From Geomonas paludis (lineage in GTDB: Bacteria; Desulfobacterota; Desulfuromonadia; Geobacterales; Geobacteraceae), in contig NZ_BLXY01000002.1 of NCBI RefSeq assembly GCF_014193585.1, forward strand, positions 744,001 through 808,000: 64,000 nt of DNA. The letters are read 5' to 3'. The position numbers and the translations under genes are program-made. This document shows, in pieces, positions 1 to 64,000 of this stretch. Within the stretch, counting starts at the first letter, position 1. Each line of letters starts with the position of its first letter. The notes under the pieces were generated by a model. It did no database searches. It worked only from the letters and a program-made list of their open reading frames with translations, and had not been told where the DNA came from.

Positions 1-576
1 CAGTCTCCGCCCCAGCGCGCCGCCGGGGTGGAACATGGCGAAGTCCTCGGCCTTGAAGCCGCGGCTCACCAGGAGCGCCACGGCGATGGCGTCACCCATG
101 GCCAGCGTCACGGTGGTGGATGCGGTCGGGGCGAGACCCAGCGGGCAGGCCTCCTCCTTCACGGAGATGTCGAGGAAGATGTCGCCGCTTTTGGCCAGGG
201 TGGAGTTGGGGTTGCCGGCCATGGCGATCAGGGACGCACCCAGACGCTTGATGATCGGGAGGATGCGCACCACCTCGTCGGTTTCGCCGGAGTTGGAGAT
301 GGCTATGACGACGTCTCCCTTCATGATCATGCCCAGGTCGCCGTGGATCCCTTCGGCCGGGTGCAGGAAAAAGGCGGGGGTGCCGGTGGAGGCCATGGTG
401 GAGGCGATCTTCTGGCCGATGAGGCCCGACTTGCCCATGCCGGTGACGACGACGCGCCCGGTGGTGTTGAGGATCATCTCGACGGCCTTTTCGAAGGTCC
501 GGTCGATGGATGCTTCCAGGTTCAAAAGTGCCTCGGCCTCGACTCTGATTACCCGCTTCGCTTCTTCTAAAATCAA
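1..576 (-). CDS. kdsD: D-arabinose 5-phosphate isomerase (KpsF/GutQ family), 3' end beyond window
   Basis: Interconverts ribulose 5-phosphate and arabinose 5-phosphate, the first step of Kdo synthesis for lipopolysaccharide. The visible 192 residues form the N-terminal SIS sugar-isomerase domain, with the GMGKSG phosphate-binding loop, ISNSGETDE and the HPGGALGRRL stretch typical of the family. Full-length members are about 320 residues and end in two CBS domains, which would lie left of position 1. The start is taken as TTG at 576 because AAGGAG (583-588) sits six bases upstream; no ATG fits. kdsA and kdsB lie upstream on the same strand, which supports the Kdo role. Confidence 0.93.
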   Translation of the reverse strand, partial: MILEEAKRVIRVEAEALLNLEASIDRTFEKAVEMILNTTGRVVVTGMGKSGLIGQKIASTMASTGTPAFFLHPAEGIHGDLGMIMKGDVVIAISNSGETDEVVRILPIIKRLGASLIAMAGNPNSTLAKSGDIFLDISVKEEACPLGLAPTASTTVTLAMGDAIAVALLVSRGFKAEDFAMFHPGGALGRRL

Positions 577-597
577 GATCAACTCCTTAAACCATTT

Positions 598-765
598 AAC
601 AGGGATAAAAGGGATAAAGGGGATAACAACCAAAACAAAAAAGATCAGGGTTTTACCCGAAAGCTCCAGTTGTTTTCTTTGCGCCTTTGCGGCTTTGCGT
701 TAAGATCGCTTTTCCGCCGTTAGCCGTTTTCCGCCGTTATCCCTTTGATCCCCTTTATCCCTGTT
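598..765. repeat. Intergenic inverted repeat, family A (GGGATAAA word), copy 1
   Basis: The 206-base gap between kdsA and kdsD holds two arms of about 30 bases, 598-627 and 736-765. Each arm is three tandem copies of a GGGATAAA-like word, and the right arm is a near reverse complement of the left. Between them at 681-713 is a CTTTGCG triplet array. On RNA this would form a long imperfect hairpin inside the operon. Other family A copies are at 1644, 14457 and 16751. Confidence 0.8.
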
Positions 766-782
766 CGAATCGGGGTTTTCTT

Positions 783-1607
783 TTACGCCTGTTTCACGAT
801 GGCGTCGATGGCCTTCAGCTTGTTCAGAAGTGCCGGCAGGTCGTCCAGGCGCACCGAGTTGGGACCGTCGCACAGGGCGCGCTCCGGATCCTCATGCACC
901 TCCATGAAGACGCCGTCCACACCGGCGGCAACCGCGGCGCGGGACAGGAATTCCACGTACTCGCGCTGGCCGCCCGACGAGGTCCCCTCCCCTCCCGGGA
1001 GCTGGACGCTGTGGGTGGCGTCGAAGATGACCGGGTAGCCGGTGGAGCGCATGATGGGGAAGCTGCGCATGTCCACGACGAGGTTGTTGTAGCCGAAGGA
1101 GGCGCCGCGCTCGGTGAGGATGATGTTCTCGTTCTCGCAGGAGCGGATCTTGCCGACCACGTTCTTCATGTCCCACGGCGCCAGGAACTGCCCCTTCTTC
1201 ACGTTGACGACCTTGCCGGTCTTGGCGGCGGCGACCAGGAGGTCGGTCTGGCGGCACAGGAAAGCCGGGATCTGCAGCACGTCGAGCACGTCCGCCGCCG
1301 GCTCCACCTGCTCGATGGAGTGGATGTCGGAGAGGACGGGAACGCCCAGCGATTCCTTTACCTTGGCCAGGATCCTGAGCCCCTCGTCCATGCCCGGACC
1401 GCGGAAAGCGGTGACCGAGGTGCGGTTCGCCTTGTCGTAGGAGGCTTTGAAGATGAGCGGCATGCCGACGCCGTTGCAGATGCTCATCAGGCGCTCCGCG
1501 TGACGCAGCGTCGCCGTTTCGTTCTCGATCACGCAGGGTCCGGCGACCAGCACCAGCGGCCTGTTCCCGCCTATTTTGACATTACCTACAGAGACCTCAT
1601 GGACCAT
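783..1607 (-). CDS. kdsA: 3-deoxy-D-manno-octulosonate 8-phosphate synthase
   Basis: Condenses phosphoenolpyruvate with arabinose 5-phosphate to give Kdo-8-phosphate in the cytoplasm. The 274-residue protein is a single DAHP-synthetase-I/KdsA barrel of normal length, with [12 protein letters not shown] near residue 53, RQTDLL and NVKKGQF in mid-protein, and [16 protein letters not shown] near the end. Residue 25 is Cys in AGPCVIE, where the metal-independent E. coli type has Asn, so this is probably the metal-dependent class. ATG at 1607 has AGGAGT five bases upstream. It sits between pyrG and kdsD on the same strand; both flanking gaps carry family A repeats. Confidence 0.97.
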
Positions 1608-1643
1608 GATCTACTCCTTTAATCGTCTAAACCAGAAACGTTT

Positions 1644-1825
1644 AACAGGGATAAAAGGGATAAAGGGGATAAAACCTAAAGAATTATTGGGTTACCAAAC
1701 CTTCTTTATGCAGTTATCCCTTCCATCCCCTTCATCCCTGTTCGATGTGTTTTTCTTGGCGTCTTTGCGGCTTTGCGTTAAAAAACGCTTTCAGCAGTTA
1801 TCCCTTTCATCCCCTTTATCCCTGT
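1644..1825. repeat. Intergenic inverted repeat, family A, copy 2 (three arms)
   Basis: The gap between pyrG and kdsA holds a left arm at 1644-1673 with tandem GGGATAAA words and two right arms with the complementary word, 1713-1743 and 1797-1825. A segment at 1759-1783 containing GTCTTTGCGGCTTTGCG separates the right arms. Having two right arms for one left arm means alternative hairpins are possible. This matches copies 1, 3 and 4. Confidence 0.8.
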
Positions 1826-1826
1826 A

Positions 1827-3584
<1,758 letters not shown>

Positions 3585-3586
3585 CT

Positions 3587-4342
3587 TTAGCCCTTTAATT
3601 TGGCCAGCACCTTCTCCAGGTCGGCCGGGGTGTCGACACCTATCGACTCGCACTCGGTCTCGACGATCTTGATGCGGTAGCCGTTCTCCAAGACGCGCAA
3701 CTGCTCGAGCTTCTCGGCCATCTCCAGGTAGCTCGGCGGCAAGGCCGCGAAAACGGGGAGGAACTCGCGGCGGTACACGTAGAGCCCCACGTGCTTGTAG
3801 CACAGAAGCTTCCCGCAGCAGAAGGCGTCATCCTTCAGGTCGTTCCACTTGTCGCGGAAAAACGGCAGCGGCGAACGGGAGAAGTAGAGCACGTTCCCCT
3901 TGGGATCGGCCACCACCTTGACCACGTTGGGCGAAAGGAAGTCGTGCAGCGTCTTGATGCGGCACTTGAGCGTCGCCATCGGGATGGACGGGTCTTCCAG
4001 CATCGGTGCGATGGCCTGGTCGATCATGGCCGGATCGATGAGCGGTTCGTCTCCCTGCACGTTGACGATGATGTCGGCATCGAGCCTTGCCGCCACTTCG
4101 GCCAACCGGTCGGTCCCGGTCTCGTGGTCCACCGAGGTCATCTCCACGCGGCCACCGAAGGCGCGCACCGCGGCGGCGATCCGCTCGTCGTCGGTCGCCA
4201 CGATCACCTCGGAAACGAGGTTGGCCTTGGAAGCACGCTCATAGACATGCTGCACCATGGGTTTCCCCATGATGTCCGCCAATGCCTTAGCCTCAAAACG
4301 CGTAGAAGCATACCTGGCGGGAATTACCGCGGTTATTTTCAT
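3587..4342 (-). CDS. kdsB: CMP-Kdo synthetase (3-deoxy-manno-octulosonate cytidylyltransferase)
   Basis: Transfers CMP from CTP to Kdo, activating it for lipid A assembly. The 251-residue protein starts [15 protein letters not shown], the nucleotidyltransferase signature, and carries [10 protein letters not shown] near residue 96 and [13 protein letters not shown] near the end, all diagnostic. The segment after STR reads FEAKAL rather than the common LPGKPL. ATG at 4342 is chosen by alignment to the family; a GTG at 4366 would add eight residues that do not look conserved, and neither start has a strong ribosome site. It is the first gene of the kdsB-pyrG-kdsA-kdsD run. Confidence 0.95.
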
Positions 4343-4539
4343 TTGGCGTCTCAGTACGACCCGCACCGGTTCACTGCCGGCATCGAGTCCTGGTTGCGGT
4401 TGTGGTTTGGTGATTTTTGGTGGCTGGCTTTTGCTGCGATTTTAGCCGGTGGAGCGCAGCCTGAACCGCTGGCTCCGTCCCTTGTCTGGCGGGACGAAAC
4501 AAGTTACATCAAAAGAAAGGTTCGTGTCAAGGAGTGAAA

Positions 4540-5775
4540 TTAGAGGGATGCGCTCAGCTTGTCGGCCCACGAGAAGGTCTCCAGCTGGGCGGAAAGAAGC
4601 TGGTCCAGCTCCAGCTCGCAGATGTCCAACTGCTCGCTCACGGCAGGGAAATCGGCCTGTTCCAGCAGTTCGGCCAGTACCAGGAGCTCTCCCAGGTCCC
4701 CCTCGTGGTGCAAAAGCGCGCTCTTCACGTTCTCCACGAGGTTCAGCTTCCCCACCAGCTCGGCCATGGCATCCTCGAACAGCACGTCGATGAGCGAGAG
4801 GATGCCGACCATGAAGGCCTGGTCGGCAAGCTCGCCGGCGCCGCGCCCCCGGGAGGCAAGGACCAGGAGCTCCATCAGCTTGCCGCGCGTCGCCGCCATT
4901 TCCAAAAGCGGGCTCTGCACGCCGTTTTGGTCGTTGCTGGCGTACAGCGCCAGGGTGATCCAGCGTTTGAGCTGCTCCATCCCCAGTACGGTCAGGGCAT
5001 GGCGCAGCGTCTTGATGCGCACCCTGAGTCCTATGGCCACGGAGTTGACCAGGCGGAGCAGGTTGTAGGTGAGGCCGGGGTTCTGCTTGAAGGTTTCCTC
5101 GATCTCGGACCATTCCGCGTCGGACATCACCTGCTTCATGAGCTGCATCATGGTGATCTTGCCGATGTCGATCTTGTTCTGCCTGAGCACCACCGGCCGG
5201 GCGAAGTAGTACCCCTGGAACAGGTCGAACCCCAGTTGCGAGCAGAACTTGTAGTGCTCGGCGTTTTCAACCTTCTCCGCCAGCAGCGTCAGCGGCCACT
5301 TCCTGAGGTTTTCCACCATTTCCGGCAGGGACTGGGCAGGCGTCTCCAGCACGTCCACCTTGACGATGTCGACCAGGCGGTAGACCTCGTGGAAACTGGG
5401 GGAATAGATGTGGTCGTCCAGGGCGAGGCTGAAGCCGAGTTTTTTCAGGGAGCGGCAGCGGTCGATCACCTCCTGGTCGGCGACGATGCTTTCCAGAAGC
5501 TCGATGACCACGCGGTCCTTGGGGAGAAGCTCCACCGCGTCGCTCATCAGCACTTCGCGGGTCACGTTGAAGAAGCCCTTGTGCCGCCCGAGGACGTCCT
5601 GGATGCCGAACTGGGTCAGCGCGTTGACGATGACGCTGGCGCTGGCCATCTGCACGTCCAGGAAGCTGGCCGCGTTCAGGCTTTCCGGCGAGCGGAACAG
5701 GAGCTCGAACCCCATGATCTGCTGGGTCCGGTCCAGTATGGGCTGGCGCCCCAGAAAGAACTTTTCTTCAACCAT
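4540..5775 (-). CDS. EAL/HDOD signalling protein (YuxH/CdgJ-like)
   Basis: A 411-residue cytoplasmic protein of the YuxH architecture. An EAL-like domain (residues about 1-200) begins VEEKFFLGRQPILDR and has GFELLFRS where active c-di-GMP phosphodiesterases have the EAL triplet, so catalysis is doubtful. An HDOD domain (about 200-400) follows, with LTYNLLRLVNSVAIG. Family members affect motility and c-di-GMP-linked behaviour as scaffold-like proteins. ATG at 5775 has GAGG five bases upstream. The gene lies just downstream of cheB on the same strand, separated by a family B repeat, which fits a motility or signalling role. The 173 bases between it and kdsB show no feature. Confidence 0.85.
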   Translation of the reverse strand: MVEEKFFLGRQPILDRTQQIMGFELLFRSPESLNAASFLDVQMASASVIVNALTQFGIQDVLGRHKGFFNVTREVLMSDAVELLPKDRVVIELLESIVADQEVIDRCRSLKKLGFSLALDDHIYSPSFHEVYRLVDIVKVDVLETPAQSLPEMVENLRKWPLTLLAEKVENAEHYKFCSQLGFDLFQGYYFARPVVLRQNKIDIGKITMMQLMKQVMSDAEWSEIEETFKQNPGLTYNLLRLVNSVAIGLRVRIKTLRHALTVLGMEQLKRWITLALYASNDQNGVQSPLLEMAATRGKLMELLVLASRGRGAGELADQAFMVGILSLIDVLFEDAMAELVGKLNLVENVKSALLHHEGDLGELLVLAELLEQADFPAVSEQLDICELELDQLLSAQLETFSWADKLSASL

Positions 5776-5796
5776 GAAAACCTCAAAAACCAAAAG

Positions 5797-5933
5797 ACGT
5801 TCAAGGTTCAACGTTCAACGTTCGAGAAGATCACTGCTTCGGCCAGCCATACTGTGACGGCAACATACTCACCCGACGGGAAAACCTGGGCCACGGCACA
5901 ACAGCCCAACGTCGAACGTTGAACGTTGAACGG
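5797..5933. repeat. Intergenic inverted repeat, family B, copy 2
   Basis: The left arm at 5797-5825 has tandem GTTCAAC words and the right arm at 5908-5933 has the complementary GTTGAAC words. The inner 80 bases differ from copy 1, so only the arms are conserved. It fills the gap between cheB and the EAL/HDOD gene. Confidence 0.78.
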
Positions 5934-5952
5934 CCGTTGTACGGTTGGGCCG

Positions 5953-7020
5953 TTAATTGCACAGCTTGATCACCTCGCGGCTGATGGCGTCCAGGGGACG
6001 GATGTAGTCGACCCCCCCCAGCTTGATCGCCTCGTTGGGCATCCCGAAGACGATGCAGGAGGCCTCGTCCTGGGCGATGTTCAACGCGCCGGCCTGCTTC
6101 ATCTCCAGCATGCCGTGCGCGCCGTCGTCTCCCATGCCGGTCATGATCACCCCTACCGCGTTCTTGCCCGCATAGCGGGCGGCGGAGCGGAACAGGACGT
6201 CCACCGAGGGGCGGTGGCGCGACACCAGCGGCCCGTCCTTGATCTCGACGTAGTAACGCGCGCCGCTGCGCTTCAAAAGCAGGTGGTGGTTGCCCGGCGC
6301 GATCAGGGCCCGGCCGCGCACCACGGTGTCGTTGTTCTCGGCCTCCTTGACCGTGATCCGGCACAGGCCGTCCAGCCGCTGCGAAAAGGCCCGGGTGAAC
6401 CCCTCGGGCATGTGCTGCACGATGACGATGCCCGGGGAGTCCGCCGGCAGCGACTCCAGGAAGGTCCGCAGCGCCTCGGTCCCCCCGGTCGACGCCCCGA
6501 CCACCACCACCTTCTCGGTGGTCTGCATCATCGCCTGGCTCTTGGGCTTCTCCATGATCACGTCGGCGGTGAGCTTGGGCGAGACCTGGTGGCTCACCGC
6601 GGAGACGCGCCTGAGCCTGGCCTGGCTCGCCGCCTTCACCGCGTCGCAGATCCTCACCCGGGACTCCTCCAGGAACGCCTTGGTCCCCAGGCGCGGCTTC
6701 TGGATGATCTCCACCGCCCCGTATTCCAGCGCCTTCAGGGCCGTCTCCGATCCCTTCTCGGTGAGGCTCGAGCACATCACCACCGGGATGGGGTGCTGGC
6801 TCATGATCTTGTGCAGGAAGGTGATCCCGTCCATCCTGGGCATCTCGACGTCGAGGGTGATCACGTCGGGGACTTCCTGCCTGATGCGGTCCGCGGCGAT
6901 GAAAGGGTCGCCGGCGGTCGACATGACCTCGATCTGCGGGTCGGAGGAGAGGATCTCCACCATGGTCTGGCGCACCACGGCCGAATCGTCGACTATCAGC
7001 ACCTTTATCTTCTTGGGCAT
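5953..7020 (-). CDS. cheB: Chemotaxis protein-glutamate methylesterase/deamidase
   Basis: Removes methyl groups from chemoreceptor glutamates and deamidates glutamines, giving sensory adaptation when phosphorylated by CheA. The 355-residue protein has a receiver domain (1-120) with acidic pocket DD at 11-12 and phospho-acceptor Asp57 in [10 protein letters not shown], a linker, and a CheB catalytic domain (170-350). The catalytic Ser177 lies in GASTGG, His203 in VQHMPEGFT and Asp299 in TGMGDDG. It starts directly after the cheD stop codon, so the two are translated together. It is the last gene of the chemotaxis operon. Confidence 0.97.
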
Positions 7021-7509
7021 CTAACAACCCCCTGATTTTCTCATCCGTTTCAGAAGCACCTCTCCGGTGTGGGAGTGGAAGATGATCTTCCGGCCGCGTT
7101 CCCCTCCCAGGTCATGCTTGGCCACCCGCACCGACTCGTGCGCCAGGACCTTGAGCGCCATCTCCGAGTTCTGCCGGCCGACGGTGCGCAGCTTGCCGCG
7201 GGCATCGAACATGTCGGCGCCGCCGAAGACCTTGGCCTCCAGCTCCCCGCGCAGCGCCCCGCGGTGCAGCAACCGCTCCAGCATGACCCTGATGGCGGTG
7301 TCGACGTACTTCCCCTGAGGCCCCACCTCGTCGAAGAGGTCGCCGCCGGGGAGCTGGGCGTGGCAGATGGCCCCCAGCCGGAGCCGGAAATTGAAGATGG
7401 TGACCGCGACGCAGGAACCGAGCAGGGTGGTCACCAGCACAGGCTCAGAGCTTACCATTATCTGACCCGGTTTCAGGAAGACCACCTTTCCCTGCGTCGG
7501 CGGCATCAT
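7021..7509 (-). CDS. cheD: Chemoreceptor glutamine deamidase CheD
   Basis: Deamidates receptor glutamines and in many bacteria also interacts with CheC or CheY. The 162-residue length is normal. The Cys nucleophile is in TLLGSCVAV and the His in GAICHAQLPGG. The conserved KVFGGADMF is also present. ATG at 7509 overlaps the cheR stop (7506-7508) in an ATGA junction, indicating translational coupling. No cheC gene is seen in the window. Confidence 0.96.
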   Translation of the reverse strand: MMPPTQGKVVFLKPGQIMVSSEPVLVTTLLGSCVAVTIFNFRLRLGAICHAQLPGGDLFDEVGPQGKYVDTAIRVMLERLLHRGALRGELEAKVFGGADMFDARGKLRTVGRQNSEMALKVLAHESVRVAKHDLGGERGRKIIFHSHTGEVLLKRMRKSGGC

Positions 7510-8384
7510 CTGGCCCGGCGGTACACCGTCGGGTAGACGCTCACCAACGGCACGTTCAGGCCGCTCAACGTCTCCGAGTGCCCCATGAAGATGAAGGCGC
7601 CGGGCTTCATGTGGCGGTGGAAGCGCTGCAAAAGCCTCTCCTGGGTGGGGCGGTCGAAATAGATGATGACGTTGCGGCAGAAGATGATGTCCAGCTGCTC
7701 GCGCATGCCGAAGTCTTCGTCCATGAAATTGAGGCGGCGAAAGCGCACCTTCTCGCGCAACTCCGGCACGATGCGCACCATGCCGCTGGAGCGGTCCTTG
7801 CTGCGCAGGAGGTACTTCTTCTTCAGTTCCACGGCCACCGGCTCGACCTGGCTCTCGGTGTAGATCGCCGTCTTGGCCTTATCCAGCACGCGGGTCGATA
7901 TGTCGGTGGCCAGGATCCTGAAGTCGAACCCGGGGTTCCTGAGGGCGAACTCGGAGAGCACCATGCACAGGGTGTAGGGCTCCTCGCCCGAGGAGCAGCC
8001 CGCGCTCCAGATGGAGAGGGTGGCCCCGGGGTGCCGCTTGACCCACTCGGGAAGCACCGTCTGGGTCAGGTAGTTGAAGTGGTCCGGCTCCCGGAAGAAG
8101 TCGGTCTTGTTGGTGGTGACCATGTCCAGCATCTGCACCAGTTCTTTCTCCATCCCCTCGGGGGAAAAGAGAAAGTCGCAGTAGTCGGTGAAGCTGTGCA
8201 TGCCGAGGCTCCTCAGCCGCTTCTGCAGGCGCGCCTCCAGCATGGTTTTCTTCACGTCGGGCATCTTGATGCCGCAGGTATCGTAGATAAACCGGCTCAA
8301 CCTGCCGAAGTCGCGCGCGGACAGGTTTGCGCTGTGCTCGATGACGCCTGGTTCTGCCATGTTAACGGCCCTCGCTGCTTCCAT
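7506..8384 (-). CDS. cheR: Chemotaxis protein methyltransferase CheR
   Basis: Methylates receptor glutamates with S-adenosylmethionine, opposing CheB. The 292-residue protein has the all-helical N-terminal CheR domain followed by the methyltransferase domain. SAM-binding motifs include SAGCSSGEEPYTL near the middle, LATDIS, and CRNVIIYFD. The annotated start is ATG at 8384, with GGAGG eleven bases upstream. An internal ATG at 8360 has GAGGG at better spacing and would drop eight residues, so the start is uncertain. It overlaps cheD by four bases and follows cheA after 24 bases. Confidence 0.97.
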   Translation of the reverse strand: MEAARAVNMAEPGVIEHSANLSARDFGRLSRFIYDTCGIKMPDVKKTMLEARLQKRLRSLGMHSFTDYCDFLFSPEGMEKELVQMLDMVTTNKTDFFREPDHFNYLTQTVLPEWVKRHPGATLSIWSAGCSSGEEPYTLCMVLSEFALRNPGFDFRILATDISTRVLDKAKTAIYTESQVEPVAVELKKKYLLRSKDRSSGMVRIVPELREKVRFRRLNFMDEDFGMREQLDIIFCRNVIIYFDRPTQERLLQRFHRHMKPGAFIFMGHSETLSGLNVPLVSVYPTVYRRAR

Positions 8385-8408
8385 AGGCGCTACGTCCTCC
8401 CCTACTCG

Positions 8409-10499
8409 TCAGTTCTGTGCCACCTCGGCCGCCTGCACCAGCTGCGGGACGTCCAGGATCAGCGCCACGGAGCCGTCGCCGAGGATGGTGGCCCCGGAGA
8501 TCCCCTCGGTGTCCTTGTAGGCCCGCCCGAGCGACTTGATCACCGTCTGGTGCTCGCCGATGACGTGGTCGACCACGAAGCCGACCCGCATGCCGTTCAC
8601 CTGGGTGATCACGATCTGTTCGATCTCCGGCGGCGCCCCGGCGATGCGGAAGTGCCGCCGAAGCGGTATGTACGGGACCAGGTGCTCGCGCACGCGGGCC
8701 AGGTTCCTGCCGTGCGAGCGCGCCACGTCCTCGCGGGTCAGCTCGACGCATTCGTCCACCATGGCCAGGGGAAGCATGAAGGCGTCGTTGCCGATCTTCA
8801 CCAGCAGGCTCTCGATGATGGCCAGCGTGAGCGGGATCTTGACCGTGATGCGGGTCCCCTGGCCGCGCACGCTGGTGATGTCGATGCTGCCGCGCAGGGC
8901 CTCGATGGCCCGTTTCACCACGTCCATGCCGACGCCGCGTCCCGAGATGGAGGAGACGGTCTTGGCCGTGGAGAAGCCCGGCGCGAAGATGAGGTTGAAG
9001 AGCTCCTTCTCGGAGAGCTCGGCGCTGGCGGAGATGATGCCCCGCTCGATCCCCTTGCCGCGGATCGCCTCCTTGTCCAGCCCCGCCCCGTCGTCGGCGA
9101 TGGTGATGAGCACGGAATCGCCGGAGTGGACGGCGGCGAGGTGCACCGTGCCGCGCGCCGGCTTGCCGGCCGCCTCGCGCGCCTCGGGAAGCTCGATGCC
9201 GTGGTCGATGCTGTTCCTGATCAGGTGCACCAGCGGGTCGTTCAGCTTCTCGATCACCGTCTTGTCCAGCTCGGTCTCCTCCCCTTCCGTGGTCATCTCG
9301 ATCTGCTTGCCAAGCTCAGCGGAAAGGTCGCGCACCAGGCGCTTGAACTTGCTGAAGGTGCTGCCGATGGGGAGCATGCGGATGTTGAGGGCGCTGTCGC
9401 GCAGCTCGGCGGTCAGGCGCTCCACCTCTTCGGCGATGGCCATCAGCTCCGCGTCGTCGCGCAGGGCCGCGGTCTGCGACAGGCGCGCCTGCACCGTGAC
9501 CATCTCTCCCACCAGGTTCACCAGGAGGTCGAGCCGCTCGGCCGGGACCCGGATGCTGGAGGAGGCGTCGGCCACCTGTTTCTCCTGGCGCACCTCCTTG
9601 ACGTGCTTTTGTTCCGCCAGGGCGGAGTTCACCTTCCCCTCGGGGAGGATCCCCTCCGAGACGGCAAGCTCGCCGAACCTCTTTTGCCGGGACAGCACGG
9701 CCTTCATCTCGTCCGGCGTGATATCGCCCCGCTCCAGGAGGATCTCGCCCAGTTTCTTGTAGTCCTGCTGCTCGTCGTAGCGGCTGTGCTCGGCCACCAC
9801 CTCGATCTTCAGGTCGCAGTCGTCCTCGACGAAGATGAAGATGTCGCGCACCGCGTTCTCCCCCTGGTCGGTGGTGAGGATCACGTCCCAGTAGACGTAG
9901 CACCCCTCGGGGTCCATCTCCTCCAGCGGCGGGAAGCCGTCGGTCTGCGCCACCACGGTGCAGGTACCCAGCTCCTTCATCTCGGCCAGGAGGTTCAGCG
10001 GGTTGGTGCCGGTGATGAAGATGTCCCGGGGGGGGACGAAGCGGATCCGGTAGGTGACCGGGTCTTTTTTCTGGGGCGCCGCCTCCTCGCGCCGCTCGGG
10101 CGCCGCCTGGCCGCCTGCGCCGAAACCGGCCAGTTCGCGCAGGCCCACGATGATGCCGGCGCTCGCCTGCAGGTCGGTCTCGGCGCCGCTGTCGGCGGCA
10201 TCCAGCATGGCGCGGATCTGGTCCCGGGCGGCCAGGGTCAGGTTCACCAGGCGGCTGGTGACGGTGAGCTTGCCGTTGCGTACCATATCGAAGACGGTTT
10301 CCACCTCGTGGGTGAAGCTCGCGATGTCGTCGAAACCGAACATGGAGCCGGACCCCTTGATGGTGTGCATGGCCCGGAACACCCGGCCGATCAGGTCCTG
10401 GTCATCGGGGCGTTCCTCAAGCTCCAGCAGCGAGGACTCCAGTTCCGCCAGGAGCTCGTACGCCTCTTCCTTGAATGCCTGCCGATGAAGGTCGATCAT
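8409..10499 (-). CDS. cheA: Chemotaxis sensor histidine kinase CheA
   Basis: Autophosphorylates and passes phosphate to CheY and CheB. The 696-residue protein opens with an HPt domain carrying His45 in AMHTIKGSGSMFG. A P2-like region (about 150-235) contains YRIRFVPPRDIFITG. Then comes a 55-residue segment (about 240-295) with repeated LGEILLERGDITPDE-type helices, resembling the N-terminal domains of type II/IV secretion ATPases. The P3 dimerisation helices, the ATPase (LIRNSIDHGIEL, GRGVGMDVV) and a C-terminal CheW-like domain (about 560-690) follow. It overlaps cheY by four bases. No separate cheW is present in this operon. Confidence 0.97.
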   Translation of the reverse strand: MIDLHRQAFKEEAYELLAELESSLLELEERPDDQDLIGRVFRAMHTIKGSGSMFGFDDIASFTHEVETVFDMVRNGKLTVTSRLVNLTLAARDQIRAMLDAADSGAETDLQASAGIIVGLRELAGFGAGGQAAPERREEAAPQKKDPVTYRIRFVPPRDIFITGTNPLNLLAEMKELGTCTVVAQTDGFPPLEEMDPEGCYVYWDVILTTDQGENAVRDIFIFVEDDCDLKIEVVAEHSRYDEQQDYKKLGEILLERGDITPDEMKAVLSRQKRFGELAVSEGILPEGKVNSALAEQKHVKEVRQEKQVADASSSIRVPAERLDLLVNLVGEMVTVQARLSQTAALRDDAELMAIAEEVERLTAELRDSALNIRMLPIGSTFSKFKRLVRDLSAELGKQIEMTTEGEETELDKTVIEKLNDPLVHLIRNSIDHGIELPEAREAAGKPARGTVHLAAVHSGDSVLITIADDGAGLDKEAIRGKGIERGIISASAELSEKELFNLIFAPGFSTAKTVSSISGRGVGMDVVKRAIEALRGSIDITSVRGQGTRITVKIPLTLAIIESLLVKIGNDAFMLPLAMVDECVELTREDVARSHGRNLARVREHLVPYIPLRRHFRIAGAPPEIEQIVITQVNGMRVGFVVDHVIGEHQTVIKSLGRAYKDTEGISGATILGDGSVALILDVPQLVQAAEVAQN

Positions 10500-10861
10500 C
10501 CCAGCACCTTCTTCACCACGGCCATCAGCTGTTCAGGCTTGAACGGCTTCACGATCCAGCCGGTGGCGCCGGCGGCCTTTCCTTCCTGCTTCTTGGAATC
10601 CTGGGATTCCGTGGTCAGCATGACGATCGGGATGAACTTGCAGCTGGCCAGCGCTCTCGCCCCCTTGATCAGCCCGATGCCGTCCAGGTTGGGCATGTTC
10701 AGGTCGGTGATCAGCATGTCGACCTTGGTGTTGGCCAGCTTTTGCAGCGCGTCCTTGCCGTCCACGGCCTCCACCACGTCGTAGCCGCCCTGCTTCAGGG
10801 TGAAGGTCACCATCTGCCTTACGCTTGCCGAATCATCCGCTGTCATTATCACTTTGGCCAT
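10496..10861 (-). CDS. cheY: Chemotaxis response regulator CheY
   Basis: A single 121-residue receiver domain, phosphorylated by CheA to control the motility output. Visible residues are the acidic pair D9/D10, phospho-acceptor Asp53 in TDLNMP, Thr in MLTTES and Lys105 in VKPF. ATG at 10861 is chosen because AGGAGGAGAG lies just upstream and it matches family length. The start codon overlaps the STAS stop in a TAATG junction, and the stop overlaps the cheA start, so all three are translationally coupled. Confidence 0.97.
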   Translation of the reverse strand: MAKVIMTADDSASVRQMVTFTLKQGGYDVVEAVDGKDALQKLANTKVDMLITDLNMPNLDGIGLIKGARALASCKFIPIVMLTTESQDSKKQEGKAAGATGWIVKPFKPEQLMAVVKKVLG

Positions 10862-11220
10862 TAGCTCTCTCCTCCTACCCAGATGCAACTGCAAGCTCGA
10901 TCTTGCGGACACCCGGTGTGCCTTTGAAATCCGGCGCCGTTCGCCGCTTCACGGAAGGTGGCGTTACCACCGTCGAAGATATGCAGGGTCTTGCCCCGGC
11001 GCAGCGCACTCTGGTGCGCCGAGCACAACAGCTGCAGTCCGGTAAGATCGATCCCGGTCAGGGCGGAGACATCCACCCGCACCTCCGGCGCCTCCTCGAG
11101 TGTCGCCAGGAGCGCCTCCCGGAAATCCCGTGCCTCGCAGATGGTGACGCCGCCGGTAACCCTGAGCGTCTCCGTCGTCCCTTGCGGGTCTTTGACCCGT
11201 TCCAACTTCACCTCGTCCAT
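10861..11220 (-). CDS. STAS-domain protein (anti-sigma antagonist/MlaB-like)
   Basis: A 119-residue protein with one STAS domain. The N-terminal strands include LRVTGGVTICEARDF and the conserved core is VDVSALTGIDLTGLQLLCSAH, where the family phosphosite region reads D-L-T-G. STAS proteins bind anti-sigma kinases or act as small switch modules. In the chemotaxis operons of this bacterial group a STAS gene is often placed between the receptor and cheY, but its partner is unknown. The C-terminal 20 residues, with three Cys, look outside the fold. It is coupled to cheY by the TAATG overlap. Confidence 0.85.
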   Translation of the reverse strand: MDEVKLERVKDPQGTTETLRVTGGVTICEARDFREALLATLEEAPEVRVDVSALTGIDLTGLQLLCSAHQSALRRGKTLHIFDGGNATFREAANGAGFQRHTGCPQDRACSCIWVGGES

Positions 11221-11238
11221 ATGGTCCTCGTCCCCGAT

Positions 11239-13035
11239 CTAGAAAAGTTCGACGTTGCCGCCCAATTCGTCCTCGTCGGCCGCCGGTGGGGGCGGCGCCG
11301 ACAGGGTGGGCATTCTCCCCCCGGTGGCGGGCCCGTTCAGCGACTCATGGATCCTGCGTTCGCTCTGCATGGTGTAGCGCTGCGCCAGCTGGTCCAGGTT
11401 CCCGGCCGTGCCGGCCGGGGCCAGCCTGCGGGCTTCGGTCGCCACACCCGAGATGGCGCGGATCGACTCTTCCAGCACCTTGGCCACCTTGCGGTGCACC
11501 GTGATCCCCGACACCACCTGCTCGATGTCGGTGGAGAGCCGGGTGACGGAGTCGTCCATCTGGTGCAGCGAGTGCTGCAGCGTGTCGTTCACCTGCCTCA
11601 GGGTCTGCACCAGGTCGGAAAGGGTCTGCACCATGCCGTGCACCTCGCTCTCCAGCCCCGTGGTCTCGACGCTCACCCCCTGGCTGAGCCGGTCGGTGAC
11701 CCCGATGATCCCCTGCAGCGTCCCCGAGACCGCACCGGTATGGTTGATGGCGTCGATGGAAAGGCGCTGGATCGCCTCGGCCAGCACCCCGAGCGCCGCC
11801 CCCTCGTCGCCGGTGTAGGCGGACTTGATCTGGGCGTTCAGGGCGATCAGCTTGATCTCCTCGCCGATCTTCTCGATGTCCCCGACGAAGGTGGCGATCT
11901 CCCCCACCGTCTCCGCCACGGTCCCCATGGCCACGCACAGCGCCTGGTTCACCTTGGAGCTCTCCAGGAGCGCGTTGGAGACCACCGAGATGTCCCTTTC
12001 CATCCCGGTGAAGAAGCTTCCCCCGGCCTGGTCGGCGATGCCCGACATGCCGCTGGTCTGGGCGGAGAGGCCGGACTGCTTCCTGGCCACCTCCCGCAGG
12101 CTCTCCATGATGATGCGCACCGCGCCGTCCAGCTCGTCGGAGGCGTGGTGCAGCTGGGCTATCTGCAGTTCGCAGATGGTGGCGGTCGCGTCCGCGCCGC
12201 AGCTGCCGGCATCCAGACCCTGCTTGACCTCGTCCAGGGCCTCGTGGACATGCTCGATCTGCTGGCGCACGATGTCGTGGGCCTGCATGGACATGACCAC
12301 GTCGCCGATGGAGCGGTACACCTCGTCGGAGACGGCGGAGACCAGCGCCACCGAACTGGAACAGCGCGTGTTGATCTCGGTGAGCGCCTGCAGGCTCTTC
12401 CTGGTCCGCGCCAGCACCTCGATGACCCGGTCATGCTGCTGGGCGCCGGACTCCAGCACCCCGCTCAGGGTCTGCGCGATCTCCCGGGCCAGGTCGTCCT
12501 TTCTCTTCATGATGAAGGCGGCCTTGTCGTTGACCTGCACCGAGAGTTCGCCGACGTCGCTGGCCAGGGTGTCGAACCCGGCGGCGCTCTGCCCCAGCCG
12601 CGCGCTCTCGATCTTGGTCGAGATGCCCAGCATGCGCAGCACCTTGTTCACCTTCTTGAAGCCGGAGAGGGGATCACTGACCTTCTCCAGGAGACCGAGG
12701 ATCTCGCGCAGCGTCTGGGCGCTCCCTTCGATCTCGTTCTGAGCCCGGTCCACGTAGTGCCCCATGTGGTCGAGCATCTCCCCGAGTCGGTCCATGGCGC
12801 CGATCACCTGATCGCCGGCGACCTCACCCACCATTTCCGAGGCGAGCCCGGAGATCCCCAGGCCGCGCTGGTAGAAATCCTGCAGCCTCCCCCCGATGGC
12901 CAGAAACTCGTCCTCGGTGGTCCCCGCAATCACGGCCAGTTCCACCGCAGCCTTGGCCAGGATCCCGGACCATCCCGGCGCGAGCGCCCTGACTTCCGCA
13001 TCCCGGGTGCCGCTATCGTTGCCGCCAGCTATCAT
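11239..13035 (-). CDS. Soluble methyl-accepting chemotaxis-like coiled-coil protein
   Basis: A 598-residue, strongly helical protein that heads the chemotaxis operon. It has no signal peptide, transmembrane segment or HAMP domain, so it should be cytoplasmic. Two segments resemble the MCP signalling hairpin: LRMLGISTKIESARLG (about 133-148) and KLIALNAQIKSAYTGDEG (about 395-412). The second keeps the ALNA core but has Lys/Ser where receptors have E-A-A-R. Long heptad-like helices separate them. It probably acts as the dedicated sensor or scaffold for CheA, or bridges the array. Whether it is methylated by CheR is unclear. ATG at 13035 has AAAGGAAAG upstream. Confidence 0.75.
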   Translation of the reverse strand: MIAGGNDSGTRDAEVRALAPGWSGILAKAAVELAVIAGTTEDEFLAIGGRLQDFYQRGLGISGLASEMVGEVAGDQVIGAMDRLGEMLDHMGHYVDRAQNEIEGSAQTLREILGLLEKVSDPLSGFKKVNKVLRMLGISTKIESARLGQSAAGFDTLASDVGELSVQVNDKAAFIMKRKDDLAREIAQTLSGVLESGAQQHDRVIEVLARTRKSLQALTEINTRCSSSVALVSAVSDEVYRSIGDVVMSMQAHDIVRQQIEHVHEALDEVKQGLDAGSCGADATATICELQIAQLHHASDELDGAVRIIMESLREVARKQSGLSAQTSGMSGIADQAGGSFFTGMERDISVVSNALLESSKVNQALCVAMGTVAETVGEIATFVGDIEKIGEEIKLIALNAQIKSAYTGDEGAALGVLAEAIQRLSIDAINHTGAVSGTLQGIIGVTDRLSQGVSVETTGLESEVHGMVQTLSDLVQTLRQVNDTLQHSLHQMDDSVTRLSTDIEQVVSGITVHRKVAKVLEESIRAISGVATEARRLAPAGTAGNLDQLAQRYTMQSERRIHESLNGPATGGRMPTLSAPPPPAADEDELGGNVELF

Positions 13036-13114
13036 AGCTTTCCTTTTACTCTGTGAGGGTTGTCTACCGCGGCCCCGCCAGGGCTTTTCCCCGACCGGTC
13101 CGGTTGAGTTATTT

Positions 13115-13141
13115 TATCGACAGTCCGGCAGAGATCTTGAA
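13115..13141 (-). promoter_or_regulatory. Sigma-28 (FliA)-type promoter of the chemotaxis operon
   Basis: On the minus strand TCAA (13138-13141) is followed after exactly 15 bases by GTCGATAA (13115-13122). The enteric FliA consensus is TAAA-N15-GCCGATAA, so the -10 element matches in seven of eight positions with correct spacing. It lies about 80 bases upstream of the first gene's start codon. Confidence 0.55.
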
Positions 13142-13339
13142 GCCTTTTTCTCATGTAATTCAAAACTTCGGCAATTTAATGGGAAGTGCGCGCCCCCATT
13201 GGTGTTCTTACACCGGCGGACGGGGTCGCCGCTCCCGGTCCAATGGCACATCGCCAGTAATGTCGGGCACTTTTGACCACAAAAAGCAGTTACGCAGAGA
13301 ACGCCAAGCATGCGCAAAGGACGCCAAGAGGGGCCAATG

Positions 13340-13456
13340 CCCTCTCCCGCCGGGAGAGGGTGCCCGAAGGGCGGGTGAGGGAGGTGCCACGAAGCGGGAT
13401 CATTGCCTATTGCAGCGCCCTCACCCCAGCCCTCTCCCGGGGGGAGAGGGTGATGG
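13340..13456. repeat. Intergenic inverted repeat, family C (CTCTCCC), copy 1
   Basis: The 515-base gap 13036-13550 contains the chemotaxis promoter, a plain stretch to about 13270, and this element. It is a pair of GC-rich hairpins (CCCTCTCCCGCCGGGAGAGGG at 13340 and its partner at 13431-13450) flanked by GGGTGAGGGA and its complement, so the whole unit is itself an inverted repeat. Just before it, 13285-13331 carries CGCAGAGAACGCCAAG and CGCAAAGGACGCCAAG, related to the CTTTGCG words inside family A. Confidence 0.78.
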
Positions 13457-13487
13457 GCATCTTGGCGGAAGATCATCGCTGGTCATG

Positions 13488-13527
13488 AAACAAAAAGGGC
13501 GCCCCCGGTGAAGGGACGCCCTTGTTT
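13488..13527. terminator. Bidirectional terminator-like hairpin
   Basis: AAGGGCG pairs with CGCCCTT across a short loop, with an A-rich side and a T-rich side that suit termination in either direction. It lies 24 bases past the stop of the DtxR-type gene and ends the iron operon. Confidence 0.6.
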
Positions 13528-13550
13528 GCTGCATAGGTCGGATGCGCCAG

Positions 13551-14195
13551 CTAGCGCCGGACGAAAATCTCGCGCGCCATGGCCGAATCGATGGCGAATT
13601 CGGAGAAGCCGACCCTGAAGATGTAGGAGGGGAACGCCTGCAAGAGGGAGATCCGGTTGCCCGGGAGCACCCCCATCGCCATCAGCTTCTGCATCTTCTT
13701 GCTGTCCTCGGTCTGGATGTAGGCGATGTCGCCGTCGTCGCCGGGCTTCAGCTCGGTCAGCGGCACCACGCCCAGGTCGCCGCTCTTGCGCGCCTCCTCG
13801 CAGCACTCCCCGGGCGGGATCGGCTTGCCGTGCGGGCAGGTCGCCGGGTGGTTCAGCATGGTGCAGACCTTGCTGTCCACGCCCTCGTTCAGGAGGTGCT
13901 CGAACTGGCAGGCCTTGACGTCACCGCTTTCGCCCCTGATGTTCAACACGTCCATCATCAGCCTTTCGGCCAGGCGGTGCCGCCTGATGGTCATGCGCCC
14001 TTCCTCGCGCCCCTCCGGGCGGAAGTAGATGCGCCCGTCCCTGATCTCCACCAGGGCCTGCGCGGAGAGCTCGTGGTAGGCGGGGTCGGAGGCATCGATC
14101 TCCATCCGGTCCAGTTCGGCGTAGCCGGTCCCCTTCTCCTCGGACTCGATCCAGAGCGCCTCCAGTATCTCTTCCGCTTTATCGCTCAGCTTCAT
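13551..14195 (-). CDS. DtxR-family metal-dependent regulator with C-terminal FeoA/SH3-like domain
   Basis: A 214-residue DNA-binding regulator, likely iron- or manganese-responsive. Residues 1-70 form the winged helix (MKLSDKAEEILEALW). Residues 70-140 form the metal-binding/dimerisation region with RRHRLAERLMMDVL, the ACQFEH motif and HPATCPHGKPIPPGECC. Residues about 150-214 are an SH3/FeoA-like domain (LGVVPLTELKPGDDGDIAYI, MGVLPGNRISLL). The gene lies downstream of a zinc-ribbon gene and feoB, so FeoB-mediated ferrous iron uptake is the probable target. No separate feoA is seen here. Confidence 0.88.
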   Translation of the reverse strand: MKLSDKAEEILEALWIESEEKGTGYAELDRMEIDASDPAYHELSAQALVEIRDGRIYFRPEGREEGRMTIRRHRLAERLMMDVLNIRGESGDVKACQFEHLLNEGVDSKVCTMLNHPATCPHGKPIPPGECCEEARKSGDLGVVPLTELKPGDDGDIAYIQTEDSKKMQKLMAMGVLPGNRISLLQAFPSYIFRVGFSEFAIDSAMAREIFVRR

Positions 14196-14246
14196 GACTT
14201 CTCCTTTTTACCCTCACTCGGGGTCATCTGTTGCGGCCCACGGGCG

Positions 14247-14429
14247 CTATTCCCGGTCCTTCTTGCGGAACATCTTCTTCAGTCCTTTAACGAGAGCCGG
14301 CTCCGGCGGGTTCTCATAATTGCAGCGGGGACATTTTACCATCTTGCAGCCGGATGACATCGGGCAATTTTTGCACCCCACGTTTCCTTCGCTCTCCGCG
14401 AACTCATGTCCGCAAAATCCGCACCTCAT
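14247..14429 (-). CDS. Small zinc-ribbon protein of the feo locus
   Basis: A 60-residue protein with seven Cys at 3, 6, 19, 22, 28, 33 and 36, mostly in CxxC pairs (CGFC, CKNC, CPRC), followed by a basic tail rich in Lys and Arg. It looks like a rubredoxin-type or zinc-ribbon fold. It sits between feoB and the DtxR-type regulator on the same strand, where small accessory proteins (FeoC-like in position, not in sequence) are common. Function unknown; a role in metal handling or FeoB assembly is inference. Confidence 0.75.
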   Translation of the reverse strand: MRCGFCGHEFAESEGNVGCKNCPMSSGCKMVKCPRCNYENPPEPALVKGLKKMFRKKDRE

Positions 14430-14456
14430 CGAAAACCTCGTTAAACCGAACCACTT

Positions 14457-14640
14457 AACAGGGATAAAGGGGATAAAAGGGATAACACCTTAAGCAAAAA
14501 CGGGCGTCACCCCAAGACGCAAAGTCCCAAAGCAAGCAAGGTTTAAATGCTTTCAGCGTCTCGTAGTTGCTAGCGTCCTTGCGTCTTTGCGTGAGAAACC
14601 GGTTTATGCCTTTATCCCTTTTATCCCTTTTATCCCTGTT
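14457..14640. repeat. Intergenic inverted repeat, family A, copy 3
   Basis: The left arm at 14457-14486 and right arm at 14611-14640 carry the GGGATAAA word and its complement, nearly perfectly paired. Inside are an ACGCAAAGTCCCAAAGC segment and a GCGTCTTTGCGTGAG segment, which can also pair. It fills the gap between feoB and the zinc-ribbon gene. Confidence 0.8.
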
Positions 14641-14662
14641 CGAATCGCTTTTGGGTGTTTCG

Positions 14663-16654
14663 TTACAGAATGTTGGTCAGCAGCAGGGCGCGGTTCAACA
14701 CCCACCCGGTGCCGAAGGCGAAGGTGGAAACGAACAAGCCGATGCCGATGGCCACCTTCCAGCCGCGCTCCTTCTTCATGATCAGGAACTGCGCCACGCA
14801 CGGGATGAACAGGGTCAGCGTCACGGCGGCAACGGTCAACTGGCGCGCGTCCATCAGCCCCTTGGTCTGCAGGTCGTACAGCCCGGCGGCGCCGTAATCG
14901 CGGCGGAAGAAACCGAAGATGAAGGCGACGGCGCTCTCCTTGGGAAGCCCCAGGGAAGCCATCACCGGGGTCATCGCCTCGATCATCTTCTCGAAGAAGT
15001 GGGTGACCTTGCCCAGCCACAAGAGCACCGACGCCAGGATGAACAGCGGCAGGATCTCCATGAAGTACCACTGCATGCGGGTGTAGGTCTTGGTCAGGAC
15101 GTTGGAGAACTGCGGCAGCCGCATGGGCGGGATCTCCATGTAGAACATCGGGGTGTCGCCGGGGAGCACCTTGGCGGCCAGCAGACCGACCAGCAGGAAG
15201 ATGCCGAACAGGCACAGCCCCCAGACCAGGAGCGCGCCGGGGGTCTTGGACAGCAGCGACATGATCACGCCCAGCTGCGCCGAGCAGGGGATGGCCAGCG
15301 CGAGCAGCACCGTCGCGATGACGCGCTCACGCACCGTCTCCAGGGTCCGGGTCACCATGGTGGCCATGGTGTCGCAGCCAAAGCCGAGCACCATGGGGAT
15401 CACGGCACGGCCGGTGAGTCCCATGGTCTTGAAGACCCGGTCCACCAAAAGCGCCAGGCGCGGGAAGTAGCCGCTGTCCTCGAGCATGGAGAAAAAGAGG
15501 AAGAAGGTGGCCACGATGGGGAGGATGATGCCGACCGCGTAGCGGAAGCCCAGGGTGATGATGCCGTACTCGCCCACGAAAAGCTCCTGGATGATGGGCC
15601 AGGGGACGCTACCCTTGACGACGCCGGTGATCCAGGGGTTGAAGAACTCCTCGAACCCCTTCCCTTCAAGGAAGTCGACCAGCGTGCCGGCGCCGAAGAC
15701 ACCCACGAACTGGTACAGGCCGAAGTAGAGCACGACGAGGAGCAGCGGCACCCCGGTGCTCGGGCGCACGGTAAGGCGGGAAATGCGTTCGGCAAGCGTC
15801 ACTACCCGCTTCTGCGGCGTCCGGAATGCGCCGTCCAGCACCTTCTTGACGATCGTCTTGCGCTCCATGGAGAGATCGAGGTGGAACGACTCCCTGCGCT
15901 CGAAGCGCTTCTCCCTCACCGTGGTCTCGACCAGGACAAATCCGTCCCCCTCGCTGTCGCGCACCAGATCGGCGACCTCGGTGTCGCCCTGCAACAGGAG
16001 CAGCGCCAACGACTTCTTGGAGAGGATGTAGTCAGCCTTGAGGCAGCCGGCGATCCCGGCGATGTCGGCTTCCATGAGCCGGGAATATCCGAAGGGAGCG
16101 GTGGTGCTCGCGCTGGAGCCGGCAATGGCGGCACGGATCTCGGGCAGGCCGACCTTTTTGGCGGTGGCCGCGCCGATGACGGGGATACCCAGGCGCTGCG
16201 ACAGCAGGGGGATGTCGATCTCGAGCCCCATGCGCGCCGCCTCGTCCATGATGTTCACCACCAGCACCACCGGGAGCTCGGCCTCGATCAGCTGCAGCGT
16301 CATCGGGAGCATGCGCTCCAGGTTGCGCGCGTCGAGCACGTGCAGCACCAGGTGCGGCCGCTCGGTAAGCAGGATCTCGCGGGCGACCCGCTCCTCCTCG
16401 GTGATGGGGAGGATGGAGTACATGCCCGGGGTGTCGATGATCTCGTACTCCTCGCCGCTGATGGTAGTGGTGCCGCGGGAGACCTCCACGGAGGTGCCGG
16501 GATAGTTAGAGACGGTGACGTAAGCGCCGGTCAAGGCGTTGAAGAGCACGCTTTTCCCGACATTGGGATTCCCTACCAGGGCCACTTTCTTGGCGCCGGT
16601 ACTGCTGACGGTTGGTGTTTCGTGACAGGAACCCTTCTTACCAAAGAATGACAT
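14663..16654 (-). CDS. feoB: Ferrous iron transporter B
   Basis: Inner-membrane GTPase-linked ferrous iron permease. The 663-residue protein has a cytoplasmic G domain (about 20-185) with G1 GNPNVGKS at 28-35, the YPGTSVEV switch at 51-58, G3 DTPGMYS and G4-like VVNIMDEA. A FeoB-type spacer follows, then about eight to ten membrane helices (about 280-660) with the paired Gate-like segments. It is shorter than the 773-residue E. coli protein but normal for this type. ATG at 16654 is followed by an unusual 20-residue leader with a single Cys. fur lies upstream; the zinc ribbon and DtxR-type regulator lie downstream. Confidence 0.96.
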   Translation of the reverse strand: MSFFGKKGSCHETPTVSSTGAKKVALVGNPNVGKSVLFNALTGAYVTVSNYPGTSVEVSRGTTTISGEEYEIIDTPGMYSILPITEEERVAREILLTERPHLVLHVLDARNLERMLPMTLQLIEAELPVVLVVNIMDEAARMGLEIDIPLLSQRLGIPVIGAATAKKVGLPEIRAAIAGSSASTTAPFGYSRLMEADIAGIAGCLKADYILSKKSLALLLLQGDTEVADLVRDSEGDGFVLVETTVREKRFERRESFHLDLSMERKTIVKKVLDGAFRTPQKRVVTLAERISRLTVRPSTGVPLLLVVLYFGLYQFVGVFGAGTLVDFLEGKGFEEFFNPWITGVVKGSVPWPIIQELFVGEYGIITLGFRYAVGIILPIVATFFLFFSMLEDSGYFPRLALLVDRVFKTMGLTGRAVIPMVLGFGCDTMATMVTRTLETVRERVIATVLLALAIPCSAQLGVIMSLLSKTPGALLVWGLCLFGIFLLVGLLAAKVLPGDTPMFYMEIPPMRLPQFSNVLTKTYTRMQWYFMEILPLFILASVLLWLGKVTHFFEKMIEAMTPVMASLGLPKESAVAFIFGFFRRDYGAAGLYDLQTKGLMDARQLTVAAVTLTLFIPCVAQFLIMKKERGWKVAIGIGLFVSTFAFGTGWVLNRALLLTNIL

Positions 16655-16689
16655 GACTCTACCTACCCCTTTTTAACGTTCGTTTGCCA

Positions 16690-16710
16690 ATGAAATGTCA
16701 ATGAATGTCA
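16690..16710 (-). promoter_or_regulatory. Candidate metal-regulator operator upstream of feoB
   Basis: On the minus strand two direct copies of TGACATT followed by CAT lie about 40 bases before the feoB start. A related TGACATCC with TTTCAATTGG occurs upstream of fur at 17284-17304. No exact Fur or DtxR consensus is present, so the assignment rests on position and the shared words. Confidence 0.35.
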
Positions 16711-16750
16711 CTTTCATGATGGCGGGATTGCTTTCCACAAAAAACCAATT

Positions 16751-16834
16751 AACAGGGATAAAGGGGATAAAAGGGATTTTGGCTGAAGCCTTGCTCTTCG
16801 ACTTCATCCTTTTCATCCCCTTTATCCCTGTTAA
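16751..16834. repeat. Intergenic inverted repeat, family A, copy 4 (short)
   Basis: The left arm at 16751-16778 and right arm at 16806-16834 have GGGATAAA words and the complement. Only about 27 bases lie between the arms, so this is the most compact copy. It lies between fur and feoB and lacks the CTTTGCG insert. Confidence 0.8.
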
Positions 16835-16843
16835 ACGCCTTTC

Positions 16844-17275
16844 TTACTTTCTGCAGTTGGCGCAGAGGCCGTAAATCTCGAGGCGATGGCGCTCGATCAG
16901 GAAGCCGCGGCTGTTGGCCACCTCGTCCTGCAGTTTCTCGATGGTCTCGTTTTCGAATTCTTCGATGTGGCCGCACCGGGTGCAGACCAGGTGGTCGTGG
17001 TGCTCCCCTTCGCTCACGTGCTCGTAGCGGGTCTGGCCGTCGCCGAACTGCATCTCCCGGGCGATGCCGGCCTCGGCGAAGAGCTTGAGGGTGCGGTACA
17101 CGGTGGCGTAGCCGATGTTCGGATGCTTGGACCTGAGCTTGAGATACAGCTCCTCGATGCTCAGGTGCCTGTCGCTGGAAAGGAAACAGTCGAGGATGAT
17201 GTCGCGCTGTTTGGTCGACTTGAGTCCCTTCTGGGACATGAAGTCGGCGAATACCTTTTTCTTGGCTCGTTTCAT
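16844..17275 (-). CDS. fur: Ferric uptake regulator, Fur family
   Basis: A 143-residue repressor that binds DNA when loaded with Fe2+. The N-terminal winged helix covers residues 1-85 (SKHPNIGYATVYRTLKLFAE is the recognition region). The C-terminal dimerisation and metal domain has the HHDHLVCTRCG motif around residue 92 and a second Cys pair CANC at the end, giving the usual structural zinc site. ATG at 17275 starts the conserved MKRAKKKVFADFM. It precedes feoB on the same strand and has its own promoter, consistent with iron-responsive control of the locus. Confidence 0.94.
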   Translation of the reverse strand: MKRAKKKVFADFMSQKGLKSTKQRDIILDCFLSSDRHLSIEELYLKLRSKHPNIGYATVYRTLKLFAEAGIAREMQFGDGQTRYEHVSEGEHHDHLVCTRCGHIEEFENETIEKLQDEVANSRGFLIERHRLEIYGLCANCRK

Positions 17276-17301
17276 GAGGACCCCAATTGAAAGTGGATGT
17301 C

Positions 17302-17330
17302 ATGATAGCGAGCGCTACAGTCACTGTCAA
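17302..17330 (-). promoter_or_regulatory. Sigma-70 promoter of fur
   Basis: On the minus strand TTGACA (17325-17330) and TATCAT (17302-17307) are separated by exactly 17 bases. The spacer contains the inverted repeat TAGCG-AG-CGCTA (17306-17317) next to the -10 box, a plausible operator. The start codon is 27 bases past the -10 box. Confidence 0.65.
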
Positions 17331-17502
17331 CTCTTTTTTCTAAGACTGAAGGAATAGCCGGGGAGACTGTGTCAGACAAGTGGAGGGAGAAGCACAAGAG
17401 AGACATGGCCGGTACCAGCCTGAGTCGCAGGGGCGGGACAGAGACTGACCGAACTGAGGGTTCCGGTGCGACAGAGTGCTGTAGTGAGAGCAGTTACAGG
17501 CC

Positions 17503-17546
17503 GGCAGGGAGTGTAGCAGGGCAGGTCGTGCTACATCATCCCTGCC
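17503..17546 (-). terminator. Two-step hairpin after the Cys-rich lipoprotein gene
   Basis: GGCAGGG pairs with CCCTGCC and, inside it, TGTAGCA pairs with TGCTACA. The hairpin begins eight bases past the stop of the lipoprotein gene. There is no clear T-tract, so it may act on mRNA stability. The rest of 17340-17500 shows nothing recognisable. Confidence 0.4.
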
Positions 17547-17553
17547 GCGGCCA

Positions 17554-17877
17554 TCACTTGGGGGCAGGCTTGTTGATGATCTCGGGGGGGATGTCCTCGG
17601 GGAGCGGCTGTACCGGGCGGCCGCATTTGCGGCAGCATTCCTCGCAGCCGGTTTCCTTGCTGGTGTCCTCTTCCAGGTGCGGCTTGATATCCTTCTTCGC
17701 CGCCTTGCACTTCTGGCAGCAGTCGCAGGCATTTTCCTGGGTCGGACTTACCTCTACATCACGCTGGTCGGGGAGGAACTTGCCGTTGCCCCGGTGCACC
17801 ACTTCACCTTCTCCAGCACACGAGAGCACGACTTGAGACAAGAGCAGCAGCACGATGGCGATCGGCGTCCTTTTCAT
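17554..17877 (-). CDS. Cysteine-rich small lipoprotein
   Basis: A 107-residue secreted lipoprotein. A lysine-led hydrophobic signal peptide (MKRTPIAIVLLLLSQVVLSC) ends in a lipobox with Cys20. The mature part has two clusters of Cys, CDCCQKCK and CEECCRKCG, and a Pro-rich tail. The spacing suggests metal or cluster binding or a disulfide-stabilised core; I do not recognise the family. ATG at 17877 is preceded by GGAGGAG, which excludes longer upstream starts. It is divergent from the cytochrome c gene at 18051, so the two may be co-regulated. Confidence 0.75.
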   Translation of the reverse strand: MKRTPIAIVLLLLSQVVLSCAGEGEVVHRGNGKFLPDQRDVEVSPTQENACDCCQKCKAAKKDIKPHLEEDTSKETGCEECCRKCGRPVQPLPEDIPPEIINKPAPK

Positions 17878-18050
17878 GGCGGTCTCCTCCACTATGGCAG
17901 GATGGCGGGAACGGTTAACATTAGCATTCACCAACCAACTGTCAAACACGGCTTTGCAAATGGCGGTCACCAAAAGAGCAGCTATTACGGCACGGATTGT
18001 TTTCTCTGGTATACTCGCCGGATGAATAAACTCTAACAGGAGGTGTCCCC

Positions 18051-18461
18051 ATGCAGAGGCGTTTGGTGGTAACAGTGGCAGTACTGGCACTCATTGCCGG
18101 TGGCGTAACAGGATGCAAGAAGAAGAGCGAAGAGCAGGCCCAACCTCCACAAAGCGTGGTATCGACGGCCAAGTCGGCAACGACCAACGCGCCGCCGTCG
18201 CCGTCGGCAACCGGTCTCACCGGGGAGCAGCTCTTCAAGCAGCACTGCGCGGTCTGCCACCCCAACGGCGGCAACACCATCACCCCTTCCAAGACCTTGA
18301 GCGCCAAGGCCATGGCCGACAGAAGCAAGATCACCAAACCCGAGGACATCGTCAAGGTCATGCGCAACCCCGGTCCGGGTATGAACAAGTTCGACGAGGG
18401 GATGATCTCCAACGACGACGCCAAGAAGATCGGCGAATACGTCCTGGCCACCTTCCCCTAA
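18051..18461 (+). CDS. Lipoprotein monoheme c-type cytochrome
   Basis: A 136-residue electron carrier anchored by lipid. The signal peptide ends in a lipobox with Cys22 (GGVTGC), followed by a Ser/Thr/Pro linker. The heme motif CAVCH covers residues 66-70, and a class I (c6/c553-like) fold follows with NPGPGMNKFDEGMIS, which offers the distal Met. AGGAGG lies eight bases before the ATG, and a TATACT -10 candidate is at 18010. Likely role: periplasmic electron transfer. A GC-rich hairpin at 18473-18496 follows the stop. Confidence 0.9.
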   Translation: MQRRLVVTVAVLALIAGGVTGCKKKSEEQAQPPQSVVSTAKSATTNAPPSPSATGLTGEQLFKQHCAVCHPNGGNTITPSKTLSAKAMADRSKITKPEDIVKVMRNPGPGMNKFDEGMISNDDAKKIGEYVLATFP

Positions 18462-18472
18462 GCCACAACTCC

Positions 18473-18551
18473 GGCGGGGGCGCCCGCGCCCCCGCCGACT
18501 CGCCCCCCTCGCCCCCCTCGCCCTCCGGGAGAGGGGCTGGGGGTGAGGGAG
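18473..18551. repeat. Terminator-like GC hairpin plus single family C unit (copy 2)
   Basis: GGCGGGGGCGCCCGCGCCCC at 18473 folds back on itself and probably ends the cytochrome transcript. It is followed at 18499-18551 by a one-sided CCTCCGGGAGAGGGGC/GGGTGAGGGAG unit. Other family C copies are paired. Confidence 0.6.
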
Positions 18552-18613
18552 CGTCCCGCTTTGTGACCTAGTTCACCTCCCCCGGGACGCTGGTGTAGCA
18601 AGGTGTCCCCACC

Positions 18614-18913
18614 ATGACCTTTCTTCCGGCTCTCAAATCTCTCTACGCAGTGAACGGCTTCGTCGCGGTCCTGTTGTACCTGCCCCAAATAGCGAGGGCA
18701 TGGAGCGACCGCAACCATGCCCTTTCCCTGTCACCGGTCACCTTCGGCGGCTGGTGCATCGGCTCCATCATCACCGCGCTCTACGCCTGCCTCTCGGTGC
18801 ACGATCACATCTTCACCGCGGTAAGCCTCGGCAACACCGTCGGCTCCGGGGCACTTTTCCTCATCGTCATTTCCAGCCGCATCGCCGCGCGCCGGGATTC
18901 CTCCACCTGCTGA
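18614..18913 (+). CDS. PQ-loop / SemiSWEET-like membrane protein
   Basis: A 99-residue protein with three predicted membrane helices (about 8-26, 42-60 and 66-88). The first helix contains YLPQI, the PQ signature of PQ-loop/SemiSWEET transporters, which work as dimers moving small sugars or amino acids. The substrate is unknown. ATG at 18614 has AAGGTG upstream. It converges on the molybdopterin/desulfurase gene, with 46 bases between stops. Confidence 0.7.
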   Translation: MTFLPALKSLYAVNGFVAVLLYLPQIARAWSDRNHALSLSPVTFGGWCIGSIITALYACLSVHDHIFTAVSLGNTVGSGALFLIVISSRIAARRDSSTC

Positions 18914-18959
18914 CCCTCCCGTCACGCTTCCGCCACCAGCAGGTCGCCCTCTCCCGCCG

Positions 18960-21900
18960 CTAGCGGCAGGGAACGAAGCGCACCGTCTCGGCGGTCTCGC
19001 GCAGCAATTTCCCCAGGCAGGACAGCACGTAGTCGATCTCTTCCTCGCTGTTGGACCACCCCAGCGAAAAACGCACCGAACAGTGCGCCTGCTGCGGCGT
19101 GAGCCCCATGGCGAGGAGCGCGTGCGACGGGTCGGGATTGCCGGACTTGCAGGCCGAGCCGGAGGAAAGCGCGATCCCGTGCCGGTCCAGGTGCAGCACC
19201 AGCGATTCCCCCCGGATGCCGGGGAGCTCCATGTTGAGGGTGTTGGGAAGACGCAGCAGCGCCGGCCCGTTGCGCCGCGCTCCCGGCAACATCTCCAGGA
19301 TCCCCTGTTCCAGCCGGTCCCGCAGTCGGGCCAGCCGTTGCTGCTCTCCGGCGTGCAGCCTCTGCAGGGCGAGTTCCACCGCCTTGGCAAAGCCGACGAT
19401 GCCGGGGACGTTCTCGGTGCCGGCGCGCAGCCCCCGCTCCTGCCCTCCCCCGGTGACCATCGGCTCCAGCCGCACCTCCCGCCCGACGTAGAGCGCCCCC
19501 ACCCCCTTGGGCCCGTGCACCTTGTGCGAGGAGAGCGTCAGCAGGTCCACGCCCAACTGCTCGACGTCGAGCTCCACTTTCCCCAGGGCCTGCACCGCGT
19601 CGCAGTGAAAGAGCGCACCGTGGCGGTGGGCGATGGCCGCCAGTTCCGCCACCGGCTGCAGCGCTCCCGTCTCGTTGTTGGCCAGCATCACGGAAACGAG
19701 GAGGGTGTCGGGACGCAGGGCCCGCTCCAGGGTCTCCGGTCGCAGCACGCCCTCGGCGTCCACCGGCAGCACCGTGAGCTCACAGCCGCTTTTTTCCAGC
19801 GCCCGGCAGGTGTTGAGCACGGCGGGGTGCTCGACGCTGCTGGTGACCAGGTGGCGCCGGTGACCGTCACCGGCCATGACCGCGCCGCGAATGGCGAGGT
19901 TGTCCGCCTCCGAGCCGCCGCCGGTGAAGACGATGCGGCGCGCGGTGCAGTTCAGGGCCTGGGCCACGACGCGCCGGGCGGCGTCGAGGGCGCTGCGGGC
20001 GCGGCTCCCCGCTGCGTGGATGCTGGAGGGGTTGCCGAAGTCGTCGGTGAGCAGGGGGAGCATCGCCTCACGCACCTCCGGGTGCACCGGCGTGGTGGCG
20101 TTGTGGTCCAGGTAGACCAGGCGCTGCGGTGAGGCGGCCGGGAGCGGCCCGGGCTCGACCGCACAGGCGGCGGGCGCCGCCTCGCCGGTACGGGCCGGGA
20201 TCCCCCCCTGCTCCCCGGCCTTGACGATACGGCAGAGCAGGGTCTTGTAGACCGGGAACCCGGAGATGGGGTCGTAGCGGTTGGGGTCGGTGAGCCGGTT
20301 CACGTTGCACTCCTGCCATGCCTGCGGCCCCAGCGGGCCTCCCCCGCCCATGGCGGCGTCGATGCAGCCCGGCGCGATGTCGTCGGTCACCTGGGCCCGG
20401 TACAGCGCCCTCCCCCGCGGCGTCTCCACCCAGGCCCGCTCGCCGTCCGCCACCCCGAGCTCCGCCGCGTCCCGGGCGTTCAGGGTGACCGGCGGCTCGG
20501 GGAGCGGATCGGAGAGATCGGCCACGCCGTGGTGCTGGCTGCGGAAGTCGTGCATGTTGCGCGCCCCGGAGTTGAACACCAGCGGGTAATCGCGCGCCAG
20601 CACCGGATCGGCCAGCGGTCCCTCGCCGGGCTCGGTGTAGACCGGCAGCGGCGGGTAGCCGTGCTCGGCCAGGATCGACGAAGCGATCTCGAACCTGCCG
20701 CTGGGGGTGTTGAAGCCGGGCTGACCGTCGGGGCGCAGCAGCCCCTTCTCCCACTTCTTGTACTGCATCATTACCGTCGGCACCCGCGCCTCCCCTCCCG
20801 CGGCCCGAACCTCCTCGAGGGTGAACCCGGAACCGGCCAGCGCGCAGCGGAGCAGTTCCTCTTCGTCTTGCGGGTAGAGATCGCCGTAGCCCAGGCGCCG
20901 GGCCAGCTCGGCCTGGATGAAGAAGTCGTTTCTCGCCTCCCCCTGCGGCTCGACCAGGCGCTCCCTCACCTTGAACAGCGGGCCGTAGCGCATGTAGGAA
21001 ACGTTCTCGTAGTAGGTGGTGGCGGGGAGGACGATGTCGGCGTAGGCGGAATCGGCTGTGTGGTAGCGGTTGATGGTAACCAGGAAATCAAGCGCCCCCA
21101 GGGTCCGGCGCCACAGTTCCGGATCGGGCCAGGCCGTGATCAGCGAGCCCCCGAGGACGATGAGGGCGCGGATCGGGTACGGTTTCCCCTCCAGGACCGC
21201 CTCGGGGAGTACCGAGGCGTGGGATTCGCCGCGGTAGGAGCTGTACACCGGGAAACGGTCGCGCCCCAGCGCGCGTTTCAGGTCGGGGTTGGCGATGAGT
21301 TGGGAGCGGTTCTGGGGAAAGATGTTCTCCTTCATGCGGAACAAAAGGCCGCCGGGAACGTCCAGCTGCCCCGCCAGCGCGAACAGGGTGAAGACGGCGC
21401 GGATGGCCTGGACGCCGCTGTCGGAGTACTCGAGGCCGGTGTACATGACCGGCACGGCGCCCCGGGCCGCCGCCAACTGCCGCGCCAGTTCCCGGATGGT
21501 AGCGGCGGGGACCCCGGTGATCTCCTGCGCCGCCTCGGGGCGGTAGTGCTGCACCAGGGTGCACAGGTCCTCGAACCCCACCGTCCACTCCCTGGCGAAG
21601 CGCTCGTCGTACAACTCCTCCTCGACCAGAACCTCGATCAGGGAGAGCGCCAGCGCCCCGTCGGTGCCGGGGCGGATGGGAATCCAGAGTGCCTGCGCCT
21701 CGCGCGCCGTCTCGCCGCGGCGCGGGTCTATGGCGACGACCCGGGCGCCGCGCTGCCGGGCCTGGAGGATCTGCCGGTGCGCCAGCGGCGGTGAGTCGGT
21801 GGCGGGGTTGGCGCCCCAGAGGACGATCAGCTCCGCCTGCTCCAGGTCGGTCTCCATGGTGATCAGCATCTCCCCCATGGTGACGTGCGGGGCGATCATG

Positions 21901-22367
21901 GCGAAGGAGACGTAGCAGAGGGCCCCCACGCCGAGCGTGTTGGGGGATCCGAAGGGGAAAAGGACGCTGGAGGCGGAGGAGACCGCGGCGTCGGCGGGCT
22001 GGAACAGGTCGCACAGCGCCATGTCGAAGCTGCCCCGGCCGGTGTAGATCGCCGCCGCTTCCGGACCCCGCTCCTCTTTCAGTTGCTGCAGCCGGGAGAC
22101 GATGGTGTCGAAGGCCTCGTCCCAGGTGATCCGCTCGAAGTCGTAGCCCCCCTTGGCGCCCCGGCGCCGCAGCGGGTAGAGCAGGCGGTCCGGGTCGTGG
22201 ACGATCTGCGGCGAATGACGACCGATCCGGCACAGCATCCCCAGCGGCGTACCCGACTGCGGTTCCACGCCGATCAGCCGCCCCTCCCTCAGGGTCGCCG
22301 TGACGAAGCACCCGGCCGGACAGATACCGCACAAGCCGTCCCTTTTTTCCACCCCCTCCCCGCTCAT
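18960..22367 (-). CDS. Molybdopterin oxidoreductase fused to cysteine desulfurase
   Basis: A 1135-residue fusion. Residues 1-60 carry a [4Fe-4S] motif with Cys13, Cys16, Cys20 and Cys46. Residues about 50-720 are a bis-MGD DMSO-reductase-family domain (ITWDEAFDTI, VLWGANPATDSPP, ending in a cofactor-binding domain with FNSGARNMHDFR). Cys151 in GVGALCYVS after GSPN is the likely Mo ligand. After a linker, residues 752-1135 are a complete NifS/IscS-type desulfurase, with PLP Lys949 in SSHKVHGPKG and persulfide Cys1073 in SSGSACKSG. There is no Tat signal, so it is cytoplasmic. ATG at 22367 overlaps the egtD stop by four bases. Inferred role: oxidative sulfur transfer onto hercynine. Alternative: a self-sulfurating oxidoreductase of another substrate. 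Confidence 0.9.
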   Translation of the reverse strand: MSGEGVEKRDGLCGICPAGCFVTATLREGRLIGVEPQSGTPLGMLCRIGRHSPQIVHDPDRLLYPLRRRGAKGGYDFERITWDEAFDTIVSRLQQLKEERGPEAAAIYTGRGSFDMALCDLFQPADAAVSSASSVLFPFGSPNTLGVGALCYVSFAMIAPHVTMGEMLITMETDLEQAELIVLWGANPATDSPPLAHRQILQARQRGARVVAIDPRRGETAREAQALWIPIRPGTDGALALSLIEVLVEEELYDERFAREWTVGFEDLCTLVQHYRPEAAQEITGVPAATIRELARQLAAARGAVPVMYTGLEYSDSGVQAIRAVFTLFALAGQLDVPGGLLFRMKENIFPQNRSQLIANPDLKRALGRDRFPVYSSYRGESHASVLPEAVLEGKPYPIRALIVLGGSLITAWPDPELWRRTLGALDFLVTINRYHTADSAYADIVLPATTYYENVSYMRYGPLFKVRERLVEPQGEARNDFFIQAELARRLGYGDLYPQDEEELLRCALAGSGFTLEEVRAAGGEARVPTVMMQYKKWEKGLLRPDGQPGFNTPSGRFEIASSILAEHGYPPLPVYTEPGEGPLADPVLARDYPLVFNSGARNMHDFRSQHHGVADLSDPLPEPPVTLNARDAAELGVADGERAWVETPRGRALYRAQVTDDIAPGCIDAAMGGGGPLGPQAWQECNVNRLTDPNRYDPISGFPVYKTLLCRIVKAGEQGGIPARTGEAAPAACAVEPGPLPAASPQRLVYLDHNATTPVHPEVREAMLPLLTDDFGNPSSIHAAGSRARSALDAARRVVAQALNCTARRIVFTGGGSEADNLAIRGAVMAGDGHRRHLVTSSVEHPAVLNTCRALEKSGCELTVLPVDAEGVLRPETLERALRPDTLLVSVMLANNETGALQPVAELAAIAHRHGALFHCDAVQALGKVELDVEQLGVDLLTLSSHKVHGPKGVGALYVGREVRLEPMVTGGGQERGLRAGTENVPGIVGFAKAVELALQRLHAGEQQRLARLRDRLEQGILEMLPGARRNGPALLRLPNTLNMELPGIRGESLVLHLDRHGIALSSGSACKSGNPDPSHALLAMGLTPQQAHCSVRFSLGWSNSEEEIDYVLSCLGKLLRETAETVRFVPCR

Positions 22368-23437
22368 AACGGCCTCTTCCCGGCCCGGCGCGGCGAGTAC
22401 AGGGGACGGCGGCGCAGCAGCAGCAGTGCGAACCAGCGCTGAGAGTCGGTGAAGACCCTTTCCGCGGCAAAGCCGCAGCCCTCCAGTTCCGGGATCACCC
22501 GCTCCATGCGGAACTTCCGGCTGATCTCGGTCCGCACCAGATCCCCCTGCCCCATGGTGATCACCCGCCCCGGCGGAGTCAGCCGGAAGCTCTGCTCCCG
22601 GGTGAAGCGCGCCGAGATTTCGACCAGTTCCTGGTCCTGGCGGTACCAGGCCGCATGCTCGATGGCGTCCAGATCGATGCCGGCGTCCAGTTCCCTGTTC
22701 ATGCGGACGAAGAGGTTGCGGGTGAAACGCGCGGTGACCCCGGCCTGGTCGTTGTACGCCGCCTCCAGGATGGAGCGCTCCTTGACCAGGTCCACCCCGA
22801 GCAGGAAGAAGTCCCCCGGGCGCAGCGCCGCAGCCAGGGTGCGGACAAAGGCAAGCATCTCCGGGGGTGCAAAGTTGCCGATGCTGCTCCCCAAAAAGGC
22901 GACCAGCACCGGCGAGAGTTGCGCCAGCAGGGGGAAAACCTCCCGGTACTGGCACTGGATACCCACCATCTCCACCGCCGGGAACCTGGACCTGATACCG
23001 GCGCAGGCGGCGGAAAGCGCGGCAGAGCTGACATCGACGGGATAGTAGCGGGTGGGACCGCCGCGCTCCAGCCAGGCCTTCAACAGGTGATCCGTCTTCA
23101 GCGAACTTCCCGATCCCAGTTCCAGGATCCGCGTCGGCCCGGTCAACTCCCGTATCTCGGCGGCATGGGCGGCCAGGATCGCGGCTTCGGTGCGGGTGAG
23201 GTAGTATTCGGGCTGCCGGGTGATCTCTTCGAAGAGGGCGCTTCCTTGCGCGTCGTAGAGGAAGCGGCTTTCCAAGGTGCGTGGGTCGGCGTACAAGCCG
23301 CGCACGCAGGAGCGCGCGAAATCCACGATGGGATCGAGACCGGGCGAGGACTGCACGATGGTGGGGGTGCGCCTCAGGCAGGCGTCGCGCAAGTTACGGC
23401 AGAGGTGCGGTTCGGGCGAGGCGAAAAAAGCATCCAT
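22364..23437 (-). CDS. egtD: L-histidine N-alpha-methyltransferase (hercynine-forming)
   Basis: Transfers three methyl groups from SAM to the histidine amino group. The 357-residue protein has the EgtD family motifs: YYLTRTEAAIL at 78-88, the SAM loop ELGSGSSLKT at 106-115, FLGSSIGNF with Asn188, YNDQAGVTARF at 228-238, and RTEISRKF with Glu304 and Ser306, which in characterised EgtD bind the histidine imidazole. All key positions are present. ATG at 23437 has AGGAGGGAACA before it. It is first in an operon with the Mo/desulfurase fusion; no egtB, egtC, egtE or rhodanese (eanB) gene is nearby. Confidence 0.92.
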   Translation of the reverse strand: MDAFFASPEPHLCRNLRDACLRRTPTIVQSSPGLDPIVDFARSCVRGLYADPRTLESRFLYDAQGSALFEEITRQPEYYLTRTEAAILAAHAAEIRELTGPTRILELGSGSSLKTDHLLKAWLERGGPTRYYPVDVSSAALSAACAGIRSRFPAVEMVGIQCQYREVFPLLAQLSPVLVAFLGSSIGNFAPPEMLAFVRTLAAALRPGDFFLLGVDLVKERSILEAAYNDQAGVTARFTRNLFVRMNRELDAGIDLDAIEHAAWYRQDQELVEISARFTREQSFRLTPPGRVITMGQGDLVRTEISRKFRMERVIPELEGCGFAAERVFTDSQRWFALLLLRRRPLYSPRRAGKRPL

Positions 23438-23479
23438 TGTTCCCTCCTGGCTCATTGCCACTTGCAAAAAGATCAAAAG

Positions 23480-23507
23480 ATTATAAATAATTAATCTTCT
23501 GCGTCAA
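23480..23507 (-). promoter_or_regulatory. Sigma-70 promoter of the egtD operon
   Basis: On the minus strand TTGACG (23502-23507) and TATAAT (23480-23485) are separated by 16 bases in an AT-rich patch. The start codon is about 40 bases past the -10 box. This is one of the best vegetative promoters in the window. Confidence 0.65.
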
Positions 23508-23559
23508 CGAACCGGCGACGAGCGGGAAGCTTTTGCAACCGGCCGCAACAGCAAAACAC

Positions 23560-23700
23560 CCCCTCCTCGCGGGAGGGGGTAAGGGGGTTGGGACAGGTGC
23601 CACATTTACCGTCATGGCGAGGTCACCCACCCCCCTGCCCCCTCCCGCCTTCGCGGGACGAAGCGCTTCGGCGCGCAGGCCCGTAGAGGGAGGGGGAGAG
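23560..23700. repeat. Intergenic inverted repeat, family C, copy 3
   Basis: The 326-base gap between divergent egtD and the DinB gene holds the egtD promoter and this element. Hairpin CCCCCTCCTCGCGGGAGGGG at 23562 and a larger partner at 23637-23699 face each other. The partner contains an inserted ACGAAGCGCTTCG palindrome. It is a diverged version of the family C unit. Confidence 0.7.
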
Positions 23701-23763
23701 TAACCGGACACCGCTGGGCAACGGCGGGATTTAAAAGGATTTCGCAACGGGAGGAGGATCGAT

Positions 23764-24273
23764 ATGACAGGCGAAGCGACTATGAGAAAGGAACTGCTGG
23801 CACTGCTTGAGGGGGGCAATGCCCACTTCGACTTCAAAGAGGTGCTGGCGGACCTGCCGCCGGAATCCATCAACGCCAAGGCAGCCAACACGCCCTACTC
23901 GCTGTGGCATTTCGTGGAACATCTGCGCATCGCCCAGTGGGACATCCTCGAGTTCATCAGGACCCCCGCTCACCGCTCCCCCGAATATCCCGCCGGCTAC
24001 CGTCCGGCACCGGACCGGACCACGGACCAGGCCGGCTGGCGCGAGAGCTGCGACCGTTTTCTGGCCGACCTGGAAGCGCTCAAGGACCTGGTCCGGGACG
24101 AAACGCTCGACCTGATGGCCCCGCTGCCGCACGCGCCGGGGTACAGCATCTTCAGAGAGGTGCTGCTCGCAGCGGACCACAACGCCTACCACATCGGGGA
24201 GATCGCCATCCTGCGCCAGGTCATGGGGCTGTGGCCCGCTCACAACCGCTACCTCACCGGAAGCGCCGACTGA
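23764..24273 (+). CDS. DinB-superfamily protein
   Basis: A 169-residue four-helix-bundle protein of the DinB/YfiT type. Conserved metal-binding His candidates lie in LWHFVEHLR near residue 47 and ADHNAYHIGEIAILRQ near residue 140, giving the three-His site of the superfamily. Members include thiol-S-transferases (bacillithiol, mycothiol) and the N-terminal domains of EgtB-like enzymes. ATG at 23764 has GGGAGGAGG upstream. It is divergent from egtD and followed after 14 bases by an unknown gene. A low-molecular-weight-thiol role is attractive in this setting but is inference. Confidence 0.82.
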   Translation: MTGEATMRKELLALLEGGNAHFDFKEVLADLPPESINAKAANTPYSLWHFVEHLRIAQWDILEFIRTPAHRSPEYPAGYRPAPDRTTDQAGWRESCDRFLADLEALKDLVRDETLDLMAPLPHAPGYSIFREVLLAADHNAYHIGEIAILRQVMGLWPAHNRYLTGSAD

Positions 24274-24287
24274 TCAAGGGAGCCGAC

Positions 24288-25466
24288 ATGGACAAAGAGG
24301 AAAGCGTCACGTTGGCCGGAGAGATCATGCTCGATTTCGCGGCCCAGACCGGCGTATCCAGGGAGGACAAGCCGCAGCGCCGTTATCTCTGGACCGACGC
24401 CTTCGCGGTGTGCAACTTCCTGGAGCTTTACCATCACAGCCAGGACGAGAAGTGGCTGCTGCTGGCACTGCGGCTGGTGGACCAGGTACACCAGACTCTG
24501 GGGCGGCACCGGCCGGACACGGCGAAAAGCGGGTGGCTCAGCGGGCTCAGCGAAGAGGCAGGTGAGCGGCATCCCACCCGGGGCGGACTGCGCATCGGCA
24601 AAAAGATGGAAGAGCGCGCACCGGACGAGCCGATGGACGAGCGCCTGGAATGGGAGCGGGATGGACAATACTACCACTACCTGACCAAGTGGATGCGGGC
24701 GTTGACCCGCACCAGCCGGGTCACCGGGGAGGCCTGCTACCTGCGCTGGGGCATGGAACTCGCGCAGACTGCGCACCGGGCGTTCCGCTTCAGCGACGGG
24801 CCCGACGGGGCCTTGGGGCTGCATTGGAAGATGAGCGGCGACCTCAGGCGCTCCCTGGTCCCCTCAGTGGGCCAGCACGACCCGCTGGACGGCCTGGTGA
24901 CCTGTTGCGAGATGGTCTGCGCCGCCCGCCATTTCCCCGACCAGGAGCTGCCGGAGCTGGGACGGGAGATCGGGGAGTTGACGCAGATGTGCCGCAGCCG
25001 GGACTTCAGCACCAGCGACAGCCTCGGCATCGGCGGCATCCTGGTCGACGCCTGCCGGACCGGCGAACTCATCATCAACGAGGCCTTCCAGGACCTCGCC
25101 CTGTTCCAGTGCATGGTAAACGACGCTCTGTTGTCGCTGGAAGACCTGGGCCCAGGCTTCATCGATCAGCCCGCCAAGTACCGGTTGGCGTTTCGCGAGC
25201 TCGGCCTATCCATCGGCCTGAAGGGAACCGCGCGACTGGCCCGGCTCTTCGAGGAATATCCGGACGTGCGCGGGGGCGAACTGGCAGAGTGGCTGCAGCC
25301 CCGGCTCGAAGCAATGCTGTGGTTTCAAAAGATGTCGGGAAAAATTGAGCGTTTCTGGATCGAGGAAAAGAGAAAGGGGACCGAGCACTGGAGGTCCCAC
25401 GGCGACATCAACATGGTCATGCTCGCCACGAGCCTCGCCCCGGGGCAGTTTCTCAGGGCCAACTGA
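24288..25466 (+). CDS. Conserved helical protein of unknown function
   Basis: A 392-residue cytoplasmic protein I do not recognise. It has no signal peptide and reads as paired helices throughout, rich in Trp, His and Leu, with aromatic patches such as WTDAFAVCNFLELYHH (about 33-48) and GQYYHYLTKWMRALTR (about 122-137). The look is that of an alpha/alpha-toroid (six-hairpin) fold as in epimerases, glycosidases or lanthionine cyclases, but no catalytic motif is evident. ATG at 24288 has AAGGGAG upstream. It follows the DinB gene by 14 bases and is probably co-transcribed. Confidence 0.7.
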   Translation: MDKEESVTLAGEIMLDFAAQTGVSREDKPQRRYLWTDAFAVCNFLELYHHSQDEKWLLLALRLVDQVHQTLGRHRPDTAKSGWLSGLSEEAGERHPTRGGLRIGKKMEERAPDEPMDERLEWERDGQYYHYLTKWMRALTRTSRVTGEACYLRWGMELAQTAHRAFRFSDGPDGALGLHWKMSGDLRRSLVPSVGQHDPLDGLVTCCEMVCAARHFPDQELPELGREIGELTQMCRSRDFSTSDSLGIGGILVDACRTGELIINEAFQDLALFQCMVNDALLSLEDLGPGFIDQPAKYRLAFRELGLSIGLKGTARLARLFEEYPDVRGGELAEWLQPRLEAMLWFQKMSGKIERFWIEEKRKGTEHWRSHGDINMVMLATSLAPGQFLRAN

Positions 25467-25479
25467 TTCAGCCGCCGCA

Positions 25480-26238
25480 TCACAGTTGATAGGTGGCGCC
25501 GTCCTGCAACAGTTCCAGTCCCGGGATAGCCAGCGACTCCAGTTCGCTGCTGATGGCCTCCTCATACTGCGGCTTCAGGTGGGTGATCAGGACCCGCCGG
25601 GGGGGACATGGGAGCTTCGCCAGCTCCCTGGCCAGCAGGGCCGGGGTAAGATGCCCGGTCATGAGGGCGATTTCCTCCATGGCAGTCGGGAAGGACACCT
25701 CCACCACCAGCGCATCCAGTGCGCCGGCCAGTTCCCAGATGCGTTGCGTGGGGCCGGTGTCCCCGGTGTACAGTAGCGACGTGCCGTCCCGGGTAACGCG
25801 GTAACCCAGCGCCGGAACCGGATGATTGACGCGGCACGCCAGCACCGTGTACTCGCCAACCTGGAACTCCCGTTCCACCGGCACTTCCCGGTAGCTCAGC
25901 ACCGGGTCCTGCGGCGTCGGGATCCTGGTGAAGTCGGGCCAGATCAGCCCGTTCAGCAGATGGGAGCCGATGGCGGCGATGACTTCGGCGCTGGCGAGCA
26001 CCTGCACCTTCTGAGAGGAGCCCGATACCACGATGTTGTCGGCCAGGAAGGGGATCCCGCGGACGTGGTCCATGTGGCAATGGGTTACCAGGATGTGCTC
26101 GATGCTGCGCTGCTCCTCCTGGTCGAGCGCGGCGCCCACCGTGCCGGCATCAAGCAGCAGGGTGCCGTCGATCAGGAAACCCGACGGGCTGTGCCCGGGA
26201 AACTCGGCACCGGAACAACCTAGTACACGTAACTTCAC
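25480..26238 (-). CDS. MBL-fold hydrolase, class II cyclic-nucleotide phosphodiesterase-like
   Basis: A 252-residue metallo-beta-lactamase-fold enzyme. THCHMDH at 52-58 is the metal motif, with LLLDAGTVGAAL before it, HPVPALGYR, YTGDTGPT and ITHLKPQ giving the remaining ligands. The spacing and the LADN segment resemble class II 3',5'-cyclic nucleotide phosphodiesterases more than RNase Z, but the substrate is not determined. The start is GTG at 26238 with AGAGGAG six bases upstream; the ATG just before it runs into a stop. It follows a small lipoprotein gene by ten bases, so they form an operon. Confidence 0.8.
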   Translation of the reverse strand: MKLRVLGCSGAEFPGHSPSGFLIDGTLLLDAGTVGAALDQEEQRSIEHILVTHCHMDHVRGIPFLADNIVVSGSSQKVQVLASAEVIAAIGSHLLNGLIWPDFTRIPTPQDPVLSYREVPVEREFQVGEYTVLACRVNHPVPALGYRVTRDGTSLLYTGDTGPTQRIWELAGALDALVVEVSFPTAMEEIALMTGHLTPALLARELAKLPCPPRRVLITHLKPQYEEAISSELESLAIPGLELLQDGATYQL

Positions 26239-26248
26239 GGCATCTCCT

Positions 26249-26464
26249 CTACTTCCCCCCCAGCGCGGCCAGTCTCTCCTGCGCCTGCTTGGCCACCGGG
26301 CTATCCGGGTACTTGGCGACGATTTCCTGGTACAGCTGCTTCGCGTGCTCCCGGTTGTTCTGTTTCTCCTCGAATTGTGCCGTGTCGAACAGTTCCTTGC
26401 CCTTGTCTCCGGCACAGCCACCAACTGCTGCCAACAGCAGCACCGCCAGTACCACTCTCTTCAT
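26249..26464 (-). CDS. Small TPR-like lipoprotein
   Basis: A 71-residue lipoprotein. The signal peptide ends in lipobox AVGGC (Cys17). The remainder is one tetratricopeptide-like helical hairpin, with NREHAKQLYQEIVAKYPDSPVAKQA matching the BamD/YbgF type of repeat. ATG at 26464 is preceded by AGGAGGTCACT. It is probably a single-repeat relative of envelope-assembly lipoproteins; partner unknown. It is first in an operon with the MBL hydrolase. Confidence 0.72.
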   Translation of the reverse strand: MKRVVLAVLLLAAVGGCAGDKGKELFDTAQFEEKQNNREHAKQLYQEIVAKYPDSPVAKQAQERLAALGGK

Positions 26465-26830
26465 AGTGACCTCCTCAGGTTTCATTGCTGCGGTGACCTA
26501 TCCGGACAGCACCAGCAGGAGGCACCATTACCATTAAGAGAGAACCCATGTAAATGTTTTTCGTTTCCGGAGGGTCCACCCGTTATTTTTCGGCTCGAAC
26601 CCAGGGGAGCTTGAGACATTACCTGCCGGCCGTTCAGGTTTTTTATTAATTTCTTCCTAGCATTGTGTGGCACCATAATATGCTGCAGTGGTGATGACGG
26701 TCACATGAAAAACTTAGATTAAAAATATATAATCTCACCATAAACGAGAGCAGTTCTCACGCCGGTACTGGTGCCACTCTTTGCGGCCCCTGGAACAGGC
26801 AAACCTACACATGCGGAGGAGGTCATGACG
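26465..26830 (+). promoter_or_regulatory. AT-rich intergenic region with promoter and long leader
   Basis: A 366-base gap between divergent genes. TATAAT at 26728-26733 in an AT-rich stretch is a -10 candidate for the rightward lipoprotein gene, without a good -35. The roughly 90-base leader after it contains TTTGCGG and GGCAAACC segments and could fold, but it matches no riboswitch I know. The rest shows nothing recognisable. Confidence 0.35.
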
Positions 26831-27781
26831 ATGAGCGAGTTGAAGAGGATGTGCCGGGATGCATTCATCGTAGTCGCACTGGGTCTGTCGGCAGCCTGTG
26901 GTGGTGGCGGAGGAGGGGGTGGCGATCAGCCCGTAGACCACTCCAAATACACCGGCCAGACCGCCAGGGCGAGCATCACCACCAGCAATGCCGTCGCCTT
27001 TACTACCGATGCCTACGCGGCCGGCAGTATCGGCTCGTCCGCCAACGTGATCGGGGTCATGGTGCAACATGACGACAGTCCCGGCGGCAAGCTGACCACC
27101 CTTCCCGAGATCGCCGCCACCGTCCGGGGTAGCATTCCGCAAGCCTTGGCCCGCGTGAAGCAGGCCCCCCCGATCCCCGGCGTCGCCGCCAGCAGCACGG
27201 TCTATGGTGCGGTGGGAGGATCAGCAGCAGTCAGCATGAACCTCAACGAGAGCACGGGCAACTTCACCGGCACCATGACCTTCAACAAGTACCAGAGCCT
27301 GAGTAACGGCCCGACCATCACCGGGAATGTCGCCATGACCGGCATCTACAACCCCGCCACCGGCAGCTACGACTCCATCACGATGGATTTCGCCCCGCTT
27401 TCGGCCGACACGGCCAAGGGGACCGCCACCATGTACGGCTCCTTCGCGTTCAGGGCCACCACCACCAGCGAGACGCTCAGTATGTCGTGCACGTTAAGCG
27501 TCAACGGCAGCCCCAACCACTGGGTTAAAGATTGGACGTATACCTTCTCCGGGAACACGCTCGCCATCACCGGGGTCTACTATCACCCGAGCTACGGATA
27601 CGTAGAGGTGACCACACCGACACCGTTGACGGTAAGCTCATTCTCGGGCGTCCCCACCACGGGGGTGTTCCAGGCCGCCGGCGCCCATTGCACCAAAGCC
27701 AGGCTCACCTTCAGTTCGACTGGCACCACGGTCACCGCCCTCACCAACGAGAGCAGTGAATGGCAACTCTGTACGGAGTAG
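26831..27781 (+). CDS. Secreted lipoprotein of unknown function
   Basis: A 316-residue lipoprotein. The signal peptide ends in lipobox LSAAC, followed directly by a run of eight Gly as linker. The mature part is Ser/Thr/Gly-rich beta-type sequence with no recognised domain and Cys pairs near the C-terminus that may form disulfides. ATG at 26831 is preferred over 26825 because AGGAGG (26817-26822) sits eight bases upstream. It stands alone between two divergent/tandem transcripts and ends at a terminator. Confidence 0.7.
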   Translation: MSELKRMCRDAFIVVALGLSAACGGGGGGGGDQPVDHSKYTGQTARASITTSNAVAFTTDAYAAGSIGSSANVIGVMVQHDDSPGGKLTTLPEIAATVRGSIPQALARVKQAPPIPGVAASSTVYGAVGGSAAVSMNLNESTGNFTGTMTFNKYQSLSNGPTITGNVAMTGIYNPATGSYDSITMDFAPLSADTAKGTATMYGSFAFRATTTSETLSMSCTLSVNGSPNHWVKDWTYTFSGNTLAITGVYYHPSYGYVEVTTPTPLTVSSFSGVPTTGVFQAAGAHCTKARLTFSSTGTTVTALTNESSEWQLCTE

Positions 27782-27811
27782 CCTGCACAACGTCACGACC
27801 GGATCTCATAG

Positions 27812-27842
27812 AGCCCCCTTCCCCCCGCTGGAGGAAGGGGGC
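27812..27842 (+). terminator. Terminator of the lipoprotein gene
   Basis: AGCCCCCTTCC pairs with GGAAGGGGGCT around a ten-base loop, then TTCGCTTTC. It is 30 bases past the stop codon. Confidence 0.7.
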
Positions 27843-27922
27843 TTCGCTTTCAGCACCTGCGCTTCTATGTGCAGCAACGCCCCGCCTTGAACAAAGCGCC
27901 TTTGTAGCCTAAAGTCATAGCT

Positions 27923-30900
27923 ATGCCGCCATCCGTACTGAGACATTTCCACCCGCTGATCCAGCAATGGTTCATCGAGAACGTGGGAGGCCCCACCGAC
28001 GTACAGGTGCGTGCCTGGGACGAGATCAGCCGGGAACGCCACGTCCTGGTCACCGCGCCGACCGGCAGCGGCAAGACACTGGCCGCCTTTTTGTGGGCCA
28101 TCAACCAGCTGGTGACCGGCGCCTGGTCCCGCGGCCAAACGAGGGTGCTCTACGTCTCGCCCCTGAAAGCTCTCAACAACGACGTACGCCGCAACCTGCT
28201 CGCCCCGCTCGGCCAACTGCGCGAGTTTTTCCAGGCCCACGGGGAGGAGTTCCCCGCCATCGCCGTCCAGACCAGAAGCGGTGACACCCCCGGCGACGAA
28301 CGGCGCAGGATGCTGCGTCACCCCCCCGAGATCCTGATCACCACCCCGGAGAGCCTCAACATCCTGGTCACCTCCAAGGGGAGCAGGGCCACCCTCACCG
28401 GAGTAGCCACCGTTATCCTGGACGAAATCCACGCGGTCGCCGGCGATAAGCGCGGCACCCACCTGATCACGGCTGTGGAAAGGCTCACGCTGTTAAGCGG
28501 CGAGTTCCAGCGCATCGCCCTGTCGGCCACGGTGCGCCCGCTGGAAACGGTCGCCGATTTCGTGGCGGGGCTGCGCCTGGTCGGCCAGCGCCACCAGCCG
28601 CGCCCGATCTCGCTGGTCCGCGGCGAGCAGGAGAAGCGCTTCGAGCTGGAGATCAGCGCCCCCGCGGCGGCGCTCTCCGGCGCCGAGGAGGATTTCTGGC
28701 CCGGCCTGGTGGAGCGCTTCACCGACATCATCACCAGACACCGTTCCACGCTCTTCTTCGCCAACAGCCGCAGGACCACGGAAAAGGTGACCCGGCTCAT
28801 CAACGAGCTCTCGGGGGAAGAGCTTGCCTATTCGCACCACGGCTCGCTGTCCCGGGAGATCCGCCTGGCCGTCGAGGACCGCCTCAAGCGCGGCGAACTG
28901 AAGGCGATCGTGGCCACCAACTCGCTGGAGCTTGGGATCGACATCGGCAAGCTGGACAGCGTGGTCCTGATCCAGACGCCGCGCTCCATCTCCTCGGCCA
29001 TCCAGCGCATCGGCCGCTCCGGGCACGGCGTGGGCGAGGTGAGTAGCGGCATGCTGTTTCCCACCTACGGCATGGACTTCGTCTGCGCCGCCGTCATCGC
29101 GCGCGCCATCGCCGAGGGCGAGATCGAGCAACTGCACCCGGTCGAAGCGCCGCTCGACCTGCTGGCCCAGATCGTCCTCGCCATGGGGCTCCCCGAGCAG
29201 TGGCACCTGGACGAGCTCTACGATTTTCTCAGGTGCAGCTACCCGTACCGCAACCTGTCCCGGCAGCAGTTCGACCTGGTCATCGGCATGCTGGAGGGGA
29301 AGTATGCCGATTCCCACGTGCCGGAGCTGCGCCCGCGCGTCACGGTGGACCGGCTGGAAGAGACCATCGTCACCCGTGCTGCCCTCTCCATGCTGGTCTA
29401 CCTGGAGGGGGGGACCATACCGGAGCGGGGGTACTACGAGTTGCGGCTCAAAGAGAGTGGCGCCAAGATCGGCGAACTCGACGAGGAGTTCGTATGGGAG
29501 AGAAGGCTCGGCGACACCTTCGCGCTCGGGGCCCAGGTCTGGCAGATCACCGACATCAGCCACAGCACCGTGCTGGTAGTCCCGGCCCGCAAGTCCCAGC
29601 AGATCATCCCCTTCTGGCGCGCCGAGGAACTGGACCGCGACTTCTTCTACTCCAAGAGAATCTCGTCATTCCTGGAGTCCTGCGATGGGCGGCTGGGACG
29701 GCAGGACCTGGTCGAAGAACTGATGCAGCGCCATTTCATGGATGAGGGCGCGGCGAAGGCGCTGGAGAGTTACCTCGAACGGCAAAGGGAAGCCACGGGC
29801 GCTCCCCTGCCCCACCGCCACCACCTGCTGGTGGAACATTTCCGGGACCCGGTCGGCGGGGCCGAAACAGAGCAGATCATCCTGCACACACTGTGGGGCA
29901 ACGCGGTGAACCGTCCCTTCACCTTCGCGCTGGTCGCGGCCTGGGAGCGGCACTACGGCTACCCGCTGCAGGCCTTCTACAACAACGACGGCATCGCGCT
30001 GCTGCTCCCCCACGAAATGGAACAACTGGACGAGATCCTCGAGTTGGTCATGCCGGACAACGTCGAATCCCTGCTCAGGGAGTCGCTGGAGGGGACCGGC
30101 TACTTCGGCGCCCGGTTCCGCGAGAACGCCGGTCGGGCCTTGCTCCTGTCGCGGAGTAATTTCAAAAGAAGGATGCCGCTGTGGCTGAACCGGCTCCGCT
30201 CCAAGAAGCTGCTTGCCTCGGTGCTGCGCTACCGCGATTTCCCGGTGCTGCTGGAAACCTGGCGCTCCGCCCTCAAGGACGATTTCGACCTGGGCAGTCT
30301 GAAGCAGCTTTTGGATGAGATCCAGGACGGCAGCATCGAAGTCAGCCGGGTGCATACCAAGGAGGCCTCTCCCTTTGCCAAGGGGCTGATCTGGCAGCAG
30401 ACCAACAAGTACGTCTACGAGGACGACACCCTGGGGGGCGGCCGGAAGTCGGCCATCGGCAGCGACTTCCTCAAAGAACTGGCGCTCTCTCCTCACCTGC
30501 GGCCGCACCTCCCCCCGGAGCTGGTGCGCCAGTTCCAGGAGAAACGGCAGCGGTTGGCGCCGGGATACGCCCCGGATTCGGCACGCGAGTTGATCGACTG
30601 GGTCAAGGAAAGGTTGCTGGTGCCGCTCCGGGAATGGCCGGAGTTGTTGCGCTCCGTCGCCCGTGACGGCGGTCCCGGCCAAGAGGAGCTGCTGCCGCAG
30701 GTCGCGGAGCGGCTGGTCCTTCTGGAGCTTCCTGCAGCGGAGGCGCCACTGGTCGCGGCGCTGGAGATGATCCCGGAGATCGCGCAGGGACTGGAACGAA
30801 GGCGGGAAGAAATGGCCGTGACGCCGCTGGTTGCCGACCCGCGTCTGCCCGGACTGCTGCAGCAGTCGCTCGACCGGCTGTGGCAAAAAAGCACAGCTGC

Positions 30901-32413
30901 GACCGGGGCCGGGGACGAGGAAGAACCCGGTGCGGCAAGGATCTTGGCAAGGTGGCTGGGCTACTACGGTCCGCTAGGACTGCCCGTGCTGCAGCGTACC
31001 CTGGGGCTTGAGGAGGGCCTGCTGCGCGACGCGCTGCAAAGCCTGGAGGAAACCGGCGCCGTCCTCATCGACCAATTCACCGAGAGCGCGGCCGAGATTG
31101 AGGTTTGCGATGCGGTGAACCTGGAGACCCTGCTGCGGATGCTGCGCAGGTCCAGAAGGCCGGCCTTCGAGGCGCTGGACCTCGCTCAACTACCCCTGTT
31201 CCTGGCGCAATTCCAGGGTATCGTGCAACCGGCGGGGACGCCCGAAGACCTGCGCGACCGGTTCGAGCAACTGCTCGGCGTGCCGCTTCCGGTGGGGCTC
31301 TGGGAGGAGGATGTCCTTCCGGCTCGCCTTGTCCCCTATTTTGGCGCCTGGCTCGACAGCCTGATGCAGAGCAGCGATCTGCTCTGGTTCGGCTGCGGCC
31401 CCAAACGGCTCTCCTTCGCTTTCCCGGAAGACCTCGACCTGTTCCAGGACCAGGATGACAGCGGGACCGTGGCTAGGGAACCGGAGCACCCGGCACTGAT
31501 TCCGGATGACCGGGGGCACTACAACCTGAGCGCGATCTGCTCCATAGCGGGAGTGACGGCGGCAACGGCAACCACCGAGCTTTGGCAGGAGGCCTGGAGG
31601 GGGGCGGTCAGCAACGACTCCTTCGCCGCGGTGCGCAAGGGAATCCTGAACCGCTTCGAACTGCCGCAGGGGGACGCGGGTCACCGCCATCCGGTGCACG
31701 GCCGCCATCCGCGGCGGCCTCCGGGCAGCCGTTGGAACCGCGTGCAGGAAGGGCCCGGCAACTGGTTCCTTCTGCCGGGGCCGCAAACGGATATCGATGT
31801 ATTGGAAAAGGAGGAAAGAAACAAAGACCGCGTGCGGGTGCTGCTGGAGCGTTACGGCATTCTGTTCAGGGAGCTGTTGACGCGGGAGCTCCCCTCCCTG
31901 CAGTGGAGCCGCCTGTTCAGGACCCTGCGCATCATGGAGATGTCGGGGGAAATCATCTCCGGCAACTTCTTTAACGGCATCCCCGGGCTGCAGTTCGTCT
32001 CGCAGGAGGCGTACCGGCAGCTGGAGCGCGCCCTGCCCCAAAACGCCATCTTCTGGCTCAACGCCGCCGATCCCGCCTCGCTGTGCGGCAGCGGTCTGGA
32101 AGGTCTGCGCGAGGCGCTCCCTTCCCGCATACCGTCAACCCACCTGGTCTACCACGGCCCGCACCTGGTCCTCATATCGAGACGCTTCGGCAAGGAGTTG
32201 GAGTTCAGGATCGGGGCGGACCATCCCCAGTTGGAGAGCTACCTCGCCTTGTTCAGGGTCCTGGTCGGCCGCGACTTCAACCCGTTGAAGCGCATCACCG
32301 TGGAGCGGATCAACGGCGACCCCGCCAAGGAATCAGAGTACGCCGAAGCCCTCAGGCGCTTCGGCTTCCAGGAATCCTACTCCGGGCTGGAATACTGGCG
32401 CCAGTACCCCTGA
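27923..32413 (+). CDS. lhr: Lhr-family ATP-dependent helicase, full-length type
   Basis: A 1496-residue superfamily 2 DNA/RNA helicase implicated in DNA repair. The helicase core covers about 1-430: Walker A APTGSGKT at 45-52, DEIH at 167-170, LSATV motif III and QRIGRSGHG motif VI. It is followed by the Lhr winged-helix and WYL/beta-barrel core to about 870 and a long C-terminal part of unassigned structure. Length matches the long bacterial Lhr. A basic, His/Pro/Arg-rich insert around residues 1250-1275 (GHRHPVHGRHPRRPPG) is unusual. The ATG at 27923 lacks a clear ribosome site. Confidence 0.9.
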   Translation: MPPSVLRHFHPLIQQWFIENVGGPTDVQVRAWDEISRERHVLVTAPTGSGKTLAAFLWAINQLVTGAWSRGQTRVLYVSPLKALNNDVRRNLLAPLGQLREFFQAHGEEFPAIAVQTRSGDTPGDERRRMLRHPPEILITTPESLNILVTSKGSRATLTGVATVILDEIHAVAGDKRGTHLITAVERLTLLSGEFQRIALSATVRPLETVADFVAGLRLVGQRHQPRPISLVRGEQEKRFELEISAPAAALSGAEEDFWPGLVERFTDIITRHRSTLFFANSRRTTEKVTRLINELSGEELAYSHHGSLSREIRLAVEDRLKRGELKAIVATNSLELGIDIGKLDSVVLIQTPRSISSAIQRIGRSGHGVGEVSSGMLFPTYGMDFVCAAVIARAIAEGEIEQLHPVEAPLDLLAQIVLAMGLPEQWHLDELYDFLRCSYPYRNLSRQQFDLVIGMLEGKYADSHVPELRPRVTVDRLEETIVTRAALSMLVYLEGGTIPERGYYELRLKESGAKIGELDEEFVWERRLGDTFALGAQVWQITDISHSTVLVVPARKSQQIIPFWRAEELDRDFFYSKRISSFLESCDGRLGRQDLVEELMQRHFMDEGAAKALESYLERQREATGAPLPHRHHLLVEHFRDPVGGAETEQIILHTLWGNAVNRPFTFALVAAWERHYGYPLQAFYNNDGIALLLPHEMEQLDEILELVMPDNVESLLRESLEGTGYFGARFRENAGRALLLSRSNFKRRMPLWLNRLRSKKLLASVLRYRDFPVLLETWRSALKDDFDLGSLKQLLDEIQDGSIEVSRVHTKEASPFAKGLIWQQTNKYVYEDDTLGGGRKSAIGSDFLKELALSPHLRPHLPPELVRQFQEKRQRLAPGYAPDSARELIDWVKERLLVPLREWPELLRSVARDGGPGQEELLPQVAERLVLLELPAAEAPLVAALEMIPEIAQGLERRREEMAVTPLVADPRLPGLLQQSLDRLWQKSTAATGAGDEEEPGAARILARWLGYYGPLGLPVLQRTLGLEEGLLRDALQSLEETGAVLIDQFTESAAEIEVCDAVNLETLLRMLRRSRRPAFEALDLAQLPLFLAQFQGIVQPAGTPEDLRDRFEQLLGVPLPVGLWEEDVLPARLVPYFGAWLDSLMQSSDLLWFGCGPKRLSFAFPEDLDLFQDQDDSGTVAREPEHPALIPDDRGHYNLSAICSIAGVTAATATTELWQEAWRGAVSNDSFAAVRKGILNRFELPQGDAGHRHPVHGRHPRRPPGSRWNRVQEGPGNWFLLPGPQTDIDVLEKEERNKDRVRVLLERYGILFRELLTRELPSLQWSRLFRTLRIMEMSGEIISGNFFNGIPGLQFVSQEAYRQLERALPQNAIFWLNAADPASLCGSGLEGLREALPSRIPSTHLVYHGPHLVLISRRFGKELEFRIGADHPQLESYLALFRVLVGRDFNPLKRITVERINGDPAKESEYAEALRRFGFQESYSGLEYWRQYP

Positions 32414-32421
32414 CGCCCGAG

Positions 32422-33882
32422 CTACGACGTGATCCGCGCCGTGAACCCGCCCGCTTCCGCAGGAATCAACTCCATACTATTTTCGATGCACGGGATCCGG
32501 TCCTCGGCGTGGTGGTTCACGTAGAGGATCTGCGTGTTGCCGGTGCGCCCCAGGTGATCGATCAGTTTCAGCACCATCTCCCGGTTCACATCGTCCAGCC
32601 CCTGGCACGGCTCGTCCAGGATCAACAGGTCCGGCTGCTTCACCATGGCGCGGGCCAGCAGCACGAGCCGCTGCTCACCGTAGGAGAGATCCCGGAAGGC
32701 GTGCTCCTTTCTGTGATCCATGTGCAAAAGCTTCAGCCACTTCAGCGCGATCTCCTGCTGGTGCAGGGTGTACTGCGAGTACATGCCGATGGAGTCGTAC
32801 ATCCCGGAAATGACCACGACCTTCACCGTCCCGCCGACCCGGTACTCCTGCTGCAGCGAGGTGGAGACCAGGCCGATCCGTTTCTTTATGTCCCAGACGC
32901 TCTCCCCGCTCCCCTTCTTGCGGCCGAACAGGCTGATGTCGTTGGCGTAGGCCTGCGGGTTGTCGCCGCTGATCAGGCTCAAGAGCGTCGATTTCCCCGA
33001 GCCGTTGGGCCCGCTGATCTTCCAATGCTCCCCGGCTTTGACCGTCCAGTTGACGCCGTTCAGGATGTACTTCTCGCCGTAACGAACCGTCACGTCCTTC
33101 ATCTCGATGAGCGGCTGACCGGGAATAAGCGGCGGCGCGCTACGCGCCGTGTCGACCTCCGGCAGCGTATCCGGCAGGGTGTAGTGGAAAGCGTGGAACC
33201 GGCGCAGCGCCTCCGAGCCCAGCATCTCGTCCCTGGTCCCCGACCTGAGAATGCGGCACTCCTTAAGGTATGCGATGTGGGTAGTTTCCGGCATGATCTC
33301 GCTGAAGCGGTTTAACAGCAGCACCACCTGGATGCCGCGCTCGATGCAGCGGCTGATCAACTGTCGCAGCACTTCCGATGATTCCCGGTCCAGCCCGTCG
33401 AACGGCTCGTCCAGCACCAGCAGTTCCGGCTCCTGCAACAGAGCCTTGCAGATGAGGGTCTTGCGCATCTCGCCGGTGGAGAGGAACTTGATGCCGCGCT
33501 CCAGGATCTTGGTGAAGCCAAGCTCCCGCGCCAGTTCAGAGAGTCGCGTCTCGTCGGCGTCGGTGCCGGCGAGGATGAACGTGTCGACGCGGGTCCCCTC
33601 GGTCACGTAGCCCAGGAAGTCGGAGTCGTCGTTGTAGCGCTCCTTTTCCAGGATCTCGTCGATCTTCTCGAAGGAGACGAAGCCTGACCGGGTGGGGATG
33701 CGGCTGGTGCCGGAGATGATCGGTAGATCGTTGCAGAGGAGTTTCCCGAGGGCCGATTTTCCCGACCCGTTCGCCCCAACGACGGCCCAGTGCTGCCCCG
33801 GAGCGATTTCCAGCCTAATCTCCTCCAGGCATTTCCCTTCCGTAATCCTTGCTTTCACATGCTGCAGACTTATCCCAGCCAA
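32422..33882 (-). CDS. modF: Twin-ATPase ABC protein, ModF-like
   Basis: A 486-residue protein with two ABC ATPase domains in one chain and no membrane part. The first has Walker A GANGSGKS at 36-43, a signature-like LSTGEMRK and LLVLDEPFDGLD. The second has GPNGSGKST near residue 295, LSYGEQRLVLLARAM and LLILDEPCQGLDD, and ends with VNHHAED. This is the ModF (photorepair-associated, PhrA) arrangement; its role in molybdenum metabolism is not well defined. It is convergent with lhr, with nine bases between stops. A molybdenum link is of interest because of the Mo enzyme at 18960. Confidence 0.85.
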   Translation of the reverse strand: MAGISLQHVKARITEGKCLEEIRLEIAPGQHWAVVGANGSGKSALGKLLCNDLPIISGTSRIPTRSGFVSFEKIDEILEKERYNDDSDFLGYVTEGTRVDTFILAGTDADETRLSELARELGFTKILERGIKFLSTGEMRKTLICKALLQEPELLVLDEPFDGLDRESSEVLRQLISRCIERGIQVVLLLNRFSEIMPETTHIAYLKECRILRSGTRDEMLGSEALRRFHAFHYTLPDTLPEVDTARSAPPLIPGQPLIEMKDVTVRYGEKYILNGVNWTVKAGEHWKISGPNGSGKSTLLSLISGDNPQAYANDISLFGRKKGSGESVWDIKKRIGLVSTSLQQEYRVGGTVKVVVISGMYDSIGMYSQYTLHQQEIALKWLKLLHMDHRKEHAFRDLSYGEQRLVLLARAMVKQPDLLILDEPCQGLDDVNREMVLKLIDHLGRTGNTQILYVNHHAEDRIPCIENSMELIPAEAGGFTARITS

Positions 33883-33928
33883 TTGACTATCCCTTTCACA
33901 TTAGATTTCAAGCCTTTGGAGTCGGGGA

Positions 33929-34032
33929 GTCCCCTCTCCCTACGGGAGAGGGTGCCCGAAGGGCGGGTGAGGGAGGCGCTTCCGCAGCAATCTTGCCCTC
34001 ACCCTGACCCTCTCCCAGAGGGAGAGGGGATG
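33929..34032. repeat. Intergenic inverted repeat, family C, copy 4
   Basis: Two hairpins, CCCTCTCCCTACGGGAGAGGG at the left and CCCTCTCCCAGAGGGAGAGGG at the right, are joined by a GGGCGGGTGAGGGAGGCG segment and its complement. The whole 104-base unit is an inverted repeat between the ModF-like gene and nifS. Confidence 0.78.
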
Positions 34033-34061
34033 TGAACATGGGAGCAGCTCACAACGAAACA

Positions 34062-34090
34062 AGGGGTGAGCACACGATATGCTCACCCCT
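34062..34090 (-). terminator. Terminator of nifU-nifS
   Basis: A perfect 11-base stem (AGGGGTGAGCA with TGCTCACCCCT) and 7-base loop, followed on the minus strand by TGTTTCGTT. It lies 37 bases past the nifS stop. Confidence 0.7.
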
Positions 34091-34126
34091 CTTCTTATGC
34101 CCTCTGCCCTGATGCGGCAGGCGTTA

Positions 34127-35296
34127 TTACTTGTTCAAGAACTCGCGCCCAAACGGCGACATCGCGCGCAGGCGGGCGATGATGGGCGGCAGCGCTTCGA
34201 TCACGGCATCGATGTCGTCATCGGTGGTGAACCTGGACAGCGAGAAGCGGATGGAACCGTGAGCGCAGGTGAAGGGAACGCCCATTGCGCGCAGCACGTG
34301 GGACGGCTCCAGCGAACCGGAGGTGCAGGCGCTGCCGGAAGAAGCACAGATCCCCTTCTCGGAGAGCAGCAGCAGGATGCCCTCCCCTTCCACGAACTCC
34401 ATGGCGATGGAAAGGGTGTTGGGAAGACGCTCGGTGCCGCCGCCGTTGATCCTGGTGTTCGGGATCAGCGCGGTCAGTTCGCGCTCCAGACGGTCGCGCA
34501 TCTCGCGCACGCGCCCGGCCTCGTCCGCCATGTACTGCTCGGCCAGCTGACAGGCCTTGCCCATGGCGATGATGGATGCGGTGTTCTCGGTGCCGGCCCT
34601 GCGGCCGCGCTCCTGGTGCCCGCCCACCAGCATCGGACGGAACGGCGTGCCGCGACGCACGTAAAGAACGCCGACACCTTTGGGGGCGTGCAGCTTGTGC
34701 CCGGAAAGGGAGAGCATGTCGATCGCCGACTCCGCCATGTTCAGCGGGATCTTGCCGACCGCCTGCACCGCGTCGGTGTGGAACAGGGCGCCCTTCTTCT
34801 TGACGATCTTGGCCGCTTCCTCGATCGGGAAGATGACACCGGTCTCGTTGTTGGCGTACATGAGCGAGACGATGGCGGTATCTTCATCCACCAGCCGCTC
34901 CAGTTCGTTCAGGTCGAGTTGGCCGTTGCCATCGACGTTGAGTTCGGTGACGCGGTAACCGCGCTTGGAGAGGTTGCGGCACTGGGTCAGCACCGCCGGG
35001 TGCTCGACGCGGCTGGTGATGATGTGACGCTTCTCCGGAAAGACCTCCAGCGCCGAACGGATGGCGGCGTTGTCGCTCTCGGTGCCGCAGGCGGTGAAGA
35101 CGATCTCGTCCGGCAGGGCGCCCAGAAGCGAGGCGACCCGGGCACGGGCCTCGTCCACCTTCTTTTGCACCTGGCCGCCGAAGAAGTGCATGGAACTCGG
35201 GTTGCCGTACAGCTCGCAGAAGTAGGGACGCATCTCCTCGAAAACCCGCTCGTCCACCTTGGTGGTGGCGTTGTTGTCAAGATAGATCTCTCTCAT
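34127..35296 (-). CDS. nifS: Cysteine desulfurase NifS
   Basis: Pyridoxal-phosphate enzyme that takes sulfur from cysteine and gives it to the NifU scaffold. The 389-residue protein starts MREIYLDNNATT, has VEHPAV near residue 98, PLP Lys201 in LSGHKLHAPKG and persulfide Cys324 in SSGSACTSG. It is complete. ATG at 35296 overlaps the nifU stop by four bases; a long frame further upstream is not coding. As the housekeeping desulfurase it shows that the desulfurase domain fused to the Mo enzyme at 18960 is an extra, specialised copy. Confidence 0.96.
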   Translation of the reverse strand: MREIYLDNNATTKVDERVFEEMRPYFCELYGNPSSMHFFGGQVQKKVDEARARVASLLGALPDEIVFTACGTESDNAAIRSALEVFPEKRHIITSRVEHPAVLTQCRNLSKRGYRVTELNVDGNGQLDLNELERLVDEDTAIVSLMYANNETGVIFPIEEAAKIVKKKGALFHTDAVQAVGKIPLNMAESAIDMLSLSGHKLHAPKGVGVLYVRRGTPFRPMLVGGHQERGRRAGTENTASIIAMGKACQLAEQYMADEAGRVREMRDRLERELTALIPNTRINGGGTERLPNTLSIAMEFVEGEGILLLLSEKGICASSGSACTSGSLEPSHVLRAMGVPFTCAHGSIRFSLSRFTTDDDIDAVIEALPPIIARLRAMSPFGREFLNK

Positions 35297-36153
35297 CCCT
35301 GAACCTCCTGTACCGTGATGTCGGGGGAAACCAGTTCGCGCAGCTTCTGCTCGACGAACTTGGCGGTGTAGCCGGAGGAGGCGCAACCGGCGCAGGCCTT
35401 CCTGAAGGCGACCTGGACGTTGGAGCCGTCGATGTCGATCAGTTCGAGATCGCCGCCGTCAGCCCACAGCTGCGGACGCACCTCGTTCTCCAGGGTCTCC
35501 TGGATCAGCTGCATCTTCCTGAGGTTGGTGAGTTTCGCCGGCTTCTCGGCAGCCGCTTTCTTCTCTTCGCCCAGGACCTCGGCGATGAGCTCCTTGATCT
35601 TGGGAATGCAGCCGCCGCAGGCGCCGCCGGCCTTGGTGAAGTGGGTGACCTGCTCGGCGGTGGTCAGCTTGTTGGAAACGATCACCTTCTTCAGGAAGAC
35701 GTCGGTCAGGCCGAAGCATTTGCAGACCAGTTCACCCTCGGTCTCGACGTGGTCGTGGCCGTGGCCGTGGACCGGCGCCTCGACGCCGCGGTACTTGGCG
35801 ATGGCTACTTCCAGCGCCTCCTGCCCCATGACCGAGCAGTGCATCTTCTCTTCGGGAAGCCCGCCCAGGAAATCGGCGATCTGCTGGTTGGTGATCTCGA
35901 GCGCCTCGTCCAGGGTCTTGCCCTTCACCATCTCGGTCAGCGCCGAGGAAGAAGCGATGGCGCTGCCGCAGCCGAAGGTCTGGAATTTGGCGTCAACGAT
36001 GCGCTCTTTGTTCTCGTCCAGCTTTATAAACAGCTTAAGGGCATCGCCGCAGGCCAGGCTGCCAACCTCGCCGACCGCATCAGCATCCGTTATCTCGCCC
36101 ACGTTCCTGGGGTTGAGGAAATGTTCTTTTACTTTATCGGTGTAGTCCCACAT
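35293..36153 (-). CDS. nifU: Modular iron-sulfur scaffold NifU
   Basis: Scaffold for [Fe-S] cluster assembly with the full three-domain NifU layout. The IscU-like domain has Cys35, Cys62 and Cys106. A central [2Fe-2S] domain has Cys144, Cys146, Cys179 and Cys182. The C-terminal Nfu domain has Cys254 and Cys257 in CAGCASS. The 286-residue length is normal. A His-rich HGHGHDH linker after the first domain is mildly unusual. AGGGAGGGTCT precedes the ATG. It is first in the nifU-nifS operon; no nif structural genes are in view, so a general role is likely. Confidence 0.96.
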   Translation of the reverse strand: MWDYTDKVKEHFLNPRNVGEITDADAVGEVGSLACGDALKLFIKLDENKERIVDAKFQTFGCGSAIASSSALTEMVKGKTLDEALEITNQQIADFLGGLPEEKMHCSVMGQEALEVAIAKYRGVEAPVHGHGHDHVETEGELVCKCFGLTDVFLKKVIVSNKLTTAEQVTHFTKAGGACGGCIPKIKELIAEVLGEEKKAAAEKPAKLTNLRKMQLIQETLENEVRPQLWADGGDLELIDIDGSNVQVAFRKACAGCASSGYTAKFVEQKLRELVSPDITVQEVQG

Positions 36154-36180
36154 AGACCCTCCCTTCTAATTAGTCCGGTT

Positions 36181-36210
36181 ATCATAGCGCAAAGCTTGCG
36201 AAAAGAACAA
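36181..36210 (-). promoter_or_regulatory. Candidate promoter and operator of nifU
   Basis: On the minus strand TTGTTC (36205-36210) and TATGAT (36181-36186) are 18 bases apart. The spacer holds the palindrome CGCAA-GCT-TTGCG (36188-36200), well placed for a repressor such as an Rrf2/IscR-type protein; the binding protein is inferred. Confidence 0.45.
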
Positions 36211-36457
36211 CCCCTAAACGAGCATAATTCACAGCGGCGCGGTAGGGTACCCGGAATTAGTTAACGTTTCCGGCAGGAACTGCAATTCCCGCTCCGCTTT
36301 AAGGTGGATCCCGGCGGCAGGCAATCACGAAGCGATAACTGCGGGAATCTGCGAGAAAAGTTCTGCTGCGCGAGTGCGCGACTATCGCTGACGGAGCCGC
36401 GACGATGCCGACGGCGTGACCGTCGACTGCCCCACAAAAGAGCACCTGTAATAAAAT

Positions 36458-36747
36458 GGGACGCAGTCGGCGGCAGGGCCGAAAGCCCTGCGCGGAAACA
36501 GCGTCCCGGATGGAGGGGACTGGCTCCGCCAGGTGCCAGTCCCCCTTTAGTTGGTCTCGTTGATCTCGTTCCCAAGGTCCACCTTGGGAACGCAAAGCCT
36601 CTCCGAAGCTCCAACTTCCCTCGGATGCAAAGCTGGAGCTTTGCGCCAACATGGGGTTCCCAAGCTGGAGCTTGGGAACCAGGAAAAGGTGGCCGAGCAG
36701 AAAAGAGTGTTCCGCTAGAGGGACAGGCACCTACGGAGCCTGTCCCT
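36458..36747. repeat. Cluster of intergenic palindromes, family E
   Basis: The 607-base gap between nifU and the phosphohexomutase (36154-36760) has no gene. It carries at least five dyads: 36458-36507 (GGGACGC to GCGTCCC with an inner GCAGGGC hairpin), 36515-36544 (GGGGACTGGC/GCCAGTCCCC), 36568-36591 (GTTCCCAAGG/CCTTGGGAAC), 36656-36679 (GTTCCCAAGCT/AGCTTGGGAAC) and 36719-36747 (AGGGACAGGC/GCCTGTCCCT). A short GCAAAGCT dyad is at 36627-36644. The GGGACAGG-type dyad recurs at 55799-55827. Confidence 0.75.
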
Positions 36748-36760
36748 TCTGCCGCTCTGT

Positions 36761-38185
36761 TTACCCTTTGCCCAGAATGAACTCGCGGCCGGCTTCCACC
36801 AGCGCCTGCAGGCGCTCCTCGCTGGACGCCTCGCAGTACAGGCGCACCACCGGCTCGGTTCCCGATTTGCGGAACAGGAGCCAACTGCCGTCCTGGAGGA
36901 TGAACTTGTTGCCGTCGACGGTGATCTTCTCCTTGACCGCCTCCCCGGCGAAGCTGGCCGGTGTCGCCGCGATCCGCTCCGGGAAAATCTCTTCCAGTTC
37001 CGGAGAAAGGGTCAGGTTGACCCTCTTGGTGAGGTAGCGGCCGACCTTGCTGTAGAGCCTCTCCAACAGCGCCTTGACCGGCATCCCCTCGCGGGCGACC
37101 ATCTCGGCGACCAGGAGACAGGCGAGAATGCCGTCCTTCTCCGGGACGTGCCCCTTGATGGTGAGGCCTGCGCTCTCTTCGCCGCCGATGATGATCTTGT
37201 CCTGGGCGATCAGTTCGCCGACGAACTTGAAGCCGACCGGCGTCTCGTAAACCTTGATGTCGTGCATCTTGGCGACCGCGTCGACCAGGTGCGAGGTGGC
37301 AACGGAACGTCCGACGCCCCCTTTCATCCCCTTGACCCGGACCAGGTAATCGAGCAGCAGCGCGATGACGTAGTTCGGCTCGATGAAGGTGCCGTCGCCG
37401 TCGACGATGCCGAAGCGGTCCGCGTCGCCGTCGGTGGCGATGCCGAGGGCGATCTCGGGATCCTGCTGCACCAGCTTGATGAAATCCTGAATATATTTCT
37501 CGCTCGGCTCCGGCGGGAAGCCGCCGAAGTACGGATCGCGGTTGGCGTTCATCTGCACCACCTTGACCCCGTGCGCCTTGAGCGGCTCGGCCAGGTACCC
37601 GCGCGCGGTCCCGTAGAGCGGGTTGACGGCGATGGTGCCCAGTTTCGCGATGGCGGCGAAATCGACCTTCTTGGCCAGGTCGTCCAGGTAATCCTGCATG
37701 GGGTCGATCTCTACCAGAAGCCCTTTCTTGACGGCATCGTCGATGGAGCACTCGTTGTAGCAGATCTCGCCCAGCATCTCGTTGGCGCGCCGCTCGATGT
37801 CGTTGGTGGTCTGCGGCAAGGCGGGTCCCCCCCAGGAGGGCGAGAACTTGATGCCGTTGTACTCGGGAGGGTTGTGGCTGGCGGTGAAGTTGATGGCGCC
37901 GGCGGCACCGCGGCGGAGAATCTCAAAGGAAATTACGGGTGTGGGGGTGTCGCGGACACAGAGGAAGGTGGGGATGCCGGAGCCGGTCAGGACACGGGCC
38001 GCCTCGCGGGCGAACGCCTCGCCCATGAACCTGGAGTCGTATCCGACGATGATCCCCTTGTTCCCTTCGCCGTTACTCTTAACATGATCGGCGATGGCCT
38101 GGGTGACGACCTTAACATTCTCAAAGATGAAATCTTCACACAAGATGCCGCGCCAGCCGGAAGTGCCGAAAGTAATCCGCTGCAT
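36761..38185 (-). CDS. Phosphoglucomutase/phosphomannomutase family protein
   Basis: Interconverts hexose 1- and 6-phosphates for polysaccharide or LPS precursors. The 474-residue alpha-D-phosphohexomutase has all four domains: phosphoserine Ser103 in TASHNPPEYNGIK, metal-binding DGDADRFGI near residue 246, sugar-binding GGEESAG, and the phosphate-binding loop RKSGTEPVVRLYCEA near the end. ATG at 38185 has GGAGGGATT upstream. Substrate preference between glucose and mannose cannot be told from motifs alone. It is divergent from the PxxKW gene. Confidence 0.93.
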   Translation of the reverse strand: MQRITFGTSGWRGILCEDFIFENVKVVTQAIADHVKSNGEGNKGIIVGYDSRFMGEAFAREAARVLTGSGIPTFLCVRDTPTPVISFEILRRGAAGAINFTASHNPPEYNGIKFSPSWGGPALPQTTNDIERRANEMLGEICYNECSIDDAVKKGLLVEIDPMQDYLDDLAKKVDFAAIAKLGTIAVNPLYGTARGYLAEPLKAHGVKVVQMNANRDPYFGGFPPEPSEKYIQDFIKLVQQDPEIALGIATDGDADRFGIVDGDGTFIEPNYVIALLLDYLVRVKGMKGGVGRSVATSHLVDAVAKMHDIKVYETPVGFKFVGELIAQDKIIIGGEESAGLTIKGHVPEKDGILACLLVAEMVAREGMPVKALLERLYSKVGRYLTKRVNLTLSPELEEIFPERIAATPASFAGEAVKEKITVDGNKFILQDGSWLLFRKSGTEPVVRLYCEASSEERLQALVEAGREFILGKG

Positions 38186-38348
38186 AATCCCTCCAGGGTG
38201 TTCGATAGTAAGGTCACCTCTATCTGGCAGAGCCCCCACTTGTGATCGATAACCTATCGAAAACAGGAGTACCAGGCGACCCGATAAAATAATTACTAGA
38301 GATTAATGCAGACGCCGAAGAGAGTCAAGTTTTAGCGAAAAAAGTGGG

Positions 38349-38378
38349 TTGACATTTTTCTTTCGAAATTGGTAGAGT
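38349..38378 (+). promoter_or_regulatory. Candidate promoter of the PxxKW gene
   Basis: TTGACA (38349-38354) is followed after 18 bases by TAGAGT (38373-38378). The start codon is 43 bases past the -10 box and is preceded by GAGGAGG. Confidence 0.5.
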
Positions 38379-38421
38379 GTCCTCTATCAACCGATTACGA
38401 AGCAATTGAGGAGGCTTAAAC

Positions 38422-38715
38422 ATGCAATGTCAAACCGTACTTCCTGGTGCCGAGTGCACTTTCTGGGGTAAACAGGGTTGTGTATTCACCGAAGGTTCCT
38501 GCCAACTGATCGTGGAGAACTGCGAAGGTTGTGACAGGATCGTAGACGGCTCCATCGGGAAGGTTTGCAGCGCATACCCGGCTCCCGAGAAGAAGTGGGT
38601 CGGCGGTATCTGCAACTTCGCTACCCACGTCAAGGTCGAGATCAAGACCGACGACGCCAAGATCAACCCGCTCAAGGCTTCCAAGAAAGCCGCAGGCGCC
38701 AAGAAGAAGAAGTAG
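38422..38715 (+). CDS. PxxKW-family cysteine-rich protein
   Basis: A 97-residue cytoplasmic protein with eight Cys (positions 3, 12, 20, 27, 34, 37, 49 and 64) and the family-naming PAPEKKW motif near residue 53. The C-terminus is a Lys/Ala tail ending in four Lys. The family is restricted mainly to deltaproteobacterial anaerobes and its function is unknown; Cys spacing suggests metal or cluster binding. It has its own promoter and a strong terminator, so it is monocistronic and probably well expressed. Confidence 0.88.
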   Translation: MQCQTVLPGAECTFWGKQGCVFTEGSCQLIVENCEGCDRIVDGSIGKVCSAYPAPEKKWVGGICNFATHVKVEIKTDDAKINPLKASKKAAGAKKKK

Positions 38716-38743
38716 TACCCACAGTATTTTGCTGTACCCTAAG

Positions 38744-38773
38744 AAGGGAGGACTCAGGTCCTCCCTTTTTTTT
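38744..38773 (+). terminator. Strong intrinsic terminator after the PxxKW gene
   Basis: A perfect ten-base stem AAGGGAGGAC/GTCCTCCCTT with a four-base loop, followed by eight T. Confidence 0.92.
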
Positions 38774-38802
38774 ACTCTCAATCGTAGCAACGGAGGTGTC
38801 CT

Positions 38803-39261
38803 ATGCCTTTCGACTTCCTGGCCTGCCCCGCCTGCGGGGCCCAGGTGAAACAGTACAAGAATCCTCTGCCGACCGTGGACGTGATCGTCGAGCTTCCGGA
38901 AGGGATCGTGCTCATCGAGCGCAAGAACGAACCGTTCGGCTGGGCCATCCCCGGAGGCTTCGTGGACTACGGCGAGTCGCTGGAGCATGCCGCGGTGCGT
39001 GAGATCCAGGAGGAGATTTCGGTGCAGCTGGAGGAGAAGGACCTAAGGCTGTTGGGATGCTATTCGGATCCCGCTCGCGACAAGCGCAGCCACAACATCT
39101 CGACCGTCTACGTCGCCAAGGCCTCCGGCACGCCCAAAGCCGGCGACGATGCGGCCGCCTTCGCCATCTTCCCCATCGACGCCCTACCCGAGCCGCTCTG
39201 CTTCGACCACGCACGGATCCTGTCCGACTACCGTTCCAAGAAAAAGGCGGGGACGATCTAA
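38803..39261 (+). CDS. Nudix hydrolase with N-terminal zinc ribbon
   Basis: A 152-residue Nudix enzyme that cleaves nucleoside diphosphates linked to another group. The Nudix box is G-G-F-V-D-Y-G-E-S-L followed by the REIQEEI helix (about residues 47-69), with all catalytic Glu residues. A short CPACG half-ribbon at 9-13 precedes the domain. Relatives include ADP-ribose and NADH pyrophosphatases, but the substrate is not clear. GGAGGTG precedes the ATG. It ends at a bidirectional terminator. Confidence 0.88.
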   Translation: MPFDFLACPACGAQVKQYKNPLPTVDVIVELPEGIVLIERKNEPFGWAIPGGFVDYGESLEHAAVREIQEEISVQLEEKDLRLLGCYSDPARDKRSHNISTVYVAKASGTPKAGDDAAAFAIFPIDALPEPLCFDHARILSDYRSKKKAGTI

Positions 39262-39265
39262 AAGA

Positions 39266-39295
39266 AAAAGGGGTGGCCTTCAGGCCACCCCTTTT
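39266..39295 (+). terminator. Bidirectional terminator after the Nudix gene
   Basis: A perfect 14-base stem with a two-base loop, AAAAGGGGTGGCCT/AGGCCACCCCTTTT, with A and T runs at the ends. It also stands 60 bases past the convergent mqnA stop. Confidence 0.85.
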
Positions 39296-39355
39296 CACCT
39301 CGACAACGCCCAGAACGTTCTGTAGGGGCGAATAATCATTGCCCCAACCCTCCCC

Positions 39356-40177
39356 CTACTCGAAAAACCGCAACTCCGGCAGGCTCGGAATGAGCCCCAT
39401 CTCGAAGGCGTACCGGAAAAAGAGCCGGGCCCCTTCGAGGTGTGCGTCGGTCAGCTCGTAGGAGATGGTCTGCCAGTAGTCCACCAGCGCCTCCTCGCTC
39501 AGCCAGGCGCGCTCCTCGCACTGCGCCGCGATCTCGGCGTAGCTTGCGTAGGCGAGTTTCTTGGCCGCCACCAGGTCATGGGCCAGCGCCGCCAGTTCGG
39601 CGCCCTTCTCCTGCGCCGCCTCACGCCGCACGATCCAGAGGGCGAAGACGAAGGGGAGCCCGGTGAACTCGTGCCACAGTTGCCCCAGGTCGTAACAGAA
39701 GAAGCCGGAACCGGAGGCGGCCCCTTTCAGAGCGGCATCGCCGATCAGCAACAGGCCGGGATACTGCTCCAAAGCCTGGGAAAGCGGCAGCGTGGTCCGC
39801 TCGAAGCTGTTGGCAAAGCCGAACTTCCGCGCCAGCAGCACCTTCAGCAGGTTCACCGAGGTGTCGGACTCGGCGGTAAGGCCGATGGCGGCGCCATCCA
39901 ACTCGTCAACCGGAACCCGCGAGAAGAGGAACACGCTCTTCACCGGGCCGATGGCGCTGATGGAGAGCTCGGGAAGCAGGCAGTACTGCTCATGCGCCAT
40001 GGCGTACTCGATCGAGGAGGAAGGGCTGAGGTCTATCTCGCCGGCGCGCAGCATGGCGTTCAGCCGTGCGGGCACGCCGTCGACGAAGCGGTAACCGGTA
40101 CAGTCGAAATGGGAAGCGAGAGCGGTGAAGATGGGGGTGCAGTTCGCGTACTTGATGTGTCCGATGTTGATGGTCAC
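39356..40177 (-). CDS. mqnA: Chorismate dehydratase, menaquinone futalosine pathway
   Basis: Converts chorismate to 3-enolpyruvyl-benzoate, the first step of futalosine-route menaquinone synthesis. The 273-residue periplasmic-binding-protein-like fold starts INIGHIKYANCTPIF and includes GVPARLNAMLRAGEIDLSP, SSIEYA and VKSVFLFSRVP, as in MqnA. There is no signal peptide, so it is cytoplasmic. It stands alone; other mqn genes are not in view. Menaquinone fits an anaerobic respiring organism. Confidence 0.92.
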   Translation of the reverse strand: MTINIGHIKYANCTPIFTALASHFDCTGYRFVDGVPARLNAMLRAGEIDLSPSSSIEYAMAHEQYCLLPELSISAIGPVKSVFLFSRVPVDELDGAAIGLTAESDTSVNLLKVLLARKFGFANSFERTTLPLSQALEQYPGLLLIGDAALKGAASGSGFFCYDLGQLWHEFTGLPFVFALWIVRREAAQEKGAELAALAHDLVAAKKLAYASYAEIAAQCEERAWLSEEALVDYWQTISYELTDAHLEGARLFFRYAFEMGLIPSLPELRFFE

Positions 40178-40240
40178 TGAGAAACTCCGGTTAATCTTAT
40201 GACAAGAGAAATGTGACTGACATGACCTGCCAGCACATCC

Positions 40241-40359
40241 ACTTCCCCTCTCCCTCCGGGAGAGGGCCAGGGTGAGGGAGTCGCCGATGGCAACATGCCT
40301 GCAGCCGGCAGCGCCCTCACCCGCCCTTCGGGCACCCTCTCCCGCAGGGAGAGGGAACT
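40241..40359. repeat. Intergenic inverted repeat, family C, copy 5
   Basis: The 268-base gap between gcvH and mqnA holds two facing CCCTCTCCC hairpins (40247 and 40338) joined by AGGGTGAGGGAG and its complement, with a spacer of about 45 bases between. Confidence 0.78.
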
Positions 40360-40393
40360 AGCGGAAGACAGAGCTCGTCGGGAAAGGAAAAGG

Positions 40394-40420
40394 AAAAGGC
40401 GAGAGGATCTCTCGCCTTTT
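40394..40420 (-). terminator. Terminator of the accB-accC-gcvH transcript
   Basis: A perfect 12-base stem AAAAGGCGAGAG/CTCTCGCCTTTT with a three-base loop lies 25 bases past the gcvH stop. The T run is on the minus strand side. Confidence 0.82.
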
Positions 40421-40445
40421 CAGGTCTATCTCAAACTGCTGACGG

Positions 40446-40835
40446 TTAATCTTCGGAAACGGATACGGTGTCCTCGTACAGCTCGGCGGACATGAGGAGG
40501 TTCAACTCCTCGGCGTCGGCCATCTCGATGACGACCAACCAGCCGCCGTCATAGGGATCGTCGTTGACGAACTCCGGTGCGGTCCCAAGCTCGGAGTTGA
40601 CCTCGAGCACGGTGCCGGAAAGAGGTGCGTAGAGGTCGGCAACCGTCTTCCTCGCCTCGATGGAGCCGAAAGAATCGTCCTGCTCCAGTTCGTCCCCCGG
40701 CTCCGGGAGTTCGACCGAGGTGACGTTGCCCAACTCGACCTGCGCGTAGTCGGTGACCCCGATTACGGCGCGGTCACCTTCGACGCGGACCCACAGGTGC
40801 TCTTTGCTGTACTTAAGCTCTTCTGGAAAGTCCAT
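40446..40835 (-). CDS. gcvH: Glycine cleavage H-like lipoyl protein
   Basis: A 129-residue lipoyl carrier. The lipoyl Lys63 lies in SIEARKTVADLYAP, and the N-terminal EHLWVRVEGDRAVIGVTDYA and the C-terminal LNLLMSAELYE are typical of H protein. In the glycine cleavage system it shuttles the aminomethyl group, but no gcvT or gcvP is seen here. Instead it starts three bases after the accC stop, in an operon with accB and accC. It may be a dedicated lipoyl carrier or an orphan H protein. Confidence 0.9.
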   Translation of the reverse strand: MDFPEELKYSKEHLWVRVEGDRAVIGVTDYAQVELGNVTSVELPEPGDELEQDDSFGSIEARKTVADLYAPLSGTVLEVNSELGTAPEFVNDDPYDGGWLVVIEMADAEELNLLMSAELYEDTVSVSED

Positions 40836-40838
40836 AGC

Positions 40839-42179
40839 TTACTCCAGTACCAGCCTTTCGATGAAGCTGGTGTCTATGTTCCCTTCTATGAAGTCTTTGT
40901 TGGCCATGATCCGCTTGTGGAACGGGATGGTGGTCTTGATGCCGTCGACGATGTACTCGTCCAGCGCGCGTGCCATGCGCTTGATGGCCTCGTCCCTGGT
41001 GTCGGCATGCACGATCAGCTTGGCGATCAGGGAGTCGTAGTGCGGCACCACGCTGTAGTTGGTGTAGACGAACGAGTCGACGCGGACGCCGAGACCGCCC
41101 GGGGTATGGTGATCGGTGATCTTGCCGGGGCACGGGGTGAACTTGACCGAGTCTTCCGCGTTGATGCGGCACTCGATGGAGTGACCCTTGATCTTGATGT
41201 CGTCCTGGGTGTAGCGGAGTTTTTCGCCGAAGGCGGAGCGGATCTGCTCCTTGACGATGTCGACGCCGGTGACCATCTCGGTAACCGGGTGCTCCACCTG
41301 CACGCGGGTGTTCATCTCCATGAAGTAGAAGTTGTTGTTCTTGTCGACCAGGAACTCCATGGTGCCCACGCTGTTGTAGTTGACGGCCTTGGCAGCGGCG
41401 ACCGCGGCCTCGCCCATCGCCTTCCTGAGCTCCGGGGTGGTGACGGTGGAGGGAGCCTCCTCGATCACCTTCTGGTGACGACGCTGGATGGAGCAGTCGC
41501 GCTCGCCCAGGTGGATGACGTTGCCGTGCTTGTCGGCCAGGACCTGGATCTCGACGTGACGCGGGTTCTCGCAGTAGCGCTCGATGTAGACTTCCGGGTT
41601 GCCGAAGCCGGTCTGCGCCTCGGTCCTCGCGGTCATGAACGCGTTGGGGAGCGCCGCCGGGGAGTGCACGATCTTCATGCCGCGCCCGCCGCCGCCCGCC
41701 GTCGCCTTGATGATGACCGGGAAGCCGATTTCCTTGGCGACCTTGACCGCCTCGTTGACGTCGTGGACCCCTTCCTTGGTGCCCGGCAGGATGGGCACGC
41801 CGACCTTGATCACCGCCTGGCGGGCGGAGATCTTGTCGCCCATGATGCGCATGCTCTCTGCGGTGGGGCCGATGAAGGTGATGCCGCACTTCTCGCAGAT
41901 CTCTGCGAACCTCGGGTTCTCGGACAGGAAGCCGTAGCCCGGGTGGATCGCTTCCGCGTCGGTCAGTTCGGCCGCGGAAATGATGGCGTTGATGTTGAGG
42001 TAGCTGGAGAGGCTGGGAGCCGGGCCGATGCAGACGCTCTCGTCGGCGAGTTTCACGTGCAGCGACTCGGAGTCGGCGGAAGAGTAGACGGCGACCGTCT
42101 TGATCCCCATCTCCTTGCAGGTCCTGATGATACGGAGGGCGATCTCCCCCCGGTTTGCGATAAGAATTTTATGAAACAT
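40839..42179 (-). CDS. accC: Acetyl-CoA carboxylase, biotin carboxylase subunit
   Basis: Carboxylates the biotin of AccB with bicarbonate and ATP, the first step of fatty acid synthesis. The 446-residue protein has the biotin-carboxylase fold: [16 protein letters not shown] at the start, the ATP-grasp glycine loop [12 protein letters not shown] near residue 160, [13 protein letters not shown], and [16 protein letters not shown] near 290. It is complete and of normal length. ATG at 42179; between it and accB lies a long inverted repeat (family D). Confidence 0.98.
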
Positions 42180-42191
42180 GATGTCTCCAAG

Positions 42192-42304
42192 AAACAGATA
42201 AAGATTGAGACCAAGATTTAGATTGAGGCTAAGACCAGAACCCGCGGCGAGACCGCCACAACGGGATCCTGGTCTTAATCTTTATCTTTATCTCAATCTG
42301 TTTT
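42192..42304. repeat. Intra-operon inverted repeat, family D (AGATAAAG/AGATTGAG word)
   Basis: The whole accB-accC spacer is an inverted repeat. The left arm (42192-42238) has AAACAGATAAAG, AGATTGAG words and ends AAGACCAG. The right arm (42269-42304) begins CTGGTCTTAATC and ends ATCTGTTT. About 30 GC-rich bases separate them. The arms pair imperfectly but extensively. Confidence 0.8.
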
Positions 42305-42777
42305 TACAGCTTCTCCACCACGAACAGGGCGTCGCCGTACTCGACCGGCTGCGCGTTCTCCTTGCAGATCTTGACGATCTTGCACTTGAACTCGGCCTCG
42401 ATCTCGTTCATCAGTTTCATCGCCTCGACGATGCAGAGGACCTGCCCCTTCTCGACGATCTGGCCGACTTCCACGAAGGGAGCGGCGTCCGGAGCCGGAG
42501 CACGGTAGAAGGTGCCGACGATGGGGGAGGTGATCACGTCGCCCTGCTCTTTCTCGGCAGCGGCCGGAGCGGCAGCGGGAGCGGCAGCCGGCGCTGCGGG
42601 AGCGGCGACGGGAGCGGCCGGAGCGTACTGGTAGGCGACGGGCGCCTGAACCTGGAACTGGGCGCTGCTGCAGCCCCTCTTGATGACCACTTTGTCATCG
42701 GCGTTCTCCAGCTCGAACTCGGTGATGTCGGTCTCCGTTACCATCTTGATCAGCATCTTCAGGTCTTTTATATCCAC
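42304..42777 (-). CDS. accB: Acetyl-CoA carboxylase biotin carboxyl carrier protein
   Basis: Carries biotin between the carboxylase and transferase sites. The 157-residue protein has an N-terminal helical part (1-40), an Ala/Pro-rich flexible linker (about 45-75) and the biotinyl domain with Lys121 in [19 protein letters not shown] lies immediately before the start. It directly precedes accC on the same strand. Confidence 0.97.
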
Positions 42778-42851
42778 ATCATTCTCCTTTTCTTCACTTT
42801 ATTGCATGGTTAAAGGCCTACCGGTCGATGCCGGACAGGCCCGTGAAACTC

Positions 42852-43919
42852 TCAGAGGATCATCAACTCCTTGGGGACCCGGGTGATGGGCCGGCAGCCG
42901 TTCTGCCCGACCACCACGGTGTCCTCGATGCGGACCCCGCCCCACCCGGGAATGTAGATCCCGGGCTCGATGGTGAACACCATCCCCTCCTGGATCACGT
43001 GCTTGCTGCGCGGCGAGGCCGTGGGATGCTCGTGGATGTCGATGCCGACCCCGTGTCCCAGGCCGTGCCCGAAATACTCGCCGAAGCCTTTGGCCCCGAT
43101 GTAGTCGCGCGCCTTGGCGTCCAGGTCCCGGAAACTCATGCCGGGGTGCACCGCATCCAGGGCCGCCCGCTGGGCCGACAGTACCGTTTCGTACACCTCG
43201 CGCTGCTTCGCGTCCGGCTGTCCCAGGCAGACCGTCACCGTCTCGTCGGAGCAGTAGCCGCGGTAGATGGCGCCGTAATCGATGGTGACCAGTTCTCCGG
43301 CCACCAGCTTCTTCTCGGAGGCGCGGCCGTGCGGCAGTGCGCCGCGCTCGCCGGAGGCGACGATGAAATCGAAGGATTTCCCTTCCGCCCCCCTCTCCCG
43401 CATGGCGACTTCCAGCATCCAGGCGACCTCGCTTTCGGTCATCCCGGGCTTCAGACGCGCCACGGTCTCCAGGAGCGCCTCGGAGGCGATCGCCGCCACC
43501 CGCTCCAGGATCTCCAGTTCGCCGGCGTCCTTCACCGTCCTCAGGCCGACCATCTCCGTGTCGGCGGAGAGGTACTCGATCTCCGGGGTCCTGGCGCAAA
43601 GCTCCTGGTAGAAAGCGACTGTGGTGGAGCCGGCTTCGAAGGCCACCCTGGTCGCGCCGCTTTGCTGCAGCAATTCGACCAGCGTATCCATCCGGTTGGA
43701 GAACTCGATAACCTTGGCGCCCGTGACCTCGGCGCCAGCCTGTGAGGTGTAACGGGAGTCGGTGAGAAACCACCCGTCTTCTGGAGAGAGTAGCAGCAGC
43801 CCCTCGCTGCCGGTGAAGCCGGCGAGGTACCGGATGTTGCTCAGATTGAGAACCAGCAACAGATCGGCATCCAGACGTTTCAGGCATTCTCGGGCCGCAA
43901 GGATTCTGTTACCTATCAT
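42852..43919 (-). CDS. pepP: M24-family Xaa-Pro aminopeptidase
   Basis: Releases N-terminal residues before proline. The 355-residue protein has the creatinase-like N-terminal domain (1-130, with RYLAGFTGSEG) and the pita-bread catalytic domain. Metal ligands are in TIDYGAIYRGYCSDET, GHGLGHGVGIDIHE and FTIEPGIYIPGWGGVRIED. It is complete. In many bacteria this gene sits between aroQ and the accBC/efp genes, as here (efp is absent). It is separated by 21 bases from aroQ. Confidence 0.94.
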   Translation of the reverse strand: MIGNRILAARECLKRLDADLLLVLNLSNIRYLAGFTGSEGLLLLSPEDGWFLTDSRYTSQAGAEVTGAKVIEFSNRMDTLVELLQQSGATRVAFEAGSTTVAFYQELCARTPEIEYLSADTEMVGLRTVKDAGELEILERVAAIASEALLETVARLKPGMTESEVAWMLEVAMRERGAEGKSFDFIVASGERGALPHGRASEKKLVAGELVTIDYGAIYRGYCSDETVTVCLGQPDAKQREVYETVLSAQRAALDAVHPGMSFRDLDAKARDYIGAKGFGEYFGHGLGHGVGIDIHEHPTASPRSKHVIQEGMVFTIEPGIYIPGWGGVRIEDTVVVGQNGCRPITRVPKELMIL

Positions 43920-43940
43920 AATTCCGTCCGTAAGACAATC

Positions 43941-44384
43941 TTATTTTCCCAGCCGTTTGGCAAGGGCGCGCAGCCCCAAAAGGTAGCTGTCAGGGCCGAA
44001 ACCGCAGATCTGTCCGACCGCTACCGGGGCTATGAAACTGTGGCTCCGGAAGGGCTCCCGGGCATGGACGTTGGAGAGGTGGACCTCCACTGCGGGGAGC
44101 GCGGTGGAGGCGATGGCGTCACGGATGGCGACGCTGGTGTGGGTATAGGCTGCGGGGTTGATGAGGATGCCCTGGCAGGTGCCCATGGCTCCCTGGATGG
44201 CATCAACGAGAGCCCCTTCACTGTTGCTCTGGACGATTTCGAGCTCCAGAGACAGTTCAGCCGCCAGTTCCCTGAGCGCCTGGTTGATCCCCTCCAGGGT
44301 GGTGGTGCCGTAGACGCCCGGCTCCCGTACCCCCAGGAGGTTCAGGTTCGGCCCGTGCAGGACCAGGATCTTCGCGGCACTCAT
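43941..44384 (-). CDS. aroQ: Type II 3-dehydroquinate dehydratase
   Basis: Third step of the shikimate pathway. The 147-residue protein has [12 protein letters not shown] at the start, the catalytic Tyr in [20 protein letters not shown], and the active-site His/Arg in [18 protein letters not shown] at 44384 overlaps the roadblock stop by four bases. It belongs to the same run as aroB, aroK and aroC. Confidence 0.96.
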
Positions 44385-44740
44385 TGCAGCGACTCCCGGA
44401 AGGCCGGCGCCGAGCGTTTCAACAGGAAGCGGGCCTTGCCGAAGTTGCCGTCGGCGGGGAGCACCAGCGCCGCGAAGAAGTCTTCGCTGACGCCGCGCAC
44501 GATGATGCAGCACTTCTCGGTGATGATGGAAACCTCTTCCAGCTCGCCGGTCTTGAGCACGCCCACCGTCCTCTTGATCTCCTTGAGCACCGAGGCGTAC
44601 TCGATGGTCAGGGTTTGCACGTCCAGCCCGGCCGCCTCGCGCAGGTACTCCTCGATGGCGATGCCGTCATACCCCATGATGACGCCGCCCAGGCCGCCGC
44701 TTTCCACCACTATCTCCTTCAGAATCCCCTTAAACCCCAT
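44381..44740 (-). CDS. Roadblock/LC7-domain protein (MglB-like)
   Basis: A 119-residue single roadblock domain: [26 protein letters not shown] opens the fold, with [14 protein letters not shown] as the central helix. Family members regulate small Ras-like GTPases (MglA/Rag), usually as dimers. No MglA-type GTPase is in the window. It overlaps the TPR gene by 11 bases and aroQ by four, so the three are co-translated. A role as partner of the TPR protein is inference. Confidence 0.85.
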
Positions 44741-45905
44741 CTTTTCTTCTCCTTATGTTTTCCAGCCAGCGCTGCAGCGAGCTCTCCAGGTCACCGTCCT
44801 CGATGGGCTCCTCCGGCACATGGGGCTGCTCCAGCGGCGCCGCTTCCTGTTGCGCCGGCGATTCCATCCCGGCAATAGCAGCCGGGACGGCGACTTCCTC
44901 GAAACTGATGGGCACTTCCATGGCGGCGGGCGCTTCGTGCCCGGCAAAGGCGGGGGGGGCGGCAGGTGCTGCGGGAGCGACAGGCACCGCCGGGGCTGCT
45001 GGAGCGACAGTTGCCGCCGGTGCAGCCGCGGGAGCAGCAGGTGCTGCGGCAACCTCGCTGTGAGCCGGCTGCGCCGATGCAGCCTGCTGCAACTGCTGCT
45101 GTTCCACGATCTCTTCGCACCTGAGGCGGTATTGCTGGTTGCCGGGATGCGCAGCGATCAGCTCGCGGTAGATGCCGATCGCCTTGTCCAGGAACCCCTG
45201 CGAGACATACAGTTCCGCCAGGGTGGCGGTGGTGAGCGGATCGGGGACGGCGGCACGCGGTTGGGCAGCAGCAGCGGGCGCTTCGGCAACCTCTTCAAGA
45301 TCCTCTATGGCCCAGATGTCTTCGGCGTCCTCCACCGCAGGCGATGCCGCGGCGGGCGCGGCCGGGGCCGGCGCAGGTGCCGCAGCCGGCTCTGCCTCCG
45401 GCTCCTCGTCGAGCACTTCGAGCTCCTCGATGATCTCCAGCTCTTCGAGCACCTCCTCGTCTGCCGCCGCTGCGGGGGGAGCGGCCGAAGCCGCGCCGAT
45501 GGAATTGAGCAGCATGCTGCTCTCCATATCGTCGGGATCCTGCGCCAGCACCTGACCCAGCACCTGGCGGGCAAGGGTGACTTCGCCGAGTTCCACGTAG
45601 AGCTGGCTCAGCACCTTCATGGCCTGGATGTGATCCGGCTTGAGGGCGATCGCCTTTTCCAAGGCCTGCCGGGCTTCTTGCGGCATCCCCTTGGCGTAGC
45701 AGGCGTTGCCCAGGGCCACGAATCCCAGCGCATACTCGGGGTGCGCGGTGCATCCTTTCTGTGCCACGGAGACGGCATCGTCCAGAAGGCCGAGCTTCCG
45801 ATACAGGTCGGAGAGCGGTGCGAAGCAGAGCGATTTCGCATCCGCCGCCAGCATGTCTTCGTAACGCTGAATCTCAGTCCAAAACGACAACGCGTCCTCT
45901 ACCAT
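44730..45905 (-). CDS. TPR protein with acidic and Ala/Pro-rich linkers
   Basis: A 391-residue cytoplasmic protein. Three to four TPR-like hairpins fill residues 1-140 (YALGFVALGNACYAKGMPQE). An acidic Ala/Glu/Pro segment follows (about 140-225), then one more TPR (about 230-270, LAELYVSQGFLDKAIGIY), a second Ala/Pro/Val linker, and a conserved-looking tail [18 protein letters not shown]. Function unknown; it resembles polarity or scaffold TPR proteins and pairs with the roadblock gene. The Ala/Pro stretches come from repetitive GC-rich DNA. Confidence 0.8.
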   Translation of the reverse strand: MVEDALSFWTEIQRYEDMLAADAKSLCFAPLSDLYRKLGLLDDAVSVAQKGCTAHPEYALGFVALGNACYAKGMPQEARQALEKAIALKPDHIQAMKVLSQLYVELGEVTLARQVLGQVLAQDPDDMESSMLLNSIGAASAAPPAAAADEEVLEELEIIEELEVLDEEPEAEPAAAPAPAPAAPAAASPAVEDAEDIWAIEDLEEVAEAPAAAAQPRAAVPDPLTTATLAELYVSQGFLDKAIGIYRELIAAHPGNQQYRLRCEEIVEQQQLQQAASAQPAHSEVAAAPAAPAAAPAATVAPAAPAVPVAPAAPAAPPAFAGHEAPAAMEVPISFEEVAVPAAIAGMESPAQQEAAPLEQPHVPEEPIEDGDLESSLQRWLENIRRRKDGV

Positions 45906-45906
45906 G

Positions 45907-46992
45907 TCACGCTCCTATGCAGATCTCCAGCAGTGCTTTGAGGTCGGTGACCCTTTCCATCTTGTAAGCGCCGATGCCGCGGTTGCAGATGAAGAGCAAC
46001 CCCTTGTCGCGCACCTTCTTGTCATGGGAGAGAGCCTCCACGTACTTTTCCGACGGGAACGCGGGGAGCTCGGCGGGAAGTCCCAGTGCGGCGATGAGCG
46101 CCTCGATCCGGTCCCGGTCGGCCTGGCTGCAGTAGCCGAACTGCTGCGAGATCTTGGCCGCCTGGACCATGCCGATGGCGACCGCCTCGCCGTGCAGGTA
46201 GGTGGTGTACCCGGTCAGGGTCTCGACGGCGTGCCCGAGGGTATGCCCGTAGTTGAGCACCGCGCGCACCCCCCCTTCCCGCTCGTCCACCGCCACCACT
46301 TTGGCCTTGATGGAACAGCTGCGGGCGACGGCCTCGATCAGGGCACCCTTGTCCCGGGCCAGCAGCGCCTCGACGTTGGACTCGAGGAACCTGAAGAAGT
46401 CGCCGTCCAGCACGGCGCCGTACTTGACGATCTCGCCCAGGCCGGCGCGGAACTCCCGCTCCGGCAGCGTGTCCAGCGTCATCACGTCGATCAGCACCCC
46501 CTTGGGCTGGTAGAACGCGCCGATCAGGTTCTTGCCGCGGGGATGGTTGATGCCGGTCTTCCCCCCGACGCTGGAATCGACCTGGGACAACAGCGTGGTG
46601 GGCAGCTGTACGAAGGGGATGCCGCGCAGGTAACTTGCCGCCGCGAAACCGGCCATGTCCCCGATCACCCCGCCACCCAGGGCGAGGATGAAGGAGCCGC
46701 GATCGAGCGAGGCGTCCACGAGGGCGTCGTAGATCTGGTTCAGCGTGGCGCTGTTCTTGTACGCCTCGCCGTCGGGGAGGGAGACCAGGAGCACCTGGTA
46801 TCCCGCCGCCTCCATGGCGGCGCGCACCGTCTCGTAGTAAAGCGGTGCGACGGTGGTATTGGACACCACGGCCGCGGTGCCGGTCAGCCCCAGTTCACGG
46901 CAAAGGGTGCCGACGGTTCCCAGGATGCCTGCACCAAGTTGTATGTCGTAGCTCCGCTCACCGAGCGCCACTTTTATCTGTTGGATGTTCAC
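45907..46992 (-). CDS. aroB: 3-dehydroquinate synthase
   Basis: Second step of the shikimate pathway, NAD-dependent. The 361-residue protein has DGEAYKN, the glycine-rich GGGVIGDMAGFAAASY near residue 105, the metal-binding KVVAVDEREGGVRAVLNYGHTLGHA and a HGEAVAIGM motif. The start is GTG at 46992, overlapping the aroK stop in a GTGA junction; longer upstream starts lie inside aroK. It is followed by the TPR gene after one base. Confidence 0.97.
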   Translation of the reverse strand: MNIQQIKVALGERSYDIQLGAGILGTVGTLCRELGLTGTAAVVSNTTVAPLYYETVRAAMEAAGYQVLLVSLPDGEAYKNSATLNQIYDALVDASLDRGSFILALGGGVIGDMAGFAAASYLRGIPFVQLPTTLLSQVDSSVGGKTGINHPRGKNLIGAFYQPKGVLIDVMTLDTLPEREFRAGLGEIVKYGAVLDGDFFRFLESNVEALLARDKGALIEAVARSCSIKAKVVAVDEREGGVRAVLNYGHTLGHAVETLTGYTTYLHGEAVAIGMVQAAKISQQFGYCSQADRDRIEALIAALGLPAELPAFPSEKYVEALSHDKKVRDKGLLFICNRGIGAYKMERVTDLKALLEICIGA

Positions 46993-47498
46993 AAAGACCC
47001 CTTGCAGAAATCTAGTACTTCGTCGGCAACCGCCGCAATGTCTTTGCCGGTGGTGTCGATCCGGACGTCGGCGTCGGCGTAGAACTGCTCGCGGTTTTCC
47101 AGCATGGTGCGGATCTTCAGCACGGATGCGTCGTCCGCCAGCAAGGGCCGCTCGCTGTCGCCGCTCACCCGCTGGGCGATGGTCTCCACAGTTGCGGTGA
47201 GGTTGACGATGCAGCCGTGGCTGCGCATCACGGTCCGGTTGGCGGGCGCGATGACCACGCCGCCTCCGGTCGAAACCACCTGGCCCGCCCCGGTCGCCAC
47301 CCGCTCCAGGGTTGTGGACTCCAGCGCCCGGAAAAAAGGCTCGCCCTCTTCGGCGAAGATCTCCTTGATGCTGCGCCCCGCCTGTTCGACGATGACCTGG
47401 TCCAGATCGACGAAGGACCACCCCAGCCGCTGCGCCAGCACCTGCCCGACGCTGGTCTTGCCGCACCCCATGAAGCCGGTGAGAAAGATGTTTTTCAA
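46989..47498 (-). CDS. aroK: Shikimate kinase
   Basis: Phosphorylates shikimate. The 169-residue P-loop kinase has Walker A GFMGCGKTS at 7-15, the substrate-binding DLDQVI and FFRALE segments and STGGGVV. The start is TTG at 47498, since GAGGGTGG lies just upstream and this gives MKNIFLTGFMGCGKT as in the family. An upstream ATG at 47603 would put coding sequence inside a repeat. Confidence 0.95.
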   Translation of the reverse strand: MKNIFLTGFMGCGKTSVGQVLAQRLGWSFVDLDQVIVEQAGRSIKEIFAEEGEPFFRALESTTLERVATGAGQVVSTGGGVVIAPANRTVMRSHGCIVNLTATVETIAQRVSGDSERPLLADDASVLKIRTMLENREQFYADADVRIDTTGKDIAAVADEVLDFCKGSL

Positions 47499-47519
47499 AG
47501 GACCACCCTCAAAGCTTGG

Positions 47520-47638
47520 TTCCCTCTCCCGCCGGGAGAGGGTGGCCGGAGGCCGGGTGAGGGTGCTGCGCTGGGCACCACACGCTGGTACTTGATGCAA
47601 CACCCCTCACCCCGCCCTCTCCCGGAGGGAGAGGGGGT
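47520..47638. repeat. Intra-operon inverted repeat, family C, copy 6
   Basis: The gap between aroC and aroK is a complete family C unit: CCTCTCCCGCCGGGAGAGG at the left, CCTCTCCCGGAGGGAGAGG at the right, joined by GGGTGAGGGTG and its complement with about 45 bases between. Confidence 0.8.
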
Positions 47639-47646
47639 TCTGATGT

Positions 47647-48828
47647 CTAGAATTCCCGCAGGTACTCGATGTAGGACGAGTAGTTCCTGGCGGTCTCGGC
47701 GACGGAATCGCCGCCGAACTTCTCCATGAACGCATTGACGATCTCCACGGCGACCACGGCCTCGGCGACAACCGAAGCGGCAGGAACCGCGCAGCAGTCA
47801 GAGCGTTCCACGGTGGCCTCGAAGGGCTCCTTGGTCAGGATGTCGACCGACTTGAGCGGCGTGTACAGGGTAGGGATCGGTTTCATGGCTCCGTACACCA
47901 CGATCTCCTCGCCGTTGGTGATGCCCCCTTCCAGTCCGCCGGCCCGGTTGGTGTTGCGATAGAAGCCGGTCTTCTCGCCGCGCGCCATGCGCTGCTCGTC
48001 GAAATAGATCTCGTCGTGCACCTGGGACCCGGGGAGCCGCGCCGTCTCGAAACCCGCGCCGATCTCCACCCCCTTGAACGCCTGGATGCTCATCACTGCC
48101 GCGGCCAGGCGCGCATCGAGCCTGCGATCCCACTGCACGTGGCTTCCCAGGCCGACCGGAACTCCGGTCACCCTGACCTCGACCACGCCCCCCAGGGTGT
48201 CGCCGGCGGCCTTGGCGCGGTCGATCGCCTCGACCATCTCGATCTCGGCCTTGGCGTCGTAGGTGTACACCGGCGAGGACGCGATTGCATCCTGCAGCGC
48301 CTTCACGGAAAGGTCGGGACGTTCCGCCTTGACCCCGCCCAACTCAGTAACGCAGCCGGTCACGGCGATGCCGAAGCGGGCCAGGTAGGCCTTGGCGACT
48401 GCCCCCACCGCGACACGCACCGCGGTTTCCCGCGCACTGGAGCGCTCGAGGATGTTGCGCACGTCATTGTGGGCGTACTTCATGGCGCCGGGAAGGTCGG
48501 CGTGACCGGGCCGGGCGCGGGTGACGCGGATGGAGTCGTCGCGGTGCTCGGGGTTGACCGACATGCGCTGTTCCCAGTTCACCCAGTCGGAGTTTTCCAC
48601 GACCAGGGTGATCGGGGAGCCCAGAGTTTCGCCCCAGCGCACGCCGGAGCGTATGCTGGCGCGGTCGGTTTCTATCTTCATGCGGCCGCCGCGGCCGTAG
48701 CCCCCCTGCCTGCGCAGGAGGTCAGCGTTGATGTCGCTTTCGCTGAGCTTGAGCCCCGAGGGGAGTCCTTCGATGATGGCGGTCAACTGCGGGCCATGCG
48801 ATTCGCCCGCGGTAAGGTATCTGAACAT
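47647..48828 (-). CDS. aroC: Chorismate synthase
   Basis: Last common step of aromatic amino acid synthesis, needing reduced FMN. The 393-residue protein has [14 protein letters not shown] at the start, [46 protein letters not shown] and [16 protein letters not shown]. It is slightly longer than the 350-360 residue enteric type, as in many Gram-positive and delta-group bacteria. ATG at 48828 has AGGAGAAACA upstream. It leads the aro-acc run. Confidence 0.97.
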
Positions 48829-48883
48829 TGTTTCTCCTGCTGAAAATTGAATCAACTGTGGACATGCCTGACAGACGTTAAAC

Positions 48884-48911
48884 AAATGCCAGGGGTACCC
48901 CCCTGGCATTT
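48884..48911 (-). terminator. Terminator of the lipoprotein gene at 48941
   Basis: AAATGCCAGGGG pairs with CCCCTGGCATTT around a short loop. It lies 30 bases past the lipoprotein stop and upstream of aroC, isolating the two. Confidence 0.78.
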
Positions 48912-48940
48912 GGCCTACCTCAAAAAATGGGTGGGAATGC

Positions 48941-49672
48941 TTAACTTGGTTTGGTCAGACTCACGACAGTGGTCCCGGTACGAACAAGGCTACTTGTCTG
49001 ATCCGTTACAGTCCAGGTTATGGTAGCCGTCTCGGTTGTCAAAACTGCCGGTACCGTGAGATGAACTACAGTTGCCGGAGACAATAACGTGCCACCAGAC
49101 CAAGTAGTTGTTGTCGACGTGGGAGTTATAGTCGCACTACCGCTGGTGGAAGTAACCTCTGCAGTGATAGTGACGGTATGTTCAGCGGTGGAAAACGGAT
49201 CTGTTATTGTAATAAAGGAATTAGATGGAATGGTAATATCAACATTCGTACCCGTAGCGGCCGTAGTACTCTGAGTTATGGCAGAAGGCGGCGTTAGTGA
49301 CATTGAACGACCGATTACATCAACAAGTTCTGAATCCTCAAGCTTATCGGATTTAGCTATGACTATAATTTGCTTCGCACCATTGAAAGCAGGGACTTTG
49401 AACAGCGCGCCAACCTCACCGGTGACTGAGTCTACACTTCTCTCCGTTATGAAATAGGTGGTGTCATCAAGTTGAACATAAAATGATATTTTTGTGCCAA
49501 TGACATTACCTTTGTCAGGGCTTACATATTTGGCTAAAGCTGTAATCCAAGGTCCATCAGCCGTAGCACTCACAAGGGCAACCTGACCATTAACCCCATC
49601 TCCACCACTAGCTCCGCAGCCACCTAAAGCAAGCAAGGTCGTCAACACAATCAGAATCAGCTTCAATTTCAT
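48941..49672 (-). CDS. Secreted lipoprotein of unknown function, low GC
   Basis: A 243-residue lipoprotein. The signal peptide [19 protein letters not shown] ends at lipobox Cys19. The rest is beta-type, very rich in Thr, Ser and Val, with an Ig-like feel ([33 protein letters not shown]) but no recognised domain. Base composition is visibly more AT-rich than the neighbouring genes, which hints at a different history. It lies 34 bases downstream of pilQ and may be read with it, then ends at a hairpin. Confidence 0.7.
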
Positions 49673-49706
49673 AGTTTCTCCAATGCCAGACTAGCGTCTG
49701 CTTAAT

Positions 49707-52493
49707 TTAAAGTACGATTTTAGGTGTTATGAAGATCAGAAGTTCTGTCTTCGTTTTCTGCTTTGAGTTGGACTTGAACAACCACCCCAGCAGCGGAATG
49801 TCCGCGAGGAAGGGGACGCCGGTGTCGATGTCGGTCTCGTTGTCGACGTAGATGCCGCCGATGACGGTGGTGTCGCCATTGGAAACGACCAGCTCGGTGG
49901 TGGCCTCTTTCTTGTTGATCGGCGGCGGCGAACCGGTCCCCGGGGAGTTGTTGCTGGCCTTGATCTTCATGCTGACGGAGCCGTCGGCGGTGATGTGCGG
50001 CGTCACCTCGAGGGTCAGCGCAGCCTCGACGAATTCCGTCTTGGTCCCTTCGGCAGAGGTGGTCTGGTATGGGATCGACTGCCCCTGGGAAATCTTCGCC
50101 GCCTTGTTGTTCAGTGTGACCACTTTGGGAGTGGAAATGATCTTCACTTGGCCGATGGTCGCGGCGGCGGCGAGCCTCATGTCGAGCTGAATGTTGCTGG
50201 TCAGCTTTCCGAAGGAGACCCCCATTCCGAGGCCGCCGGAACCCGAGACGCCGGGGCCGACCGTGGAGACGACACCGCCGAAGGTGGTTTCGATGGAGTT
50301 GATGCCGGCAATGGATGCGGAACCGTCTGCGTACCCCAAGGACCACTGCACACCGAGGTCACGGGTGAAGGTCGAGGTGGCCTCCACGATGCGCGCCTCG
50401 ATCTGGACCTGCTTCTCCGGCAGGTCGAGAGTCTTCAGCAGAGCCCTCATGTCGTCGAGGGCGGGCTGGATGTCCTTCACGATGACGCGGCTGGTGCGCT
50501 CGTCCCTCGTGATGATGCCGCGCTCGCTCTTCATGATGTTGAACTGGGTGGCGACGTCGCCAATGTTGGCGTAGTTGACCTCGAATACCGCGGTGTGCAG
50601 TTCCATCAACCGTTCAGCCGCTTTCTTGGCCGCGGTCTCCTCGTCGGCTTGGTTCTGCATCTTATTGCGCGCCTTGATCTGGACGATGTTGCCCTGCTGC
50701 ACCATGGCGAGGCCCTTGGTGTCGAGGATCACGTCCAGAGCCTGGTCCCAGGGCACGTTGACCAGCTTGATGCTGATGGTGCCGGTGACGTCGTCGGAGA
50801 TGAGGAAGTTCAGGTTGCTGACCTCGGCGATCAACTGGAAGATCTTCCTGATATCGGCATCGGAGAATTCGAGGGTAACCCTCCTCCCCTTGTACACCTT
50901 CTTGACAGCCCGCTTCTCGATGTTGCCGGAGATCTCGGTCATCGGCTCCTCGGCGCGCGGGGCCAGCTCGTCGGCAGCCTCGGGAGCCCTGGGCTTGGCG
51001 GCAGGCGCCGGGGGCAGCTTCGCCGCCACCGCGGGGCCGGGGTTCACGATGTCCCAGGTAAGGACGTCACCCTTGCGGCTGGTGGTGTACTCCGGGTTCC
51101 CCTGTAGCTTCACGGCGATCTTGGTGACATAGCCACCTTTGACCTTGACCTGATAGGGGGTCACCGAAAGCACCGGTGAGCCGAACTTCGAGGTGTCCAT
51201 GGCGCGCTGCAGCGACTTGGGCACCTGGCAGTTGTTGATGGTCAGGGTCAGCCCCTGGGGGCTCCGCACCGGTTCGCCCGGCTCGCAGGTGCCGTGCAGT
51301 TTCATGGAGATGCGGGAAACGCCTTCGACGACCTTGAAGTCGACCGCCTCCAGCGCGCCTTTCACGTTGCGCCCCGGCGGGACTTCGGCCTTCATCTTGG
51401 CCACAGGTGCCGGTGCCGGTGCCGGTGCCGGTGCCGGTGCGGGTGCGGGTGCGGCTACGGGTGCCGGAGCAGGTGCCGGCGCCGCGGCTGCAGCCGGGGC
51501 GGGAGCGGGAGCCGCCGCTGCGGCCGGGCCCTTCCCCTTCAGCTTGATTTTCACGCCGAGGTCGCTCTTGACCACCTCGAAAGCGGGGAGCCCTTCGCCG
51601 GAGGCATCGAGCACCACGCGCACCTTGTCGGGGGTGGAGCCGACCCGGGCGTTGGCGACGCCGAAGGCGCCCACCGGAATCACGTTCTGCGGCAGCACGT
51701 TTTTGACCTTGAACAGGTCCACCACGATGCGGTCGGGCTTGGCGAGCTTGAAGGAGTTGAAGGTCTCTACCCCTCCCTGCACCGAGAGTTCGACACCGTC
51801 CGCCGCGGTGATCACCGCGTTCAGCTTGGACTGGCCGCCGTTTTCGGCCTCGCTTTTAGCGGCCGGGACCGGCTTAGCGGCCGGTTTGTCGGCAGGCGGT
51901 GCGGGCGGCTCGGGGACAGCCGTCTTGGCGTCGCTGGCCTGGGGGGCCTGGCTCTTCGCGGCCGCATCGGCTACCAGCGTCTTCTCCTCGATGCGCGGCT
52001 CGGCGATGGGAGCTTCCTTGGTGGCAGGCTCACTCTTGGCCTCCGCCTCACGGGGCAGACTGATCAGGAGCTTGTTCTTGCTGGCGGGGTCGGTGGCGAC
52101 CGAGAAATCGACGTCGTGGTTAAGCACCAAGGCGACCCGGGTCAGCACGCTGCCGCCCACGGGCTGGCGCTCGATCTCGATCCGCTTGACGCTGCCGCGG
52201 TTGACCTCGATGGGCGAGGCGACCGCGCCGGGCTCGGTCTGCGAGATGTCCACGATGATCCTGGCCGGCTCCCCACCCTTGTAGGAGGTATAGGTAAGGG
52301 GCCTGTCGCTGGTCAACTCGACGCTGGAGCCATCGTCCGAAACCGTCACGGAGCGCAGTGTGGCAAAAGCCGCGGCCTCTGCCTGAGCAGGCTCGTTAAC
52401 GGCGGTCATCCTCTTGACGCAGCCGGCAGAAACCGTCAACAGGACGATGAGTGCCATGGCATGACAAAGAATTCTGCTCTGGTACATGGTCAT
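49707..52493 (-). CDS. pilQ: Type IV pilus secretin PilQ
   Basis: Outer-membrane pore for the type IV pilus. The 928-residue protein has a lipoprotein-like signal (lipobox VSAGC near residue 25) and AMIN peptidoglycan-binding domains near 45-130, 225-315 and 390-480. An Ala/Pro spacer covers about 325-370. STN/N0 and secretin N domains follow, with VTLEFSDADIRKIFQLIAEVS near 560. The C-terminal secretin barrel covers about 740-925 (KVVTLNNKAAKISQGQ, GVPFLADIPLLGWLFKS). ATG at 52493 has GGAG eight bases upstream. It ends the pilMNOPQ series. Confidence 0.96.
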   Translation of the reverse strand: MTMYQSRILCHAMALIVLLTVSAGCVKRMTAVNEPAQAEAAAFATLRSVTVSDDGSSVELTSDRPLTYTSYKGGEPARIIVDISQTEPGAVASPIEVNRGSVKRIEIERQPVGGSVLTRVALVLNHDVDFSVATDPASKNKLLISLPREAEAKSEPATKEAPIAEPRIEEKTLVADAAAKSQAPQASDAKTAVPEPPAPPADKPAAKPVPAAKSEAENGGQSKLNAVITAADGVELSVQGGVETFNSFKLAKPDRIVVDLFKVKNVLPQNVIPVGAFGVANARVGSTPDKVRVVLDASGEGLPAFEVVKSDLGVKIKLKGKGPAAAAAPAPAPAAAAAPAPAPAPVAAPAPAPAPAPAPAPAPVAKMKAEVPPGRNVKGALEAVDFKVVEGVSRISMKLHGTCEPGEPVRSPQGLTLTINNCQVPKSLQRAMDTSKFGSPVLSVTPYQVKVKGGYVTKIAVKLQGNPEYTTSRKGDVLTWDIVNPGPAVAAKLPPAPAAKPRAPEAADELAPRAEEPMTEISGNIEKRAVKKVYKGRRVTLEFSDADIRKIFQLIAEVSNLNFLISDDVTGTISIKLVNVPWDQALDVILDTKGLAMVQQGNIVQIKARNKMQNQADEETAAKKAAERLMELHTAVFEVNYANIGDVATQFNIMKSERGIITRDERTSRVIVKDIQPALDDMRALLKTLDLPEKQVQIEARIVEATSTFTRDLGVQWSLGYADGSASIAGINSIETTFGGVVSTVGPGVSGSGGLGMGVSFGKLTSNIQLDMRLAAAATIGQVKIISTPKVVTLNNKAAKISQGQSIPYQTTSAEGTKTEFVEAALTLEVTPHITADGSVSMKIKASNNSPGTGSPPPINKKEATTELVVSNGDTTVIGGIYVDNETDIDTGVPFLADIPLLGWLFKSNSKQKTKTELLIFITPKIVL
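51405..51454. repeat. GGTGCC/GGTGCG minisatellite within pilQ
   Basis: About eight tandem hexamers GGTGCC then GGTGCG encode the Ala-Pro spacer of PilQ. Such arrays change length by slippage in whole dipeptide steps, so spacer length between the AMIN domains may vary between strains. Confidence 0.75.
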
Positions 52494-52505
52494 CTGAAAC
52501 GCTCC

Positions 52506-53042
52506 TTACCTTTTCTTGGCCAGCGTGAGCACGGTGGTTTTACTCTTGCGACCGCTCTTCTCCACGACCTCCACCGTAGAGGAGGTGATCCTGGAGATCC
52601 TGCCGTTGGCGTTGCCTATCTGCATGCCGACCTGGACTACGTAACCCTTGCCGTTGGGGTCGACCACCAGGGCCTTGTTCTCCCTGAGCCCGGCGATGAT
52701 GCCGGCAACCTTGAACTTGTTCACCTCGAAGCTCTGGATCGGCAGCAGATCGGCAGGAGGAGGCCCGGCGGGACGGGCGGCCTGGCCGGCCGGCGCGGTC
52801 GGCGCCTGCGGCACCAGCAGCGGCTTGAAGGGGTCCTTCTTGAAAACGACCGCGGAACCGACCTTGGCCGCGGAGGAAAGCTGCTGCTGTACCGGCGGCG
52901 CCGGCTTGGGCGCGGGCGCGGGTTTCGGCGCGGCGGGGGCGGGAGGCGGAGGTGCGGGGGCCTCTTCCTTTTTGCAGCCGTACGAAAACGCCAGCAACAG
53001 CGTCAAAAGCAGCGCGCTATTTCGGTTTATTGGCATTCGCAT
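52506..53042 (-). CDS. pilP: Type IV pilus inner-membrane lipoprotein PilP
   Basis: Links the PilNO complex to the PilQ secretin. The 178-residue lipoprotein has a signal peptide with lipobox FSYGC, a Pro/Ala/Lys-rich linker (about 27-55) and the PilP beta domain (about 100-175, with KVAGIIAGLRENKALVVDPNGKGYVVQVG). The start overlaps the end of pilO by 26 bases; ATG at 53036 is equally possible. Confidence 0.93.
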   Translation of the reverse strand: MRMPINRNSALLLTLLLAFSYGCKKEEAPAPPPPAPAAPKPAPAPKPAPPVQQQLSSAAKVGSAVVFKKDPFKPLLVPQAPTAPAGQAARPAGPPPADLLPIQSFEVNKFKVAGIIAGLRENKALVVDPNGKGYVVQVGMQIGNANGRISRITSSTVEVVEKSGRKSKTTVLTLAKKR

Positions 53043-53622
53043 TCTTGCTCTCTTTGGGATCGAGGAAGCGGAAGGTGGTGGCCAGGCAGTTCACCTTCAT
53101 GATAGTGCGCCCTGCGGCTTCCTTGATCTCCGTGACGTTGACGTTGGTGATGTTGACGATGCGCGGCAGCTTGCCCACCGCGACGAAGAAGTCGGCCACG
53201 TTGTAGAAGGTCCCGGAAACGGAGATGTCAACCGGCACCTCGGCGTAGAAGTCCTTGGGGACCTCGGGCTTGGGCCTGAACAGCAGGAATTCGAGGCCGG
53301 CCCCCTTGCCGGAGTTGGAGATGCTGGTCAAAAGCGACGGGATCTCCTTCTGGTTGGGGAGCTCGGTCAGGGCGCTGTCCAGGTCACGCTTCAACTGCTC
53401 GTACTCGGCCTTGAAGCGCGGCAGGTTGTTGGCGATGCGACGGTTCTCGTCGATCTGCTTTTGCAACTCCTGCTGCTGGGTCTTCAGCGTATCCAGTTCC
53501 TGGAGCCGGGGACGGTGCAGCCCGTAGTACAGGCCGGCCCCTTCCAGGGCCAGCAGCAGTATCAAGAGCGCGACCTTCTCTTTGGTCGGGAGCTTCAGCA
53601 ACTTCTCTATCTGTGGATCCAT
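53017..53622 (-). CDS. pilO: Type IV pilus assembly protein PilO
   Basis: Inner-membrane alignment protein forming a heterodimer with PilN. The 201-residue protein has one membrane helix (about 17-34), a coiled coil (about 40-95, with QELQKQIDENRR) and a ferredoxin-like periplasmic domain. A 75-base gap separates it from pilN. Confidence 0.94.
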   Translation of the reverse strand: MDPQIEKLLKLPTKEKVALLILLLALEGAGLYYGLHRPRLQELDTLKTQQQELQKQIDENRRIANNLPRFKAEYEQLKRDLDSALTELPNQKEIPSLLTSISNSGKGAGLEFLLFRPKPEVPKDFYAEVPVDISVSGTFYNVADFFVAVGKLPRIVNITNVNVTEIKEAAGRTIMKVNCLATTFRFLDPKESKNANANKPK

Positions 53623-53697
53623 GGCAATGCCTCTGATTCAGCTTCTTGGTTTGCGCGCTGCCTGCTCGCGCCGCATCCTGGGCCGGAAATCCCGGCG

Positions 53698-54246
53698 CTA
53701 CGGCTTCTGGTCCTTGATCTGGAATCCCAGGTCGAAACGCTTGTATTTCACGCCGGCTAACTCCGCCTGCTCCGAGACCACGAGCTCCACGTTGGTGAAG
53801 GCACCGGAGGCCTGCAACGTCTTCATGAACACGGCGATCAGGTCCTCGCTCATGGCGCCGCCGGAAAGCGTTACCGCCGACCCGTTCTCAACGTACCTGG
53901 TGAGCCAGAGCTTGTCCGGGGTGGATTCGGAGAGCGCCGCCAGCCGCGCTGCTGGGCCGGTCTTACCGCGGCGCAGGCGGTTCAGCACGTCGAGCTTCTT
54001 CTTGACGTCGGCCTGCAGCTTCTTCAGGTTGTCGATGACCCCGATCTTGGTCTTCAGCTGGGCCAGTTCCGTCTCGGCGCTGGCGATATCGCTCTTCACC
54101 GTGCTGATCTGGCTGCGCAGGTAGATCCACCACCCCAGCCCCACCACCAGGACGGTTACCAGGGCGATCACCAGGATGGTGACCTGCTGGCGAATGGTTT
54201 CCTTCTTCTTGGATGCCCGTATCGGGAGGAGGTTTATCTTGATCAT
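53698..54246 (-). CDS. pilN: Type IV pilus assembly protein PilN
   Basis: Inner-membrane protein connecting PilM to PilO. The 182-residue protein starts with MIKINLLPIR, the conserved cytoplasmic tail that binds the PilM groove, then a membrane helix (about 22-44), a coiled coil and a periplasmic domain. The start overlaps the pilM stop by four bases. Confidence 0.95.
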   Translation of the reverse strand: MIKINLLPIRASKKKETIRQQVTILVIALVTVLVVGLGWWIYLRSQISTVKSDIASAETELAQLKTKIGVIDNLKKLQADVKKKLDVLNRLRRGKTGPAARLAALSESTPDKLWLTRYVENGSAVTLSGGAMSEDLIAVFMKTLQASGAFTNVELVVSEQAELAGVKYKRFDLGFQIKDQKP

Positions 54247-55295
54247 TTGTCTCCGGCCCTCCTCGTAGCGAGCCCCACCGCTACCGACATAAGCGGAGCG
54301 ATCTCCTCAAGGTACCGTGAATCGAACTCCTTCTCGTTCACGGTGACCCGGGCCAGCGGGTTCAGGATCTCGACCGGGAGCGCGAGCCTCTGCTGCACCG
54401 CATCGATCAGCTGCTGCGTCTTGGCCGCTCCGCCGCTCAGGAAGACCTTGGTGATGCGCTCTTCGCCCGCGGTGGAGTTGTAGAAGTCCAGGGAGCGGCG
54501 CATCTCCAGGGCGATGGTGTCGTTGACCCGCTGCAGCACGTCGCCCAGGCGCGGGTCGGAGGAGTGCCCCGCGCCGAGCTTCATCTCCTCGGCCTCGGCG
54601 CTGCTGATGCCGAACTGCTTCTGGATCTCCTCGGTGTAGAGGTTGCCGCCCATCTGCACGTCGCGGGTGAACAGCGAGACGCCATCCCTGATGATGTTGA
54701 GGTTGAAGATGCTGGCGCCTATGTTGACCAGCGCCACCACCTGGTCCGGGTCGACGGCGTAGTTCAACTCGAAGGCGTTCTGGACCGCGAAGGAGTCGAC
54801 GTCCACCACCGCCAGCTTGAGCCCGGCCTCCGCAAACACGGAGATGTAGTCGTTGATGATGTCCTTCTTGCTGGCAACCAGCAGGACGTTCATCTTGGAG
54901 GGGTCCTGCTCGTCAGGGGAGAGAATCTGAAAGTCGACGTTGACGTCGTTGATGTCGAAGGGGATGTACTGCTCGGCCTCCCAGTGGATCTGGTCTTCCA
55001 GTTCCTCGACCGGCATCACCGGCAGGGAGATCTTTCTGATGATGACCGAGTTCCCCGAGATGGAGCAGACGGCCTCCTTGGCCTTCACTCCCAGGGTCCC
55101 CAGCAGCTGCCTGACCGTCTCGACGATCGAAGAGCTGTCCATCAGGGTGTTGTCGACGATGGCCTCGGCCGGCAGCGGCAGGATCCCGATCTTCATGAGC
55201 TGGAAGCCCCCCTTGGCCGGGCGCAGCTGCACGAGCTTCACGGCACTGGATCCTATGTCGACCCCTACTATGTCCTTCTTCTTGGAGAAAAGCAT
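54243..55295 (-). CDS. pilM: Type IV pilus actin-like ATPase PilM
   Basis: Cytoplasmic actin-fold protein that organises the pilus machine. The 350-residue protein has the phosphate-1 loop VGVDIGSSAVKLVQL, VNIGASIFNLNIIRDG and the FLSGGAAKTQQLIDAV nucleotide motifs. It is first of pilMNOPQ, 17 bases after a small HTH gene. Confidence 0.95.
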   Translation of the reverse strand: MLFSKKKDIVGVDIGSSAVKLVQLRPAKGGFQLMKIGILPLPAEAIVDNTLMDSSSIVETVRQLLGTLGVKAKEAVCSISGNSVIIRKISLPVMPVEELEDQIHWEAEQYIPFDINDVNVDFQILSPDEQDPSKMNVLLVASKKDIINDYISVFAEAGLKLAVVDVDSFAVQNAFELNYAVDPDQVVALVNIGASIFNLNIIRDGVSLFTRDVQMGGNLYTEEIQKQFGISSAEAEEMKLGAGHSSDPRLGDVLQRVNDTIALEMRRSLDFYNSTAGEERITKVFLSGGAAKTQQLIDAVQQRLALPVEILNPLARVTVNEKEFDSRYLEEIAPLMSVAVGLATRRAGDK

Positions 55296-55312
55296 CGTGT
55301 GGTCCTATCTAC

Positions 55313-55510
55313 CTAGTCCTGGAATACCTTGTTCTTGTCGGAGAGGGAAAACCCCAGTGCAAGCAGGATCTTGCGCTTGGTCTCCATCCTGCAGTCCTCA
55401 CCCCGTTCGATCCGGTCGATGGTGATGGGCGACACCCCGGCCAGCCGTGCCAGCTCGGCCTTGCTCATCAGGCGCTCTTCTCGGAGTTTCTTGACGCTGT
55501 TCATGATCAT
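55313..55510 (-). CDS. Small XRE-type helix-turn-helix regulator
   Basis: A 65-residue protein that is one helix-turn-helix: SKAELARLAGVSPITIDRIERGE covers the two DNA-contact helices. It has no sensor domain. It sits directly upstream of pilM on the same strand, so it may control its own pilus operon. The start is ATG at 55510 or 55504; neither has a strong ribosome site. A TTGACT box lies in the AT-rich region upstream. Confidence 0.82.
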   Translation of the reverse strand: MIMNSVKKLREERLMSKAELARLAGVSPITIDRIERGEDCRMETKRKILLALGFSLSDKNKVFQD

Positions 55511-55831
55511 AAGTAGGCACCGCTTGAAGACAGATGTAACGAATTTTGGCGCACTTTCTCATCAATAAAAAGGAAAGTCAACATTTTATTTAAAGTTATA
55601 TGTAATTATACTTCACAATAAAAACTTTCCCATGGGGGAGAAGCGGCACCTCCTGTCTCACGCGCGCTTTTCTAATGGGCGGGATGGGGAGATCATACCA
55701 ATAAAAAAGCGAGTTGCAATTTGCAGCAACCCGCGTAATTAAAAAGCCGCCTTCAGCCGGCAGCCGGGGGACAGCAACAGGGGGACAGCCGGCGGCAGGG
55801 GGACAGGCACCTGCGGAGCCAGTCCCCTCCT
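55511..55831. promoter_or_regulatory. Intergenic region: pilus promoter zone, terminator and family E repeat
   Basis: An AT-rich stretch at 55550-55630 probably holds the promoter of the HTH-pilM operon. At 55702-55734 is a hairpin (GCGAGTTGC/GCAACCCGC, one wobble) followed on the minus strand by TTTTTTATT, a good terminator for the first minor-pilin operon. At 55799-55827 is a GGGGACAGGC/GCCAGTCCCC dyad like those at 36515 and 36719. Confidence 0.6.
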
Positions 55832-56452
55832 TCAGTAGGCGTAGAGGACGGAGAGACGCGCCTTCTCGCGGCTTCCCACTTCTTCCCGCGTCCCCTGCAC
55901 GTAGATGTTGTACATGGCAGGCACGTGCTGCGGGCGGATCACGTCGTCCTGGGCCGCGACGGCTCCCCCCGAGTCCAGCAGGTAGTACCCGGAGCGGTCG
56001 GTATTGCCCGGCACGGTGTCGATGATTTTGGTGCTGACGTTGAACCCGGCCGTCGGGGGCTCACCCGCCAGGCGAAAGGAGGTCTCCGGGGCCTGGGCGG
56101 GATCCGGGCCGGCTTGCGCCTCGTTGCAGGCGGACCACTCCGCGCGCCGCAGGGTGAGTTTTTGTTGCAGGCACGGATCGAGCGTCACCTTGAGATCGAT
56201 CCCGGCGAAGTCCCGCTGGAAATCGGAACTGCCGTAGCCGGTCTGGAACAGCCTGGGAAGTATCTCGCTGGTGAAGAGGTCCAGGCCGCCGTGCGCGGAG
56301 GTGAGCGCGCTACGGTAGCGCTTCTGGCTCGCGGCCACCTGGGTCCCGGCGATGATGGTGGACAAAAGCGCCATCGCGATCACCAGGGAGAGCGTCGTCA
56401 GCATCAAAGCGGTAATCAGGGCTGCGCCCTTTTCGGAACATGGAGCCGCCAT
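55832..56452 (-). CDS. pilX: PilX-like minor pilin assembly protein (set 1)
   Basis: A 206-residue protein with the PilX N-terminus: short basic leader and GAALITALMLTTLSLVIAMALL (shown in part) as membrane helix, then a periplasmic domain ending ARLSVLYAY. Its counterpart at 58666 ends LLSVLYAF. It helps start pilus assembly. ATG at 56452 has GGGAGGGGGCG upstream. It is last in the set 1 operon fimT-pilV-pilW-pilX. Confidence 0.85.
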   Translation of the reverse strand: MAAPCSEKGAALITALMLTTLSLVIAMALLSTIIAGTQVAASQKRYRSALTSAHGGLDLFTSEILPRLFQTGYGSSDFQRDFAGIDLKVTLDPCLQQKLTLRRAEWSACNEAQAGPDPAQAPETSFRLAGEPPTAGFNVSTKIIDTVPGNTDRSGYYLLDSGGAVAAQDDVIRPQHVPAMYNIYVQGTREEVGSREKARLSVLYAY

Positions 56453-56466
56453 CGCCCCCTCCCCTG

Positions 56467-57630
56467 CTACAGGTTTTTGGGCTGCACCACGATCGTGTAG
56501 AGTTTCCAGCGATAGCTGCGCCACTGTGCACCGAAGGTGTCGCTCATCGCCTGCGCGCTCCAGACGTGCCCCACGTAATCGGGCAGGTCCGGATCGCCGA
56601 CCACGATGGCGCGCTCCGGGTCCGCCACCGGGTAGCGGTATCCCGGTTCCTCCCTCCCCTGCTGGGCCAAGATGTAGACCCGAATCTCCTTGAGTTCCTC
56701 GCGCAGGTACTCTGCCGTCAGAACGCCGTCCTCCGGGTCCGGGTGGTAGTCGGCTTTCCCGTCCCGGTTGGTGTCCATGTAGAACACGACCTGCATGTCG
56801 GCGGCACAGTCGAGGATGGGGTACTTGGTGTGCCCCCCCTGGTGGTCGATGGTGGTCTTGTAGAGCGTGCCGGTCCCGGGGTTGCACAGGGCCGAGATGT
56901 CGGACTTGCGGTTGATGTAATAGTCGGACCGGTTGAAGGGAAAGGCGAGGTCTCCGCCGCCGTCATCATTGGCCACTGCGTAGACCACGTGGCTGTCGGT
57001 CCGCTGCCGCGGGGCGAAATTCGCATCGGCCCGGTTCAGGAAGAAGGTGAAATCCCCCCCCGAGGTGACCAGGTCCCGGACCGGCTGGCCCGAGGCGCCG
57101 GCCCCGGTGCGCAGGACGATGGCGCGGGCCTTGGTGCCTATCTTCAGCTCCGGCTCGACCCGCGAGGGGGGGGTCACCGCGCTGTAGTTGAGATAGCACC
57201 AACTGCGGCAGACCGTGTTGGCGCCCAGGGCGGTCCCCTTGACCACCAGGTAATCGGACCCGTTGAAGCCGACGCCGCTGCCGACACGGTAGGCCGGCGG
57301 CGCCGCGAGAGCGGGGCGGTCGTTGAAGTTGCTTGCCTTGGCGCCGGGGTGGCCCGGCACCAGTTGCAGGTCCTCGGGTGCTTCCGCGTAGTTGAGCCCG
57401 GCAGGGAGCGTGTAGGGCAGGCCGAACCCCGCCAGTTCCAGGTCCCGGCGCATCAGCTCGAGCCCGATCAGCCCCCCGATCTCGGTCTCGGTCTTCTTGC
57501 CCAGTTGCCCCGTGCTGCGCACGATGTTGGCGAAAGAACTGCTGATCAGCGTCATCACCACCGCGAAGATCAGCATGACCACGACCAGTTCGACCAGGGT
57601 ATATCCGCGCCTCCCCCGCCAGTGCCTCAT
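56467..57630 (-). CDS. pilW: PilW-like minor pilin (set 1)
   Basis: A 387-residue prepilin. The leader ends in Gly followed by YTLVELVVVMLIFAVVM, the type III signal (peptidase site RGRRG/Y). The large periplasmic domain has paired Cys and a C-terminal WRSYRWKLYTIVVQPKNL that matches set 2. ATG at 57630 overlaps pilV by four bases. Confidence 0.87.
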   Translation of the reverse strand: MRHWRGRRGYTLVELVVVMLIFAVVMTLISSSFANIVRSTGQLGKKTETEIGGLIGLELMRRDLELAGFGLPYTLPAGLNYAEAPEDLQLVPGHPGAKASNFNDRPALAAPPAYRVGSGVGFNGSDYLVVKGTALGANTVCRSWCYLNYSAVTPPSRVEPELKIGTKARAIVLRTGAGASGQPVRDLVTSGGDFTFFLNRADANFAPRQRTDSHVVYAVANDDGGGDLAFPFNRSDYYINRKSDISALCNPGTGTLYKTTIDHQGGHTKYPILDCAADMQVVFYMDTNRDGKADYHPDPEDGVLTAEYLREELKEIRVYILAQQGREEPGYRYPVADPERAIVVGDPDLPDYVGHVWSAQAMSDTFGAQWRSYRWKLYTIVVQPKNL

Positions 57631-58040
57631 TCGCCCGCTCTCCTCGACCTCAGCGCGAAGATCTCGTGCCGGCTCTCCGTCCCCTTGACGGACCATTTGA
57701 CGACCACGTGCAGTTTCCTGGTGGCGCTTCCCACCGTGCTCGCTTCCCGTGCCACCGAAAAGCGCCACGGGGACCCCGCTACCAGTTTCCCGCTCGCCTC
57801 TTCCTTGATCACGCTGCCGGTGATCCCGTCGAAAGGGAGCCTGCACCAGTCGTGCATGCGCTCCTCTGCCAGTTGGGTCGCCTCCTTGCGCAGCTTGTCC
57901 CTGAGGTTTTGCTGGTAGGCCACGCTCACCGACTGCAGCAGTCCCAAAAGGCCGACCGTCATGACCAGCAGGGCCATGAGCATCTCGACCAGGGTGAAAC
58001 CGGGGCTACTTGAGCTTGATGTTCTCGGTTTTACAGTCAT
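57627..58040 (-). CDS. pilV: PilV-like minor pilin (set 1)
   Basis: A 137-residue prepilin with processing site PG/FTLVEMLMALLVMTVGLLG, then a short periplasmic part with basic residues. The start is ATG at 58040 (GTG at 58043 also possible), overlapping fimT by 35 bases. Confidence 0.87.
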   Translation of the reverse strand: MTVKPRTSSSSSPGFTLVEMLMALLVMTVGLLGLLQSVSVAYQQNLRDKLRKEATQLAEERMHDWCRLPFDGITGSVIKEEASGKLVAGSPWRFSVAREASTVGSATRKLHVVVKWSVKGTESRHEIFALRSRRAGE

Positions 58041-58500
58041 CACCCGCGCCCTTCTTGCCGATACTCACCCTGGTGGCGGCAATGACCACGCTGTCCACCC
58101 CGCCGTAGCCCGGAACCGACTCGAGGCAGATGGAACCCCAGCTGTAGGTGACCCCGGTCTCGTCGAAGTCGATGTTGCCCCCCGCGGCAAGGTCCAGGTT
58201 GGCGGTGGCGCTCACCGGGTACCGCAGCAGGTGTGTTTGCACGGGGTGGACCGTGGCGCCGTCCTGCAGCGAGGAATAGACCTGGAAGCGGTCGGCGTAG
58301 ACCTTGACCCGCGTCCCCCTGCGCTGGTAGATGGCCTGGATGCGCGCCTTCAGCAGTTCCGTGAAGAGCAGGCGCGTCTGGGCCTCGATACGGTAACTCT
58401 TCTGGTACTTGTGAAAATAGAAGGATGCCGTGGCGGTGAGTATGGCCGCGACGCCGATGGCTATCATCATCTCGATAAGCGAATAGCCGCGTGACCCCAT
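58006..58500 (-). CDS. fimT: FimT/GspH-type minor pilin (set 1)
   Basis: A 164-residue pseudopilin with cleavage at SRG/YSLIEMMIAIGVAAIL and a GspH-like periplasmic domain with two Cys. GGAGGGGCT precedes ATG 58500. It is first of the set 1 operon, just after a strong terminator. Confidence 0.87.
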   Translation of the reverse strand: MGSRGYSLIEMMIAIGVAAILTATASFYFHKYQKSYRIEAQTRLLFTELLKARIQAIYQRRGTRVKVYADRFQVYSSLQDGATVHPVQTHLLRYPVSATANLDLAAGGNIDFDETGVTYSWGSICLESVPGYGGVDSVVIAATRVSIGKKGAGDDCKTENIKLK

Positions 58501-58570
58501 AGCCCCTCCGGGCGCGACCCCGACCAGCAGGAATCAAATTTGAACTTTCCAATCTTATCAGAGCGGGGAT

Positions 58571-58595
58571 AAAAAAAAAGCCGGAGCAGACCGGC
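58571..58595 (-). terminator. Strong intrinsic terminator between the two minor-pilin operons
   Basis: On the minus strand GCCGG pairs with CCGGC around AGCAGA-type loop, followed by nine T. It separates set 2 from set 1. Confidence 0.8.
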
Positions 58596-58615
58596 AAGTG
58601 ACAGGTAAAACGACA

Positions 58616-58640
58616 GCGGCCCTCCTTGTGGGAGGGCCGC
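58616..58640 (-). terminator. Second hairpin after pilX set 2
   Basis: GCGGCCCTCC pairs with GGAGGGCCGC around a short loop, 25 bases past the pilX stop, followed by TGTCGTTTT on the minus strand. Confidence 0.7.
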
Positions 58641-58665
58641 CGGAAGCAGTCGCGGGTGCCGCGCT

Positions 58666-59289
58666 CTAGAAGGCGTACAGCACCGAGAGCAGCGCCTTTT
58701 CCTTGGGGTTGGAGGCCTTCTCGCCGCGCACCTCGAAGGTGTAGAGGGCGGGGTTGTGTTTGGGGGAGATGCCCGAACCGGTGCCGGCAACACCGACGCC
58801 GCTGTCAAGGAAGTCGACGCCGGTGGTGTCGGAGTTGCCCTGTACCGTGTCCACGATCTTGGCGTAGACCTTGAAGTTGCCGGCGGAGGAGACGCCGCGC
58901 AACATGAAGGTAAGGTCCGGCGTGTCCTTCGCGTCGATGGTCTTGGAAAGCGCGCCCCAGTCGCTGGTGGAGGTGGAGAGCTTGGTCTTGAGGCTGGCGT
59001 CGTTGGTGACCAGACCGATGTCCCCCATCCCGCCGGAACCGTAGGCGAGCTTGAGCGGGTTGATGGCCGAGGAGTAGTTGTTGAAGAGCTTGGGAATGAA
59101 CTCGCGGGTGATGAGCTCGGTGCCCCCGTAGGCCGCCTCGATGGAGTTGCGATAGTTCTTCTGGGTGGCGGACACCTTGGTCTCCAGAAGCAGCATCTGC
59201 ATCAGCCCCGCCACGATGCCCAGGCAGATCAGGGTGAACATGAGCGCCGTGACCAGGGCTATACCGTCTTCATTGCCTAACTTTTTCAT
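58666..59289 (-). CDS. pilX: PilX-like minor pilin assembly protein (set 2)
   Basis: A 207-residue paralogue of the set 1 PilX, with GIALVTALMFTLICLGIVAG as the N-terminal helix and the same LLSVLYAF ending and SGISPKHNPALYTFEV segment. It is last in the set 2 operon. Confidence 0.86.
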   Translation of the reverse strand: MKKLGNEDGIALVTALMFTLICLGIVAGLMQMLLLETKVSATQKNYRNSIEAAYGGTELITREFIPKLFNNYSSAINPLKLAYGSGGMGDIGLVTNDASLKTKLSTSTSDWGALSKTIDAKDTPDLTFMLRGVSSAGNFKVYAKIVDTVQGNSDTTGVDFLDSGVGVAGTGSGISPKHNPALYTFEVRGEKASNPKEKALLSVLYAF

Positions 59290-59304
59290 AACCGTACCGT
59301 GTTG

Positions 59305-60534
59305 CTACTGAATGAGATTTTGCGGCCGCACCACGATGGTGTAGACCTTCCAGCGGTAGTTGTCCCAACCGGTCCCGATCTGGGACGGCAGGTCGAAGGT
59401 CCTCCCCATGAGGGCTCCGCCGAAACTCTCTCCCACTGCAATCTGGGAATTGGGATGCTTGTAATTGGTGTCCTTTTTGCCCTGCTGCGCCAGGATGTAG
59501 ATCCTGATTTCCTTCAACTGCTGGCGGATGTCCTGGGCGGTTCCCGTGAGCGTGGCCTGGTGGAAGTTGACCTCGTTGGAGCCCGCCTGCCCCATGCCGT
59601 ACACCACCTGCATGTCCGCGACGCAGTCCAGCAGCGGAATATCGGTGAAGTTGCCGCCCTGGTTCAGCACCGACTTGTAGAGCACGCCGGTGTTGGGGGC
59701 GCACACCGCGGGGGCCGGAGTCGGGCGGTAGACGTAGTAGTCGGCCCGGTTGAACGGCATGCGCAGCGCGCTGCTCTGGTCCACGCCGTACACCTGGAAC
59801 ACGTCGCCCGACGAGTGCGGCACGGTGAGCGTGGTGTAGTTGGCAAAGGTGGCCGAATAGGCGCCGCCGTTGATCTGCAGCTCGCGCTTGGCGTTGTTGT
59901 CGGTGAAGGTGTTCCTGATCACCATCACCCGCTCGGTATTGGTGAAGTCGCGGGTCGCGTCGTTCCAGCGCGGAGCGCTCTTGCCGGCCTCGCTGTAGGA
60001 GACCGTCATCCACTTCTTCTGCGTGGCGTTTTGCGAGTCGGCCACGGTGAGCGATTTGATCACTAGGTACTGCGACCCCACGCCGGACCTGAGGTTGAAG
60101 GTCGTGTTGCCGCTTTGCACGGCACGCGGCGCGCCGTCGGTGTCATAGGTGTAGCTGGCCGGGACATCGTTGAAGCTGGCGGGGCTCTTGCCCGCCGGCC
60201 AGAAGCCCGCGGTCACCGGGATCCCGGTGTCGCTGTTGGTCACCTCGGTGTAGGTCCCGGAGCTCGGCGCCGCCCGCAAGGTGAAAGGAAGACCGTAGCC
60301 GGCATTTTGCAGGTCGGAACGGAACAGCTCCAGCCCGACCACGTTGCCGATGTCGGTCTCCATGAGCTTGCTCTGCTGGCCGACCTGGGTCAGCACGGTC
60401 TTGAACCCCTGCGAGGCCACGATGATGACCGTGAGGAAGATGGCCATCACCACGAGCAGTTCGACCAGCGTGTAGCCGCGCTCCCCGGTCAGGGGGCGCG
60501 CGTTCCCGGCAGGTAGGCGACGGTCGCGCGTCAT
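59305..60534 (-). CDS. pilW: PilW-like minor pilin (set 2)
   Basis: A 409-residue prepilin with RG/YTLVELLVVMAIFLTVI at the processing site and a large periplasmic domain. It shares many segments with set 1: LELFRSDLQNAGYGLPFTL, CVADMQVVYGM, RIYILAQQGKKD and a WKVYTIVVRPQNL tail. ATG at 60534 overlaps pilV by four bases. Confidence 0.88.
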   Translation of the reverse strand: MTRDRRLPAGNARPLTGERGYTLVELLVVMAIFLTVIIVASQGFKTVLTQVGQQSKLMETDIGNVVGLELFRSDLQNAGYGLPFTLRAAPSSGTYTEVTNSDTGIPVTAGFWPAGKSPASFNDVPASYTYDTDGAPRAVQSGNTTFNLRSGVGSQYLVIKSLTVADSQNATQKKWMTVSYSEAGKSAPRWNDATRDFTNTERVMVIRNTFTDNNAKRELQINGGAYSATFANYTTLTVPHSSGDVFQVYGVDQSSALRMPFNRADYYVYRPTPAPAVCAPNTGVLYKSVLNQGGNFTDIPLLDCVADMQVVYGMGQAGSNEVNFHQATLTGTAQDIRQQLKEIRIYILAQQGKKDTNYKHPNSQIAVGESFGGALMGRTFDLPSQIGTGWDNYRWKVYTIVVRPQNLIQ

Positions 60535-60941
60535 GGCTTGGCCACCACGGATACCACCCTGTTCAGTGTGGACATGTTGCGGTAACTCCATTTCACCGTT
60601 ACGGTGAGCTGCTTGGTGCTGGGCTGGGTCCCGTCATAGGCGAGGACCTGGCTGGCACGCTCCACTACGAAGGTCTTGGTGCCGCTGCGAATCTTTCCCT
60701 GCTCGTTGAAGGGGGCGTAGCTGGTGGAAAGCTTGTCGAAGGTCTTCCCCCTGAGGTCGGCCATGTACTTCTCCCCTACCCGGACCCCCTCGTTGCGCAG
60801 TTCGTTCTTCAGGTTGTACTGCAGGCTCACGTTTATCGATTGCAGCACCCCGAACATCCCGACGGCGAGAATGACCACCGCCACCAGGACCTCCACCAGG
60901 GTGAAGCCGCTGTTATCTCTGATTAATGTTGGCTGGGACAC
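60531..60941 (-). CDS. pilV: PilV-like minor pilin (set 2)
   Basis: A 136-residue prepilin with SG/FTLVEVLVAVVILAVGMFG. The start is GTG at 60941 with GGAGG five bases upstream; no ATG fits. It overlaps the 3' end of fimT by 29 bases. Confidence 0.87.
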   Translation of the reverse strand: MSQPTLIRDNSGFTLVEVLVAVVILAVGMFGVLQSINVSLQYNLKNELRNEGVRVGEKYMADLRGKTFDKLSTSYAPFNEQGKIRSGTKTFVVERASQVLAYDGTQPSTKQLTVTVKWSYRNMSTLNRVVSVVAKP

Positions 60942-61395
60942 AAGTTCCTCCGGTTTGTCTTTTGCCCATGTAGCTGCGCGCCGTGGAAACGACCACGCTG
61001 TCGATGTAGCCCGGGTTTTCGGCCACGCCACCGGGCTGGACGCAGATGGAGCACTCCGTCTGCAGTATCCCGTGCGAATCGAACACGATCGCGCTCCCCC
61101 CGGTGCTGTCCGCCATGGCAAAACTCAAGGGGATTACGGCACTGGGGGTGCCCGTTGCGGTGCCCGAGGGGTAGATCTGCAACTGCATACCGTTCAGGAG
61201 CACCGCGCGCGCCGTCTTGGTGTACATGGCCTCGACCCTCACGTCGGTGAGGGTGCTGTAGATCTTCCTGGCCTGCGCTTCGACCATGGACTTGCGCTGC
61301 ATGCTGCTGAACTGCATGCTGCCGATGGCCAAAAGAGTGCCGATGATGGCCACCACCACGACCAGCTCGATCAGGGTGAATCCTCTCTCTCGCAT
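60913..61395 (-). CDS. fimT: FimT/GspH-type minor pilin (set 2)
   Basis: A 160-residue pseudopilin with RG/FTLIELVVVVAIIGTLLAI and a GspH-like domain; a Cys pair (CSIC) lies near residue 115. It follows pilY1 after three bases and is translated with it. Confidence 0.88.
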   Translation of the reverse strand: MRERGFTLIELVVVVAIIGTLLAIGSMQFSSMQRKSMVEAQARKIYSTLTDVRVEAMYTKTARAVLLNGMQLQIYPSGTATGTPSAVIPLSFAMADSTGGSAIVFDSHGILQTECSICVQPGGVAENPGYIDSVVVSTARSYMGKRQTGGTCVPANINQR

Positions 61396-61398
61396 GGA

Positions 61399-64000
61399 TC
61401 AGCGCTCCTGGATGTGCATGATCTTCTTGACCGGCTTGTTGCCGCTCTTGCTGACGATCGGGAAGGCGTCCGCCGGCGGCTTGCCGGTCATGGGGACGCC
61501 CGAGCGCCGGTTCAGGCGCGCGGCCCCGCTGCCGAAGGCCTGGGCCAGGTCGACCTCCTTGAACTCGCCGGTGGAGAGCTGGATCAGCGCCTTGCCCGCC
61601 AGGGCCGCGTCGCTGGGTCTCCCCCCGGTATCGTACCCCAGCGCCCACAGGAAGGAGTTGCCGCCGAAGCCGCACGGGTCGGCGGTGGGCTGGAACGAGG
61701 TGAGGAACACGGTGCCGTTGGTGAGCGCCACGGCGTCGGTTACCACGCGCTCAGCGCCGAAGTTGCCGCTGGACAGGTCCATGTCGATCTTCCAGCCGCC
61801 GGCGCCAACCGAGGTGATCTCCTCGGACTGGTCGGTGACCCCGGAGGTGACCGTGGCGGTGCAGTTCTTGTCGTAGACGTTGCCGGGCAGGGCATTGGTG
61901 TTGTAGCAGGGGTCCTTGATGCCGTAGATCGAACGCTGGTTGCTGAAGTCGTCGATGTCGGTCCCTGCGCGGTAGTAGTACCTGCCGGAGCCGAAGTAGA
62001 GCCACAGGCGCTTGTTCTTGCGGTCCTGGAGCCGGGATATGGCGGTGACCACCGGCCCGGTGTCCTCGATGACGTGGCTCCACCCCCAGTTGTTGACGGT
62101 GCTGCTCTCCTTGGTGGTGATCCTGATCACCCCGCCGTCGCTCCAGGTGTTGGTGGTGGTGTTCTTCTTGGTGTAGCCGACCAGGATGGCGTCGTCCTGG
62201 TAGTGCCCGTTGGCATAGGAGTCCCAGCGGTCGGCGTCGATGGGGCCACCCAGCATGGAGCCGGCAAAGGCGTTCTCGATGCCGGTGTCGATGGTGCGCA
62301 AGAGCGTGCCAGTGCGCAGGTCGACGATGAAGAACTTCAGGGTCTGGTTGGACTGTCCCTTGAACTGGTTGTTGTTGGTGTCGATCTTGCCGGTGGGGCC
62401 GGAGCCGAAGACGGCGTACCAGTGCCCGTTCTTGTCGCGCGGGCCCACCCTGACCACGGCCGGGCCGGTGGTGGCGAAGCCCATGGCCGGGTCGTTGAAC
62501 TCCCACATCAGCGACGGCGCTTCCGGGTCGGAGACGTCGAGGGCGAAGTAGGTCGAGTAGCCCAGTGCCTTAGAGGTGTCACTGGGGTCCTCCGCGACCG
62601 GGGTCTGCACGCACTCCGCGCCGCTGGCGCAGGTCTTGGTGGAGGCCCCGCCGATACCCATGCCGCCGATCAGTACCGTCCTCCAGGTGTTCCTGGTGGG
62701 GTCGAGCTGGTTGGTGCCGTTCACCACCGAGGCCTGCTTGGGGCAGTCGTAGTACGTAGCCCCGTCAGGGCAGATATTGGTGTTGGTGTCGGTGTTCAGC
62801 GTCGTGGTACCGATGCTGGCATCGAAGAGGACGGTGGCGCCGTCAACATAGTAGAGGTGGTTGTACTTGGGGTCGCCGTAGTACTTCAGGAACGGCAGCA
62901 CCTGTTTGGGTATGTAGGCCCACTGTTCCTCGCCCAGTGCGGAGCCGGTCAGGGTCGCCTTGTGCGTGCTGCTCGCGGTCACGTCCAGAAGGCCCAGCTT
63001 GAAGCTGTGCAGCATGCCGTCGTTGCCGCCGACGTAGACCATCCCCCTGTGCTTGTACTGGTACGAGTTGATGAAGGAGGTATAGGAGGCATCGCCATAA
63101 CCGCTGGGGGCGGCGACGTTGTACGTGTTCAGTTTCCCCGTGGACTGGATGCGCGGCGTCGAGGAGATGATGTCGCCCAGACGCCACTCGCGGGGGGAGC
63201 TGATGGTATTGGTGGCCTGGTCCTTGATCTGGACCTTGCGGCTGCGGTACGAGGCGAACCCCTCCAGGTCGTTCTGGTCGACCCCGTGCACGTAGTCGAT
63301 AAGCCTGGTCGCCTCTCCGGCGCTGACGTTCAAGTAGGGCGCCAGCGTGGCGGAGTTGTCCGAGTTCGCGGTACCCCGGAAGGTGTCGGACGAGAAATCT
63401 ATCAACGAGGTGCCGTTGATGGAGGTGAAGATCTTGCGCGGACTGGAGCTGAGGTTGCGGGACCAGAGCTGCTTGCCGGCGCGCCAGATACTCTTGACCA
63501 GGTCGGTGTCCTCCTTGACCTCGGTAGTATCCCCTATCCCGTCGCCGTTGGTGTCCTGCGACGCGAAGGCATAGGTGGTGTTGTCGGTGGTGTCGAAACG
63601 GAAACTCACCACCTTGTCCGCGATCAGGTCGAGCTGCTTGTCGGCATTGGTGTCCTCACGGATGGTGGAACGGCTGATCTGGGGATCGACGTAGTACCAC
63701 AGATTCTGCATCTCGCCGATCCAGTCCGAGTAGGTCTGGTTCTCGAAGACCTTCTTCGGGAAGAAGACCGCCTGCAGGATGTTGGCGCCGCTCCCCTCGC
63801 TGTTACTGAGGATGGAGGCCGCCGTACCCGAGGACGCCTTGGCGGCGATGGTCTGGAAGATGGTGGAGAGCTTGTCGCGTTGCTCGACCGGGTCTTTGGC
63901 CATTTCCAGCGTGGTGCCGCCGTTGCTTGCCGTCTTGCCCAAGAGCATTTCGGCGGAGCAGACATCGCTGGTGCCGGTGGACTCGCCGTTCAGCACCACG
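61399..64000 (-). CDS. pilY1: PilY1-type pilus tip adhesin, 5' end beyond window
   Basis: The visible 866 residues are the C-terminal part of PilY1, a calcium-binding adhesin at the pilus tip that also affects extension and retraction. The beta-propeller domain shows GMVYVGGNDGMLHSFKLG, VLIGGMGIGG, YFALDVSDPEAPSLMWEF and LWLYFGSGRYYYR. Two D-x-N-x-D calcium-like loops are visible, DTNADKQLD (about residue 118) and DTNGDGIGD (about 148). The N-terminal von Willebrand-like part lies to the right of the window. It is the upstream gene of the set 2 minor-pilin operon. Confidence 0.93.
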   Translation of the reverse strand, partial: VVLNGESTGTSDVCSAEMLLGKTASNGGTTLEMAKDPVEQRDKLSTIFQTIAAKASSGTAASILSNSEGSGANILQAVFFPKKVFENQTYSDWIGEMQNLWYYVDPQISRSTIREDTNADKQLDLIADKVVSFRFDTTDNTTYAFASQDTNGDGIGDTTEVKEDTDLVKSIWRAGKQLWSRNLSSSPRKIFTSINGTSLIDFSSDTFRGTANSDNSATLAPYLNVSAGEATRLIDYVHGVDQNDLEGFASYRSRKVQIKDQATNTISSPREWRLGDIISSTPRIQSTGKLNTYNVAAPSGYGDASYTSFINSYQYKHRGMVYVGGNDGMLHSFKLGLLDVTASSTHKATLTGSALGEEQWAYIPKQVLPFLKYYGDPKYNHLYYVDGATVLFDASIGTTTLNTDTNTNICPDGATYYDCPKQASVVNGTNQLDPTRNTWRTVLIGGMGIGGASTKTCASGAECVQTPVAEDPSDTSKALGYSTYFALDVSDPEAPSLMWEFNDPAMGFATTGPAVVRVGPRDKNGHWYAVFGSGPTGKIDTNNNQFKGQSNQTLKFFIVDLRTGTLLRTIDTGIENAFAGSMLGGPIDADRWDSYANGHYQDDAILVGYTKKNTTTNTWSDGGVIRITTKESSTVNNWGWSHVIEDTGPVVTAISRLQDRKNKRLWLYFGSGRYYYRAGTDIDDFSNQRSIYGIKDPCYNTNALPGNVYDKNCTATVTSGVTDQSEEITSVGAGGWKIDMDLSSGNFGAERVVTDAVALTNGTVFLTSFQPTADPCGFGGNSFLWALGYDTGGRPSDAALAGKALIQLSTGEFKEVDLAQAFGSGAARLNRRSGVPMTGKPPADAFPIVSKSGNKPVKKIMHIQER

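Follow-up and report, generated by a model that had tools for sequence, protein, structure and literature searches.

The locus described here lies in a 64,000-nucleotide stretch of DNA (the window) from the 5.1-Mb genome of Geomonas paludis, a member of the genus Geomonas. Two genes on the minus strand are arranged as an operon. The upstream gene, egtD (22364-23437), encodes a putative L-histidine N-alpha-methyltransferase of 357 amino acids with an ATG at 23437, and its 3′ end overlaps by 4 bases (ATGA) the start (ATG at 22367) of a fusion gene, mes (18960-22367), that encodes 1,135 amino acids. A 1,331-amino-acid open reading frame with a GTG start, present in a mechanical list of open reading frames, was rejected as a mere upstream extension across egtD. 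A promoter-like sequence, TTGACG-16-TATAAT (23507-23480, minus strand), matches 11 of 12 consensus positions upstream of egtD, and AGGAGG is found 5′ of the egtD start at about 23449-23444. Promoter-like sites in the region number 3, compared to 0.3 expected from shuffled sequence. Divergent from egtD, a plus-strand gene (23764-24273) encodes a 169-amino-acid protein of the DinB/STL superfamily (PF12867), referred to below as DinB. Two further plus-strand genes flank this group. One (18614-18913) encodes a 99-amino-acid PQ-loop (SemiSWEET-like) protein, is convergent with mes, and also adjoins mes at two other loci (L017 and L050); the other (24288-25466) encodes a protein of ~390 amino acids with no Pfam or NCBIfam match and stays beside the locus across the genus, even where mes and dinB are lost.

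The EgtD protein scored 308.5 bits on the TIGR03438 equivalog model (cutoff, 290.9) and matched Pfam Methyltransf_33 (PF10017; 4e-95). Its imidazole-binding residues E304 and S306 align with the TEVS motif of Mycobacterium smegmatis EgtD (4UY5). The original prediction of a complete EgtD, with Glu304 and Ser306 at exactly those positions, was therefore borne out. The same is true of the 4-base overlap with a single protein combining a molybdopterin module and a complete NifS-type desulfurase, as coordinates and Pfam domains agree: Molybdopterin (residues 61-490), Molydop_binding (603-709), and a full-length Aminotran_5 (751-1114) lie in one unbroken reading frame. Because the frame is continuous and full-length homologues with 54 to 92% identity are found across many phyla, the fusion is neither a chance nor an assembly join. 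The closest of these include the proteins of G. anaerohicana (92% identical) and G. propionica (91%).

Residues 1-718 of the fusion (20214-22367, minus strand) form a predicted [4Fe-4S] and bis-MGD module with cysteines C13, C16, C20, and C46 and the putative metal ligand C151 (codon at 21915-21917). The best solved relative of this Mo/W module is acetylene hydratase (2E7Z; 1.5e-72), with Cys151 aligned with a Cys of the hydratase. Residues 748-1135 (18960-20126, minus strand) were assigned as a NifS/IscS-type cysteine desulfurase by TIGR03402 (1.1e-146), PF00266 (2e-80), and conservation, and the nearest solved relatives of this module are IscS/NifS enzymes. It contains the PLP lysine K949 (codon at 19521-19523), the persulfide cysteines C1073 (19149-19151) and C1134 (18966-18968, the next-to-last residue), and C1096 (19080-19082), all on the minus strand.

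A protein of this architecture, the metallopterin-dependent ergothioneine synthase (MES), was described in 2022 from Caldithrix abyssi (PMC9516567). CaMES comprises modules 1-718 and 747-1136, with Fe-S cysteines 14, 17, 21, and 48, metal-ligand Cys153, PLP Lys952, and further cysteines 1074, 1097, and 1135; almost no product was made when Cys153, Lys952, Cys1074, or Cys1135 was altered, and production fell by only half when Cys1097 was (PMC9516567). Four MES homologues make ergothioneine, cysteine is the sulfur source, and sulfur transfer within MES is intramolecular (PMC9516567). C13, C16, C20, C46, C151, K949, C1073, C1096, and C1134 of the Geomonas paludis protein are the counterparts of all nine published CaMES residues. 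A Calditrichota homologue of 1,136 amino acids, 63% identical to the Geomonas paludis protein, carries each of the nine at a position number identical to that published for CaMES. Conservation was assessed in 60 distinct homologues, from loci with records in Geobacterales, Desulfobulbaceae, Gemmatimonadota, Actinomycetes, Nitrospirota, Chloroflexi, Planctomycetes, Calditrichota, and an archaeon. Neither K949 nor C712 varies among them. C13, C16, C20, C46, C151, C1073, and C1134 are each present in 59 of the 60, most exceptions being alignment gaps, and C1096 is present in 58.

Taken together, the sequence features indicate, with a probability of about 0.93, that egtD and mes form an operon for O2-independent ergothioneine synthesis via a C151/K949/C1073/C1134 sulfur relay. 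Such a pathway, consisting of EgtD plus a fused Mo protein and desulfurase, had been predicted for this locus; it gives the best fit to the sequence, homologues of the same architecture have been shown to be active (PMC9516567), and the Geomonas paludis MES is likely to have the same activity. The prediction also allowed that a synthase of ergothioneine that depends on molybdenum might already be in the literature. This is the case (PMC9516567), so the operon is a further member of an enzyme family known since 2022 and the pathway is not new. The genus Geomonas is not named in the text of the MES paper (PMC9516567).

The steps of the pathway can be proposed by analogy with CaMES, the residues required being present in the Geomonas paludis protein. 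EgtD would trimethylate histidine to hercynine (TMH). The C-terminal PLP desulfurase of MES, using K949, would take sulfur from cysteine and pass it as a persulfide on C1073 to the C-terminal C1134, from which it would be delivered to the bis-MGD Mo/W center bound by C151. Hercynine would then attack the metal-sulfido group through its imidazole, resulting in sulfurization at C2, and the reduced metal would be recharged by the next persulfide. In the published proposal, the target of the imidazole is an electrophilic sulfido ligand, Mo(VI)=S, which the persulfide relay resulfurizes (PMC9516567). The original idea that the desulfurase domain supplies persulfide sulfur for an O2-free thione thus stands, but its separate oxidation of C2 by the Mo domain is replaced by attack on Mo(VI)=S.

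The distribution of the genes was examined in 147 relatives. The MES fusion is present in 16, all of which carry EgtD (16/16), while EgtD occurs in 2 of the 131 relatives without MES (G008 and G018); two more relatives give only weak EgtD-like matches. In G018, egtD is at a contig end and no MES was detected. In G008, mes is a frameshifted N-terminal remnant beside egtD. EgtD was also found elsewhere in the genome in 12 of 13 additional MES genomes where none was seen next to MES; in one genome (G193, for which no completeness figure is given), MES is present and egtD was not detected. Full-length fusions are thus nearly always accompanied by EgtD, the reverse of a family found mostly without it. 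The prediction that EgtB is not nearby also holds: no EgtB above the cutoff was found in the whole Geomonas paludis genome, the one in which its absence was checked. The sole match there (181 bits) was rejected as EgtB because it contains the two equivalog domains of OvoA and is therefore that enzyme. No rhodanese domain was found among the scanned neighbors of the locus.

Several other features of MES loci were recorded. The G008 locus (L120), from a sister species and with an intact egtD between mes and dinB fragments, looks like a natural loss of the sulfurization step, and hercynine may be the end product in this genome. In Geotalea toluenoxydans (G043; L050 and L101/L151), mes and dinB both appear frameshifted, through either sequencing errors or joint decay. 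Flavoprotein disulfide reductases occur at five loci outside the order and were considered as an MES partner, but the three examined (L030:11426-12832, 44 bp downstream of mes; L052:2945-4312; and L042:1178-2551) belong to different Lpd/MerA-like subfamilies. A small DUF427 (NTP_transf_9) gene lies near MES at three non-Geobacterales loci (L039, L044, and L049, in the last at 4785-5066).

Class V desulfurases can process selenocysteine, and the original prediction allowed for selenium as the donor atom. The operon would then make selenoneine, with the desulfurase module acting on selenocysteine and selenium entering hercynine. The module does show a weaker similarity to selenocysteine lyase models, but NifS/IscS models score far above SclA or selenocysteine lyase, the SenA equivalog matches only the OvoA-type protein (166.8, compared to a cutoff of 420), and the published MES takes its sulfur from cysteine (PMC9516567). 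We found no support for selenium and consider this reading extremely improbable. Equally little credence can be given to a role for the O2-dependent OvoA on another contig (G000:C1, 249.7-251.9 kb) as the source of thiol-histidine, with the fusion being a molybdenum cofactor sulfurase or redundant. This OvoA (L086:1408-3513) is complete, combining 5-histidylcysteine sulfoxide synthase with a methyltransferase domain and exceeding the cutoffs of both TIGR04344 and TIGR04345. However, the product of OvoA is the C5-thiolated ovothiol, and the enzyme depends on O2. OvoA is also above the cutoff in 97 of the 147 relatives in this largely anaerobic order, whereas MES is much less frequent, and EgtD tracks MES instead.

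A different substrate for the fusion was also weighed, in which it would act on another heterocycle while the hercynine made by EgtD serves a different purpose. Relatives of the Mo module that lack a desulfurase exist (45 to 48% identity, ~740 amino acids), and two of their host genomes (G048 and G051) have no EgtD; the MES Mo-module family is therefore not confined to ergothioneine. However, the near-constant company of EgtD and the ergothioneine made by four published MES homologues (PMC9516567) make this reading highly unlikely for the full-length fusion. Matches consisting of the Mo module only, in G048, G051, and nine genomes of the phylum (G256, G259, G352, G402, G410, G425, G467, G584, and G599), were not counted as MES. 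Two such modules lie at L102 and L103. The latter (L103:1501-3648, minus strand) keeps the metal-ligand Cys and the C712 equivalent and adjoins genes for a DUF1638 protein and an MtaA/CmuA-like methyltransferase. The desulfurase-less module is possibly a sulfur-transferring Mo enzyme for another substrate.

With ergothioneine synthesis as the preferred reading of the operon, the divergent dinB gene becomes of interest. DinB matched PF12867 (DinB_2) at 1.4e-7 (32.4 bits; cutoff, 24.8), and the superfamily's metal site of three histidines is conserved in it as H53, H139, and H143. Foldseek searches with its AlphaFold model (pLDDT, 86) matched DinB/YfiT proteins, BstA, and mycothiol S-transferase with probabilities near 1, weak E values (0.002 to 0.05), and TM scores of 0.5 to 0.64. 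A DinB orthologue is present in 14 of the 16 MES relatives, frameshifted in one of the 14, and intact in none of the 131 relatives without MES, two of which have fragments (Fisher P of about 1e-17 over 147 relatives, uncorrected for shared ancestry). Among 395 genomes drawn from across the phylum, the orthologue was found in 9 of 14 genomes with full-length MES, spanning six families, and in none of the other 381. Outside the order, orthologues or close relatives (36 to 69% identity) were found in 8 of 43 MES genomes tested, including a Desulfomonile metagenome-assembled genome where DinB (69% identity) adjoins MES and EgtD is on a different contig. Within the Geobacterales, DinB co-occurs with MES in G067 and G093 though the two are unlinked. 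Decay is likewise shared: in G008, mes and dinB are both in fragments on either side of an intact egtD, and in G006 and G017, dinB is decayed and mes is absent. The dinB remnants in the latter two genomes (L152/L154 and L153, respectively) adjoin an intact gene of 386 amino acids with no family assigned.

Members of the DinB superfamily include bacillithiol, mycothiol, and glutathione S-transferases (PMC4360819; PMC10950700). Given its co-occurrence and co-decay with MES, its three-histidine site, its fold, and the thiol S-transferases in its superfamily, we infer, with less confidence than for MES, that DinB is a candidate ergothioneine-dependent S-transferase, with ergothioneine as the thiol cosubstrate. 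Against this, the evidence for the link is purely genomic, and the apparent co-loss could be inflated by physical clustering. In addition, DinB is missing from two MES genomes of the order, and most MES genomes beyond the Geobacterales have no close orthologue. The stronger proposal, that DinB is a dedicated ergothioneine S-transferase and that strict anaerobes thus use ergothioneine as a thiol cofactor and not just as an antioxidant, is tentative and somewhat less probable than its negation. DinB is mentioned neither in the MES paper (PMC9516567) nor in a later review, and its link with MES was not found in the literature searched. The MES paper leaves the role of ergothioneine without oxygen as a question (PMC9516567), for which DinB offers a testable candidate user of the product. 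The known molybdopterin-dependent, O2-independent pathway is now placed in cultured iron reducers of the Geobacterales, Geomonas among them, which can be grown for experiments.

Comparison with known systems places both proteins. DinB shares the DinB_2 domain, the three-histidine site, and the predicted fold with BstA, mycothiol S-transferase, and mycothiol-dependent maleylpyruvate isomerase, but it is only about 10 to 18% identical to solved BstA/MST-type members and is tied to MES, not to a bacillithiol or mycothiol pathway. Acetylene hydratase (2E7Z) aligns with MES at the Cys metal ligand and the N-terminal 4Fe-4S cysteines, but it has no desulfurase and catalyzes a different reaction. The sulfoxide synthases EgtB/Egt1 and OvoA, the last also encoded by Geomonas paludis, likewise give histidine-thiol products but are unrelated non-heme iron enzymes requiring O2. 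EanB, a rhodanese-type enzyme, also sulfurizes hercynine without O2 after EgtD; MES, in contrast, has no rhodanese domain and relies on a Mo/W cofactor, with cysteine as the sulfur source through a PLP desulfurase. The closest counterpart is the Caldithrix abyssi MES, which has the same two-module fusion with a length within one residue, all essential residues, an EgtD partner, and an anaerobic host (PMC9516567). The system described here differs from it in its lineage (Geobacterales, Geomonas), in the 4-bp overlap of egtD and mes, and in the DinB/STL gene alongside.
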